Assembly (NCBI GenBank): GCA_016872645.1
Contig: VGZH01000040.1
Location: 1-50,230 of the forward strand
DNA length: 50,230 nt
Direction of reading: 5' to 3'
Source of the DNA: Planctomycetota bacterium
GTDB lineage: Bacteria; Planctomycetota; Planctomycetia; Planctomycetales; Planctomycetaceae
The notes under the pieces were generated by a model. The model worked only from the letters and a program-made list of their open reading frames with translations. It did not search any database and was not told the DNA's origin. The first letter of the stretch is position 1; every line of letters starts with the position of its first letter. Position numbers and translations under genes: made by a program. Below, piece by piece: positions 1 through 50,230 of this stretch.

Positions 1-52
1 CTTCGGCGAAGTGGCAACCCAATTCGAACTCACTAGAATCCCGCCCCGCTTG

Positions 53-125
53 GCCCCTATAGCTCAATTGGTAGAGCAAATGACTCTTAATCATTAGGTT
101 CAAGGTTCGAGTCCTTGTGGGGGCA
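53..125 (+). tRNA. tRNA-Lys (anticodon CTT)
   Basis: A full cloverleaf can be folded by eye. The 7-bp acceptor stem is GCCCCTA with TGGGGGC. The D arm is GCTC-AATTGGTA-GAGC. The anticodon stem is AATGA/TCATT around the loop CTCTTAA, which gives anticodon CTT for the lysine codon AAG. The T arm carries the usual GGTTCGAGTCC. The discriminator base is A at 125 and CCA is not encoded, so it must be added after transcription. A strong intrinsic terminator follows at 132. Confidence 0.96.
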
Positions 126-131
126 CTCCGA

Positions 132-168
132 AACGCCGCATCTCATTGGAGGTTGCGGCGTTTTTTTT
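132..168 (+). terminator. Rho-independent terminator of tRNA-Lys
   Basis: A perfect 9-bp stem (AACGCCGCA with TGCGGCGTT) and a 13-nt loop are followed by eight T residues. It begins seven bases after the tRNA ends, so it most likely ends the tRNA transcript. Confidence 0.9.
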
Positions 169-425
169 GGTGGCATCGCATGTCTGGGATTCCCTTCAGC
201 GCTCATGCAATTCGTGGTAGCAACAAAACGCTCTTTCACGTTTGCTGAATCAATTGCACCGTTCGATGGGCTGCCCAAGTGGCTGGGTACATGAGCGAAG
301 ACGTTGGAATGTCCTGAAATACGGCTTGGGGAAAACTCGGCTGAGACGAAAAGATTGCCAGACTCGGCCAACCTCGATACGTTGGCAATGTTTGATGAGT
401 TCGTCGGTCACGAAGAGATTCAAAC

Positions 426-1856
426 ATGCTGACCAATTCCGGTTCGGAGTCGCGATTTTGCGACGGCTTGTCTCGCCGCTGTTGCCTGCAAATCGGTGGG
501 CTGACATTGGGCGGGATGGCATTGCCAGCGATCTTGCGAGCGGAATCAACGAACACAGCGAGTCGGTCTTCTAGTCCCACGCGAACGGCCAAAGGGATCA
601 TTATGGTCCTGTTGCCCGGTGGGCCGACGCATTTGGACACGGTCGATCTCAAGCCGGATGCTCCGTCGGAAATTCGCGGTGAGTTTTTGCCGATCGCAAC
701 CAAACAGCCGGGTGTCGAGATTTGCGAGTTGTTGCCGAGGCTGGCGAGCATCGCAGACAAGCTGACGATTATCCGCTCGTTAACCGGCTTCCGCGACGAT
801 CACAACACGCATTGGTGTTCGACCGGTTGGGAGTCACACCCGGCAATGGAATCGTCCCCATTCATTGCGGGCTTTCCGCCCGGTGATTGGCCGTCGATGG
901 GATCGATCCTCTCGAAGCAACTCGGCCCACGTGTCGCCGGTGTTCCGCCGGCTGTCGATCTGACGCCGATCACTCCCGACGCGAGATTCATCCTTCGAAC
1001 ACCGCCAACTCAGCCCGGCTATCTGGGATCGGCTCACGCGGGATTCGAGGTCGAAGCGGTCGATCGTCGAAACATTCAGCTCAACGGCACGACCCTCAAT
1101 CGCGTGTCGGATCGCCGAGCATTGTTGTCCAGCTTCGATCGCTTCCGCCGCGAGGTCGATCAAGCCGGCCCGACGGACGGCATCGACGACTTCCATCGGC
1201 AGGCATTCGAGGTGCTCACGTCGCCGCGACTCGCCGAGGCGCTCGACCTCAGCCGCGAGGACGCCGCCACGCGCGGTCGTTACGGCCTGAATCGAGCTTA
1301 CCCCAACGAGCGTGAAGGTAAGACGTTTCTCGATCAGTTTCTGCTGGCTCGCCGAGCCATCGAAGCGGGTGCTCGCTGCGTCACGCTCGCCTTCTGCCGG
1401 TATCCGTTCGGGAGGATGCTCAAAGGGGACTACAACTGGGACTGGCATCGCGACATTTTTAACGAAGCTCGTGGAGCCTTGCCGCTGCTCGATCTCGGTC
1501 TGTCGGCGTTGCTTCAAGACCTCGCCGAGCGCGGCATGCTGGACGATGTTGCCGTCGTTGTCTGGGGCGAGTTCGGTCGCACCCCGAAGATTAATGAAAA
1601 CGCCGGCCGCGACCATTGGCCGCGAGTCTGCAGCGCGCTCGTCGCTGGCGGAGGCATGCGTCACGGCCAGGTGATCGGCTCAACGACACGTTGGGGCGAA
1701 GAACCGCTGACTCGGCCGGTTCACTTCCGTGACGTCTTCGCCTCGCTGTACCAGCGACTCGGCATCGATGTCGCGACAACGCAATTCACCGACCGCGCCG
1801 GTCGCCCGCAATACCTTGTTGGCGACCACCGCCCGCTGCCGGAATTGGTTGGCTAG
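426..1856 (+). CDS. DUF1501 family exported protein
   Basis: This is a 476-aa member of the DUF1501 family, common in planctomycetes and distantly related to the sulfatase/alkaline-phosphatase fold. Substrate and reaction are unknown. The N terminus has a twin-arginine-like segment (SRRCCLQIGG then a hydrophobic stretch, about residues 15-38), suggesting Tat export. Family marks are the early GGPTHLDT motif, the central NTHW region, the GEFGRTP motif near residue 387 and the RDHWP motif after it. An AGAG-type ribosome site lies about eight bases before the ATG. Unlike the other DUF1501 genes in the window it has no PSCyt1 partner. The 255 bp between the tRNA terminator and this start hold no gene I can support. 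Confidence 0.88.
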   Translation: MLTNSGSESRFCDGLSRRCCLQIGGLTLGGMALPAILRAESTNTASRSSSPTRTAKGIIMVLLPGGPTHLDTVDLKPDAPSEIRGEFLPIATKQPGVEICELLPRLASIADKLTIIRSLTGFRDDHNTHWCSTGWESHPAMESSPFIAGFPPGDWPSMGSILSKQLGPRVAGVPPAVDLTPITPDARFILRTPPTQPGYLGSAHAGFEVEAVDRRNIQLNGTTLNRVSDRRALLSSFDRFRREVDQAGPTDGIDDFHRQAFEVLTSPRLAEALDLSREDAATRGRYGLNRAYPNEREGKTFLDQFLLARRAIEAGARCVTLAFCRYPFGRMLKGDYNWDWHRDIFNEARGALPLLDLGLSALLQDLAERGMLDDVAVVVWGEFGRTPKINENAGRDHWPRVCSALVAGGGMRHGQVIGSTTRWGEEPLTRPVHFRDVFASLYQRLGIDVATTQFTDRAGRPQYLVGDHRPLPELVG

Positions 1857-1871
1857 CTGCGGAATTCACCC

Positions 1872-1936
1872 GTAGCCACGTTCGCCAGAACGTGGACGAA
1901 TCGACAACACAGCCACCTTCTGGCGAACATGGCTAC
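1872..1936. repeat. REPIN-like inverted pair of GTAG palindromes
   Basis: Left half 1872-1895 is GTAG followed by a perfect 8-bp palindrome (CCACGTTC, loop GCCA, GAACGTGG). Right half 1913-1936 is nearly the same 24-mer in reverse orientation, with two differences. Two inverted REP halves each starting with GTAG is the layout called a REPIN in genomes carrying RAYT transposases. It sits 15 bp after the DUF1501 stop. It could also act as a terminator-like hairpin, but no T-tract follows. Confidence 0.72.
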
Positions 1937-2035
1937 GACCGACCGGACATTTCATGACCAATCGCCTGCTCAAAACGTTCGTGATCCTGTTGGCCGTATG
2001 TGGCTCGCCGATCAAACGGAGAAAAAGTCAGACCA

Positions 2036-2440
2036 ATGAACATTGAATTCCTCAATCCGCCACAGCTTTGCCCGACATTCGGTTGGACGCACGTCGTCAG
2101 CGCGACCGGTGGCAAGACCATCCACATCTCCGGGCAAGTTGGGATCAACGAACGTGGTGAAGTCGTCGGTCGCGGCGACCTCAAGGCTCAAACCGAGCAA
2201 GCGTTTCGCAACATCGAACTCGCGCTGGCCGCCGTCGGCGCAACGTTTCGGGACGTCGTGAAGACCAGCCTGTTTGTCGTGGGGCTCAAGCCAGAACACG
2301 TCCCGATCATCCGCGAAGTTCGCAGCCGCTACGTCTGGGCCGAGCATCCACCCGCCAGCACGCTCGTCGGTGTCTCGGCTCTTGTCGGCCCCGACTGGCT
2401 GATCGAAATCGAAGCGGTCGCGGTCATCGCCGAGAGATGA
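2036..2440 (+). CDS. RidA/YjgF/YER057c/UK114 (Rid) family protein
   Basis: This is a 134-aa protein of the Rid superfamily. RidA-type members hydrolyse reactive enamine/imine intermediates; other subfamilies have different or unknown roles. The family pattern is clear: a G-x-ISGQVG strand around residues 29-35, the QTEQAFRNIELAL helix, DVVKTSLFV, and the C-terminal STLVGV strand. In deaminase-active RidA the loop before this strand carries a catalytic Arg. Here the sequence is HPPAST with no Arg, so it is probably a different Rid subgroup and imine deaminase activity is doubtful. An upstream in-frame start exists at 2000, but homology begins at MNIEFL. The Shine-Dalgarno signal is weak for either start. 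Confidence 0.88.
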   Translation: MNIEFLNPPQLCPTFGWTHVVSATGGKTIHISGQVGINERGEVVGRGDLKAQTEQAFRNIELALAAVGATFRDVVKTSLFVVGLKPEHVPIIREVRSRYVWAEHPPASTLVGVSALVGPDWLIEIEAVAVIAER

Positions 2441-2473
2441 CTTCGGTGGCAAGACGATTTGCCGTGCATCGTG

Positions 2474-3922
2474 TCAGGCCAGAATCTCACCCAGCAACTC
2501 GCCGCCGACGTCGGTCAGGCGGAAGTCGCGACCGTTGAAGCGGTAGGTCAGCTTCGTGTGCTCCAGTCCCAGCAGATGCAGCAGCGTCGCGTGCAGATCG
2601 TTGACGTGGATCTTTTTCTCGACCGCCTTGTAGCCGAAGTCGTCGGTCGCTCCGTAATGGAAGCCACCTTTGACACCCGCTCCAGCCATCCAAATCGTGA
2701 AGCCGTTGGGGTTGTGATCTCGCCCCTTCGCTCCTTGTGAATCCGACGTGCGGCCGAACTCGCCCCCCCAAATCACAAGCGTCGTCTCGAGCAGCCCGCG
2801 AGCTTCAAGATCCGCCAACAGCGCAGCGGCCGGCTGGTCGGTGTGCAGTCCGCAGGAACGATGATTCGTCTGCACGTCCGAGTGGCAATCCCACGGTACG
2901 TCGTTGACGCTGCCGTCTCCGCCGACTCCCTTGCCGGCGAAGATCTGCACGAAGCGGACTCCCCGCTCGACCAACCGCCGAGCGAGCAGACACTGCCGAG
3001 CAAACGTCGCGCACTCCGGCTGGTCCAAGCCGTACTGCTTGTGCGTCACTTCGGATTCCTTCGTCAGATCGAGTGCCTCCGGAGCGGCCATCTGCATCCG
3101 ATACGCCAACTCATAGGAATTGATCCTCGCGGCGAGATCGGCCTGCGTCGGCCGAGTTGTCGCGTGCTCCTGATTCAACTGCTTGATCAGCTCAAGCTGC
3201 GACCGTTGTTGAGCGTCGCTGTGTTTGCCGTCGCGCGCCAAATTATCGACCGCCTCTTTGCGGCGAGCATCCAGCGCGAGGGCCTGATAGGTCTTCGGCA
3301 AAAATCCCGCCGACCAGATTTGATCGTCACCACGCGGCCGCGTGTCGTGCAGCACGACGTAGGACGGCAAACTCTGATTGAGCGAGCCGAGGCCGTAAGT
3401 CATCCAAGCTCCGAGCGCCGGCAGGCCCGGTCGGTTCGTGCCGCACATCAACTCGATCGACGCTGGCGCATGGTTGTTCTGCCGCAGATTCATCGAGTGC
3501 AGAAAGCACATCTTGTCGACGTGCTGCGACAAGTGCGGAAACAAATCCGACACCCACGAGCCGGACTCGCCGTGTTGTCGCCAGGCAAACGGCGACTTCA
3601 AGCATTTGCCGCTGGTCGTGAAGAACCCGGTCTTCGGATCGGCTCCGGCGAGATCCTGACCATCACGTTTTTGGAGCTCCGGCTTGTAGTCCCAGGTGTC
3701 GACTTGAGACGGAGCTCCGGTCATGAAGAGCCACACGATCGACTTCACCTGTCCCGGGACGTGCGGCGGCCGAAGTGCGAGCGGATCGAGCGGCGTCTGC
3801 GCTTGCGATTCGCCGTTGAGCAAACTGGCCAGCGCGAGTGAACCGAAGCCAAGTCCGGTCTCCTGTAAAAATCGACGCCGGGCTGGCAATTGCAGTTCCG
3901 ACGGTGAATGGAAATTGAACAT
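2474..3922 (-). CDS. DUF1501 family Tat-exported protein, paired with PSCyt1 gene
   Basis: This is a 482-aa DUF1501 protein. The N terminus has a clear Tat signal (ARRRFLQETGLGFGSLALASLL), so it is exported folded. Family motifs seen are GAPSQVDTWDYKP, the MNLRQNNHAP region, VERGVRFVQIF, GGEFGRTSDSQG and GRDHNPNGF. The ATG at 3922 is preferred over an upstream TTG at 3940 because GGAG sits five bases before it. The gene starts 14 bases after the stop of the PSCyt1 gene on the same strand, so the two are almost certainly cotranscribed. PSCyt1 + DUF1501 pairs recur across planctomycetes; their shared substrate is not established. Confidence 0.92.
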   Translation of the reverse strand: MFNFHSPSELQLPARRRFLQETGLGFGSLALASLLNGESQAQTPLDPLALRPPHVPGQVKSIVWLFMTGAPSQVDTWDYKPELQKRDGQDLAGADPKTGFFTTSGKCLKSPFAWRQHGESGSWVSDLFPHLSQHVDKMCFLHSMNLRQNNHAPASIELMCGTNRPGLPALGAWMTYGLGSLNQSLPSYVVLHDTRPRGDDQIWSAGFLPKTYQALALDARRKEAVDNLARDGKHSDAQQRSQLELIKQLNQEHATTRPTQADLAARINSYELAYRMQMAAPEALDLTKESEVTHKQYGLDQPECATFARQCLLARRLVERGVRFVQIFAGKGVGGDGSVNDVPWDCHSDVQTNHRSCGLHTDQPAAALLADLEARGLLETTLVIWGGEFGRTSDSQGAKGRDHNPNGFTIWMAGAGVKGGFHYGATDDFGYKAVEKKIHVNDLHATLLHLLGLEHTKLTYRFNGRDFRLTDVGGELLGEILA

Positions 3923-3936
3923 GAGGACTCCAAATT

Positions 3937-6900
3937 TCAATCAATGTAAACGAACTCGTTGAGGCACAGCAGCACGTGACAGAATTCGATCAGAGCTTTG
4001 TCGGTCGCCACGACCGCATCGCCTCCCATCGCGGCACGTTGGTCCTCGACGAAGGCCAGCATCCGGCTTCGCTCCAGCTCGGTCGGCAGCCGAGCAACGG
4101 CCATCTGGTAGGCGCGATCGACTGCCGCACCGAGCGGCGCATCCTTCGAGGGACGAATCCGCAACGCCAGCTTCTCGGCCTGCTGTCGCACGAACGGTGA
4201 GTTCATCATCGCCAGTGCCTGCGTCGGCACCGTCGTGCTGATTCGCTCACCGATGCTTTGCGTCGGTTCAGGTGCGTCGAACATCGTCATCAGCGGAATC
4301 AATTCGCTCCGTTTGACGCGCAGATAAACGCTGCGTCGCGGCGTGTTGTCGAGGATGCTCGCCCCAAACATCGAGATGTCAAGATTGCCACCCATCGCCA
4401 GCAACGAATCACGAATGAGTTCCGCATCCAAGCGTCTTGGTTGGAAGTGCCAGAGGTAGCGGTTCGCCTGATCGATCTTCAAGTTCTCGGCGTTGACCTC
4501 GTGCGACTGCTGGTACGCCGCGCTGAGCATGATTTGCTTGTGCAACGGCTTGAGCTTCCAGCCGCCACGCACGAGTTCGGCCGCGAGCCATTCCAGCAAC
4601 TCCGGATGCGTCGGCTTGTCCCCCTGCACGCCGAAGTCGTTCGGCGTCCCGACAAGTCCCTCGCCGAAATGATGCTGCCAAAGGCGATTGACGATCACAC
4701 GAGCCAGCAACGGTCCGGCTCCTCGATCGACGTTCGTCATCCAATCGCCGAGAGCCACACGCGGATCGATCGGTGGCTCCGTCTTCGCCGGCACCGCAGG
4801 CCCATCACCGCGCCACAAGACCTGCATGAAGCCCGGCTCCGACTTGCCTTGCTTGTTATCAACCTCGCCCCGTCGCAGGAAGAAGACGTCCTGACCACCG
4901 GCGACGGTTGTGTAGACCTCAGACAAATTCGGTCGCGGTGCCGCTGCCGTGTGATCGCGCACTGTGCGAACAACCTTCGCTGTCTCGGTATCGAACGGAG
5001 CGAACCAGCGAGTCATCGGCTCACGCAGAGCATCCGGCAATTTGTTGCCGTTGGCCGCCAAAATCGCGCGAATTTCACCGAGATGCTGCGGCACAACATC
5101 GCCCGCCCAGGTTGCCGGGTTCGGTTCGGTACTGAGCGAGAATCGCAGGCGGCCGATGCCGAGGTCTCGGAACTTCAGGTCGACCAGCAGCTCTGTGCCA
5201 CCGGCGAATCCGGCGAGTGGCGTTTCCAACTCGAAGACGGCGGCGTTGTCTTTCTTCGCGGTTTCGCGAACCACCCACGCAGTCGCCGGCTTGCCATCCA
5301 GTGCGTTGCTCAGCGGCTGGTCCTTGTCCTCGAATGCCGCAAACACCGGCTTGAGCTTCAATTCCACTGGCGCGTCCTTCGCCATCAGGCCGAGCGGTGT
5401 CGCCGTGACCTTCAGTTCGACCAATTGAAAACTCCCGTCGCCGTTCAGCCCCGGCCCGCGCTGCGGCAGCGACTTGTCGGCAAAGAGATCGAACCGAAGC
5501 GACGTAACGTTCTTCTGATGCGTGTGCAGTGTGATGCGATATTGCTCTTCGTTGCCAACCGCTCGCCGCTGTCCGCGCTGACGAATCTTGAGGCCGGGAT
5601 TCAGCAGTCCATCGTGAGCGACGATCCCTCCCGGCAATTCCTTCAACCACGAACGCTCCGCTTCGAGCGACACCGGTTCCAGCACCTGCCAGCGCGGTGC
5701 GTCCGGTTGCTTCGCCAGCTCGGCCGCTCGCCACGATTCAAATCGCTTCGGCAATTCATTCGCCGCGAACGTGCGGAGCGCTGCGACGAGCGGTTCGTGA
5801 TCCGCCTGATGCTTCTCGATCGCTTGTTGCGTCGCGGCCGAATCGAGATCGAGCGTCCGCGAGCCGTGCGACGTCTTCGCGAACGCGGCGGCCAGCGCGT
5901 AGTAGTCTTGATGCGGGATCGGGTCGTACTTGTGCTCGTGACAGCGGACGCAGCCAATCGTCAGGCCGAGCATCGCGCCGCCGATCGTCATCAGCATGTC
6001 GTCGAGCTGGTCGTAGCGAATCCGCTCAACGGTCTTCGCTGTGATCTGCCCCGGATACGGGCCGGCGACGAGAAAGCCGCTCGCCGCCGCACCTTGAATG
6101 TCGTCGGGCAGCAACACGTCACCGGCCAGCTGCATCCGCACGAACTGGTCGTAGGGCATGTCGCTGTTCAATGAGCGAATCACCCAATCGCGATAGTGAA
6201 ACGCACCCGGCCGAAAGCCGTCAAATTCGTACCCGCCGCTCTCCGCGAACCGAGCCGCGTCGAGCCAGTGCCGCGCCCACTTTTCGCCGTAATGCTGACT
6301 GGCGAGCAATCCATCGATCACCTTCTCGAACGCTTGTGGCGACGCATCCGTGACAAAGGCCGCGATCTGCTCCGGCGTTGGCGGCAGGCCGATGAGATCG
6401 AAGTACGCGCGGCGAATCAGCTTTTCTTTCGTCGCCGGGCCGTTTGGTTTCAGGCCGTGAGTCTGCTGAGCCGCGACCACGAATCTGTCGATCGATGACG
6501 CGGAGGAAGTCCCCGCAGCAACCGTCGGTGGTTCGACCGACTTCAGCGGCTGGAACGACCACCACTGCCGACCTTCTTCAAGGCTGATCTCACGTTTCGG
6601 CTTGGCCGGCGCGTCTCCTTTTCTCGGATCGGGAGCACCCAGATCGATCCACTTGGCGAAGTCGGCGACGATCTCGGACGAGAGTTTTCCGCTGGGCGGC
6701 ATCTCGATGCCATCATGCTTGAGAGCTTTGATAAGCAGACTCTCGGCCGATTTCCCTTTGACGATCACGGCGCCGCTCTCGCCGCCGTCCAGCACGCCTT
6801 CGGCGGAATCGAGAAACAGTTTGCCTTTGAGCTTTTTTGCGTCTCGCGCCTGCACCGAGTGGCAACTGTAGCAGTGCTGCACGAGCACCGGGCGAATCTT

Positions 6901-6999
6901 CGCTTCGAAGAATTGCAGTCCTTCGTCGTTCGGAGTCTGAGCGAACGCCGACACCGCTGTCGCCGCCAGCAGAACAGCCAGGATAGAGCGAAACTTCAT
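3937..6999 (-). CDS. PSCyt1 / DUF1549 / DUF1553 exported c-type cytochrome protein
   Basis: This 1020-aa protein has a Sec signal peptide (MKFRSILAVLLAATAVSAFA). Next comes the planctomycete cytochrome domain PSCyt1 with haem site CYSCH at residues 43-47 and distal MPPSGKL, where Met is a likely haem ligand. DUF1549 covers about residues 170-380 and includes a second CxxCH (CVRCHEHKYDPI, near 350). A variable beta-rich middle follows, then DUF1553 to the end, including GTPNDFG and RRLDAELIRDSL. It ends NEFVYID, the usual family terminus. The function is thought to be periplasmic oxidation or degradation of complex substrates, but none is proven. The ATG at 6999 is chosen; a GTG directly precedes it. 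First intact large gene of the minus-strand pair with the DUF1501 gene at 3922. Confidence 0.93.
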   Translation of the reverse strand: MKFRSILAVLLAATAVSAFAQTPNDEGLQFFEAKIRPVLVQHCYSCHSVQARDAKKLKGKLFLDSAEGVLDGGESGAVIVKGKSAESLLIKALKHDGIEMPPSGKLSSEIVADFAKWIDLGAPDPRKGDAPAKPKREISLEEGRQWWSFQPLKSVEPPTVAAGTSSASSIDRFVVAAQQTHGLKPNGPATKEKLIRRAYFDLIGLPPTPEQIAAFVTDASPQAFEKVIDGLLASQHYGEKWARHWLDAARFAESGGYEFDGFRPGAFHYRDWVIRSLNSDMPYDQFVRMQLAGDVLLPDDIQGAAASGFLVAGPYPGQITAKTVERIRYDQLDDMLMTIGGAMLGLTIGCVRCHEHKYDPIPHQDYYALAAAFAKTSHGSRTLDLDSAATQQAIEKHQADHEPLVAALRTFAANELPKRFESWRAAELAKQPDAPRWQVLEPVSLEAERSWLKELPGGIVAHDGLLNPGLKIRQRGQRRAVGNEEQYRITLHTHQKNVTSLRFDLFADKSLPQRGPGLNGDGSFQLVELKVTATPLGLMAKDAPVELKLKPVFAAFEDKDQPLSNALDGKPATAWVVRETAKKDNAAVFELETPLAGFAGGTELLVDLKFRDLGIGRLRFSLSTEPNPATWAGDVVPQHLGEIRAILAANGNKLPDALREPMTRWFAPFDTETAKVVRTVRDHTAAAPRPNLSEVYTTVAGGQDVFFLRRGEVDNKQGKSEPGFMQVLWRGDGPAVPAKTEPPIDPRVALGDWMTNVDRGAGPLLARVIVNRLWQHHFGEGLVGTPNDFGVQGDKPTHPELLEWLAAELVRGGWKLKPLHKQIMLSAAYQQSHEVNAENLKIDQANRYLWHFQPRRLDAELIRDSLLAMGGNLDISMFGASILDNTPRRSVYLRVKRSELIPLMTMFDAPEPTQSIGERISTTVPTQALAMMNSPFVRQQAEKLALRIRPSKDAPLGAAVDRAYQMAVARLPTELERSRMLAFVEDQRAAMGGDAVVATDKALIEFCHVLLCLNEFVYID

Positions 7000-7008
7000 C
7001 ACGATTCC

Positions 7009-7566
7009 TCACTCAGATTTCAATTGCACGCCGCGCTGCTTCAGAGCCATCTCCAGTTCGATACGGTCGATCTTCTCAGGATTGACGAGCGCCGTCACGC
7101 GACCCAGGCGATAAATCGAATCGTAAGCACACAAGCAACAACCTTTGCAGTCCAGTCCAACCACCAAAATCTCGATCAGCGTCAGTTTGTCCTTCAGCAA
7201 CGATCGTTCCTGACGCACTTGTATTGCCGAAAAAATAGCACCGTTTGACGACAGGCTCGATACTGTTGCGCGAGGTTTCTCCGCAAGCGACCTGAGTCGG
7301 CGGCGATCAGCGTTTGAAAATCGGTGACGTCTTTGAAAGATCGCTCGTTGGGCAAGACGCCGCCGGCGCAATTCCGACTCCACTTGCTGCGCTGAAAAGT
7401 ATCGAAACTGTGCGCAGATTTCCTTCCGCATCATCTGGCGCGAGCTTTCAATCAGTCGCGGCCCATCCAACATCTTTTGATCCATCGATCGACTCATCGC
7501 TCGCCGCACCTTGGCCGCAATGATGGCATCCATCAACTCACTGATTTCCGTCTCAGGCTGGCTCAT
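7009..7566 (-). CDS. Unknown 185-aa protein, possibly degenerate
   Basis: I do not firmly recognise this gene. The N-terminal ~75 residues (MDAIIAAKVRRA..., DQKMLDGPRLIE, then an Arg-rich helix) resemble a small planctomycete family whose members read roughly 'KVxRARxMxPxEKxLAGPRLFE', from memory. The rest is unlike the N terminus: it is Arg-rich, then has a cysteine cluster (CKGCCLC near residue 137) and a helical end with NPEKIDRIELEMALKQRG. It ends 9 bases before the PSCyt1 start and begins 21 bases after the DUF1552 pseudogene, so it shares their transcript. The shift in character midway, beside a clear pseudogene, suggests it may be decayed or a product of deletion. Confidence 0.5.
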   Translation of the reverse strand: MSQPETEISELMDAIIAAKVRRAMSRSMDQKMLDGPRLIESSRQMMRKEICAQFRYFSAQQVESELRRRRLAQRAIFQRRHRFSNADRRRLRSLAEKPRATVSSLSSNGAIFSAIQVRQERSLLKDKLTLIEILVVGLDCKGCCLCAYDSIYRLGRVTALVNPEKIDRIELEMALKQRGVQLKSE

Positions 7567-7587
7567 GGGATTTCTCGGAAGACGTCC

Positions 7588-8110
7588 TCACACCATCTCC
7601 AGACCGCGCATCGTGGCGGTTCCGGTCGAGAACTTGTCTGTTTCGATTCCCAAGCGTTGCAGCATCGAGATGAACAAGTTTGTCAGCGGGTCATTGTTTT
7701 GCCGATCGAAGACGAGACACTGGCCCTGCTTGAAGCCTCCACCTGCGAACAGGACTGGCAGGTTGACGTTCGAGTGTGAGTTCGTGCTCCCCATGCAGAT
7801 GCCGTACAGGACCATCGTGCGGTCGAGCAGCGAACGTCCTTCCTCATTTCCTCTCGATGAGCGCGGCGAGCCATTCCAGGTACGGGCTGAGCGGGTAGTC
7901 TCGCCCCTCTCACTCCGGAAAGAAAAACTGCGGCAGAATGCCCATGTTCGTTTCGATGGCGACCAATCGCCGCGGCGTCATTTTGGCATCATCCGCCGCG
8001 AAGGCCGGACACATGGCATCCAGCCACGGCAGAGCCATCGCGACGACAGTTCCACGCAAAAAGGCTCGTCGAGACAGCGGTCCGCGAATCGCCGAAGCAC
8101 AAAGACTCAT
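7588..8110 (-). pseudogene. DUF1552 gene, truncated by nonsense mutation and internal deletion
   Basis: The N terminus is a good DUF1552 start: MSLCAS..., a Tat signal (SRRAFLRGTVVAMALPWLDAM), then [21 protein letters not shown]. The frame then meets TGA at 7910-7912. The same frame continues after this stop with [17 protein letters not shown], still family sequence, before a second stop. Family sequence resumes in another frame as [10 protein letters not shown]...[18 protein letters not shown] and runs to a normal end with [15 protein letters not shown]1552 proteins are usually over 400 aa and only about 175 codons remain, so roughly 250 codons of the middle are lost. GGAG lies six bases before the ATG, so the truncated start may still be translated. 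Confidence 0.85.
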
Positions 8111-8275
8111 GGAAAACTCCGTTGAGCAGTCGTCAGTCAATCGGCCGACATTTTGCTGTCTCGAGAGTTCAGAGCAAATAGGGAGAGAGCGGGCAAGAAA
8201 TGAAAGTCGAACAATGAGCGCAGCCTGCCTTCATCTTCCGCTCCCCATCTTTCGCCCACCATTTCACAAAATCTC

Positions 8276-10894
8276 TCAACCCAACTTCGATCGAAAATAC
8301 TCCGCGCCGGCCTTGAGCGCATCGACCAACTTGGACGGGTCTTTGCCTCCCGCTTCAGCCATATCCGGTCGGCCGCCACCTCCGCCACCGACTTGCTTAG
8401 CTGCGAGCTTCACGCAGTCGCCGGCGCTCAAGCCGCGAGCAATCAGGTCTTTAGTCACGGCGGCGGTGAGGCTTACTTTGCCGTCGATGACCGCACCGAT
8501 CAGCACGGCGGCGGGAGCGGCTTTGTCGCGGAGCGTGTCGATCATTTCGCGGATCGCGTCGCGAGTGACGTTCTCGGCGAGATACGTGATGACTCGCACG
8601 CCGCCGATCGTTTCGGCGTTCGCAATCAGCGTATCGACCGCTCCGGCAGCGGCTTGACTGGCGTGTTTGGCGAGTTCCCGTTTCGCGTCGCGAAGCTCGT
8701 CTTGCAGCGCGGCGATTCGTCTCGACAACTCATCGGCGGGAGCTTTCAGCGCGACGCACAACTCTTTGACGAGCAATTCGGTTTGACGGACTCGGTCGAG
8801 AGCCTTCGCGCCGGTGACGGCGCTGATGCGGCGGACACCTTTGGCGACCGGCTCCTCGGCGACGATCTTGCAAAACCCCACTTGGCCGCTGTTGGTCAGA
8901 TGCGTGCCGCCGCAGAGTTCGATACTCCAGTCCCCCATGCTGACAACGCGGACATTGTCCGGATACTTCTCTCCGAACAGAGCCATCGCACCAAGCTTGC
9001 GGGCCTCGTCAATCGGCAGCAGCCGCGTCGTCACGGGCGAGCCTTCGGCGATGCGAGCGTTGATCTCGGTTTCGATCGTTTGCAGCTCGGTCTCGCTGAC
9101 CGGCTGGCCGTGCGTGAAGTCGAAGCGGAACGTGTCCTGATCGACCTTCGACCCGCGCTGCGTCGCCTGATCGCCGAGCGTTTGCCGCAGCGCGTGATGC
9201 AGAATGTGCGTGGCCGAGTGTGCTCGGCGAATGCCTGACCGGCGTTGGGCATTGACGGTCGCGGTGACGGTTTGGCCGACGCTGAGCTTGCCTCGCTTGA
9301 GCGTACCGATGTGCAGCCAGAGGTCGCCATCTTTTTGAGTGTCGATGACGTCGAACTCGATTCCGTTGGCCGTCAACGTGCCGACATCGCCGACTTGCCC
9401 GCCTGACTCTCCGTAGAACGGAGTCTTGTCGAGCGCGATGCCGATGGGCTCGCCATGGCCGACGGACGCAAACTCCGCAACGAGTTCGCCGGCGAAAATG
9501 ATACCGACGATTTTGCAGTCGGTCGCGGCAGTCGATTCGTAGCCGAGGAACGTCGTGCCCCCTTGTTTACGGAGCGAATCGATCGGACCTCCGGCCATGA
9601 CTGAATTCGCGAACGCACCGCTTCCCGATTTGGCTTCGTGCTCTTTCTTGCAGCGGTCGAAGGCCGCACGATCGACGCTCAAGCCCGCTTGCGCGGCGAG
9701 CGATTCGGTCAGCTCGATCAAGAAGCCGTCGGTCTGATGCAAGTCAAACGCCGCCTCGCCGGAAAAGACTGCGCCACTCGACTTAGCTTTGTCGGCGAGC
9801 TTCTGAAACTTCGGCATTCCGCGATCAACGATCGTCAAGAACTGCTGCTCCTCTTCGCGAATCACGTTCGAGACCGATTCGACCGTCTTCGAGATCTCCG
9901 GGTACGCAGCCTTCATGCCGGTGACGATGGCCGGGACGAGCGTGTGCAGAAACGGATCGTGCTTGCCGAGCAAATAACCTTCGAGAGCCGCTCGCCGCAG
10001 CAACAGGCGGACGATGTAGTTCTCCTTGTCGCTGCCAGGCAACGCTCCTTCGTGAATCGCGAACGTGCAAGCTCGGACGTGATCGGCGATGCGCCGGCAG
10101 GCTCGGCCGTGAGTGGCGGCGTAGTCGTACTTCAAGCCGAGTGCGTTCCCGGCAGCAACGCACATCGGTTTGAGGATGTCAATTTCGAAGTTGCTCAGCA
10201 CACCCTGCAGTGTCGAGGCGCAGCGTTCGAGACCCATGCCGGTGTCGATGTTCTTCTTCGGCAGCGGCTGGAGGTTGTTCGGCGGCGGGCCGACTCGATT
10301 GAACTGTGTGAAGACGAGGTTCCAAATTTCAACCGTCTTCTCTGAGCCAGGGGGCAAATAATAAATCTCGCTGCACGGCCCGCAGACGCCGTCCGGTCCC
10401 TGCGAAGGAGCGGAAGCCGGCCAGAAGTTCTCGCTCTCGTCGCAGCGCGTGATTCGTGCGGCTGGGATTTTGACCTCGTCGTGCCAGATGCCGTACGCCT
10501 CGTCGTCGTCGAGGTACACCGTCACACTCAGTCTTTCGGAGTCGAGTCCCAACCACTTCTTCGATGTCAAAAATTCCCACGCCCAGTGAATCGCTTCCTT
10601 CTTGAAGTAATCGCCGAATGAAAAGTTGCCGAGCATTTCGAAGAACGTGTGGTGATAGGCCGTGACGCCAACGTTTGAGATGTCCCCCGTCCGCAAACAC
10701 ATCTGAGACGTCGTGGCTCGCGTGAATTCAATTGGCCCGATGCCGAGAAACTGGTTCTTGAACTGATTCATCCCGGCAGGCGTAAATAGCACCGTCTTAT
10801 CGTCCCGCGGAATAAGCACATCGCTGGGGCGGCGAACGCAGCCTTTGGTTTCAAAAAACGCCAGATATTTTTCACGCAGTTCGTCAGTTTTCAT
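8276..10894 (-). CDS. alaS: Alanyl-tRNA synthetase
   Basis: This is an 872-aa class II synthetase that charges tRNA-Ala in the cytoplasm; the length is normal. The catalytic core begins with [14 protein letters not shown] and has [15 protein letters not shown], a motif 2 region ([16 protein letters not shown]) and [20 protein letters not shown]. The editing domain, which clears Ser and Gly mischarging, has the zinc ligands HSATH near residue 560 and CGGTH near 660. The C terminus is the glycine-rich DHHA1/C-Ala domain with [15 protein letters not shown]. It is one of the safest calls in the window. The 272 bp upstream, before the TPR gene, hold no gene. Confidence 0.98.
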
Positions 10895-11166
10895 GGGGTC
10901 ATCAATAAGGGTTTGTGGTTGAGGTTTGAAGGCGGGGAAGGGTAGGCAATGCGAGTCCGAGAAGAAATCTCGACGCCCTTGGTATTCGATCCCGGCCGGG
11001 CCGTTTTTTGAAACGCTCAGATCGCCGAGGCTCCACGTCCCGGCAATCGTGAAGAGTTTTGCTGTGGCAAGAAGATTTCTGGCTCAGTGCAAACTGCCAA
11101 GTGAAGAGTTTGAAGTGTTCTGCAACTTCATTTCGCATTTTGCACTTCACAGGTTTTGGATAACGA

Positions 11167-13770
11167 CTACAGCTCGTCGAACCGCATCCGCATCGCCTCG
11201 CCGCCGAGGTCGGGATACAGCAGCTTCGTGACTTTCAGCAGTTTGTCCGCCTCGGCCTGTTCGCCGAGCTGTTGGCAGCAGCGGATGACGTGCCACCGCG
11301 CGTCCAGCCATTCGAGGCTGCCGGCCTTGAGTAAGCCTTCCAGTCGTCGCCAAAGCGGCTTCGCTTGCTGCGTCCCCTCTTTCGTGTCGAGCGATTCACA
11401 CAACTGTGCCGCAGTTCGGACAAACTTCGGGTCGCGTGGTGCTTTTTCAACGAGTTGCTGATAGACCGCGACGGCTTTTGTAGGCTGACCGGATGCCGCG
11501 AACGCTTCCGCGCGGGCACGCATGAGTCGCAGACGTTGTGGCTCTGTCAGCTTTGCCGCTGCATCGTTCAAACTCTGCGAAGCTCGCAACTGTAAATCGG
11601 CGACGAGCCGCTGCGTGCCGAGGTCGCTGCGGGTCGCAACGGCTGAGAGCCCATCAAGCATCGCCAACGACTCATCCGGCCCGGAAGCTTCGAGCGATTC
11701 AATCAACTGCTCTGCTTCGTCGATTCGCCGCTGCCCGGCGAGCGACACGACGCGCAGTTGTTTCGCCAGCTTGAGCCACTCGCGATCCTGTGCGTGAGCG
11801 ATCACGAATTCCAGCAGCCGATCCACAGCCTTGTCATCGACCGGTTGTCGCTGCGACAACAGCCGAGCCAGCCGCACCATTAGTTCCGCACGCGACGAGG
11901 CAAGCGGCGCGGAGTCAGTCCGCTGACTGTTCTCGTCGTCATCTTTCGATCGGGGAGCAGACATCCCCCCGCTCGTCTGCAAGATCTTCGCCGCCGCCGG
12001 ATTTAACTGACGAACCGCAGCAGCCTCCGCCTCGGATGTTGGTTTCGCGTCTTGACGCAATCGTGCGATCTGTTGTTCGTGGCAGCGAGCCACTCCTGCC
12101 CACGCTTCATCGTGTCGCGTGTGCGACTCCGACACCGTCGCAAACAATTCGATCGCCTCCAAAAACTGCTGCTGCCGCTCGAGCGTTTGACCGAGCAACC
12201 ATGCCGCCTCAGCTGCTTCGGGTTGATCGGAATATCGCTCGCGCAGCGACCGCAGCGCGGCGACGAACTCCGCACGCAGTTCATCCGTCGGTTTGGACTC
12301 AAACTGCTTGCCGAGGCAGAAAGCCCACAACAGATGCGTCGCGGCCGAGCGCTCGTGACGAGGAGCCTCGGCCAACTCGCGAAAGGCCTGGACGGCATCC
12401 TCGAATCGCTTCGCTTGAAAAAGTAACGTCGCGCGCGAATCTCGCAGTTCAAGCAACAAGGTCGTCGTTCCGTCTTCAGGTGGCCGTTTCGTCGCCGCCG
12501 CGATTGCCGCGTCGAACCTCCCAATCGCTTCTTCGGCCGGCAAGGTCGAGAATCCGCTGCGCGCCTTTCGCACCAAGTTCGCCAAGTCACGGCCGAACAG
12601 TTGCACGTCTCGCTCGCGCTGCCAGTCCAACTGCGCTCGCACGGTCCAATAGCCTCCGTCATCGCGGCGTAACTGCTCGACTTCGGACGTGGCCCGGCTC
12701 CACAATTCGCCGGCGAGTTTCGCATCGCCTCGTTCGGCGGCGAGTTGCCAGACCGCCAGCTCAACCACGACCCGCCAGTAGGTCAATTCCGGCGACGCGA
12801 CCATCTCCGTCTTCGTTTCGCCTAATTTCAAGACACCTTTCTGGCCTTGCTCAATTAGCCACGAGGCCGCCTCGGCCGGTTGCCGTTTGGCGAGAGAGCC
12901 ACGCAAGCGTTCGATCACAAACCGCTCGCGCAGGTCGAGCGGCGTGTCATCCGCGACTGACTTTTCAAACGCGGCCAGAAACTTGTCGGCACGTTCGTAA
13001 TCGCCTCGCAAGCGTGCGACTTCAGCCAGCAACAACTGACTCTCCCAAGTCAGTCGCTCGTGACTCGGCCCTTGCGCGAGTGGCAGCAGCCACTCGTCGG
13101 CAGTCAACAACCTGGTCGCTCGATCGGCCGGAATGTCGGCACCGAGTTTCGCCTGCGTCAGTCGAGCGACGCCCAGCCGAAAGCGAATCTGCTGCCACAA
13201 TGTTCGCCGCTCGAACGACGAGAGTTTATCTGGAGCCGACGCGACCGAATTCTGTCGCACTTGCTGACTGAGCGATTTTTCCAGGACGCCGAACTGTTCG
13301 ATCGCGACCTCGACCGCCTTTAATCCGCGCTGACGCAGTCCACGATCCTCCGGCTGCAATTCCGACTGCGCGAGCACCTTCTCCGCCCGGCCGAGTTCGA
13401 TGAGTGCCAGTTGCGTTTCCAACAATTCGCGTCGAGGAGTCGCGGTCGTTCGAGTCAAATGTTCGACGATCAGCCGAGTCGCCCGCTGCCAAAGATCCTC
13501 CTGTTCGGTCCCGGCCGTGTGCCAAGCGTGAGCGGCGTATGTCCGCGACAACTCCAAGACCAGTTCACCACGCTGCCGTTCGCTGAGCGAAGGCGCTTCA
13601 AGTCGCCGCAAACAATCCGATTCGACCAGTCCGAAGAGTTGCCGTTGGCGAAGTTGCTCGTAGAACCGAGCCGTCGCCTCGTCGGCACGGGCCGTAAGCA
13701 ACGACACGACGACCAGCGTCACGACTGCGAGCCCGCCGAGTCGTCGAAGGTTCTGGATCTGCCGGCTCAT
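11167..13770 (-). CDS. Large exported TPR-repeat protein
   Basis: This 867-aa protein starts at the ATG at 13770. The reading frame is open for another 228 codons upstream, but that part lies opposite the ALDH7 gene and looks like antisense. The chosen start gives a signal peptide or membrane anchor (LGGLAVVTLVVVSLLTARA, residues ~11-30) right away. The rest is almost all alpha-helical and made of degenerate TPR-like units, for example ARLTQAKLGADIPADRATRL, AAWLLGQTLERQQQFLEAIE and AFAASGQPTKAVAVYQQLVE. Such repeats serve as protein-binding scaffolds; no catalytic motif is visible. It faces the ALDH7 gene head to head across 87 bp, which must hold both promoters. Confidence 0.85.
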   Translation of the reverse strand: MSRQIQNLRRLGGLAVVTLVVVSLLTARADEATARFYEQLRQRQLFGLVESDCLRRLEAPSLSERQRGELVLELSRTYAAHAWHTAGTEQEDLWQRATRLIVEHLTRTTATPRRELLETQLALIELGRAEKVLAQSELQPEDRGLRQRGLKAVEVAIEQFGVLEKSLSQQVRQNSVASAPDKLSSFERRTLWQQIRFRLGVARLTQAKLGADIPADRATRLLTADEWLLPLAQGPSHERLTWESQLLLAEVARLRGDYERADKFLAAFEKSVADDTPLDLRERFVIERLRGSLAKRQPAEAASWLIEQGQKGVLKLGETKTEMVASPELTYWRVVVELAVWQLAAERGDAKLAGELWSRATSEVEQLRRDDGGYWTVRAQLDWQRERDVQLFGRDLANLVRKARSGFSTLPAEEAIGRFDAAIAAATKRPPEDGTTTLLLELRDSRATLLFQAKRFEDAVQAFRELAEAPRHERSAATHLLWAFCLGKQFESKPTDELRAEFVAALRSLRERYSDQPEAAEAAWLLGQTLERQQQFLEAIELFATVSESHTRHDEAWAGVARCHEQQIARLRQDAKPTSEAEAAAVRQLNPAAAKILQTSGGMSAPRSKDDDENSQRTDSAPLASSRAELMVRLARLLSQRQPVDDKAVDRLLEFVIAHAQDREWLKLAKQLRVVSLAGQRRIDEAEQLIESLEASGPDESLAMLDGLSAVATRSDLGTQRLVADLQLRASQSLNDAAAKLTEPQRLRLMRARAEAFAASGQPTKAVAVYQQLVEKAPRDPKFVRTAAQLCESLDTKEGTQQAKPLWRRLEGLLKAGSLEWLDARWHVIRCCQQLGEQAEADKLLKVTKLLYPDLGGEAMRMRFDEL

Positions 13771-13857
13771 GATCGATTCATCCGCGCTGTCGAGGTCCAC
13801 GTCATTCGCTACTCTCCCGCAAAACCGTCCGTGATGCGAGCCAGAGGAGGGTCTGTC

Positions 13858-15504
13858 ATGTCTGCGTTGTCTGAGGCAATCGGCCGTTTGCAAGTTTCTT
13901 CCGCACCACAAGCGGTATGGATCGGCGGCGAGGGGATCGACGGCACAGGCCGGGAACTCATTGGCCGCTCGCCGATTGACGGCACAAAGTTGACGACTTT
14001 GACAGACGCCAGCGCTGCAGACGTGCCGCGAGTCTTGTGCGAAGTGAACGCCGCGTTCGGCGTGTGGCGATCGGTTCCCGCTCCGCAGCGCGGCGAGTTC
14101 GTGCGGCGCGTCGGCAATCGATTTCGCGAAATGAAGGCTGACCTTGCCGCCGTCATCACGGCCGAGGCGGGCAAGATCACGCAAGAGTCGCTCGGCGAAG
14201 TGCAGGAAGTTATCGACATCTGCGACTTCGCCGTTGGAATCAGCCGTCAGTTGTACGGACTGACGATCGCGACTGAACGCCCCGAACATCGGCTCACCGA
14301 GCAATGGCATCCGCTCGGTCCGATCGGCGTCATCACGGCGTTCAACTTTCCGATGGCCGTGTGGGCCTGGAACGCCGCGCTCGCCTGGGTCTGTGGCGAT
14401 CCGGTCGTCTGGAAACCGTCCGAGAAGACTCCGCTGTGCGCGATCGCCTGCCAATCGGTTGTCGCGTCAGTGCTGCGCGAGATGCCGAGCGTTCCTCCGG
14501 CAATCTCGTGCGTATTGATCGGCAGCGGCGCGAGCGTCGGTGAAGCTCTCGCCGATGCGCCAGTATTGCCGCTTATCTCGGCCACCGGTTCGACCACGAT
14601 GGGCCGAGCGGTCGCGCAGCGCGTGTCCGCTCGACTGGGACGTTCACTGCTGGAACTGGGCGGCAACAACGGCATGATCGTGACACCGTCCGCCGACCTG
14701 GAACTGACGACGCGTGCGATCGTCTTCTCCGCCGTCGGCACCTGCGGCCAACGCTGCACGACTCTGCGACGACTGATCGTTCATGAGAGCATCGTCGACG
14801 ATCTCGTGCGCCGATTGCGGGCGATCTACGACCGGCTCCCCATCGGCGACCCGCGTGAATCGGGAGTCCTCGTCGGTCCACTCATCGACGAGCGAGCCTT
14901 CGCGGCCATGCAATTCGCTCTACAACGCGCTCAAGCCGAAGGAGGCATCGTCCACGGAGGCCACCGAATCACTGAAGGCGTTCCGGCCGATGGATTCTAC
15001 GTCCGTCCCGCGCTTGTCGAGTTCCCTGGCCGATTGCGTCAGGTCGGACCAGCGACGCACCGCCGCGCCGGCTCACCATCCAACAAGCCATCCCAAGATG
15101 ATGGACCGGCGATCGAAGCGAGCTTGTCCCACCCTACAGGGCTCTCGATCATCCGCACCGAAACGTTTGCGCCGATCCTGTACGTCCAGAACTACCGCAC
15201 GCTCGACGAGGCAATCGCGATTCACAATGACGTGCCTCAGGGATTGGCCTCGTCGATCATGACCAGCGACATGCGCGAGGCAGAGCTGTTTTGCTCGGCA
15301 GTCGGTTCCGACTGCGGAATCGTCAACGTCAACGTCGGCCCGAGCGGAGCGGAAATCGGCGGAGCTTTCGGCGGCGAAAAAGAAACCGGCGGCGGACGCG
15401 AGTCCGGTTCCGATTCGTGGAAGGCGTACATGCGCCGTGCGACCAACACGATCAACTATTCGCGCAAACTGCCGCTGGCGCAGGGCATCCAGTTTGACGT
15501 TTGA
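13858..15504 (+). CDS. ALDH7-type NAD-dependent aldehyde dehydrogenase (aminoadipate-semialdehyde dehydrogenase-like)
   Basis: This is a 548-aa aldehyde dehydrogenase. The GGAGGG site 7-8 bases before the ATG at 13858 sets the start. Family marks are FNFPMAVWAWN, the nucleotide-binding ATGSTTMG, LLELGGNN with the general-base Glu near residue 266, and GTCGQRCTT with the catalytic Cys near 299. The end, GAEIGGAFGGEKETGGGRESGSDSWKAYMR then LPLAQGI, is diagnostic of ALDH7, whose best known member oxidises alpha-aminoadipate semialdehyde in lysine breakdown. The true substrate here is inferred. The protein is about 40 residues longer than expected because of an in-frame repeat-like insertion (about residues 394-427) between YVRPALVE and TETFAPILYV. 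The catalytic motifs are intact. Confidence 0.93.
   Translation: MSALSEAIGRLQVSSAPQAVWIGGEGIDGTGRELIGRSPIDGTKLTTLTDASAADVPRVLCEVNAAFGVWRSVPAPQRGEFVRRVGNRFREMKADLAAVITAEAGKITQESLGEVQEVIDICDFAVGISRQLYGLTIATERPEHRLTEQWHPLGPIGVITAFNFPMAVWAWNAALAWVCGDPVVWKPSEKTPLCAIACQSVVASVLREMPSVPPAISCVLIGSGASVGEALADAPVLPLISATGSTTMGRAVAQRVSARLGRSLLELGGNNGMIVTPSADLELTTRAIVFSAVGTCGQRCTTLRRLIVHESIVDDLVRRLRAIYDRLPIGDPRESGVLVGPLIDERAFAAMQFALQRAQAEGGIVHGGHRITEGVPADGFYVRPALVEFPGRLRQVGPATHRRAGSPSNKPSQDDGPAIEASLSHPTGLSIIRTETFAPILYVQNYRTLDEAIAIHNDVPQGLASSIMTSDMREAELFCSAVGSDCGIVNVNVGPSGAEIGGAFGGEKETGGGRESGSDSWKAYMRRATNTINYSRKLPLAQGIQFDV
15038..15137. repeat. REPIN-like element inserted in frame in the ALDH7 gene
   Basis: This ~100-bp segment has imperfect inverted ends: GTCAGGTCGGACCAGC at the left, and GTAGGGTGGGACAAGC read on the minus strand from the right, with 12 of 16 bases matching. 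Each end forms its own imperfect palindrome of about 40 nt (for example GGTCGGACCAGCG with CGCCGGCTCACC). The encoded peptide is rich in Arg, Pro, Ser and Ala and matches nothing expected in ALDH7. The length and frame leave the downstream ETFAPILYV motif readable. The insertion is inferred from the family pattern, not from an alignment. Confidence 0.65.
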
Positions 15505-15710
15505 TCAAGACGACAGCCGGTTTTACCCAAATTACGAAAAAGGAGTGATTGATCAGAACATGAAGGCAATCTGAATTCTTACTTTTTTGAGGATTGCACC
15601 AGAATTCCGCGGCGGTATCCTTCGGTCGCCTTCTTCATCTGCACATCTGATTGCAATCCACCCCCTGCGATTTCTGTTTTTTAATCGGTCGTTTTCATTG
15701 AGAGGTTCTC

Positions 15711-16751
15711 ATGTTTCGGGCTAATTCTCGCCGCGGATTTACTCTGATTGAACTGCTCGTCGTCATCGCGATTATTGCGGTCTTGATCGCGTTGCTCCTA
15801 CCTGCCGTGCAGCAGGCCCGCGAGGCCGCTCGGAGGTCGCAGTGCAAGAATAATCTCAAACAGCTCGGCTTGGCACTGCACAATTATCATGACAATGCCA
15901 AGCTGTTTCCAAAGGTCTGTTATGCGGTAGTTGACAACATCTCTCCAAATAGCCCGACGAGTCCGACCACGTCGTATCATTGGGAAGGACGCAGTGCCCA
16001 GACCCTTCTCCTGCCATATATGGACCAAGGTCCGCTTTACAAAAGCATTAATCAACGCGCCTGGTGGGACAGTACGTTAGCAACGAACGGCGTTTCCAAT
16101 AGAACTGTGCGTCGAACTCAACTCGCCGCATTGATTTGCCCTAGTGACAGCCAGTTTGGGTCGGCTGACCGTGGCAATTGCAGCTATTGGATCAGCACCG
16201 GCCCAAATCGAGGTTGGGATGCGAACGGAAACTCAAACGTAGGCTTCGCGCACATCAATTTCTCAACCTCCACGGCGGATATTCGCGATGGGACCTCTAA
16301 TACGATTGCGTTCGCCGAGGGATTGATTGGAGATAATAACAATGGGCTGTATAATATTAGCGACCTCGTTCGCAATCAGCCGCTACCGACAGGAGCGCCT
16401 GTGACATTCTGGACTGAAGCTCAACTCATCGCCTACGGCACGCAATGCCAAGGCGGAACGGGCAATCAACACAGCCACAGCGGTCGGGATTGGGCTTCAC
16501 CGATGATGTGGTCGACGGCCTTTAACACGCTTGCACCGCCCAACTGGAGATATCCCAATTGCTACAGTTGTTCTGGTTGCGGCTGGGGGGATGGTTTGGG
16601 CGTTTTTCCGTCTCGCAGTCAGCACAGCGGAGGGACTCACCACGCAATGGCGGACGGAGCTGTGAAATTCATTACCAACAATGTGAACACTCCCCTTTAT
16701 CAGGCACTCGGATCCAAAGCCAGTAAAGACGTGGCCAACTTGCCGAATTAG
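15711..16751 (+). CDS. DUF1559 pseudopilin-like protein
   Basis: This 346-aa protein opens with a type IV pilin/pseudopilin leader: RRG then [27 protein letters not shown] prepilin peptidase would cut after Gly-9. The DUF1559 signature follows ([26 protein letters not shown]). Near the end are the typical H[16 protein letters not shown] motif and a NTP-x-YQALGS close. DUF1559 proteins are present in large numbers in planctomycete genomes; their role is unproven, perhaps in secretion or surface structures. A cysteine group ([12 protein letters not shown], near residue 285) is an extra feature. GAGAGG lies before the ATG. A small lipoprotein gene follows, as is usual for this family. Confidence 0.94.
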
Positions 16752-16801
16752 CCCTGAAACCAATTGACCGGTTATTTTTGTTTCACCGAGAACTAAATTT
16801 G

Positions 16802-16845
16802 AGTAGAGCTTCCGAGGCCTTCTTCGGAAGCTCTACTTATTTCTT
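16802..16845 (+). terminator. Intrinsic terminator after DUF1559 gene
   Basis: A perfect 14-bp stem (AGTAGAGCTTCCGA with TCGGAAGCTCTACT), an 8-nt loop and a T-rich tail (TTATTTCTTTC) lie 50 bp after the DUF1559 stop. It may allow partial read-through into the lipoprotein gene, or that gene may have its own promoter in the 34 bp that follow. Confidence 0.88.
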
Positions 16846-16879
16846 TCGACAACCGAAACTGACACAAAGGAACTGAAAA

Positions 16880-17200
16880 ATGTCACTGAAGCAACGTGCG
16901 CTGTCCCTCATCGTGGTAAGTGTGTTGGCGGGAGTCGTCGGATGTGGTGGATCGGAGTTGCCCAAACCTGTCAGCGTCACACCTGCGGCACCTCCGGCCC
17001 TAAAAGCGATGCTGGAAAACGTCGTCGAGACTGGCGAAGTCGGCAGTGGGGCCGAGCAGATTCGTGCCGAATTGGAGAAGTTGAAGCAAACCGATGACGC
17101 CAAAGGCACCGCTTTGCTTACCGACTTGGATAAGCTTGAAAAATTGTCAGATCCCGATGCCGTCAAAACTGCGGCTAAAGCGATGGTTGGAAAACTTTAG
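16880..17200 (+). CDS. Small lipoprotein of the DUF1559 neighbourhood
   Basis: This 106-aa protein has a lipoprotein signal peptide: KQR, a hydrophobic core LSLIVVSVLAGVVG, and Cys-22 as the acylated residue. The mature part is Pro-rich, then a helical segment with GEVGSGAEQIRAELEKL and LLTDLDKLEKL. Such short lipoproteins are often found beside DUF1559 genes in planctomycetes; the function is unknown. A second, damaged copy lies downstream at 17477. Confidence 0.8.
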   Translation: MSLKQRALSLIVVSVLAGVVGCGGSELPKPVSVTPAAPPALKAMLENVVETGEVGSGAEQIRAELEKLKQTDDAKGTALLTDLDKLEKLSDPDAVKTAAKAMVGKL

Positions 17201-17476
17201 CAAGATTTGAACGAGCGGAATTTTTGGGGAGCAGGAACCTCCTTGGAAGTCATCCGCGTGCGGAATGGCCGAGTGGGACAAGAATCACCAGCATCGGGAA
17301 GATCTGCCTACTCGCACAAGTCCGCCAACAGCCCGGCTTCCCGAGTCCTCGACCGACGCGGTTTTGCTTTCCATGAAAAGTGCGCCGCAACAACCTCTCT
17401 CCACTGATTGGTGCCTTCTGACTGGATGCCGTGAAATTTTTCGCGCACCTTGCCGGACTTGGGTTCAGAGGTTGTC

Positions 17477-17825
17477 ATGAAATACTCAAGCGTTCGTCGT
17501 GTCGCTGGCGGACTTATTGGCGACGCTTGTGTCCGTCGCTGTGCTCCGGGCGTTGTTACTGACCGCGTCGCAGCGCAGTAAGGATGGATACGTGAATCGT
17601 GGCGGTAGTGATCTGCCTACGTCAGTCGTAGTGTTTCCGTTTCCCCCGCCGAATCTGGCTTTGGTGTTGAAGGAGATCTTGCAAAGAGGTGAAGTCGGAA
17701 GTCTCGTGGAATCACTGAGAGTTGCGATTCAGCAGAACCTGGCGAAGACCGACAAAGCTAAAGCCAAGGGTCTGAAAGCAGAACTGGAGAAAGCACTGGC
17801 CGAGCCAATGAAGGTGAAACTGTAG
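17477..17825 (+). pseudogene. Frameshifted paralogue of the small lipoprotein
   Basis: The ATG at 17477 has GAGG before it and opens a leader-like start (MKYSSVRRVAGG), but this frame stops after 34 codons. A second frame, open from 17499, gives the rest of the signal core (LLATLVSVAVL) and a mature part that aligns by eye with the intact neighbour: LKEILQRGEVGSLVESLR then KAKGLKAELEKAL, against LENVVETGEVGSGAEQIR. One frameshift near codon 8-12 would join them. The lipobox Cys also seems lost. It keeps a stop and a terminator. It could still be translated from the GTG at 17499, but a working lipoprotein is unlikely. Confidence 0.62.
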
Positions 17826-17867
17826 ATTTCGCCCGGCACAATACGATGTTCAACACTTGAGCCAGCG

Positions 17868-17904
17868 GAACACTCGAAGGGGATGCTTTCGAGCGTTCTT
17901 TTTT
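17868..17904 (+). terminator. Intrinsic terminator between convergent genes
   Basis: GAACACTCGAA pairs with TTCGAGCGTTC with one mismatch, around a short loop, followed by six T residues. It closes the DUF1559/lipoprotein region just before the end of the minus-strand TPR gene. Confidence 0.75.
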
Positions 17905-17912
17905 CAACATCG

Positions 17913-19229
17913 TCATTGAGCTGCCTGTCGTGCCATTTGGCGATGAAATCGCGCGACGGCTTGAACCGACGGATCTTTCGCGGACTGAGCCTCGTAATAA
18001 TCAGCGAGCAATTCGTGGGTTGCGCGATGCTGTGGATCTTCGGCGAGCACTCCGCGCAGCCAAAACAGACCCGTTTCACTGGAGTCGGTTTCGAGATACA
18101 AGCTTCCCAGTCGGTGGCGTGCCTCCAGATCGCGGGGATGGCGTTCCACCAGATCGTGCTGACGGTCGCGTTCGGCGATCTTCTGTTCCATTGCTACATA
18201 CCACTTAAAGTGGGTTTTGGCGTCTTCCGTGCGTCCGGCCGTATTCAGAATCTGAGCGAGTTGATACCGGGCCTGACGGTGTTTCGGATTGAAGTCCACG
18301 GCCTGTTGCAGTGCGGCTAATGCTGAGTCGGTGTTGCCGAGACTCGCTTCCAGTGTACCGAGTTCCAGGCGGAGCGAATCGTATTCGGTGGATTCGCCGA
18401 GCTGCCGTTGGGCTTCTCGGAAGCTCTCTTGCGGTTGCGCGGTGGCGCGTCGTAACAACCGCAATGCCTCATCGCCGCGGCCGAGAGACTTGTGACAGCG
18501 AGCCATGCCTACTTCCGCCACGGACCGGTAGGTGAGATCGCGGCATTGCTGATACACCTGCAGCGCCTCATCCCATCGATTCGCGCTGGTCAAGGTGCGT
18601 CCCAATCCAAATAGCGACGGAGCGTGCTGCGGGCTCTTGGCGATTGCGGCTCGGTAGTGCCGTTCCGCAGCGGTGGTCCGATTTTGAAATTCGGCGATGC
18701 GGCCCAACAGATGGTCAGGTTGCGGATCTTTGGGAAACGACGCTTGCCACGACTGGATGATGAGTAGCGCTTCCTCGACCCGCCCGTTAATCAAGAGCCC
18801 GTTGACATAGGCTTCGCAGATTTCCGCTCCGTCTTCTGAATGCTCAATCAACAGTCGATCCAATTCCCTGAGGATGTCTCCCAACGCCCCCGTCTGCGCC
18901 TGAATCAGCAGTTCCTCGCGACGGACAAGCTCCAGGTTGCCACCCAGACGTTGTGCCGCACGCAGATGACGGGCGGCTTCGTCCGTGCGGCCGAATTTGC
19001 GTTCGATTCTTGCAAGTAGCCATTCCGTTTCAGCGTTTGAAGCATTCCAACGCTCGGCAACTTCCGCCCACTTTCGCGCCGCCGCGTAATCTCGTCGCTC
19101 AAGCGCTTGTCGAGCCCAGTGTCGTGGCCACCAGGCGAAACCACCCAGCAACCACACCAGGATAAGGACCGCCGGTAGAACCAGCAGCATTAGTCGCTGC
19201 GCAAGTTTTGACGCGGGAATGAGTCTCAT
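17913..19229 (-). CDS. Membrane-anchored TPR-repeat protein
   Basis: This 438-aa protein has one N-terminal membrane segment (LMLLVLPAVLILVWLLGGFAWW, about residues 12-33) with no cleavage site. TPR units fill the rest, for example LLARIERKFGRTDEAARHLRAAQ, LFGLGRTLTSANRWDEALQVYQQC and RYQLAQILNTAGRTEDAKTHF. It is probably anchored in the membrane with the repeats outside the cytoplasm. It starts 64 bp after the stop of the second PSCyt1 gene on the same strand and may be cotranscribed with it. There is no clear Shine-Dalgarno site before the ATG; the bases there are pyrimidine-rich. The partner is unknown. Confidence 0.87.
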   Translation of the reverse strand: MRLIPASKLAQRLMLLVLPAVLILVWLLGGFAWWPRHWARQALERRDYAAARKWAEVAERWNASNAETEWLLARIERKFGRTDEAARHLRAAQRLGGNLELVRREELLIQAQTGALGDILRELDRLLIEHSEDGAEICEAYVNGLLINGRVEEALLIIQSWQASFPKDPQPDHLLGRIAEFQNRTTAAERHYRAAIAKSPQHAPSLFGLGRTLTSANRWDEALQVYQQCRDLTYRSVAEVGMARCHKSLGRGDEALRLLRRATAQPQESFREAQRQLGESTEYDSLRLELGTLEASLGNTDSALAALQQAVDFNPKHRQARYQLAQILNTAGRTEDAKTHFKWYVAMEQKIAERDRQHDLVERHPRDLEARHRLGSLYLETDSSETGLFWLRGVLAEDPQHRATHELLADYYEAQSAKDPSVQAVARFHRQMARQAAQ

Positions 19230-19293
19230 GAATCACAGGAGGCAAGGGCCTGGCGACGCTCTGAAGTTGGGACAACTGCTGCCTGTGGAATCA

Positions 19294-21942
19294 TCAATCC
19301 ACAAATTGAAACTCGTTTGACAGCAGCAACGCCTGCGACAATTGTTCCCACGCGGTGAGAGGAGATTCAGACGACTGTCCGTTTGGCGTGAGAAAGTCGC
19401 GTGCGATGTCCCAAACGATCGGACGTCGCTTTTCGAGCGTAGCGATCTTGGGTGCCCATTGAAAGCTGTCATGCGTCACTGTCGCACGGGACGTGACGAT
19501 GAAATCCAGCGACTCGCCCTGCTTCAATCTGATGGTCGGCACGAAGGTTTCCGTGGACTGATTTGCGACGGTCCAGCGCTTCGGCTCGCCAAGTCGGTCG
19601 TTCCACACGAACGCAGTGACGCCGTCCCCCTCGGGATGCGCGTGTTTGAGAGTGCCGGTGACCACGACCGACACATCGCGCGGCGCTGTCCAGCGCAAGA
19701 CGACCGCGTGCTGTCGATCACCGGGGTGTCCGCCGTTCGCGTACCACATGACCCAGCCCAGCTTGGAATCGGGCAGGTTCGGACCGCCTTGCCAACGCTG
19801 GCCTGTCCAGTGTGGCAGCGTCGCGAAACTCTTGAGCGTCTTCGCGTCGGCGTCGTATTCGCCGTAGCCAAATTGCCACAAAGGTGTGGGCGCGGTTCCG
19901 ATGTCCGCTTCGGCCAGGTAACGTTCGGCCAGCGCGCGTTCTGCGGACGACGGCTCACGACCGTACACCAGTCGGAACAATTGCGAAATATCTCCCGGCG
20001 TTCGCGCGGCCAACGTCCGAGCCAGTTCGATCGCGAAGGGGCTGTTGCGGAGAAACAACGTCTGCTGCGGCACGGAAGTCACAAATCGCGATGGCGCGTG
20101 CGTGTCAGGGCTGGCGAAATCGAAGTTGCGCAGCGTCAGCGGCAAATTCTGGCGGTCGATGAATCCATAGATCGTCCGCCGATTTGAGAACGGCGGCTTG
20201 AGAATGTCCGTCGCCGGTCCTCCCAGCGAACGGTCGAGTCGGCCACTGGCGAAGAGCAACGAATCACGCAAGGCCTCCCAATCGAGTCGCCGTCGATTCA
20301 TCCGCGAGAGCAGACGGTTTTCAGGATCATTGAGGAAGTTGGGAGTTTCTGGTTGCGAATTTCCAGGCACTGCCTTCGCGATGTCTTGCGCGGAACTCGT
20401 CGCTCGCAACTCGGAACTTTGCTGCTGCCACGTTGCCGAGGTCAGGATTTCGCGATGCAGCCACTTCAGCGACCAGCGGTGAGCGACGAACTCGGACGCC
20501 AGCCAATCGAGCAATTCGGGATGGGTTGGCGGGTCGGCACGCAATCCAAAGTCGCTCGGCGTCTTGACGAGGGGGGTTCCAAAATGGTGCAACCAAACTC
20601 GATTGACGAGGACTCGTGCTGTCAGCGGATTGGTTGCAGATGCGATTGCTTGAGCGAGCTCCCACCGCCCGCTGCGGTTCGCGAAGGGCTTTCGTTCGGC
20701 TCCGGCAACGATCGCCAAGAATTGCCGCGGGACATTCGGTCCACGGTTTTCCTGTTGGCCACGGAGAAAGACGTACGGATTAAAGGGGTTCGCTTCCTCG
20801 GTCAGAGTCATCGCCATCAGCGTCTTGACTTCTTCCACATTCGGCTCGCGCGAACTGCGGAAGATGCCGTACAGTGAGTAGTAATCGGCCGCAGGAATCG
20901 GGTCGTACTTGTGATCGTGACAGCGAGCACAACCGACTGTCAGCGCCATCGTGCCGCGGCACACGACGTCGATCCGATCGTCAATGATGTCGTTGATGTT
21001 GTTCAGAAACCGCCGGCCGAGCGTCAGGAATCCCAACGCCGGCAGGTTGGCGGCGCGATCCGGTTCCGGCAACAAGTCGGCGGCGAGTTGCCGAACCAAG
21101 AACTGGTCGTACGGCAGATCGTCGTTCAACGCACGGACGACCCAGTCGCGGTAGGTGTAGGCGAACGGATAGTTCCGGTCTTCAGTGAAGACGTAGCCCT
21201 TCGTGTCGGCGTACCGCGACACGTCCAGCCAGTAGCGACCCCAACGCTCTCCATACTGCGGAGAAGCCAGCAGCCGGTCGATCATCCGTTCGTGGGTATC
21301 GAGCGAGTTATCGTTTTCAGATTCGACGATCTCATCAGCCGATGGAGGCAAACCGTGCAGATCGAAGTGGGCGCGGCGCATCAGAGTGCGTCGGTCCGCT
21401 GGCCGCGAGAGTTGAGCATTTGCCTCGCGCAGTTTCTCCACAACGAATGAGTCGATGGAGTTGACGATACGAGATTCGTGACGCTCAAGTCGCGGTACCG
21501 GCGGACGAACGACCGGTTCAAACGCCCAATGCCGCTTGGCCGAAAAGCCACCGGCCTTGCTTTCCGGCCACGGCGCTCCTGCAGCGATCCACGTCTCGAA
21601 CGCTGCGATCGTCTCGTCCTGTAGACGCTTGTCGGGGGGCATCTTCAGATCGTCGTCCGTGTGCCGCAGCGCTTTGAGCAACAGACTTTCCGCCGGTTTC
21701 TCTGGAACGATCGCGGGCGCTGTGTCCCCTCCTTTGAGCAGAGCGGCTCGCGAATCGACACGGAGGTTGCCGCTCTCCTTGTCGCTGCCGTGGCACTTGA
21801 AGCAGACCTCGACGAGTACCGGCCGAATCTTGGTTTCGAAGAGGTCGTCCGCACTCGCAACCGATGGCAGGCAAAGTCCGAGCATCAGCAAGCCGCGAAC
21901 GGCGGAACGAAGACGACACGGAAACGACAACTGGGTCAGCAT
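19294..21942 (-). CDS. PSCyt1 / DUF1549 / DUF1553 exported c-type cytochrome protein, second copy
   Basis: This 882-aa protein has a signal peptide (LRSAVRGLLMLGLCLPSVASA) from the ATG at 21942; the frame is open 26 codons further up without a sensible leader. Haem site 1 is CFKCH at residues 47-51 with MPPDKRL after it. DUF1549 has a second CxxCH (CARCHDHKYDPIP, near 335). DUF1553 has TPSDFGLRADPPTHPELLDWLA and RRRLDWEALRDSLLF. Between the main DUF1553 body and the usual C-terminal LLSNEFQFVD lies an extra beta-rich segment of about 160 residues (roughly 690-850). A further short in-frame insertion is at about residues 508-535. Unlike the 3937 copy it has no DUF1501 partner; a TPR gene follows. 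Confidence 0.92.
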   Translation of the reverse strand: MLTQLSFPCRLRSAVRGLLMLGLCLPSVASADDLFETKIRPVLVEVCFKCHGSDKESGNLRVDSRAALLKGGDTAPAIVPEKPAESLLLKALRHTDDDLKMPPDKRLQDETIAAFETWIAAGAPWPESKAGGFSAKRHWAFEPVVRPPVPRLERHESRIVNSIDSFVVEKLREANAQLSRPADRRTLMRRAHFDLHGLPPSADEIVESENDNSLDTHERMIDRLLASPQYGERWGRYWLDVSRYADTKGYVFTEDRNYPFAYTYRDWVVRALNDDLPYDQFLVRQLAADLLPEPDRAANLPALGFLTLGRRFLNNINDIIDDRIDVVCRGTMALTVGCARCHDHKYDPIPAADYYSLYGIFRSSREPNVEEVKTLMAMTLTEEANPFNPYVFLRGQQENRGPNVPRQFLAIVAGAERKPFANRSGRWELAQAIASATNPLTARVLVNRVWLHHFGTPLVKTPSDFGLRADPPTHPELLDWLASEFVAHRWSLKWLHREILTSATWQQQSSELRATSSAQDIAKAVPGNSQPETPNFLNDPENRLLSRMNRRRLDWEALRDSLLFASGRLDRSLGGPATDILKPPFSNRRTIYGFIDRQNLPLTLRNFDFASPDTHAPSRFVTSVPQQTLFLRNSPFAIELARTLAARTPGDISQLFRLVYGREPSSAERALAERYLAEADIGTAPTPLWQFGYGEYDADAKTLKSFATLPHWTGQRWQGGPNLPDSKLGWVMWYANGGHPGDRQHAVVLRWTAPRDVSVVVTGTLKHAHPEGDGVTAFVWNDRLGEPKRWTVANQSTETFVPTIRLKQGESLDFIVTSRATVTHDSFQWAPKIATLEKRRPIVWDIARDFLTPNGQSSESPLTAWEQLSQALLLSNEFQFVD
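20336..20419. repeat. 84-bp inverted-repeat segment in frame in PSCyt1 gene
   Basis: AAGTTGGGAGTT at 20336 and AACTCGGAACTT ending at 20419 are inverted copies with 10 of 12 matches, and GTTGCGA/TCGCAAC pairs just inside them. The segment is exactly 84 bp, so it adds 28 codons without a frame change. It falls where DUF1553 proteins normally run straight from TYQQSS-like sequence into DPENRLLSRMNRRRLD. The added peptide (SELRATSSAQDIAKAV...) looks like linker. Insertion is inferred from family memory. Confidence 0.5.
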
Positions 21943-22018
21943 GGTGGACGAAGGCTTCCGAAGGCGGAGCCGAGACGATTTCGGTAGCGGCAGTGTAGCG
22001 GCCGCAATCGGCCGGCAC

Positions 22019-22053
22019 AAAAAAACGACGAGGCTCGTGAATGAGCCTCGTCG
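22019..22053 (-). terminator. Intrinsic terminator of the 29-aa basic protein gene
   Basis: A perfect 11-bp stem (CGACGAGGCTC with GAGCCTCGTCG) has a 6-nt loop and is followed on the minus strand by seven T residues. It lies 33 bp past the stop of the small gene at 22086-22175 and upstream of the PSCyt1 start. It therefore ends a separate short minus-strand transcript, which supports that small gene being real. Confidence 0.9.
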
Positions 22054-22085
22054 GTGATGTTCGATGCGACCGCTCTACTGTGCGA

Positions 22086-22175
22086 TTACCCCTTGCGGTG
22101 CCGAATTCGGGCACGCATCCGACGCTTGGTGCTACCAATTTTGCGGCGGCCGCGTCCGGTTCTCTTCACTCCCAT
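22086..22175 (-). CDS. 29-residue, very basic protein; possible small ribosomal protein (bS22/mS38-like)
   Basis: The frame starts [15 protein letters not shown] and ends [10 protein letters not shown], with 15 Arg/Lys in 29 residues and no acidic residue. A GGGAG site lies about eight bases before the ATG, and a strong terminator follows 33 bp after the stop, so this looks like a complete gene. Its size, charge and RRK...[12 protein letters not shown] pattern recall the tiny bacterial relatives of mitochondrial mS38/COX24 (called bS22 in some bacteria) that bind rRNA. That link is by eye only. It could be another RNA-binding micro-protein. It lies between divergent PSCyt1 and aroH transcription. 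Confidence 0.68.
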
Positions 22176-22366
22176 CTGAGCACTCCCACTGTTTCGCGAG
22201 GTTCGAGGAAAAATTCAATCACTTTGTGATTCCTGAATCGGGTCGGGACTTTAGCAGCCCCTCCGCTGCTCGGCAACCACGCGATTTGCGAGGCCAATCG
22301 TTGTTTCGGATCAGCCGTTCCGCCATCATGGCTACTCGAAAATCGAAATTCCTTGGAGTCTTTGTC

Positions 22367-22741
22367 ATGGCAGTTCGAGGCATTCGCGGGGCGATCAGTG
22401 TGTCGGCCGACACCAAACCGGAAGTCCTGGCCGCAACGCGCGAACTGCTCGAAGAATTGCTGCGAGCCAACAGCCTTGAAGGGCACTTCGATGACATCGC
22501 TTCCGCCATCTTCACGACGACGCGCGACCTGACCTCCGCCTTCCCGGCCGAGGCGGCTCGAGGGCTGGGGATGAGTGCCGTCCCGTTGCTGTGCGCGACC
22601 GAAATTCCCGTTGCCGACAGTTTGCCCCGGTGCATTCGAGTTCTGTTGCACGTCAACACCGACAAGACTCAAGCCGAAATGGTTCACGTTTACCTGCGCG
22701 ACGCCAAACGCCTGCGACCCGATGTGAAGAGTGCCCAGTAG
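22367..22741 (+). CDS. aroH: Chorismate mutase, AroH type
   Basis: This 124-aa enzyme converts chorismate to prephenate for Phe/Tyr synthesis. It matches the monofunctional trimeric AroH family, as in Bacillus subtilis, which is about 127 aa. The expected active-site residues line up within one position: Arg-7 (VRGIRGA), Cys-76 and Glu-79 in LLCATEIPV, Arg-91 in [10 protein letters not shown], Tyr-109 in HVYLRDA. The ATG at 22367 has GGAG eight bases before it and starts exactly where the family starts; an upstream in-frame ATG at 22328 would add 13 unlikely residues. Its stop codon TAG is part of the GTAG that opens a REPIN-like repeat. Confidence 0.94.
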
Positions 22742-22818
22742 GTCAGGCTTTCCTGCCTGACCCGAATGGGCCGGCGACGGCGATCTTTGATCGGCTCAGT
22801 CTGGAAAGGCTGGCCTAC
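22738..22818. repeat. REPIN-like element overlapping the aroH stop codon
   Basis: The left half 22738-22761 is GTAG plus a perfect palindrome (GTCAGGC, loop TTTCCT, GCCTGAC). Read on the other strand, the right half ends at 22818 as GTAGGCCAGCCTTTCCAGACTG, a related but eroded copy. The first GTAG spans 22738-22741, and its TAG is the stop codon of aroH. The next gene starts 17 bp after the element. Confidence 0.72.
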
Positions 22819-22835
22819 ATTCTCAGGAGCCTTAT

Positions 22836-24536
22836 ATGTCACGACAAATTCTTCGCTGGTGTGGACTCGTGCTGCTGGCCGGACTCGTGGCGGTGATGGG
22901 AATTGAGAGCCGCGGTGCCGACTCGCACGCCTTGTTGAAACTGACGCTGCGGTTCCGTAAGGAGACTGGCCCTGCCAGTGGGCGCTGGCACACGCTGACC
23001 GCGCCGACTCAGTGGGACGCGCGGAAGACCGCCGTTGTGATCTGCGACATGTGGGACAAGCACTGGTGCCAGATGTCCACACAGCGAGTCGGGCAGATGG
23101 CTCCGCGCATGAATGAATTTGTCAACGAGGCTCGAAAGCGCGGATCGCTCGTCATTCACTGCCCCAGCGACACGATGGAGTTCTACAAGGACACACCGCA
23201 ACGCAAACTCGCGCAGGCCGCACCGATTGCGACTCCAAGAACCGAACTGCAACGCTGGTGCCGCATCGACTTGGCGAAGGAATCTCCGCTGCCGATTGAC
23301 GACACCGACGGCGGCTGCGACACGGTCCCGCCCGATCCAAACTTCAAAGCCTGGTCGCGGCAGATTGCGACAATCGAAATCCACGACGGCGACGCCGTAA
23401 CGGACAGCGCGGAAGCGTACTACTTGATGCGGCAGCGCGGCATCGAAAACGTCCTCGTCATGGGAGTGCACACCAACATGTGCGTGCTCGGTCGGCCGTT
23501 TTCGATTCGACAGTTGGTGCAGCAAGGCTTGAACGTCGTCCTGGTCCGCGATCTGACCGACACGATGTACAACCCGAAACAACAGCCGTTCGGCAGCCAC
23601 TTTACCGGCACGGATCTCGTTGTCGAGCACATTGAAAAATACTGGTGCCCGACGATCACGAGCGGTGACTTGCTCGACGGCAAAGAGTACCGCTTTCCCG
23701 CCGACAAGCGTCCGCATGTTGTCGCGATCGTCTCGGAAGAGGAATACGAAACGCACCGCACGCTGCCAGAATTCGCCGCGAAACATCTCGGCCGGGACTT
23801 CCGAGTCTCGTTCGTCTTCGGCGGAGCGGACGCGACCGACATTCGTGGCCGGAAGCCCGCAGCCAGTCGCCCGCAGCCAGACGCCAGCGACTTCACGAAG
23901 GACAAAGCCTTGCTGACGTCGTTGATCGCACAACCGACGTCGACAAACAAGGACGACTTGCTTGGACTGGAAGTTCTCGACACGGCGGACCTCTTGCTGG
24001 TGAGTGCTCGACGTCGGACGCCAACGGCGGAGCAGCTTGATTGCGTCCGTAAATTTGTCGCTGCGGGCAAGCCAATGGTCGGCATCCGCACGGCGAGCCA
24101 CCCGTTTCATGTTCGCGATAAAGCCGCTCCGCAAGGCCGAGCCGATTGGCCGAACTTCGACGCCGACATCTGGGGCGGGCACTACACGAATCACTACGGC
24201 GACGCGAAGAGCGGCCCCAACAACATCGTGACGATCGCCGATGCGGCAAAGAATCATCCGCTGCTGGCCGGCTTCAAGACGAGCGACTACCACAGTGAGG
24301 GAACGCTTTACCTGACTTCGCCGCTCGCCGAGGGAACGCAGGTGTTGCTCAACGGCCGCTTCGGAGACAAACCGACTGAACCGGTCGCTTGGACGTTCAC
24401 GCGCAAAAACGGCGGTCGATCGTTTTACACGTCGCTCGGCCACAAGTCCGACTTCGCACAGCCGGAGTTCGTCAACCTGCTCCGCAACGCGATACTGTGG
24501 GCCGCGAAGCTGCCCGTGACGAATGAGCCCAAGTGA
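22836..24536 (+). CDS. Exported isochorismatase-like hydrolase fused to a ThuA-like domain
   Basis: This 566-aa protein has an N-terminal membrane/signal segment (WCGLVLLAGLVAVMGIES). Residues ~60-265 form a cysteine hydrolase of the isochorismatase family: the Asp in AVVICDMWDKHW, and the nucleophile Cys near residue 216 in GVHTNMCVLGRPF. Residues ~285-560 form a ThuA-like (trehalose-utilisation, GATase-like) domain with LLLVSARRR, GKPMVGIRTASHPF, IWGGHYTNHYG, HPLLAGF and a GRSFYTSLGH end. ThuA-like domains are linked to sugar or glycoside breakdown in planctomycetes; the fused reaction is unknown. An AGGAG site lies eight bases upstream. A repeat-like Ala/Pro/Gln stretch lies near residues 337-351 inside the ThuA part. 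Confidence 0.88.
   Translation: MSRQILRWCGLVLLAGLVAVMGIESRGADSHALLKLTLRFRKETGPASGRWHTLTAPTQWDARKTAVVICDMWDKHWCQMSTQRVGQMAPRMNEFVNEARKRGSLVIHCPSDTMEFYKDTPQRKLAQAAPIATPRTELQRWCRIDLAKESPLPIDDTDGGCDTVPPDPNFKAWSRQIATIEIHDGDAVTDSAEAYYLMRQRGIENVLVMGVHTNMCVLGRPFSIRQLVQQGLNVVLVRDLTDTMYNPKQQPFGSHFTGTDLVVEHIEKYWCPTITSGDLLDGKEYRFPADKRPHVVAIVSEEEYETHRTLPEFAAKHLGRDFRVSFVFGGADATDIRGRKPAASRPQPDASDFTKDKALLTSLIAQPTSTNKDDLLGLEVLDTADLLLVSARRRTPTAEQLDCVRKFVAAGKPMVGIRTASHPFHVRDKAAPQGRADWPNFDADIWGGHYTNHYGDAKSGPNNIVTIADAAKNHPLLAGFKTSDYHSEGTLYLTSPLAEGTQVLLNGRFGDKPTEPVAWTFTRKNGGRSFYTSLGHKSDFAQPEFVNLLRNAILWAAKLPVTNEPK
23855..23880 (+). repeat. Tandem 12-bp direct repeat in the ThuA domain coding region
   Basis: GCCCGCAGCCAG occurs at 23855-23866 and again at 23869-23880 with a 2-bp spacer. 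It encodes an Ala/Ser/Arg/Pro/Gln-rich stretch in a segment (about residues 330-370) longer than I expect in ThuA-like proteins. It may be a small repeat-derived insertion. Confidence 0.5.
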
Positions 24537-24543
24537 ACTTTGC

Positions 24544-24621
24544 AGTGCGGTGCGTTAGCGGCGATTCGGTTTTTTGGATCGCTTTGCCGAATGATCCAAA
24601 GCGTTGCTCACACACCGCACT
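24544..24621. other. Highly structured intergenic segment between convergent genes
   Basis: Perfect outer arms AGTGCGGTG (24544-24552) and CACCGCACT (24613-24621) enclose two interleaved pairs. ATTCGG (24564-24569) pairs with CCGAAT (24587-24592). TTTGGATC (24573-24580) pairs with GATCCAAA (24593-24600). The order of the arms fits an H-type pseudoknot inside an outer stem. It lies between the stops of two convergent genes, so a bidirectional terminator or RNA 3'-end stabiliser is the simplest role. No classical T-tract follows the outer stem. Confidence 0.55.
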
Positions 24622-24626
24622 TCAAA

Positions 24627-25583
24627 TCATTCAACGACGCCCAGACGTTGGCCGATTTCTCGCAAGACTTCGACATCGCTTGCCGGGCGTTCGGGACTGC
24701 GCGGGTGCGTGCGGTCGCAAGTCAGCCAGCCGCGCAGCTTCAAGAACTGCGCGGCGGAGTGTTTGTAGGCAGGACTCGGCGAGCGAAACGCGAACATTCC
24801 CAGATACTGCAACTGGTCGTTGAGCTCGTAGAAGCGCGGATCGCCAGCCGCCCAATACGCATCGCGCCGAGCGAACAGGTCCGGTGCAAATGTGCTCAGG
24901 CCGAGCAGGTAGTCGCTGCCGTACATGACCATGTCGATGGCGAAATCGTTGCCGGTGTAAACGGTGAAGTCCGGTCGCCGCTCGTCCCGCAGTCGCAGTC
25001 GCTGCCATTCCGGTTCGCGTTGAAACGACGAATGCTTCTCGCCGATGCACTGCGGAATATCGAGCAGTCCCGCGAACGTGTTTAGATCATAGATCGCTCC
25101 GAACTTCGCCAGCATGGGAGTCAGTTCGAACGCCAGGAACTGATCGCAGGCCCGGCCGATCTCGCGATAAGCGGCGATCAGCTTGTCCGGCGGCAACTCC
25201 ACCAGGCCGAACGATGGAAACACAATCGGCAATCCTCCGGATGCCTGTATCAATTCCATCCGCCGCTGATAACCCGCGAGATCAAATTTCGTTCCCGTTT
25301 GATCGGCGACGAATGCTCCTGCGACAAATTCTCGGCCATCCAGCAACAACCGGGTGCGTCGCAGGACTTCGCGATACGTCGTGTCATCGAGCAGATTGAC
25401 AAAGCCCGTGTCCATGTTGACCGCCGGAGTCAGTCCCGCCTCGGCAGTGCGTTGGACGTGCGCATCGAAAGCTGGCCAATCGACTGCCCCTGATTCAGCA
25501 AACGGCAGCAGAATCGCCGAGATGCCGCGAATCGGGCGGCGTGGTTTCAGCAGAGTCATCGGAGCGATTGGGGTTGCAATCAC
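24627..25583 (-). CDS. DapA/NanA-family class I aldolase-like protein
   Basis: This 318-aa protein has the dihydrodipicolinate synthase/N-acetylneuraminate lyase TIM-barrel pattern. The N-terminal strand is PIRGISAILLPF, then DWPAFDAHVQRTAEAGLTPAVNMDTGF. The probable Schiff-base Lys lies in CIGEKHSS near residue 188. The usual YY or PPYY tyrosine region reads FPSFGL here, so the proton-relay Tyr seems missing at that position and the reaction may differ from DapA. The frame starts with GTG at 25583; an ATG at 25559 is an alternative and fits the barrel start well. It lies 28 bp downstream of the APC permease and probably shares its transcript, suggesting catabolism of an imported amino or sugar acid. 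Confidence 0.8.
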   Translation of the reverse strand: MIATPIAPMTLLKPRRPIRGISAILLPFAESGAVDWPAFDAHVQRTAEAGLTPAVNMDTGFVNLLDDTTYREVLRRTRLLLDGREFVAGAFVADQTGTKFDLAGYQRRMELIQASGGLPIVFPSFGLVELPPDKLIAAYREIGRACDQFLAFELTPMLAKFGAIYDLNTFAGLLDIPQCIGEKHSSFQREPEWQRLRLRDERRPDFTVYTGNDFAIDMVMYGSDYLLGLSTFAPDLFARRDAYWAAGDPRFYELNDQLQYLGMFAFRSPSPAYKHSAAQFLKLRGWLTCDRTHPRSPERPASDVEVLREIGQRLGVVE

Positions 25584-25611
25584 GGCAGCGTCTCGGAGGT
25601 CCTTGGTCTGT

Positions 25612-27153
25612 TCACACCGTATTCTTTTTCACGGCCGCGTAGAGACTTTTCACAGCCGCGTAGAGAAAGTAGGCGGGCAACCCCAATACGATCAGAATCA
25701 ATGCGACGTGCGCGGCGAACGATTCCAGCCGATACGCGGTTGGCAGGAACCAGACGTAGAAGCCGACAAACAGCAGTGGCGTCACCGGATAGCCCAGCGT
25801 GCGATACGGTCGATGCCATTCAGGATGCTTGTATCGCAGCACGATCACGCCGATGACCGACAGCACCAGAAATACGCTGGCCGAGAAGATGACGTAGTCC
25901 GTTAGGATATCGAACAAGTCGCGAGTCTTGAGCGCGGCGACGTAGTGCTTCGAGACTCGTGCCCCAACCACCATCAGCGAAGCCATCGTCGCTTGCGTGC
26001 AAATCGCAATGGTCGGCGTGCGATAGCTCGGATGGACGTGCCCGAGTTTCTCAAAGAACACACCATCGTGCCCCAGCGCGTAAGCGACTCGTGGGCTTTG
26101 CATCAGGTTGCTGTTGATCGCTCCGAACGAACTGATCGCGATCACGACCGAGAGGGCGGTAACTCCTGCCGTGGCCCAGCCGGGGCCAAAAACGCCGAGC
26201 TGCTTCCGCAGCATCGCCTGAGCAGTTGTACCGGGTGTCTCGACCAGTTCGGTCATGTTGAGCACTCCGTGATAGGCCACGTTCGCCCCGACGTAGACCA
26301 GGATCAGAATGCCGACGCCGGCGAACAACGCGCGGGGAATATTCTTGTTGGGATCCCGAACTTCCGCCGCCACAGGAGCAACACCGTCCCATCCGTTGTA
26401 GGACCACATCACTGCCAGCAGGATCGCCGCCATCTGGGCCGGCAGCGTTGTGTATCGGGGTACCGTCATCTCTTGGAATTTCTGCGGTGTAAGTGTCGAC
26501 ACGGCGGGGTCGAAGAGCGCGGGATCGAAGTGCGAAGTGAAATGGTCCCACCGCAAGGCCGAACTTCCAATTAGCATGAGCACCAGCGGCAGCAAAGCAA
26601 TCAACGCAACACTTCCGGCTTTGATGACCGTCGTGATGCCTTGCACGTTGCCGCCCCAGATGGCTCCACGGACATTCACAAACGCGACGAACGCGATCAG
26701 TAATATCGATCCGACGACCAGCGTAATCTCGCTGAGTTGTCCCTGAATGCCACAGACCACCGCTAACGTCTCGAGAATCATGATTGCCAGCGCACCACAC
26801 GACGCCGGCGTGCCGAAGAAGAATTCGCTCCAGCCGTACAGGAACGCGACCGGCTTGCCGTAGGCTTCCTTCAAATAGTTATACATCCCGCCGGCGCGCG
26901 GCAGCATCGCGGCCAACTCAGCAAAGCAGAGCGCTCCCATCAGACAGACCAGCCCGCCGCCAATCCAACCGGCAATGATCAACGGAAACGAGTCCGCATC
27001 CGCCGCGATGAGTCCCGGTTTTCGAAAGATCCCCGAGCCAATCGTGTTCCCGACCACCATCGCGATTGCGATGCCCAGGCCGAGCACTCGGACTAACTCG
27101 TGACGCGAGCCGGATGTTGCATCGCTCGGCGCGGTGGCAGGATCAACAGACAT
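25612..27153 (-). CDS. APC-superfamily amino acid permease
   Basis: This 513-aa polytopic inner-membrane protein has about 12 hydrophobic segments. The first carries the APC signature GNTIGSGIFRKPG, where the backbone binds the substrate's carboxyl and amino groups. The second has GALCFAELAAMLPRAGGMYNYLKEAYG, and a later segment has AVMWSYNGWDGVAPVAAEVRDPNKNIPRA, as in the LAT-like branch. It probably takes up or exchanges an amino acid; the substrate is unknown. GGAG lies eight bases before the ATG. First gene of a two-gene run with the DapA-like aldolase. Confidence 0.92.
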   Translation of the reverse strand: MSVDPATAPSDATSGSRHELVRVLGLGIAIAMVVGNTIGSGIFRKPGLIAADADSFPLIIAGWIGGGLVCLMGALCFAELAAMLPRAGGMYNYLKEAYGKPVAFLYGWSEFFFGTPASCGALAIMILETLAVVCGIQGQLSEITLVVGSILLIAFVAFVNVRGAIWGGNVQGITTVIKAGSVALIALLPLVLMLIGSSALRWDHFTSHFDPALFDPAVSTLTPQKFQEMTVPRYTTLPAQMAAILLAVMWSYNGWDGVAPVAAEVRDPNKNIPRALFAGVGILILVYVGANVAYHGVLNMTELVETPGTTAQAMLRKQLGVFGPGWATAGVTALSVVIAISSFGAINSNLMQSPRVAYALGHDGVFFEKLGHVHPSYRTPTIAICTQATMASLMVVGARVSKHYVAALKTRDLFDILTDYVIFSASVFLVLSVIGVIVLRYKHPEWHRPYRTLGYPVTPLLFVGFYVWFLPTAYRLESFAAHVALILIVLGLPAYFLYAAVKSLYAAVKKNTV

Positions 27154-27176
27154 GCGGCGGCTCCTGACATTCCCAC

Positions 27177-27206
27177 AAAAAAACCCGGCTTCGGGAAGAA
27201 GCCGGG
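27177..27206 (-). terminator. Intrinsic terminator of the gene at 27227-28342
   Basis: CCCGGCTTC and GAAGCCGGG form a perfect 9-bp stem with a 5-nt loop. On the minus strand it is followed by seven T residues. It separates the unknown exported protein from the APC permease transcript. Confidence 0.9.
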
Positions 27207-27226
27207 CTGAGAGGTTCGGCCGGGAG

Positions 27227-28342
27227 TCATCCCTCGCGACTGGGTTTACTGGACTTGGGCACCAGCATCAACTGCGGTTTGGGGTCGAATGCGAAGGTGT
27301 GCTTGGGCAGCGGAGCGACCTTGCGGTCGCGAGTGATCGCTTTTGAAAGCTTCGGAAAGACCCAATTCGTTTTTTCTTGCTCGGGAACCAATAAAGACTG
27401 GGGCATGACAACCTCAGTTTGGGTTTGTGCATTCACCTGTTTGCGTTCGGCAAAGAACTCGTACATGCGCGGAATCAGCGGGTCATCGTCCGTGTCGAAT
27501 GAGCCAACGCAGACCAGCGAACGATCGCGTTCGTGCCAGACGAACGCATCGAATTTCCGGCCATAGTGCAGGGTGCAATCGCGCAGCGCATGGCAGAGGA
27601 TTTCCGCGTGATGTCCGGCATCGTCGAGCGATCTGCTGATTTCAAATTCTTCGTCGTTCGACTTGCTGACAAACTGCGCTTTGCCACGGAACGAGGCAAC
27701 AACCAATGTGTACTTGCCTGGGTTCGTCAGCAGCGAGTCTCTGCGGCCGGCGTTGAGTCTCACGAGCAACGGATCCCCCTTCCGCTGCATGACCTCCTCA
27801 GCGGATAGCATCGGATTGATGGTCAGAAAGGCTCCGCTGAGCGGACCGGGCCTCCCCGGAGTCGGATGAAAGACGGCGTGCTCCGAAAATTCCTTCGGAT
27901 TGAAGCCCTTGATCCAATTCAATGTCTTCTGAGCCACCCGATCTTCTGACGAGGCGTAGTTTCCTGCGACGACGCAGATGCGGTTGTCCTTCGATTTGAT
28001 TTCGCGGCGGACAATCTTTCCTTCACGCTGGAACGTACTTAAAGGTTCAATCTTTTCCTTCTGCTCGAAGATGTAAGCTGGAATACCCTTCTTGCGCAGT
28101 TCCAGCACCAGACTGTTGGCCGCCTCTTTCATGTCGGGACCTTCAACGCGAGACTCCGGCGGTGGTTCGGACAAGCTGGCCACCATGATCATCCACGGAC
28201 CATGCTGCTGGCCAAGTTCATACTTTTTGCCTTTGGTTGCATCGATTTTTTCAGCCAGCGCCGGCGTTGTCGCGAGGCTCACTAAAACCAACACACCACT
28301 TAACATCAACAAACGCAAAGAGCGATTCACGGCAGACTCCAT
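27227..28342 (-). CDS. Unknown exported protein
   Basis: I do not recognise a named family in this 371-aa protein. It has a signal peptide (LRLLMLSGVLVLVSLATTPALA, cut likely after residue ~30). The mature part has a block WMIMVASLSE...ANSLVLELRKKGIPAYIFEQ, which recalls a SPOR-like or transglutaminase-neighbourhood fold only loosely. A second block KYTLVVASFRGKAQF followed by AGHHAEILCHALRD looks like a repeat of the same unit. So the protein may hold two copies of a small alpha/beta domain, each starting with a VAS motif. The C-terminal ~60 residues are Pro/Lys-rich. It has its own terminator and is monocistronic. Confidence 0.75.
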   Translation of the reverse strand: MESAVNRSLRLLMLSGVLVLVSLATTPALAEKIDATKGKKYELGQQHGPWMIMVASLSEPPPESRVEGPDMKEAANSLVLELRKKGIPAYIFEQKEKIEPLSTFQREGKIVRREIKSKDNRICVVAGNYASSEDRVAQKTLNWIKGFNPKEFSEHAVFHPTPGRPGPLSGAFLTINPMLSAEEVMQRKGDPLLVRLNAGRRDSLLTNPGKYTLVVASFRGKAQFVSKSNDEEFEISRSLDDAGHHAEILCHALRDCTLHYGRKFDAFVWHERDRSLVCVGSFDTDDDPLIPRMYEFFAERKQVNAQTQTEVVMPQSLLVPEQEKTNWVFPKLSKAITRDRKVAPLPKHTFAFDPKPQLMLVPKSSKPSREG

Positions 28343-28614
28343 TCCACCGAACGGATGAAAAGTTAGATCGCGAAGGGCTGACTTCGCCGCTCACGAAAAG
28401 GCAGGATTGTCGGAAAGGGACGGGATGGTAGCCCCGACTCAAAAAACAGGTCTAGACTGATTCTGATGCGGAATTCATGCGTGGCCGACCCGTCCCGAGC
28501 GGAACGGATACAAGACGCGCCCATCACATCGCCTCGCGACTTGTCGGCGGCGCGCGGCTTCTCGTATCGTGCGACGTGGGTCTTCAATCACTTTGACGAA
28601 TCCTGGAGAAAACG

Positions 28615-30018
28615 ATGTCTGCAACAACTTCTTCGGCCGGTCGATTGGATGCGGCGTATCGCGCGCGGTTCCCAGTCTCGGCCAAGCTGTTTGAACGCAG
28701 CTCGCGACTGTTCCCCAACGGAGTGACTCACGACGGCCGCTACTTGCAGCCGTTCCCGATTTTCGCTGCCGAGGCGTTCGGATCGAAAAAGACCGACGTC
28801 GACGGGCACAAGCTAATCGACTATTGGGTCGGCCACGGAGCGTTGTTGCTGGGACACTCGCACCCGGCGATCGTGGCCGCCGCGCAGAAGCAAGTCGCGA
28901 AGGCCACGCACCCCGGGGCCTGTCACGAACTCGAAATCGAATGGGCCGAGTGGGTCCGCCGGCTCGTCCCGTCCGTCGAACAGATGCGGTTCACGAACAG
29001 CGGCACCGAAGCGACGCTGATGGCGATCCGCATTTGCCGCATCGTCAGCGGCCGGAACAAGGTCATCAAATTCGCCGGCCACTTTCACGGTTGGCACGAC
29101 TCGGTGATCATCTCGTCCGAACCACCGCATCCGGCGAACGTCCTGGCCGGTGAGTTTCCGGAAGTGACCGACTATCCGACTCCCGGCGTGACCGTCGGTG
29201 TCTCTGGCGACGTCGTCATCGTTCCGCCCAACGATCTCGCCGCGCTGGCTCGCGCGATCGACGAACATCAACCCGCCTGTGTGATCCACGAAGGAAACGG
29301 CGCACGTTGGGGCGTTGTTCCCGCTCGGCCAGATTTCGTGCGCGGCGTGCGGCAAGTGACCCGCGAGAAGGGTGTGATCTTCATTCTCGATGAAGTCATC
29401 ACCGGCTTCCGAGTCGCACCGGGTGGCTTTCAGGCGATCTGCGATGTTCAACCCGACCTGTCGACGTTTGCGAAAGTCCTCGCGGGCGGCTTGCCCGGCG
29501 GAGTGCTCGGCGGCCGAGCCGATTTGATGCAGGCGCTCGCATTCGGCAATCCGCTCGGCAAGAAGATGAAGCATCCCGGCACCTATAACGGCAATCCGCT
29601 CTCGGCCGCCGCCGGCATCGCGGCTCTGGAGATCGTTTCGACCGGAGAACCCAATCGCCGAGCCAACGAGATCGCCGCGCTGCTGCGCGGCAAACTCAAC
29701 GCCCTCTTCGCCGAGAAGAACGTGAACTGGATCGCGTACGGCGATTACTCGGCGATCAAGATCCTGCCGAACTACGATGGCCCCCGTTCGATCAGCGATG
29801 ACTTTCTGCCGTATGGCGGCGACTGGCGCAAGCTCGACGCCAAGCAAGACGCCGCGCTGTCTCAGGCCTTTCGCTGCGCGCTGCTGCTCGGCGGCGTCGA
29901 CTGGATGGGTTGGGCCGGCAGCACCTCGGCCGCTCACGACGAGCATGACGTCGCTCACACCGTCAAAGGCTTCTCGCAAGCCATCGACTGGCTACGCGGC
30001 GACGGGTTTGTGAGGTGA
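28615..30018 (+). CDS. Class III PLP aminotransferase, glutamate-1-semialdehyde aminomutase-like
   Basis: This 467-aa fold-type I PLP enzyme has the class III pattern: NSGTEATLMAIRICR (phosphate site), HFHGWHD, the cofactor Asp in FILDEVITGFR, and the Schiff-base Lys in STFAKVLAGGLPGGVLGG. The FAGHFHGWHD and PGTYNGNPLSAAA motifs place it near glutamate-1-semialdehyde 2,1-aminomutase (HemL). It is longer than HemL (about 430 aa) and has a different C terminus (VDWMGWAGSTSAAHDEHDV), so it is more likely a paralogue acting on another amino ketone or amino acid. GGAG lies about eight bases before the ATG. The MATE gene starts six bases after its stop. Confidence 0.88.
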   Translation: MSATTSSAGRLDAAYRARFPVSAKLFERSSRLFPNGVTHDGRYLQPFPIFAAEAFGSKKTDVDGHKLIDYWVGHGALLLGHSHPAIVAAAQKQVAKATHPGACHELEIEWAEWVRRLVPSVEQMRFTNSGTEATLMAIRICRIVSGRNKVIKFAGHFHGWHDSVIISSEPPHPANVLAGEFPEVTDYPTPGVTVGVSGDVVIVPPNDLAALARAIDEHQPACVIHEGNGARWGVVPARPDFVRGVRQVTREKGVIFILDEVITGFRVAPGGFQAICDVQPDLSTFAKVLAGGLPGGVLGGRADLMQALAFGNPLGKKMKHPGTYNGNPLSAAAGIAALEIVSTGEPNRRANEIAALLRGKLNALFAEKNVNWIAYGDYSAIKILPNYDGPRSISDDFLPYGGDWRKLDAKQDAALSQAFRCALLLGGVDWMGWAGSTSAAHDEHDVAHTVKGFSQAIDWLRGDGFVR

Positions 30019-30024
30019 TGCGGC

Positions 30025-31455
30025 GTGGGACAAACTTCGCCAATCACTGATGACCAAGCCGCCGCGAACTCGCCGTTGCTGACCGCCCCGTTGCGTTCGA
30101 CGATGCTGCGGTTGGCGTGGCCGGTGTTTGTCGAACAGTTTTTGAATTTTCTCGTCGGCTTCACCGACATGTTTCTGGCGGGCTTCATCAGCAAGGAAGC
30201 CACGACCGCCGTCGGCCTCGCAGCGTATGTCAGTTGGTTGGCCTCGAACATTTTCACGCTGGTCAGCACGGGTACGGTCGCCGTTGTCGCTCGGCATTGG
30301 GGAGCGGGCGAGTTCGATTCTGCCACTCGCGCAGCGAACCGAGCCGTCGCGATCGCGTCATTGGTCGGGATTGGCGTGTATGCCCTGATCTGGTTTGCGG
30401 CTCCGTGGTATGCGGCATTGATGCAATTGCACGGAGACACTGCTGGCATGGTGGTCCGCTTCCTGCGGATTGACGGCGCCGGCTATCTGTTCTCGTGCCT
30501 CACCGTGGCCGGAGCCGCGGCGCTGCGCGGCAGCGGTCAAATGCGTGTGCCGATGATGATCCTAGGATGCGTCAACATTCTGAACGTCGTCGTCACGACG
30601 CTGCTGAGCGGGGTTGGTCCGGCCGAGTGGCTGTCGATTTCAGATCGCCTCGGCATTCCGAAATTTGGCTTGGATGGCATCGCCTACGGCACGTTGATCG
30701 CCCGCACGATCGGCGGTTTGCTGACTCTGGGTGTGCTCAGCGGCGGCTGGTTCGGATTGAAGTTGATTCGACGCGAAATCTCGCTGCGCGGTGAACCGGC
30801 GCGGCGCATCCTGCGAATCGGATTGCCAGCCGGCTTGGATGGGCTGCTGCGCTGGTCGGGGCAGCTTGTCTTCCTCATGATCGTGGCTCGGCTGAGTGAC
30901 AACGAATCCGAGCGAACGGCGATCATGGCCGCGCATCTGATCGGGATGCAGGTCGAAGCGATTTCGTTTTTGCCGGCCTGCGCCTGGGGGATGGCGGCGG
31001 CCACGCTGGTCGGACAATCGCTGGGGGCGAAGCTGCCGGAACGAGCACTCGCGGGGGGACATGAGGCGGTCAAGCAGTGCGCCGTGTTGGCGCTCGTCCT
31101 GACGGCGGTCTTTTTCCTCGCCGCTCAACCGATTTATGAACTGATGCACATGGACGCTCAAGTCCACGCGATCGGCGTGGGACCGTTCCGCTTCAATGCC
31201 CTGTTTCAAATCCCGCTCGTGATCGCGATCGTCTACACGTTTGCCCTGCAAGGAGCCGGCGAGACTCGCCAACCAATGAAGGTCAGCCTGCTGGGAGTCT
31301 TCGGCGTACGTCTGACGCTGGCGTACGTCTGCGGCATCGTCCTGCACGGCGGATTGCTCGGAGCCTGGGTCGGCATGTGCTTCGACAACACCACGCGAGC
31401 AACACTGGTGGCCTGGCTGTTCCGCCGCGGCCGGTGGATGTCTCAGAGTCTCTAA
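30025..31455 (+). CDS. MATE-family multidrug/toxin exporter
   Basis: This 476-aa inner-membrane protein has about 12 hydrophobic segments in two similar halves, as in MATE antiporters that expel cations using Na+ or H+. The first segment is LRLAWPVFVEQFLNFLVGFTDMFLAGF. Second-half marks are AAHLIGMQVEAISFLPACAWGMAAATLVGQSLGA and MKVSLLGVFGVRL. The start is GTG at 30025 with GAGGTG upstream; an ATG before LRLAWPV would give a shorter N terminus. It is coupled to the aminotransferase gene by a six-base gap, so it might export a related product, but this is speculation. The 216 bp after it hold no gene. Confidence 0.92.
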   Translation: MGQTSPITDDQAAANSPLLTAPLRSTMLRLAWPVFVEQFLNFLVGFTDMFLAGFISKEATTAVGLAAYVSWLASNIFTLVSTGTVAVVARHWGAGEFDSATRAANRAVAIASLVGIGVYALIWFAAPWYAALMQLHGDTAGMVVRFLRIDGAGYLFSCLTVAGAAALRGSGQMRVPMMILGCVNILNVVVTTLLSGVGPAEWLSISDRLGIPKFGLDGIAYGTLIARTIGGLLTLGVLSGGWFGLKLIRREISLRGEPARRILRIGLPAGLDGLLRWSGQLVFLMIVARLSDNESERTAIMAAHLIGMQVEAISFLPACAWGMAAATLVGQSLGAKLPERALAGGHEAVKQCAVLALVLTAVFFLAAQPIYELMHMDAQVHAIGVGPFRFNALFQIPLVIAIVYTFALQGAGETRQPMKVSLLGVFGVRLTLAYVCGIVLHGGLLGAWVGMCFDNTTRATLVAWLFRRGRWMSQSL

Positions 31456-31671
31456 ATGGATCGCGGCCAATAACTGCGATTCCCGGAGAGGCGAACGCGC
31501 GAGCGGCGGGCAAGCCCCTGAGGCCTGCGGCTAACCCCGATTTATCATGAGCCAAATTTTGTACGAAGCGCAGGCAGCCACCAAGTCTCCCCGGGCCATG
31601 AATAATCTGCACGAGCGCCGGCCGCTCACGAAAAGCGAGACAAATTCCTGCGAATCGAATCCGCTGAAAAC

Positions 31672-34368
31672 TCAGTTGACGAATCGTTGATGCCCGGTCG
31701 CGTCAAATTCGGCGAGTGTGTTGTTGAGCTCGAACTGGATCGACTCCAAGCGGGCTGCGTCGGTGATCTTTTTTCCGGCGCGGTCGGTGACGTAGAAGGC
31801 GTCGAGCACTTGATCGAGCGATGTGGCGATCTTGGCTAACTCGATGGAGAGTTCCAGTCGGTAAACCGCTCGGCTGATCGTGTAGAGCAGGCCGGGGCGG
31901 TCGTGGGCGAAGACGCAGACGATGTTACAGCGGTCGGACGAATCGTTGTCGATGGTCACGCGGTTGGGCAGGTCGCTGATCGGAGCATTCGTGCTCTTCC
32001 AACGGAAGCGGCGAGAACGCAGAAACATCTCATCGACTTTGACCTCTTTGCGGAGAACCCGGCGGATCGCCTGGCCGACTTCTTCCATGCGATGCGGTGG
32101 TACCGGCCCCGTGAAGTCGGTGTCTCGAACCGAGAACACATCGACGACGATGCCGTCGGTCGTCGTGCAAATCTGGGCCGAGAGGATTTCCAATCTTTGT
32201 GAAGTCAGCGTCCCCGTGATGCGATGAAAGCAGCCTTCGGAATGCAAGCGGTCGAGCACGATGCGGTACTCGACGGTGTCGGTCTCGGTATCGTGAGTCC
32301 CCTCGACGACGATTTCGCCTGGCTGCAGGCGGCGGATGATTTCCAGATCTGCCGCGACCCGGTCGCGGGGCGTGCCGAGCAAATAGTGGGCGGGAAATTG
32401 GTTCAAATGCAGATCGACCCACTGCGTCAGTTTCTCGCGATCTTCGCTCGATCCGTCGTTGAGGCTCAGATGCCGGGCGACGTGCTCGCGAACTTTGCTC
32501 AGCCGCTCCTCCTCAAAGAACTTGGGATGTTTACCGCTGAGAATCAGCATCGCTCGGCCATAGAGATCCGTCAGAAGTCCCGATTTCCAATCGTTCCAGA
32601 TGCCGGGGCCCACGGCCGAGATGTCGGCGACCGTCAGTACGTAGAGCATCGTCAGCCATTCTGGACTTCCGACCATATGGCTGAATCGCGCGAGTTCGCC
32701 GGGATCTGCGATATCGTGTCGGAATGCGACATCGGCCATCACCAGGTGCTTGAGGACCAGAAACATCAGCAGTTGCCGCTGCGGCTCTGGCAGGCCGAGG
32801 CGATTGGCGATTCTTTCGGCGATGCTGCGACCGAGTTCGCTGTGATCTTCGATACCCCCCTTGCCGACGTCGTGCAGTAACAGCGCGAGATGCAGCACCG
32901 GCTTCAGTTTGATCTCTCGGTAGGCGACTCCAACCGGGCCGGGCTCCTGCTCGAATGATTCGATGATCGACATGGCTCGCAGCGTATGCTCATCGACCGT
33001 GTAGCTGTGGTACGCATTGAATTGCAGCAGGCAACGGACGCGTGAGAATTCTGGCAGCACGACTTCCAGCACGCCGGTCTCGTACATGGCTCGCAGCGTC
33101 GTCGCGAGACTGCCTCGCGGTTCGAGGATCGCCATGAACAGTTCCGAGCATTCCGCGTCGAGCACTCGGCTAAAGTCGGACGATGTTTGCCGAATGCGCT
33201 CCAGCACTCGCGGTGCGATCGCGACTTTGTTTCTAGCCGCCGTCAGAAAGAGTCGCAGCACCTGGTGCAGGCCTGAGCAAACAAAATCGAGCCGTCGAGA
33301 CGCCACATCTAATTGCGTCGGGCTGATGAAGAAATGCCCGTCCTGGCGGCGTTCGAGCAGCAGATTGAGCAACCGCTTATTCCACGTCAGCCGACGATGC
33401 CGCGCGATGAATCGCGCCACAATACTGGAAATGGCAACCGTGTGTTGAAAGTATTCCTGCATGAAACGTTCGACCGGAATCTGTGCCGGCGTGGCTTCAA
33501 TACCCCGCTCGGCCGCGATCCGGAGTTGCTCGTCGCGAGTCAGTCGATCCTGTGCTTTGCCAGCGGCGAAATGCAGGTCCATCCGAATCTTCATCAGGAA
33601 TTCCTGTGCGGTGATCAGCCTGCGAGCGTCCTCGCCCAACAACCCTCCGTTCAGCCGCAGCGAGTCGATGTCGGGCACGCTGTACCATGCGAAGCCGATC
33701 CAACGCAGCAGATGCAGATCGCGCAGGCCGCCGCGCGAGCACTTGATGTCCGGTTCCAATTGCTGCACCGCGCCGCCGTGTTTTTCGACGTCCTCTTCAC
33801 GGTTGGCGATCGAAGACTCAAAGAAAGCACTTCGCCCTGCTCGGACGACTTTCCGCTCGAATGTTCGCTTGAGGCTGGCGACCAATTCTGTCGATCCCCA
33901 CAGCGGCTGCATTTCGATCAGCGAGGTCGCGACCGTCGAGTCCTCGAGCGCCATCGCGATCGCGGCTTTGGGAGTCCGGACGCTGTGTCCCAATTCAAGC
34001 TGTGCGTCGTACAAACTGTGCTGACAGCGATTCACGACCGGTTTGAACTCGTTGGCCACCGATGGTTCGTGCAAGAACATGATGTCGATATCGGAGTACG
34101 GCGCCAGTTCACCACGTCCCGTCCCGCCGACAGCCACAATCGCGGAATGGCGTTCGAGCTTCTGCGCGACGGCCGGAGGAACGATCGTCAACGCCTCCAG
34201 CCATTGCTCGACGACGAAGGCTCGCATGCCGTCGGAGAGCATCGTCGCGGTTTGCCCACCGCTCGCACCGTGCGCAAATTGCTTGCGGGCACGCTCGCGA
34301 ATCTCGGCAACGCGAGCACGCAAAACTTCCAAATGGTTCGAAACAGCCGCAGGGGTCGTCGTGGTCAT
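31672..34368 (-). CDS. glnD: [Protein-PII] uridylyltransferase / uridylyl-removing enzyme
   Basis: This 898-aa nitrogen-status sensor modifies PII protein at low glutamine and demodifies it at high glutamine. The domain order is complete. The nucleotidyltransferase site is GGTGRGELAPYSDIDIMF (about residues 79-97, with the two catalytic Asp). Next come the GlnE-like helical region with CSRGGLRDLHLLRW, the HD hydrolase with LALLLHDVGKG and DHSELG near residues 490-505, and two C-terminal ACT domains (from about 700, and CNIVCVFAHDRPGLLYTISRA near 815). Length is normal. The ACT domains bind glutamine in the family. No PII gene is in the window. Confidence 0.95.
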   Translation of the reverse strand: MTTTTPAAVSNHLEVLRARVAEIRERARKQFAHGASGGQTATMLSDGMRAFVVEQWLEALTIVPPAVAQKLERHSAIVAVGGTGRGELAPYSDIDIMFLHEPSVANEFKPVVNRCQHSLYDAQLELGHSVRTPKAAIAMALEDSTVATSLIEMQPLWGSTELVASLKRTFERKVVRAGRSAFFESSIANREEDVEKHGGAVQQLEPDIKCSRGGLRDLHLLRWIGFAWYSVPDIDSLRLNGGLLGEDARRLITAQEFLMKIRMDLHFAAGKAQDRLTRDEQLRIAAERGIEATPAQIPVERFMQEYFQHTVAISSIVARFIARHRRLTWNKRLLNLLLERRQDGHFFISPTQLDVASRRLDFVCSGLHQVLRLFLTAARNKVAIAPRVLERIRQTSSDFSRVLDAECSELFMAILEPRGSLATTLRAMYETGVLEVVLPEFSRVRCLLQFNAYHSYTVDEHTLRAMSIIESFEQEPGPVGVAYREIKLKPVLHLALLLHDVGKGGIEDHSELGRSIAERIANRLGLPEPQRQLLMFLVLKHLVMADVAFRHDIADPGELARFSHMVGSPEWLTMLYVLTVADISAVGPGIWNDWKSGLLTDLYGRAMLILSGKHPKFFEEERLSKVREHVARHLSLNDGSSEDREKLTQWVDLHLNQFPAHYLLGTPRDRVAADLEIIRRLQPGEIVVEGTHDTETDTVEYRIVLDRLHSEGCFHRITGTLTSQRLEILSAQICTTTDGIVVDVFSVRDTDFTGPVPPHRMEEVGQAIRRVLRKEVKVDEMFLRSRRFRWKSTNAPISDLPNRVTIDNDSSDRCNIVCVFAHDRPGLLYTISRAVYRLELSIELAKIATSLDQVLDAFYVTDRAGKKITDAARLESIQFELNNTLAEFDATGHQRFVN

Positions 34369-34533
34369 CGGAGTCTGGATGAAGTTCGGGACATTGAGCG
34401 GCGAACTATCGACGACTGAGCCAGAATTGTCGAACGACCGCTACCCGAAAGCCCATCGCTGATTTGTTTTTCTGCCCTACGGAAGTCACGATATTCGCCC
34501 TCTTCGTCCTCTTTTCTCGGGAGCTGAATTCAC

Positions 34534-35592
34534 ATGCACGACACCAATCGACGTGACTTCCTTGAACGACTTGCCACCGGAACCGGAATCGGCCTGGGAC
34601 TGGGCATCGCTGGTTGTGCGAACAAAGACCAACAAGCTCCAGCCAACGCGAGCGCGGCGAGCAAGCCCGGTCGCAAACGTTTGCGAGCCGCGTTCTCGAA
34701 CGCTGGCTTGCAGAGCACCTGGTGTGCGCTCGGCAAAACGACGGCTGAGTTATGGGGCGATCTGCTCGACATCGAGATCGAATGGTTCGACGGCGAGTTC
34801 GACCCTGAGAAGCAGCGAAACAAGATCGATGCGATCGTCCACAAGGATTGGGATTTCTGCTGCTTCCAGGCCGTGCAGATCGACTCGCTGGCGGCTCCCG
34901 TCCGCAAACTCAAGCAGCGCGGCGTGCCGGTCATCTCGATGGACACGCTGCTGGTCGACATGGATAAGATGCGTGAGACCGGCGTCTGGTGCGAGGTCAC
35001 TCCCAATCACGTCGACATGGCGGAGAAGAGCGTCAGCTACTTGATGGAGAAGGTCGGCGGCAAAGGCAAAGTCATCCACATCGGCGGCCTGAGCGCTCAC
35101 AGCGGAGCGCAAGGTCGCAAACAAGGCTTTGACAACATCGTCAAAAAGTTTCCCGAAGTGAAGGTCGTCGGCGACGAAGTCCGCTGGTGCGACTGGAAGA
35201 AAGAAAAGGCTCGCAACACGTTCGAGTCACTGCTGGAACAAGAAAAGGAACCGATCGCCGGAGCCTTCTTCCACAGTGATGACATGGCGTTGGCCTCCGC
35301 GCCAGCCATCAAAGGGACGATTCACAAAGAGATGCAGATCGTCGCGGTCGATGGCCAGAAGGAAGGACTCGAAGCGGTGCAGAACGGAGTGCTCGCGGCG
35401 ACGACGGTGAATCCGGTCTGCCGTATTCATCGCACATCGCTGTTCATCGGCCAGTTCATTGCTCGCAACGGCGAGAAGGTTGAGAATGTGCCGATGGAAG
35501 TCATCACGCCCGGACCGCTGGTCTCGAAAGATCACCCAAACGATCTGGCCGCAATGTTCTACTTGGCCGATCCGACTCATTGCATTGTGTGA
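34534..35592 (+). CDS. Sugar-type ABC transporter periplasmic binding lipoprotein
   Basis: This 352-aa protein has both a twin-arginine start (TNRRDFLERLATG) and a lipobox ending at Cys-28 (IAGC), so it is probably a Tat-exported lipoprotein. The mature part has the type I periplasmic-binding fold of the LacI/RbsB group (Peripla_BP_4): FSNAGLQSTWCALG, FDGEFDPEKQRNKIDAIV, GVPVISMDT, GAFFHSDDMALASA, IVAVDGQKEGLEAVQNG. It should bind a sugar or polyol and deliver it to an ABC importer. No permease or ATPase gene lies beside it, so the partner is elsewhere. GGAG precedes the ATG. Confidence 0.9.
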   Translation: MHDTNRRDFLERLATGTGIGLGLGIAGCANKDQQAPANASAASKPGRKRLRAAFSNAGLQSTWCALGKTTAELWGDLLDIEIEWFDGEFDPEKQRNKIDAIVHKDWDFCCFQAVQIDSLAAPVRKLKQRGVPVISMDTLLVDMDKMRETGVWCEVTPNHVDMAEKSVSYLMEKVGGKGKVIHIGGLSAHSGAQGRKQGFDNIVKKFPEVKVVGDEVRWCDWKKEKARNTFESLLEQEKEPIAGAFFHSDDMALASAPAIKGTIHKEMQIVAVDGQKEGLEAVQNGVLAATTVNPVCRIHRTSLFIGQFIARNGEKVENVPMEVITPGPLVSKDHPNDLAAMFYLADPTHCIV

Positions 35593-35677
35593 GAGGCCAC
35601 TACGCGATCCGCACGACGCGCAAGCGAGTGGTTGATCGACGACAACTACATTCTTGCAGGTCGTGCTGGTGAGCCAG

Positions 35678-36832
35678 TCACTTCGGATCGCAGTATTTCA
35701 GCGCCATCAGTGCGTACGCGGTCGTGAGGTTCGGATCCCCTTCCATCCAGCGGTCGGCGGCGTTGACCCAGCTGCCGTTGTCTTTCTGCCGTTTGGCGAG
35801 GGCGTCGGTCAGTTCCTTGCGCCAGTCGTGCTTCTCCCCCTTGGCGTCCTCGAAAAGGTCTGCTTCAAGCGTTGTCAGCGACTTCGCGAACGTGTGGTAG
35901 TAGTAATACAAGCCTTGCTGATCCAATCCGGGGTTCTGTTCGACCGAGTAGAACTTGCGCAGCCAATCGAGTGCGGCTTTGACTCGTTTGTCGTCCTTGG
36001 TAAGACCGGCGTAGAGCATCGACTTCAATCCGGCGTAGGTCATGCTGGCGTAGGACCGCAAACCGCCGTCGGCGTTCTTGCCGGCCATCGATGCGCCCCC
36101 CGCCGCCGGTGTGTAATAGAAGCCGCCGTCGTTGACTTTGGCGGCGAATTCGGTCGTGTTGAATTCGCTTTCCAAATTCTGGCAGCGTGAGACGAAGATC
36201 AGCGCGTTCTTCATCGCGGGGTCATCCGACTTCACTCCGGCGGCCTTGAGCGCGTCGAGCAGAAACGATGTGTTCGACAGGTCGGGTCGTTGCGATTTTC
36301 CATAACCTCCGCCGCCAAAATTCGGGTGCGACTTGTCGACACTTTCGGTTTCGTCCCACTGCAACACGCGCAGGAATTTCTCGCCCCCCTTGATCTGTGC
36401 CGTGTAGCGGCCATCGGAGTTCGCTCCAGACAGCGCGAGCAGCGTCAGACTGGTCTCGTAATTCTTGTGATTCGTTTCTGGGTGATAGATGCCGCCGTCC
36501 TTTTGCAGGTAGCCGAGCAGATGCTTCAGCCCCTTCTGCAACGTCGGGTCATCAACCTTCACTCCCGCGCTGACGAGGCCGAAGCAGGACATCGCGGTGA
36601 TCCCTGGCTGAGTCGCCGAGGTCCAACTGCCGTCGTCGCTCTGCGTGGTCTTGAGGAAGTTGACACCCTTCTCGCGGATCGACTTCAGCAGCTTGGCGTC
36701 TGGCCCCACCTGGTCCGCAGCGAACGAGGGCAGACCGCGCAATACTCCCGCTCCACCAAGAGCGGCAAGCGCAGTCAAAAAGGCTCGGCGGTCAACGCTG
36801 GAACGGATGTCGGAAGAATTCAAATAGTGCAT
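35678..36832 (-). CDS. Exported prenyltransferase/squalene-cyclase-repeat protein
   Basis: This 384-aa protein has a Tat signal ([27 protein letters not shown]). The rest is an alpha/alpha toroid of prenyltransferase/squalene-oxidase-type repeats with recurring DGSW/GGIY units: [64 protein letters not shown]. The Asp-rich catalytic DxDD motif of squalene-hopene cyclases is not seen, so it is probably not a cyclase. Similar exported proteins are common in planctomycetes, with unknown role. GAGGAAA lies just before the ATG. Confidence 0.88.
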
Positions 36833-37091
36833 GATTTCCTCAATCGATTCGACAAATGAGTGGCCTCTATCGCCTCGCGAGTATATCGACTACTCGAACC
36901 CAAAGGCGGTGTCGGCTGGGATGTTTTTTCGCCGGAGCTGGCGAAAAAGCCGCCGCGTCGTAGCGGATGCGTCTCGCAACGGCTGGATGCGGGACGCAGC
37001 CACTTCGATCAGTGTTATCCCAGTTCGTCACTGTTTACGCTCTGCTTACACTCTGCCACTCAAACTTTTCCGCACCAGGAGTCATCCACCG

Positions 37092-38198
37092 ATGAGCCGT
37101 TCGAACACCTGTCGCTGGGGCATTCTCGGAACCGCTGGCATCGCCAGAAAGAACTGGGATTCGATTAAGAACTCCGGCAACGGGACGCTAATCGCCGTCG
37201 CCAGCCGCTCGACCGAGCGGGCTCAGCAATTCATCGACGAGTGCCAGGGTTGCGTCACCTACTCCCCCGCCCCGCGAGCGATCGGCAGCTATGAAGGCCT
37301 ACTGGCGGCGAGCGACATCGATGCTGTTTACATCCCGCTGCCGACCGGCATCCGCAAGGAATGGGTGATCCGTGCGGCACAAGCGGGCAAACACGTCTTG
37401 GCCGAGAAGCCCGTCGGCTGCAATTCCGCCGACGTCGCCGAGATGATCGCCGCCTGCCGAAAGAACAACGTCCAATTCATGGACGGCGTGATGTTCATGC
37501 ACAGCGCGCGGCTGCCGAAATTGCGAGAAGTGTTAGATGATGGCGAAAGCGTAGGACGCATCCGCCGCATCTCCTCGACTTTCAGTTTCTGCGGTCCCGA
37601 AGCGTTTCACCAAGCCAATATCCGAGCCAGCGGGGAACTGGAACCGCTCGGCTGCTTGGGCGACCTTGGCTGGTACACGATCCGCTTTACGTTATGGGCG
37701 CTGAACTATCAGATGCCGCGCCGTGTGAGTGCTCGGATGCTGTCACAATCGCACCGACCTGATAGCAAGCTCGATGTGCCGATGGAGTTCTCGGCCGAAC
37801 TGTTCTTCGACGGCGGAGTCTCGGCGACGTTCTACAACTCGTTCATCACCGAGCACCAACAATGGGGCTTCATTGCCGGCGACAAGGGCTTCGTGCATGT
37901 GTCCGATTTCGTCCTGCCGTACCTCGGTTGCGAGTCCGCTTTTAACGTCCACAAGGCGGCGTTTCATGTCGACGGTTGCGACTACAGCTATGAAGAACAC
38001 ACTCGACGCCACGCCGCTTACGAATACAGCAACAACGCTCCGACGGCTCAGGAGACGAATCTCTTCCGCAACTTTTCCGCGTTGGTCCTGAGCGGCAGGC
38101 GAGACGACCATTGGGCGGACATCGCGTTAAAGACTCAGCAAGTCATGGATGCCTGCTTGGCTTCCGCGCGGCAGGACGGAAAGACGATTGAGATGTAG
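37092..38198 (+). CDS. Gfo/Idh/MocA family oxidoreductase
   Basis: This 368-aa NAD(P)-dependent dehydrogenase begins with CRWGILGTAGIARKN, the Rossmann GxGxxA-type loop. The catalytic motif is HVLAEKPVGCN, with the Lys of EKP. The C-terminal part is the expected beta-sheet domain (LGDLGWYTIRFTLWA, VPMEFSAELFFDGGVSATF). It probably oxidises a sugar or inositol-type alcohol. The frame is open from 36831, but the ATG at 37092 fits the family start and has AGGAG upstream. The 259-bp divergent region before it contains a hairpin at 36925-36948. It is the first gene of a plus-strand run with the sulfatase and carbamoylase. Confidence 0.9.
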   Translation: MSRSNTCRWGILGTAGIARKNWDSIKNSGNGTLIAVASRSTERAQQFIDECQGCVTYSPAPRAIGSYEGLLAASDIDAVYIPLPTGIRKEWVIRAAQAGKHVLAEKPVGCNSADVAEMIAACRKNNVQFMDGVMFMHSARLPKLREVLDDGESVGRIRRISSTFSFCGPEAFHQANIRASGELEPLGCLGDLGWYTIRFTLWALNYQMPRRVSARMLSQSHRPDSKLDVPMEFSAELFFDGGVSATFYNSFITEHQQWGFIAGDKGFVHVSDFVLPYLGCESAFNVHKAAFHVDGCDYSYEEHTRRHAAYEYSNNAPTAQETNLFRNFSALVLSGRRDDHWADIALKTQQVMDACLASARQDGKTIEM

Positions 38199-38296
38199 GC
38201 CGACGACTTTGATCATCCGGTGCTTGCGGAAGAGCATCCGTTGGGAAAGCATGTGCTGTATCGGCTCCTTCGTCCTGCCTCTGAGAAAGGTGTCCC

Positions 38297-39865
38297 ATGA
38301 GCGTCGCTCGATTCGCGCTGCTGATTGCGACAGCGCTGCTTTCGTTCTGGGCTCGCGAGGAAATCGCGAACGCTGCGGACGCGAAATCGTTCCGTCCGAA
38401 CATTCTGCTGATCTACGCCGACGACCAATCGACCAAGACGGTGCGTTGTTATCCCGAATCGTGGCCGTGGGTCCGCACTCCGCACATCGACGCACTGGCC
38501 AAGGCCGGCGTGCGATTTCAAGGAGCTTACCTCGGCTCGTGGTGCATGCCCTCGCGAGCGACGCTGTTGACCGGGCGGCATCCGCACGGCATCGAGTCGA
38601 TGCGTATGGCGGGCACTTATCCCGGCAGCACCTATGACCCGAAGCAGACGCCATTCTGGCCGAGCCTCTTTCGTAAGCAGGGCTATCACACCGCTCAAAT
38701 CGGCAAGTGGCACACCGGAACCGATGCGGGGTTCGGCCGCGATTGGGATTATCAAATCGTCTGGAATCGGCCGAGGCATCCCGACAACGCAGGGCAGTAC
38801 TACGACAAGCAGATGCTGTCGTTCAACGGCGGCGAACCAAAACTGGTCGAGGGATACTCGACCGACAACTATACGAAGTGGGCCTGCGAGTACATCCGCG
38901 GCGAACACCGCGCGGCGGACAAACCGTGGTACTTGTGGCTCTGCTACGGAGCCGTGCATGGTCCCTCCATTCCGGCCAAGCGGCATCTCGGCGCGTACAA
39001 AGATCAGAAGGTGCCGTCACCTGCGGACATCTTTGGGCCACGGCCGGGGAAGCCGGCGTATCTCGACAAAACGCAGGCTTGGTCCAAGGGGCCGGATGGC
39101 GTGCCGGTCATGGGAAAGAGCGGCGAAGCCTTCGGCGACGAGAGCAGCAAGAAGGCGAAAACTCATGCCGAGTGGGTCCACCAAGTCAACGAGTGTGTGC
39201 CGGCGATTGACGAAGGGGTCGGCCAGGTGATGGCCGCTCTGCGCGAGTCGGGGCAGTTAGAGAACACGCTGGTGATCTACACCGCCGATCAAGGCTTCTC
39301 GATGGGCGAGCATGGCTTCCGCACGAAGCTGGCTCCGTACGACGCCAACTATCGCTCGCCGCTGATCGTCAGCCGCCCCGGCACAATCCCGCAGGGAAAA
39401 GTCTGCCCACACACAGTCAACGGAACCGATCTGGTCGTGACGTTCTTAAAGCACGTCGGACTCGAACTGCCCTGGACGATGCACGGCCGAGACATCACAC
39501 CCCTGCTTCGCGACCCCGAACATGCCGAGTGGAATCACCCGACGCTCTATGAGCATGTCGGCCACGAGTATGGCTCGGACGTGACCAAGGTTTTGCGAGA
39601 TGAACCCAGTCACGCGGTCCACAACAACGTCCCGTGGTATGTCGCCCTCGAATACGGTCGGCAGAAGTACATTCGATATCTCGCCCCGAACGTCGATCCG
39701 CCAGAAGAATTGTATGACCTTGCCAATGATCCTGAAGAATTGACGAACCTCGCGGCGCGACCGGATCAGAAAGCGAACTTGGAAAGACTCCGGCAAACCG
39801 CGATCTCGGAGCTACGTCGTACGGAATCGGAATTCCTCAATCATTTGCCACCCGTCGCACCTTGA
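38297..39865 (+). CDS. Exported type I sulfatase
   Basis: This 522-aa sulfatase has a signal peptide (LLIATALLSFWAREEIANAA). The metal-binding start is NILLIYADDQS, with Asp-42 and Asp-43. The key C-x-P-S-R motif, SWCMPSRATLLTGR, puts the Cys that becomes formylglycine at residue 83. Also present are GKWHTG, TADQGFSMGEHG and the DLANDPEELTNLA end typical of planctomycete sulfatases. It should remove sulfate esters, likely from a polysaccharide, outside the cytoplasm. Its sulfatase-modifying enzyme is not in the window. The next gene starts eight bases after its stop, so the two are probably cotranscribed. Confidence 0.94.
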   Translation: MSVARFALLIATALLSFWAREEIANAADAKSFRPNILLIYADDQSTKTVRCYPESWPWVRTPHIDALAKAGVRFQGAYLGSWCMPSRATLLTGRHPHGIESMRMAGTYPGSTYDPKQTPFWPSLFRKQGYHTAQIGKWHTGTDAGFGRDWDYQIVWNRPRHPDNAGQYYDKQMLSFNGGEPKLVEGYSTDNYTKWACEYIRGEHRAADKPWYLWLCYGAVHGPSIPAKRHLGAYKDQKVPSPADIFGPRPGKPAYLDKTQAWSKGPDGVPVMGKSGEAFGDESSKKAKTHAEWVHQVNECVPAIDEGVGQVMAALRESGQLENTLVIYTADQGFSMGEHGFRTKLAPYDANYRSPLIVSRPGTIPQGKVCPHTVNGTDLVVTFLKHVGLELPWTMHGRDITPLLRDPEHAEWNHPTLYEHVGHEYGSDVTKVLRDEPSHAVHNNVPWYVALEYGRQKYIRYLAPNVDPPEELYDLANDPEELTNLAARPDQKANLERLRQTAISELRRTESEFLNHLPPVAP

Positions 39866-39873
39866 GACATCGG

Positions 39874-40785
39874 ATGCCCCGAATTCTCACCATCGCCGCC
39901 GCTCAAATGGGACCGATCACGCGTTCCGAATCGCGATCCCAAGTCCTCGAACGACTGATTGGGTTGCTGCGGCAAGCCCAGCAACAGGGCTGCGAACTGA
40001 TCGTCTTCACCGAGTGCGCGTTGACGCCGTTCTTTCCGCATTGGTGGATCGCGGACCAGGCGGAGATCGATGCCTACTTTGAGAAGTCATTGCCCGGCCC
40101 GCAGACGCAGCCGTTGTTCGACGAAGCCGCGCGATTGGGGATCGGCTTCTGTCTGGGCTACGCAGAGCTGCACCACGATGGCGAGCACACGCGGCGATTC
40201 AATTCCGCCGTGCTGGTCGAGCGGGATGGGCGGATCGTCGGTCGCTATCGCAAAGTCCATCTCCCCGGACATGCCGATCATCGACCAGACAACCCGTTTC
40301 AGAATTTGGAGAAGCGTTACTTCGAGCCGGGCAATCTTGGCTTTCCGGTTTTCCTGTGGTCCGGTTGCCGCGTGGGCCTGTTGATTTGCAATGATCGCCG
40401 CTGGCCGGAGTCGTATCGCTGCCTCGGACTGCAAGGCTGCGAGTTGGTGCTCTTGGGCTACAACACTCCGCGGCATTTCCCGGAGTACCCCGAGACCGAT
40501 CGGCTGGCGGATTTCCATCATCAACTCAGCCTGCAAGCCGGTGCGTATCAAAACGGGATGTGGGTCGTCGCGACGGCCAAGGCTGGCGTCGAAGAAGGGG
40601 TCGAACAAATCGGCGGCAGCATGATCGTCGCGCCGTCGGGAGAAGTCGTCGCGCAAGCGACAACACTTGGCGACGAACTCATCGTCCATCACTGCGACTT
40701 GGACCTCTGTCGCACCTACAAGGAAGGGGTCTTCCCAGCTCGAAATCGGCGCGTCGAGCACTACGGGTTGCTGACACAACGGTAG
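39874..40785 (+). CDS. N-carbamoyl-D-amino acid amidohydrolase-like nitrilase-superfamily enzyme
   Basis: This 303-aa cytoplasmic hydrolase has the nitrilase triad at Glu-47 (FTECALTPFFPHW), Lys-127 (GRYRKVHLPGH) and Cys-172 (LLICNDRRWPES). Those three numbers, the length and long stretches such as LEKRYFEPG and FHHQLSLQAG match, from memory, the Agrobacterium D-carbamoylase of the hydantoin pathway. That enzyme cuts N-carbamoyl-D-amino acids to D-amino acid, CO2 and ammonia. The ATG at 39874 is chosen over the TTG at 39862 because it gives this numbering. Substrate chirality cannot be read from sequence alone. It follows the sulfatase gene by eight bases, an unusual partner; no hydantoinase gene is nearby. 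Confidence 0.88.
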   Translation: MPRILTIAAAQMGPITRSESRSQVLERLIGLLRQAQQQGCELIVFTECALTPFFPHWWIADQAEIDAYFEKSLPGPQTQPLFDEAARLGIGFCLGYAELHHDGEHTRRFNSAVLVERDGRIVGRYRKVHLPGHADHRPDNPFQNLEKRYFEPGNLGFPVFLWSGCRVGLLICNDRRWPESYRCLGLQGCELVLLGYNTPRHFPEYPETDRLADFHHQLSLQAGAYQNGMWVVATAKAGVEEGVEQIGGSMIVAPSGEVVAQATTLGDELIVHHCDLDLCRTYKEGVFPARNRRVEHYGLLTQR

Positions 40786-40797
40786 CGTACACAAATC

Positions 40798-40857
40798 GGA
40801 GGATGGGCACTCTTGCCCGCCTCCTCCCCAACGGACGGGCAAGAGTGCCCATCCTCC
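40798..40857. repeat. REPIN-like element with GGAG ends
   Basis: The right half, read on the minus strand, is GGAGGATGGGCACTCTTGCCCGTCC, a GGAG followed by an 8-bp imperfect palindrome around CTCT. The left half from 40798 is the same sequence with small changes. The two are inverted with about 11 bp between them. It lies 12 bp after the carbamoylase stop and next to the ferredoxin terminator. Confidence 0.7.
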
Positions 40858-40896
40858 AAAAATAAAACCCGCGCAGACATCCGTCCGCACGGGGTT
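40858..40896 (-). terminator. Intrinsic terminator of the ferredoxin gene
   Basis: On the minus strand AACCCCGTGCGGAC pairs with GTCTGCGCGGGTT (one bulge, two G-U pairs) around the loop GGAT, then TTTTATTTTT. It starts about 30 bp after the ferredoxin stop. Confidence 0.82.
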
Positions 40897-40927
40897 GAAG
40901 TGGATCTCGCTGAGATAGCCCGGAGAA

Positions 40928-41206
40928 TTACTTGCCGGCCAGCGGCTCTTTCTTTTCAGTGATGACCGGACACGTGGGAGCCATGTCCTTGTTGAGCTGG
41001 ACGTAGTCCTTCCAATTCTCCGGCAAGTTGTCTTCGTGGAAGATCGCTTCGACCGGGCATTCCGGGACGCAGGCTTCGCAGTCGATGCACTCATCGGGGT
41101 TGATGAACAGCATCGCCTCCCCCTCGTAGAAGCATTCGACCGGGCAAACGACGACGCAGTCGGTGTACTTACAGTTGAAACAAGGTTCGGCAACGATGTG
41201 AGCCAT
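40928..41206 (-). CDS. fdxA: Seven-iron ferredoxin (3Fe-4S/4Fe-4S)
   Basis: This 92-aa electron carrier has nine cysteines at 9, 12, 17, 21, 25, 40, 43, 46 and 50. They are spaced as in the FdxA/Azotobacter FdI family ([21 protein letters not shown] then [12 protein letters not shown]), which carries one 3Fe-4S and one 4Fe-4S cluster. It starts MAHIVAEPC with AAGGAAG before the ATG. The size is slightly below that of FdI, with a short C-terminal tail. Electron partners cannot be told from the context; it stands alone with its own terminator. Confidence 0.95.
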
Positions 41207-41564
41207 GATCTTCCTTTTATTCTGTTTCGCCGCGAGTTGGTCCCGCCAAATCAGCCACCAAGATGCAGTTTCAAAAACCTAGACTGGTGATCGGCCGCCG
41301 CATCGTTCAGCCGCAGTCTTTTCCCCGCCCGCAGCGGAGTTTTTTTGCCTCGCGCGGGTGACCACCACTTCGGAACCGGCGAAAGCGGGGCGATGTTAGG
41401 AGTGCACATTTTGAGTGTCAAGCACGGGAATTTGTGTGTTTTGGTGCGACGGCAACAAGAGGACAAACCGCCTTGCGAAAGTTGCAGTTGAGTGCGGAAC
41501 GAGGTACCAGACGACTATCATAACCCGATCATTCTTGAGACCGTTTCTGCCGAAGGGCTGACAC
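41207..41564. promoter_or_regulatory. 358-bp divergent intergenic region
   Basis: The region lies between the ferredoxin start (minus) and the spermidine-synthase-like start (plus), so it must hold both promoters. I see a T7 run near 41340 and several short GC-rich inverted repeats, but no convincing -35/-10 pair, operator or small gene. Confidence 0.4.
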
Positions 41565-44432
41565 ATGGCGAACTCTTCCGACGCGAATCCCACGAGTTCC
41601 AATCCGAAAACTCCGGCGACTCCTGCGGGGCCGATTCGTCCCGGAAACACGTCGATCAATGAGACCGTGTTGCAGCCCACGTCCTCCGGAGAAACCTACT
41701 CGCTCGCCGCCGCGAGGCCGAGCTCTTCGTCGGAACTCGACTGGAACGCGGCCACCGCTCCGGTGTCGAGCCCAACGAACTCCGAAACCGCCGCGCCGGC
41801 GAAGCGTTTGACCAGAAAATCGGGCTGGGTTTTGGTCGGTTGCAATCTGCTGGTGTTCGTGTCCAGCGTCTGCGTGATGGTGCTCGAACTGACCGCCTCG
41901 CGGTTGATCGCGAAACATGTGGGAAACTCGCTCTACACTTGGACCTCGGTGATCGGCGTCGTGCTGGCCGGAATCACAATCGGTAACTTTCTGGGAGGCT
42001 GGCTGGCCGATCGGGCCGCACCAATCAAGTTGCTGAACTGGTTGTTTCTGATCGCCAGCATTCTCTGCATGAGCGTGCTGTGGCTGGATGGGATCGCCAG
42101 CAATCAACAGCGACCAGAAAGCATGGGCTGGCCGACCTGGGTAGTGTGCATTGTCGGCATGGTGTTCTTCTTGCCGTCGATGTCACTGGGCACGATCTCG
42201 CCGGTCGTCGCCAGCTTGGCGTTGTCGCAAAGCCACAAAGTCGGGAAGACGGTCGGCAACGTTTACGCTTGGGGTGCGCTCGGCTCGATCATCGGCACGT
42301 TCCTGGGTGGCTTCGTGCTGATCGACACGCTTGGCACACGAGCCATCGTCGCGTTGGTCGCCGGCACGCTGGCCGCGATGGGATTCTTTTCGGCCGGAAG
42401 CCAGTGGGCGTTTCGGTCGGCGGTGCTGTTCGGCTGGATGCAGTTCGTGATGTGGATTGGTCTGGCGGCCGCCGTGACCGACGCGGGAATGAAAGACCTC
42501 GCAGAACTCTTCGGTCGTGCGACGACGATCACAAACGATGAATTCGACCGTTCGCTGAAAGTCTCCCGCTGGGCCAGTTTCGGCGAACGCTTGGGCAGAC
42601 AATTGCACGAACTCGGCCTGACGCTCGGTCTGCGGGAAGACAAGTTTGACGAGTACCACGACGAGAGCAACTACTCGTACATCAACGTCACTCAGACCGA
42701 CGAGAACGGCGAACGGGTCGCCGTCCTCAAGCTCGACAAACTGATTCACAGCTACTTCGTGCTCGATAACCCGACGGCGCTCAACTACGACTACGAGAAA
42801 GTTTACGCGGCGGTCACCGAACAAGCGGTCTCGACTTGGGATCGCTCAACGAGCGTGTCGCTGAACGACGTGCGCGGCGAGATCGAAAAGTATCGTCAAG
42901 CGAATGCTGCTCGCCTGCTCCCTCTGCCTGTGGAAGAGGGGCAGAGTGAGGGGCTCGATGCGTTGGACGAGGCTGCAAGAAAAGTGCTCGAAGGACAAGC
43001 CGAAGGCTCGCTGTCTTTGGCAGAGATCAGCAAGCAGTTGCCGCCGTGGGTGGTGTTCGATGCCGCGAAACAAACGCTGTCGCTCCGCGGCGGCATGACT
43101 CCGGAACTGCGAGCCGAACTGCTGCGGCGGCATCCTTACGCGAACTATTGGCAAGCGCTGGAAAGTTTGAGTCAATTGACGCACCGCAGAGACTGGGGGG
43201 ACTTTGGTTCTGTGCCGCTGGCGAATTTGCCGAAGAGCGTGACGATCCCTGTGGGACTCAAAGAGTCGGTGATTTACGACCGGCATCTGCAATCTTTGAA
43301 CGTGTATCGAGCGCTCAGTGCCGAGAATTTGCGAACGCTGGAACGACTCGGCGACATCGAGGCCGTGACGTATCGCGAAGCGGTCGAGCGGCTGTATCGC
43401 GAGTCGCGCCAAATCGGCACGTTGTTCCTGGGAGGTGGCGGCTTCGTTTTTCCGCGCTGGATCGAATCGATGTTTCCTCACGACCCATTGATTCACGTCG
43501 CTGAACTCGACCCCGGTGTGAAGGCCGCCGTGCAAGCCAAGATGGGCTTGCCGCCCGACGGCGAAACTCGCGTGGTGACGACGATCGGAGACGCTCGCAA
43601 CTTTGTCGAGGACCGCGTGCGCTGGAACGCCGAAGCGGTCAAACGAGGTGAGAAACCGGTGCTGTACGATTTCGTCTACGGCGATGCCTTCAACGACTTC
43701 AGCGTCCCGTGGCATCTGACGACGAGAGAGTTCTCCGAAAAGATCGCTTCACTGCTGCACCCGACCGAGGGAATTTACCAAGTCAATCTGATCGACATTT
43801 ACCCGCGCACCGAGTTCCCCATAGCAGGCAAGAACGCTGACGGCACGTACCATCAAATTGAAGGTGACATCCCGGAAGTGCTGACGCATCAGATCGGTGA
43901 TGCCGACAAATGGGCCGGCGTTCCGGCGCCGTATGAAGGATTAGAGATCTCGCAGACGGATGACTTTTCGGGATTCCGATTGGCGGTCCGCGGCGTCATG
44001 TCCGATCCATTGCGTGATCGCCTGCTCAAACTTGGTGACGGCAAACCAGGATTCGTCGCGGCCGTCCAACGGCTTTATGACGATTCGCGCAAGCAACGCA
44101 CCGGTCGATTTCTGGGGGCCTACGTCCGCACGATTTCACGCGTCTTTCCCTACGTTTATGTCTTCAGCAGTGAAATCGGTTCTCCTCAAGCCAGCCGTGA
44201 TACCTTTGTGATCATCGCGTCGAAACGTAAACTCGATTTGACCAATCTCAGAGAATCCAGCAACCACTGGAGTGGAGCACCGTTCGCCAGTTTGGAATCG
44301 GACACCAAGGGTAAGCCGCCTCAAGGTCGTGGCCAGATGGGCGAGATCCTCGCCAATGCCTTTAAGATCGAGTTGACTGACGATTTTGCTCCTGTGGACA
44401 AACTGCTCAGCAAGGTGTTCGACGAACGATGA
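41565..44432 (+). CDS. Large membrane protein with spermidine-synthase-like domain
   Basis: This 955-aa protein opens with ~85 Ser/Thr/Pro-rich residues. About seven membrane segments follow (residues ~85-310, for example LLVFVSSVCVMVLELTASRLIA and IIGTFLGGFVLIDTLG). A long soluble region then includes a methyltransferase-fold domain like polyamine aminopropyltransferases: TLFLGGGGFVFPRW near residue 625 as cofactor loop, then VAELDPGVKAA and VYGDAFNDFSVPWHL. Fused membrane/spermidine-synthase proteins exist in many bacteria, mostly of unproven reaction. The YGDAFNDF site resembles the catalytic Asp region, but polyamine synthesis is not assured. An insertion-like stretch rich in G/E/L occurs at residues ~452-463. 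AAGGG lies before the ATG. Confidence 0.85.
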   Translation: MANSSDANPTSSNPKTPATPAGPIRPGNTSINETVLQPTSSGETYSLAAARPSSSSELDWNAATAPVSSPTNSETAAPAKRLTRKSGWVLVGCNLLVFVSSVCVMVLELTASRLIAKHVGNSLYTWTSVIGVVLAGITIGNFLGGWLADRAAPIKLLNWLFLIASILCMSVLWLDGIASNQQRPESMGWPTWVVCIVGMVFFLPSMSLGTISPVVASLALSQSHKVGKTVGNVYAWGALGSIIGTFLGGFVLIDTLGTRAIVALVAGTLAAMGFFSAGSQWAFRSAVLFGWMQFVMWIGLAAAVTDAGMKDLAELFGRATTITNDEFDRSLKVSRWASFGERLGRQLHELGLTLGLREDKFDEYHDESNYSYINVTQTDENGERVAVLKLDKLIHSYFVLDNPTALNYDYEKVYAAVTEQAVSTWDRSTSVSLNDVRGEIEKYRQANAARLLPLPVEEGQSEGLDALDEAARKVLEGQAEGSLSLAEISKQLPPWVVFDAAKQTLSLRGGMTPELRAELLRRHPYANYWQALESLSQLTHRRDWGDFGSVPLANLPKSVTIPVGLKESVIYDRHLQSLNVYRALSAENLRTLERLGDIEAVTYREAVERLYRESRQIGTLFLGGGGFVFPRWIESMFPHDPLIHVAELDPGVKAAVQAKMGLPPDGETRVVTTIGDARNFVEDRVRWNAEAVKRGEKPVLYDFVYGDAFNDFSVPWHLTTREFSEKIASLLHPTEGIYQVNLIDIYPRTEFPIAGKNADGTYHQIEGDIPEVLTHQIGDADKWAGVPAPYEGLEISQTDDFSGFRLAVRGVMSDPLRDRLLKLGDGKPGFVAAVQRLYDDSRKQRTGRFLGAYVRTISRVFPYVYVFSSEIGSPQASRDTFVIIASKRKLDLTNLRESSNHWSGAPFASLESDTKGKPPQGRGQMGEILANAFKIELTDDFAPVDKLLSKVFDER
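42918..42953. repeat. Repeat-like palindromic segment inside the spermidine-synthase-like gene
   Basis: CTCCCTCTGCCTGTGGAAGAGGGGCAGAGTGAGGGG-type sequence runs 42918-42953, with CCCTCT/AGAGGG as its palindrome. It resembles the widespread intergenic repeat that in one frame reads roughly LPLPVGEGRGEG; here it encodes LPLPVEEGQSEG. It lies in frame in a linker-like helical region. The match to that repeat class is from memory. Confidence 0.5.
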
Positions 44433-44498
44433 TTGCGAAGGGGCAGGCATTGGAAAGAGTTGGTGAAGAAAGCTGACGGACCGGCTCCCGCCCTCCAA

Positions 44499-44523
44499 CC
44501 CCTGATCCCTAACCCCAAACCCC
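44499..44523 (-). promoter_or_regulatory. G-quadruplex motif on the template strand at the translation start region
   Basis: On the minus strand the order is G4, 3-nt loop, G4, 3-nt loop, G3, 4-nt loop, G4, which meets the usual G-quadruplex rule. The plus strand, and so the mRNA, is C-rich. It ends seven bases before the ATG at 44531, where a Shine-Dalgarno site would be, and none is visible there. Confidence 0.6.
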
Positions 44524-44530
44524 TGCTCAT

Positions 44531-45853
44531 ATGGCCATCCAATTTAATTGCCCCTACTGCACCGTCACCATCCAAGTCCCCGACAACGCCGCTGGCAAGA
44601 AAGGGACGTGTCCGCAATGCGGAACGAAAGTTCTCGTTCCGCTTCCGAAAAACTCGCCCCCACCAGTGACGGCTCCAGCGCGAGGGCCTGAACCTACTCA
44701 GACAGGGGCCTCGCCGAACTTCGCCGTACCTGCCGCCCCAATGTTCGCACCGCAACCGACTATGCCGATGGTCGGAACTCCTCCAGCGCCCGGTATGCCG
44801 TTCAGATTCGATCCTCAGCAACCGCTGCAAGCAGCTCCGGGATACGCCACACCGTTCGGTTTCACTCAGACACCACCATTCGTCCCAGCACCGCCGATAG
44901 TGTTGAATTCCGAATCTCCGACGGTTCCGAATCACTCTTCCAAGAAAAAAAAGCAACGGGGAAACCCCGTTCTGCCGGGAGTCATTGCAGTCCTGGTCAT
45001 TGTGATCGGCGTTGGAGCATTCATCTTCTTAAAGCCCGGCGTGAAGCCGAATCCGCTGAGCGGCACGCTCACGGCAACGCGTCTTCCGAACGGCAAGCTG
45101 CAGCCGGCGATCGTGCATCGCGACTGGCTCGAAGGCATTGACGAAGAGACCGTCACTGACGTGCTCAAGCAAATGGAGAAACGGACGGTCACACTTCGCA
45201 GCGATGCGGTCGTGCTGAAATTTCAAGGAGTCGCCGAAGGGATTAAGGTCACCGTCACTCCGGGATTGCACGGCGAATTGGTTGCGGTCGATGTCAGTAG
45301 CCACAAGGCGATCAGTAACTGGCAACAAAAGCAGGGAGTGAAGCTCAGCGACCGCCACCAGAAGGAACTGATCCGCGCAGCTAAATCGTTGATTCAGGAA
45401 TGGGCCAAGGCTGAAGCCGCTGGCGAGAAGAAACTGGACTTCAGCCGCTTTCACGACAGTCTGGGACTGGCCGCGTTGACATCCGGCCTGGGTTCGGAAG
45501 CCGTCGCGATTATTGACCGTTTGCCGCACAGTTGCATCGCCGAACAACAAGGGTTGCTCTATTTCTTGCTCCCTCCGGCGACCGATCATTTCAAGCTGCA
45601 AGGTCGCGAAGACGCCAAAGGCGTCGCCGTGTTCCCCGGCCGATTCGTCGTTAAAGTCGAGGCCGACGGCTCCGCGAAGAAATCCGACAAGTCCAAGAAG
45701 AGCGATGACGAAACCGAAATGGCGGACGAAGAGGAAGGCGAGATGAAGACCAAATCTTTCGGCCGTCCCGCTCTCAATGACCCGGCCGCGATGGACGAGT
45801 CGATGCCAGAGAAGCCGACGACCAAAAAGAAGGCAATGAAGAATGACGAATGA
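44531..45853 (+). CDS. Zinc-ribbon protein with single membrane segment
   Basis: This 440-aa protein starts with a zinc ribbon: FNCPYCTVTIQVPDNAAGKKGTCPQCGTK, with CPYC and CPQC at residues ~7-31, as in many planctomycete proteins. A Pro-rich linker (residues ~35-135) leads to a Lys-rich patch (KKKKQR) and one membrane segment (VLPGVIAVLVIVIGVGAFIFL, about 148-168). The soluble C-terminal domain is alpha/beta and unrecognised. The last ~65 residues are charged, Lys/Asp/Glu-rich, and look disordered. Topology is likely ribbon inside, C-terminal domain outside. No Shine-Dalgarno site is visible; a C-rich tract precedes the ATG. The next gene overlaps its last 11 bases. Confidence 0.82.
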   Translation: MAIQFNCPYCTVTIQVPDNAAGKKGTCPQCGTKVLVPLPKNSPPPVTAPARGPEPTQTGASPNFAVPAAPMFAPQPTMPMVGTPPAPGMPFRFDPQQPLQAAPGYATPFGFTQTPPFVPAPPIVLNSESPTVPNHSSKKKKQRGNPVLPGVIAVLVIVIGVGAFIFLKPGVKPNPLSGTLTATRLPNGKLQPAIVHRDWLEGIDEETVTDVLKQMEKRTVTLRSDAVVLKFQGVAEGIKVTVTPGLHGELVAVDVSSHKAISNWQQKQGVKLSDRHQKELIRAAKSLIQEWAKAEAAGEKKLDFSRFHDSLGLAALTSGLGSEAVAIIDRLPHSCIAEQQGLLYFLLPPATDHFKLQGREDAKGVAVFPGRFVVKVEADGSAKKSDKSKKSDDETEMADEEEGEMKTKSFGRPALNDPAAMDESMPEKPTTKKKAMKNDE

Positions 45854-45924
45854 GAAACGAGCAACTGAGAATGCGGAGTGGTATCACAGCACCGCAAGCC
45901 AGAGGAATTCGTCATTCGTCATTC
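45841..45924. repeat. Inverted GAATGACGAATGA repeat at a gene junction
   Basis: GAATGACGAATGA at 45841-45853 is matched by TCATTCGTCATTC at 45912-45924, preceded by GGAATTCG; the motif TCGTCATT recurs again just after. The repeat spans the end of the zinc-ribbon gene and the first ~27 codons of the next frame. Confidence 0.62.
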
Positions 45925-46901
45925 GACAATCGTCATTGGTAATTCTCTGGCTCTTCGCCACTCCGCTCGCCGCCCAGGATCACGTCGTCCTGCAAACGGA
46001 AGGTTCGACCAGCCGAGTGACGATGCCCTGTCAGATCGTGGACTACACCGGCGAACGGATCACCGTGCTGTTCAAAAGCGGGGTTCCGCCGAAGTCGTAT
46101 CCCGCCGAACAGGTCATCGAAGTTCGCACCGCGTGGCTCGAATCGCACGAACAGGGCCGCAAGCTGCTGGCCGACCGCAAAGTCGATGAAGCGCTCCGAG
46201 CCTTGCAAGAGGCTCTGCTCTCCGAAAAGCGAGCGTGGGTCCATCGCGAAATCCTCACTCTGCTGATTCGAGCTTCGCTGCGAAATGGAGATCGAGCCTC
46301 CGCCGGGACACGATTCCTGCAACTCTTGGAGAGCGATCCCACGACGCGGCAGTTCGGATTGATCCCACTGGTCTGGGCGGCCGAGTCCGTCTCCGGCGCT
46401 GCCAGGTCACAGGCCCATGAATGGCTGAAGCGGGAATTGGATGCTGCCCGACTGCTCGGAGCCAGCTTACTGCTCGACGACGCGACCAACGGCGATTCCG
46501 CTGCGCAGGAACTGCAAGTCCTCCAACGCAGCACCGACGATCGAGTCCGTTCGCTCGCGCAGGCTCAATCCTGGCGACTGAAGCTGCGAGCGTTGGAAGT
46601 CGGCGACCTCGAACTGAATCGCTGGGAGACTCGCATCCACGACATGCCCGCATCGCTGCGCGGCGGTCCGTCGTATCTGCTCGGCCGAGGACGGACGATG
46701 CGCCGCGAGCACGATCGCGCCGCAACCGCACTCTTGTGGACTTCGTTGATGGACGACGGCGACGCTCGCCTCGCCGCACGCGCCGGCGTCGAAGCGGCCC
46801 AATCACTCAAACGACTCGGCCAACCTGATGACGCTCGACGCTTGTTGCAAGAAATCGCCAGGCGCTTCCCCGATACCGAATTCGGCGAAGCCGCCAAGTA
46901 G
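45843..46901 (+). CDS. Exported helical repeat protein, start uncertain
   Basis: The open frame gives 352 aa. The first ~32 residues (MTNEKRATENAEW...RNSSFVIRQSS) come from the repeat at 45841-45924 and do not look like true protein. A hydrophobic segment follows at once (LVILWLFATPLAAQ), ending in an AxA-like cleavage site. The real start may be the TTG at about 45936, or translation may run on from the overlapping upstream gene. The mature part has a small beta domain (VTMPCQIVDYTGERITVLF, PPKSYPAEQVIEVRT), then TPR-like helices: GRKLLADRKVDEALRALQEALL and AGVEAAQSLKRLGQPDDARRLLQEIARRFPDTEFGE. Its TAG stop is part of a GTAG repeat end at 46898. Role unknown. Confidence 0.75.
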   Translation: MTNEKRATENAEWYHSTASQRNSSFVIRQSSLVILWLFATPLAAQDHVVLQTEGSTSRVTMPCQIVDYTGERITVLFKSGVPPKSYPAEQVIEVRTAWLESHEQGRKLLADRKVDEALRALQEALLSEKRAWVHREILTLLIRASLRNGDRASAGTRFLQLLESDPTTRQFGLIPLVWAAESVSGAARSQAHEWLKRELDAARLLGASLLLDDATNGDSAAQELQVLQRSTDDRVRSLAQAQSWRLKLRALEVGDLELNRWETRIHDMPASLRGGPSYLLGRGRTMRREHDRAATALLWTSLMDDGDARLAARAGVEAAQSLKRLGQPDDARRLLQEIARRFPDTEFGEAAK

Positions 46902-46945
46902 CGTTGGAGTGCGGGGTGTCAGCAACGCACTCCAAAGGACGCTAC
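46898..46945. repeat. 48-bp REPIN-like palindrome joining two convergent stop codons
   Basis: The element starts GTAGCG and ends CGCTAC. It has a perfect 10-bp inner stem, TTGGAGTGCG (46904-46913) with CGCACTCCAA (46926-46935). The plus-strand gene ends AAG-TAG at 46901 and mnmE, on the minus strand, ends AAG-TAG at 46942, so each terminal GTAG holds a stop codon. It probably also acts as a bidirectional terminator. Confidence 0.75.
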
Positions 46946-48360
46946 TTCCCGATGCAGAACTTGCTGAAGACGCGATCCAGCACATCGTCCGTGTAGACCG
47001 CCCCGACGATGTGGCCGAGAGGTTCCAAAACCTCACGTAGTTCGACGATCACCAAGTCGTCGCTCAATCCGAGTGCCGCCGCCTCGGCCGTGCGTTCGAG
47101 AGCCTCTCTTGCGGCGAGCAAACTGTTCTGGCACCGGGCCGCCGTCATGCCGAGCCATTGCCGCCGTCCGCGCGATTCGGCAGAGACGAGTTCGCTCAAT
47201 CGAGCACACAAATCATCGAGTCCCAAACCGTCGAGTGCGCTGACGGTCACTCGGACGCCATCGCCCGAGTGCTCCGAGGAGGGCGTCGAAGCTAAGGTCA
47301 CACAGTCCGCCTTTGTGCCGACGACCAAGATCGATCGCTGCTCACGACGCAATTCCGCGACCAATGACTCGTCAATCGTCGAGTCGGCCGACAGATCGCG
47401 ACACCAGACGATCAAGTCCGCCTGCTGCCACTGCTCATGCCGACGCTGCTGAGCCACCGCTTCAATTCCGCTCGTCGTCGCATCCCAACCGGCCGTATCG
47501 ATCAGGTCGACGTGCAAGTCGTCTCGATCGAGCGGCACGCACAGATAATCGCGTGTCGTACCACTGGTTTCAGAGACCAACGCGGCCGATTGCCCCGTAA
47601 GCACGTTGAGCAGCGTGCTCTTTCCGGCATTCGGCAATCCGGCCAAGACAACTCGCGGACGAGACGAACTCGTGAGTCGCCGCGAGGCTTGATCGCACAA
47701 CTCGGCAACCGACTGTTGAGCGGCTGCCACTCGCGACATCAATTGCTCATGTGAGACGAACTCGATGTCCTCGTCCACGAAGTCGAGGCCCGCTTCCAAT
47801 TCGGCCAGCAGGTCAAGCAAATCCGATCGCAGCCGCGCGATCTCGTGCGAGATGCCTCCGGCGAGTTGCCGCAGCGCTTGATCCAGTTCGACATGATCCG
47901 CCGCGTCGATGACGCCGAGCACCGCTTCGGCCTGCAATAAATCGAGCCGCCCGGCCAAGAACGCTCGCAGCGTGAACTCCCCCGGCCGAGCCGCTCGGCA
48001 ACCGCTGCGGCACAACTGCGTCAACAACGCCTCCAGCAACGGCGGCGAGCCGATCAAATGCAACTCCGCCAACGGCTGCCCCGTATAACTCTGCTTCGTC
48101 GGCCACAACCCAACCTCAACCGGCAAACGCAACCCATCTCGAAACGGCGCGTCGTCCCACGGCACATCGACCACCAATCGCCATTCTCCCGGATGCCACT
48201 CCGCGCGAGTCGCCTTCCGCCATCGCTCGGCATCGCGCGGAACAAAGTGCTGCTCCAGCACGCGCCGCACGTCGCCGCCACTCACGCGCACGATCCCGCG
48301 CCCTCCGGCTCCCGGAGCCGAAGCCAGCGCCGCAATCGTGTCGTCAAGATGCAGAGTCAT
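46942..48360 (-). CDS. mnmE: tRNA modification GTPase MnmE
   Basis: This 472-aa enzyme, with MnmG, modifies the wobble uridine (U34) of certain tRNAs. The N-terminal TrmE domain starts DTIAALASAPGAGGRGIVRVSG. The helical part has ARPGEFTLRAFLAGRLDLLQAEAV. The G domain is intact: GLPNAGKST (G1, near residue 243), SGTTRDY (G2), DTAGWD (G3) and TKAD (G4). It ends with the family C terminus FCIGK, whose Cys is the conserved catalytic residue. Length is normal. It uses a TAG stop supplied by the GTAG at the end of the repeat at 46898-46945. Confidence 0.97.
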   Translation of the reverse strand: MTLHLDDTIAALASAPGAGGRGIVRVSGGDVRRVLEQHFVPRDAERWRKATRAEWHPGEWRLVVDVPWDDAPFRDGLRLPVEVGLWPTKQSYTGQPLAELHLIGSPPLLEALLTQLCRSGCRAARPGEFTLRAFLAGRLDLLQAEAVLGVIDAADHVELDQALRQLAGGISHEIARLRSDLLDLLAELEAGLDFVDEDIEFVSHEQLMSRVAAAQQSVAELCDQASRRLTSSSRPRVVLAGLPNAGKSTLLNVLTGQSAALVSETSGTTRDYLCVPLDRDDLHVDLIDTAGWDATTSGIEAVAQQRRHEQWQQADLIVWCRDLSADSTIDESLVAELRREQRSILVVGTKADCVTLASTPSSEHSGDGVRVTVSALDGLGLDDLCARLSELVSAESRGRRQWLGMTAARCQNSLLAAREALERTAEAAALGLSDDLVIVELREVLEPLGHIVGAVYTDDVLDRVFSKFCIGK

Positions 48361-48466
48361 GTGTTCTTCTTGCCCGGCCGATAGCCGTAAGCCGATTGCT
48401 GATGGCCGTTATCCCTTTGCCAGTCTTCACCGAAGAAAAGGATCACGGCCATCGGCACACGGCCGG

Positions 48467-49927
48467 TCACGCGAGAATCTCATGGACCACTCGCCCATAG
48501 ACGTCGGTCAGGCGGTAGTCGCGGCCGGAGTGGCGGTAGGTGAGGTGTTCGTGGTTGAAGCCGAGCAGGTGCAGGATCGTGGCGTGCAGGTCGTGGACGT
48601 GGACTTTGTCTTGGACGGCTCGAAACGCAAAATCGTCGGTGGCTCCGTAGGTCATGCCGCCGCGCACGCCGCCGCCGGCCAGCCAAGTCGTAAAGCCGAG
48701 ATGATTGTGGTCGCGGCCGTTGCCCCCTTCGGTGGTCGAGGTGCGGCCGAACTCGCCGCCCCAAATCACTAGCGTGTCTTCGAGCAACCCGCGCCGTTTG
48801 AGGTCTCGCAGCAGCGCGGCGGTCGGCTGGTCGATGTCTTTCGCCAGCCGTGTCGTTTGCTCGTCGTGATTGCTGTGCGTGTCCCACGGCTGGCCGTTGC
48901 CGTAATAGACCTGCACGAACCGCACGCCCCGCTCGACCAACCGCCGAGCCATCAAGCAGCCGTTCGCGTACTTCGAGCTGCCGTACTCGTTGCGGATCGC
49001 TTCCGGTTCCAGCCGAATGTCGAACGCCTCCGACGCCGTGAACTGCATCCGAAACGCCGTCTCCATCGCACGGATGCGAGCCTCCAGCGCCGGTTCGTCG
49101 GGATGCTGTTCCAGATGCTTCGCGTTGATCCGCCGCAGCAGTTCGAGTTGCCGACGTTGCTGCGCGAGCGAAAGGCTCGTGTCTGAGTTTCGCAAGTTCG
49201 GCAGCAGCTTCTCCGGATCGAGATCGGTGTGGTTGATGTACGTCCCCTGAAACTCACCTGGCAGAAACGCACTCGTCCATAGCTCCGAGAACCGCACCGG
49301 CCGGCCGGGGCAGAGCACAACGTAGCCCGGCAGGTCCGCATTCTCGCTGCCGAGGCCGTACAGCATCCACGACCCCATGCTCGGCCGAGTCGGCGTGATC
49401 GTGCCGTTGTTCATCTGAAACAACGCCGGCCCATGATTTGGATTGTCGCAATGCATCGAACGAATCACGCAGAGGTCGTCGATGCACTCGCCAATCTGCG
49501 GCAGCAAGTCGCTGACCGGCAATCCCGACTCCCCGCGCGGCCGATACGCCGTCGGCACGGGCAGCAACCCGCCGGTTTTGTTCTCCGTCCGAAACTCCAC
49601 TTCCTTCGGCCGCTGCCCCGCAAACTGATTGATCGCGGGCTTCGGATCGAAGAAGTCCGCCTGAAACGGACCTCCATTCATAAAGAGCTGAATGATCCGC
49701 TTCACCCGCGGAGCGTGATGCGTGCTGAGTTTCTTTGCCGAACCTTCCGCGCGAGCCACCTCCGTCGGGCCAACCAGCGAAGCCAGCGCGACGGTCCCTA
49801 AGCCGCCACCCAGTCGGTGGAACATCGCTCGTCGTGATTGTGGTCTGTCGAACATCGCTCGGCTTCCAAGGTTCTCGAACTCGTCGAGATCAAGATAACC
49901 CGAAGCGATGTCCACGACAAACGGCAT
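48467..49927 (-). CDS. DUF1501 family Tat-exported protein
   Basis: This 486-aa DUF1501 protein shows MNGGPFQADFFDPKP, MHCDNPNHGPALFQMNNG, VERGVRFVQVYYG, GGEFGRTSTTEGGNGRDHNHLGF and the HVHDLHATILHLLGF end. The Tat signal is SRRAMFHRLGGGLGTVALASLV. The ATG at 49927 overlaps the upstream stop as TGATG, which suggests coupled translation but puts the Arg pair at residues 32-33. The ATG at 49855 would give a more usual short leader, with GGAAG seven bases before it. It lies after a gene of unknown family instead of a PSCyt1 gene. Confidence 0.9.
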   Translation of the reverse strand: MPFVVDIASGYLDLDEFENLGSRAMFDRPQSRRAMFHRLGGGLGTVALASLVGPTEVARAEGSAKKLSTHHAPRVKRIIQLFMNGGPFQADFFDPKPAINQFAGQRPKEVEFRTENKTGGLLPVPTAYRPRGESGLPVSDLLPQIGECIDDLCVIRSMHCDNPNHGPALFQMNNGTITPTRPSMGSWMLYGLGSENADLPGYVVLCPGRPVRFSELWTSAFLPGEFQGTYINHTDLDPEKLLPNLRNSDTSLSLAQQRRQLELLRRINAKHLEQHPDEPALEARIRAMETAFRMQFTASEAFDIRLEPEAIRNEYGSSKYANGCLMARRLVERGVRFVQVYYGNGQPWDTHSNHDEQTTRLAKDIDQPTAALLRDLKRRGLLEDTLVIWGGEFGRTSTTEGGNGRDHNHLGFTTWLAGGGVRGGMTYGATDDFAFRAVQDKVHVHDLHATILHLLGFNHEHLTYRHSGRDYRLTDVYGRVVHEILA

Positions 49928-50230
49928 CACTCTAGCACGAGCCGTTTGAGCGTGGCGGCTCCGTCGGGCCTGACGGCGATCTCAGCAGAGAGACGATGTT
50001 GTCGGACGGCTTGCTCGTATTCCTTGCCTTTGCCTTCTTGGAGAAAGAACTGACCGATGTTGAATTCGTTGCGTTGGTCGTTGCCGACCTTGCCGCGCAA
50101 GTAAGTGCCCGACGTAGGGCGAGTCCAACTGAGCTCGGTCTCTTGCCAGTGCTTGCCATCCTGTTCCGGAGCGAGCGAAACGAAGATCTCGCGACCGACG
50201 TGCGACTCGTTCCACGAGGACTCGCCGGGG
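49927..50230 (-). CDS. C-terminal part of an unknown gene (cut by the window edge)
   Basis: The last 100 codons of a minus-strand gene are present; the start lies beyond 50230. The visible protein reads GREIFVSLAPEQDGKHWQETELSW, then TYLRGKVGNDQRNEF, NIGQFFLQEGKGKEYEQAV and a beta-rich end APVRPDG-like with LKRLVLE. It looks like the end of an exported beta-sandwich protein; I cannot name a family. No standard start codon opens this frame inside the window in a sensible place. Its TGA shares one base with the DUF1501 ATG (TGATG), so the two genes are in one operon. Confidence 0.75.
   Translation of the reverse strand, partial: PGESSWNESHVGREIFVSLAPEQDGKHWQETELSWTRPTSGTYLRGKVGNDQRNEFNIGQFFLQEGKGKEYEQAVRQHRLSAEIAVRPDGAATLKRLVLE

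Follow-up and report, generated by a model that had tools for sequence, protein, structure and literature searches.

The palindrome of 48 bases at positions 46898-46945 of the window, by which we mean the whole analysed stretch of 50,230 nucleotides, very probably contains a copy of a repeat family with the core TTTGGAGTGCG that was inserted between two pre-existing convergent gene ends, both of them Lys-TAG, and that supplied neither of the two stop codons. For this element we observed its family and the copy number of that family, the lack of GTAG, the conservation of both protein ends, and a repeat-free relative with AAG-TAG on both sides. A sequence-only reading of the same DNA had described a GTAG...CTAC element of 48 bp. 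Its letters and both AAG-TAG stops are in place, and both ends of the palindrome coincide with the convergent TAG stops, but the repeat proper comprises only the 33 bp at 46904-46936. This part is a solo, fully palindromic copy of the family (TTGGAGTGCG-GGGTGTCAGCAA-CGCACTCCAAA), a form closed on itself of which a similar one was found at C39. The extended palindrome at 46898-46945 is composed of this repeat and the two mirrored gene ends (no strand is assigned to either feature). On the plus strand, the gene of a TPR-like protein (45843-46901; TPR matches weak) ends AAG-TAG at 46896-46901 with the stop at 46899-46901. On the minus strand, mnmE (46942-48360) also ends AAG-TAG, its stop at 46942-46944 following the conserved CxGK end of the protein. 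The family core is separated from the stops by 2 nt on one side and 5 nt on the other. The GTAG...CTAC frame reflects two Lys-TAG gene ends that face each other and arises without any repeat.

Folded as a whole, the palindrome reached -28.4 kcal/mol with a z of -6.45, and none of 200 shuffled sequences folded as well; the inner 33 bases alone gave -20.6 kcal/mol and a z of -6.41. A known RNA family was rejected for the element, since an Rfam scan of 46500-47300 gave no matches at the gathering score. A bidirectional intrinsic terminator was rejected as well, since the sole T-tailed hairpin in 46700-47100 lies at 46858-46873 on the minus strand, away from the element (0.4 expected from shuffles). 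The proposed course would be that a single unit of a REP-like hairpin family with many copies landed in the short spacer between two convergent genes, which would end AAG-TAG independently of the repeat and whose facing ends would read GTAG...CTAC unaided. Both stops and the short spacer would be older than the insertion, the family would have moved by transposition, and the repeat would add a strong hairpin just past both stops while supplying neither stop codon and setting neither protein end. An effect of this hairpin, if any, may concern the mRNA 3' ends.

The window is part of contig 40 of a 5.76-Mb genome, which its relatives place among the planctomycetes. The core TTTGGAGTGCG showed 90 exact matches (43+47) in this genome, compared to 0+0 for the reversed control, and the nine relatives contained 17 to 103 matches each, with 1 to 6 for the control. 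The usual unit of the family is TTTGGAGTGCGGTGTGTCAGCACCGCTTTGGAT, whose inner stem changes in pairs: a perfect inner stem of 6 bp is present in 45/90 matches and occurs in six paired versions, including GCGGTG/CACCGC with 29 matches as well as GCGGCG/CGCCGC and GCGGGG/CCCCGC with 6 each. Inverted pairs (REPIN/BIME), in which the core occurs at each of the two outer ends of an intergenic region, are found for example in L024, L181 and L188. With the surrounding genes called by our own script and not by a standard caller, the family is mostly extragenic, as 69 of the 90 matches lie outside called genes and 21 inside; some matches without a hairpin, several of these 21 among them, may be due to chance.

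The sequence-only reading had taken both TAGs as part of a terminal GTAG of the repeat, and a list of all genomic copies had been proposed in order to look for overlaps of GTAG with stop codons. After inspection of the flanks of all 90 matches, none was found with GTAG directly 5' of the core, and the neighbouring stops are mixed: 30 matches lie at most 15 nt past a gene end, with TAG in 12, TGA in 10 and TAA in 8 cases, and 29 of these 30 sit 0-5 nt past the stop. Neither observation agrees with repeat-borne stops. The share of TAG beside the family (12/30) was nonetheless a little higher than among the other called genes (38/177; one-sided Fisher p 0.03), which counts against our own reading. 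The window itself offers a control in the form of a decayed two-unit copy at 24537-24626 (no strand assigned), which fills the 90 bp gap between two convergent genes with TGA as the stop of each.

In general, the TTTGGAG (TTTGGAGTGCG) family packs intergenic regions wall to wall (L001, L003-L032, L144-L191 and the window). Stop-facing ends were found 0-5 nt after the stop in 29/34 cases. This would fit a selection that places or keeps the hairpin just past stop codons, either for protection of the mRNA 3' end or for control of the translation of the upstream gene, an explanation to which we give some credit without favouring it. However, 26/35 start-facing ends are at most 30 nt away from the start codon, 18 of them at 5-11 nt, and the only T-tailed hairpin near the junction is the one away from the element. 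The packing is equally tight at gene starts, so that both the stop-facing and the start-facing copies are accounted for by survival in compact spacers. The start-facing ends leave little beyond the space for a ribosome-binding site.

The junction was compared in nine close relatives, whose mnmE is 81-85% identical to that of the window. The mnmE stop is TAG in eight of them and TGA in one; the convergent neighbour gene was found in eight and ends in TAG (5), TAA (2) or TGA (1). The relative L038 is free of a repeat and shows AAG-TAG on both sides with 10 bp between the stops and a fold z of 0.03. A comparison with the mnmE 3' end of relatives lacking the repeat had been proposed together with the sequence-only reading, and AAG-TAG ends in such a relative had been named as the outcome that refutes it; by the ends of L038, the reading is therefore refuted on its own terms. 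L035 is repeat-free as well: its mnmE side reads AAG-TAGCGT, with the window letters AAGTAGCGT common to both, and the other gene ends in TGA. At the same junction, L036 contains a pair with the window family's own core, and L034 and L037 contain a pair with the core CTGGAGTGCGG. The alignment of the neighbour protein reaches the last residue (352) in all eight relatives with the gene. MnmE ends CxGK in 77/79 loci, the other two ends being unread due to a contig end (L076) and an alignment stopping short (L097); this survey covered 79 of 80 loci, L081 being excluded for a match that goes no further than residue 341. Since the end of both proteins falls on the same residue in the relatives, the window repeat sets no protein end, contrary to the earlier proposal that it defines both. 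Hence the tempting but wrong picture of one repeat writing two stop codons is removed, and convergent Lys-TAG ends are seen to be able to mimic a GTAG-framed REP.

In three of the relatives (L033, L040, L041), a GTAGGTC repeat coincides exactly with the mnmE stop, and in L039 a GTAGCCCTGTCGC hairpin of another GTAG type is located there. The two TAGs in the window could accordingly be regarded as relics of an older, lost GTAG REPIN, with the present repeat having come between them later. Since most forks inside the genus are open in the mnmE trees, an older and later replaced GTAG repeat retains a small share of probability as the origin of the TAGs, but we consider it unlikely. The CG directly after the mnmE stop, common to the window, L035, L036 and L037, fits an old spacer rather than GTAGGTC. 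Furthermore, among stops of the own genome without an immediate hairpin, G precedes TAG in 21/42 and TGA in 42/104 cases, which is no clear relic signal; as a genome-wide explanation of TAG stops, GTAG relics were rejected for this lack of a clear excess of G before TAG.

That the window repeat brought both TAG stops and replaced older ones is highly improbable: although both stops lie inside the extended palindrome, and true GTAG families seem to act in this way at the L306 gene (GAG-TGA followed 1 or 5 nt on by a GTAG repeat, one tag being GAAG, in four relatives, compared to GAG-TAGGTC directly in G000, G069 and G068), the 0/90 matches with GTAG, the in-window copy between two TGA stops and the presence of both stops in L038 refute it for the window family, unless L038 lost a repeat.

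The proposed insertion of a TTTGGAGTGCG-family copy between existing gene ends has to be distinguished from what true GTAG families do. The further suggestion of the sequence-only reading, that GTAG-ended repeats settle at stop codons, does not apply to the TTTGGAGTGCG family, but it does to the GTAGGTCAGGC family. The pattern GGTCAGCCTTTCCAGGCTGACC (at most two mismatches) was matched 24 times in the own genome; in three relatives the counts were 171, 175 and 242. The GTAGGTC family was inspected at 65 loci of a single genome (G068), which has 175 matches. At these loci, GTAG was present at 92/98 outer ends of the GTAGGTCAGGC family. Where an end faces the 3' end of a gene, the TAG is the stop codon in 35/48 cases; no end lies 1-4 nt away, and five lie at a distance of 5-7 nt. 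A p-value based on uniform offsets was left unused, since the TAG of the repeat terminates every gene that enters the repeat in this frame. The window contains one such case: in a GTAGGTCAGGC-family REPIN at 22738-22818 on the plus strand, the GTAG (22738-22741) includes the TAG (22739-22741) at which a type I chorismate mutase gene stops, a true in-window example of a GTAG repeat on a stop codon. An inverted pair of the GTAGCCACGTTCGCC family at 1871-1937 (no strand assigned) has its left GTAG 19 nt past the stop of the upstream called gene, and not on the stop.

Within the window and the mnmE regions of the nine relatives, mnmE excluded, an immediate hairpin was found at 3/12 GTAG stops compared to 0/79 TGA or TAA stops. 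Two of these three are the mnmE neighbour genes of L033 and L041, which leaves the chorismate mutase case as the only one unconnected with the site used to select the loci. The corresponding values for the repeat-selected loci of the own genome were 4/25 for GTAG stops, 0/21 for other TAG stops and 3/149 for TGA and TAA stops.

To compare orthologous gene ends in nine genomes, 14 query genes of G068 were picked for length and score from the 35 with a repeat-TAG stop. Matches of at least 60% identity that reach within 15 residues of the tail end were kept, resulting in 118 of 123 rows; the five dropped rows, from L325, L337 and L344, were second hits of one genome or of the same place. The stop lies at the same residue in 89/118 ends. 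An immediate hairpin accompanies 33/65 GTAG stops compared to 0/53 other stops, counts which stem from related sequences (14 genes, 9 genomes). One series is the L305 gene, which ends in CTG-TAG or TTG-TAG in 9/9 genomes, always at the same residue, and where the hairpin test detected three unlike GTAG hairpins at the stop, a fourth being recognised by likeness to GATGGGCACTCTTGCCCG. Two or three families were also found at the stops of the L254, L274 (both strands), L278 and L284 genes. For the L255, L271, L290 and L306 genes, those orthologues that lack a repeat at the stop terminate in TGA or TAA, an argument for a repeat-supplied TAG in these genes. Without a detected hairpin, 36/85 orthologues end in TAG, or 30/79 after subtraction of six with a decayed GTAGGTC repeat. 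The latter value is above the 8/84 in the window and the mnmE regions of the relatives (mnmE and its neighbour excluded), and nearer to the 46/195 in repeat-selected loci of the own genome. Judging from the sequences of these rather distant relatives, part of the TAGs are probably older than the repeat, and others probably arrived with it.

One could tentatively go further and propose that NNG-TAG stops in this genus are recurrent landing pads for RAYT-mobilised GTAG REPINs, with an existing GTAG used as junction and the protein left unchanged by unlike families in different species, but we hold this to be rather doubtful. According to the biochemical work, as far as the excerpts available of it go, GTAG is a guide inside the REP and the cut site is CT, in one system also CA (PMC8266576), which does not speak in favour of GTAG as the landing site; the comparison with IS608 draws on the same source (PMC8266576). 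Stop codons that are common to many species and held by different GTAG families represent natural filled and empty sites, which can be used as a test of how REPINs choose their landing place.

Compared to the known systems of GTAG REPs or REPINs with RAYT (TnpA_REP), as the excerpts of PMC2817692, PMC8266576 and PMC3733652 present them, the window family is alike in being a many-copy short palindrome that is mostly intergenic, lies near gene ends and often forms inverted pairs, and GTAG-flanked Y1 genes are present at L187 of the own genome and at L262 of G068. It is unlike them in that its hairpin has no 5' foot tetranucleotide GTAG or GTGG, as the 0/90 matches with GTAG directly before the core indicate, and in that the single Y1_Tnp match of the genome adjoins another family, GTAGGGTCGGCTCCCGCCGAC. 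A paper of 2013 described GTAG REPs as a frequent source of TAG stops (PMC3733652), and in this general form the finding is, according to the text available from that paper, already in print. The TAG-providing termini reported there correspond to the GTAGGTCAGGC family, with its 35/48 ends in G068 and one case in the window; the stops at 46898-46945 differ from them in not being made by the repeat. Beyond this published pattern, we found that a given stop codon can carry unlike GTAG families from one species to the next, a pattern of which the excerpts searched (PMC2817692, PMC3686654, PMC6006769, PMC8266576, PMC12306157 and PMC3733652) contained no report. Different REP classes are described as flanking orthologous RAYT genes in the available part of PMC3686654. 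Furthermore, REPs within 15 nt of stop codons reduce translation according to the accessible part of PMC12306157; the window hairpin is similar to these in position, starting 2 and 5 nt past the two stops.

As for mobilisation, the own genome showed one Y1_Tnp match above the Pfam cut-off, located in L187 and flanked by the GTAG-type GTAGGGTCGGCTCCCGCCGAC family; a RAYT gene flanked by the TTTGGAGTGCG family was not found in this genome. At L187:2500-3900, the Y1 (IS200-like) transposase gene has GTAGGGTCGGCTCCCGCCGAC inverted pairs on both sides, and the neighbouring gene appears dnaJ-like by eye. The Y1_Tnp gene of L262 in G068 (Pfam E 5.4e-9) has a GTAGGTCAGGC/GTAGGTC repeat on both sides and may be regarded as a putative RAYT gene on the basis of this match and the flanking repeats. 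Neither of the two transposase genes is linked to the window family. At L262:380-1330, the stop of the RAYT-like gene is itself the TAG of the flanking GTAGGTCAGCC repeat.

Two minor observations concern the assemblies and the window. Matches in G062:C99 and G063:C100 showed equal coordinates and identities, as though a single contig had ended up in the bins of both assemblies. At 40798-40857, the window contains a perfect 22-bp inverted repeat, GGAGGATGGGCACTCTTGCCCG, the core of which recurs directly behind TAG stops in the relatives L322 and L324 as GTAGGATGGGCACTC.
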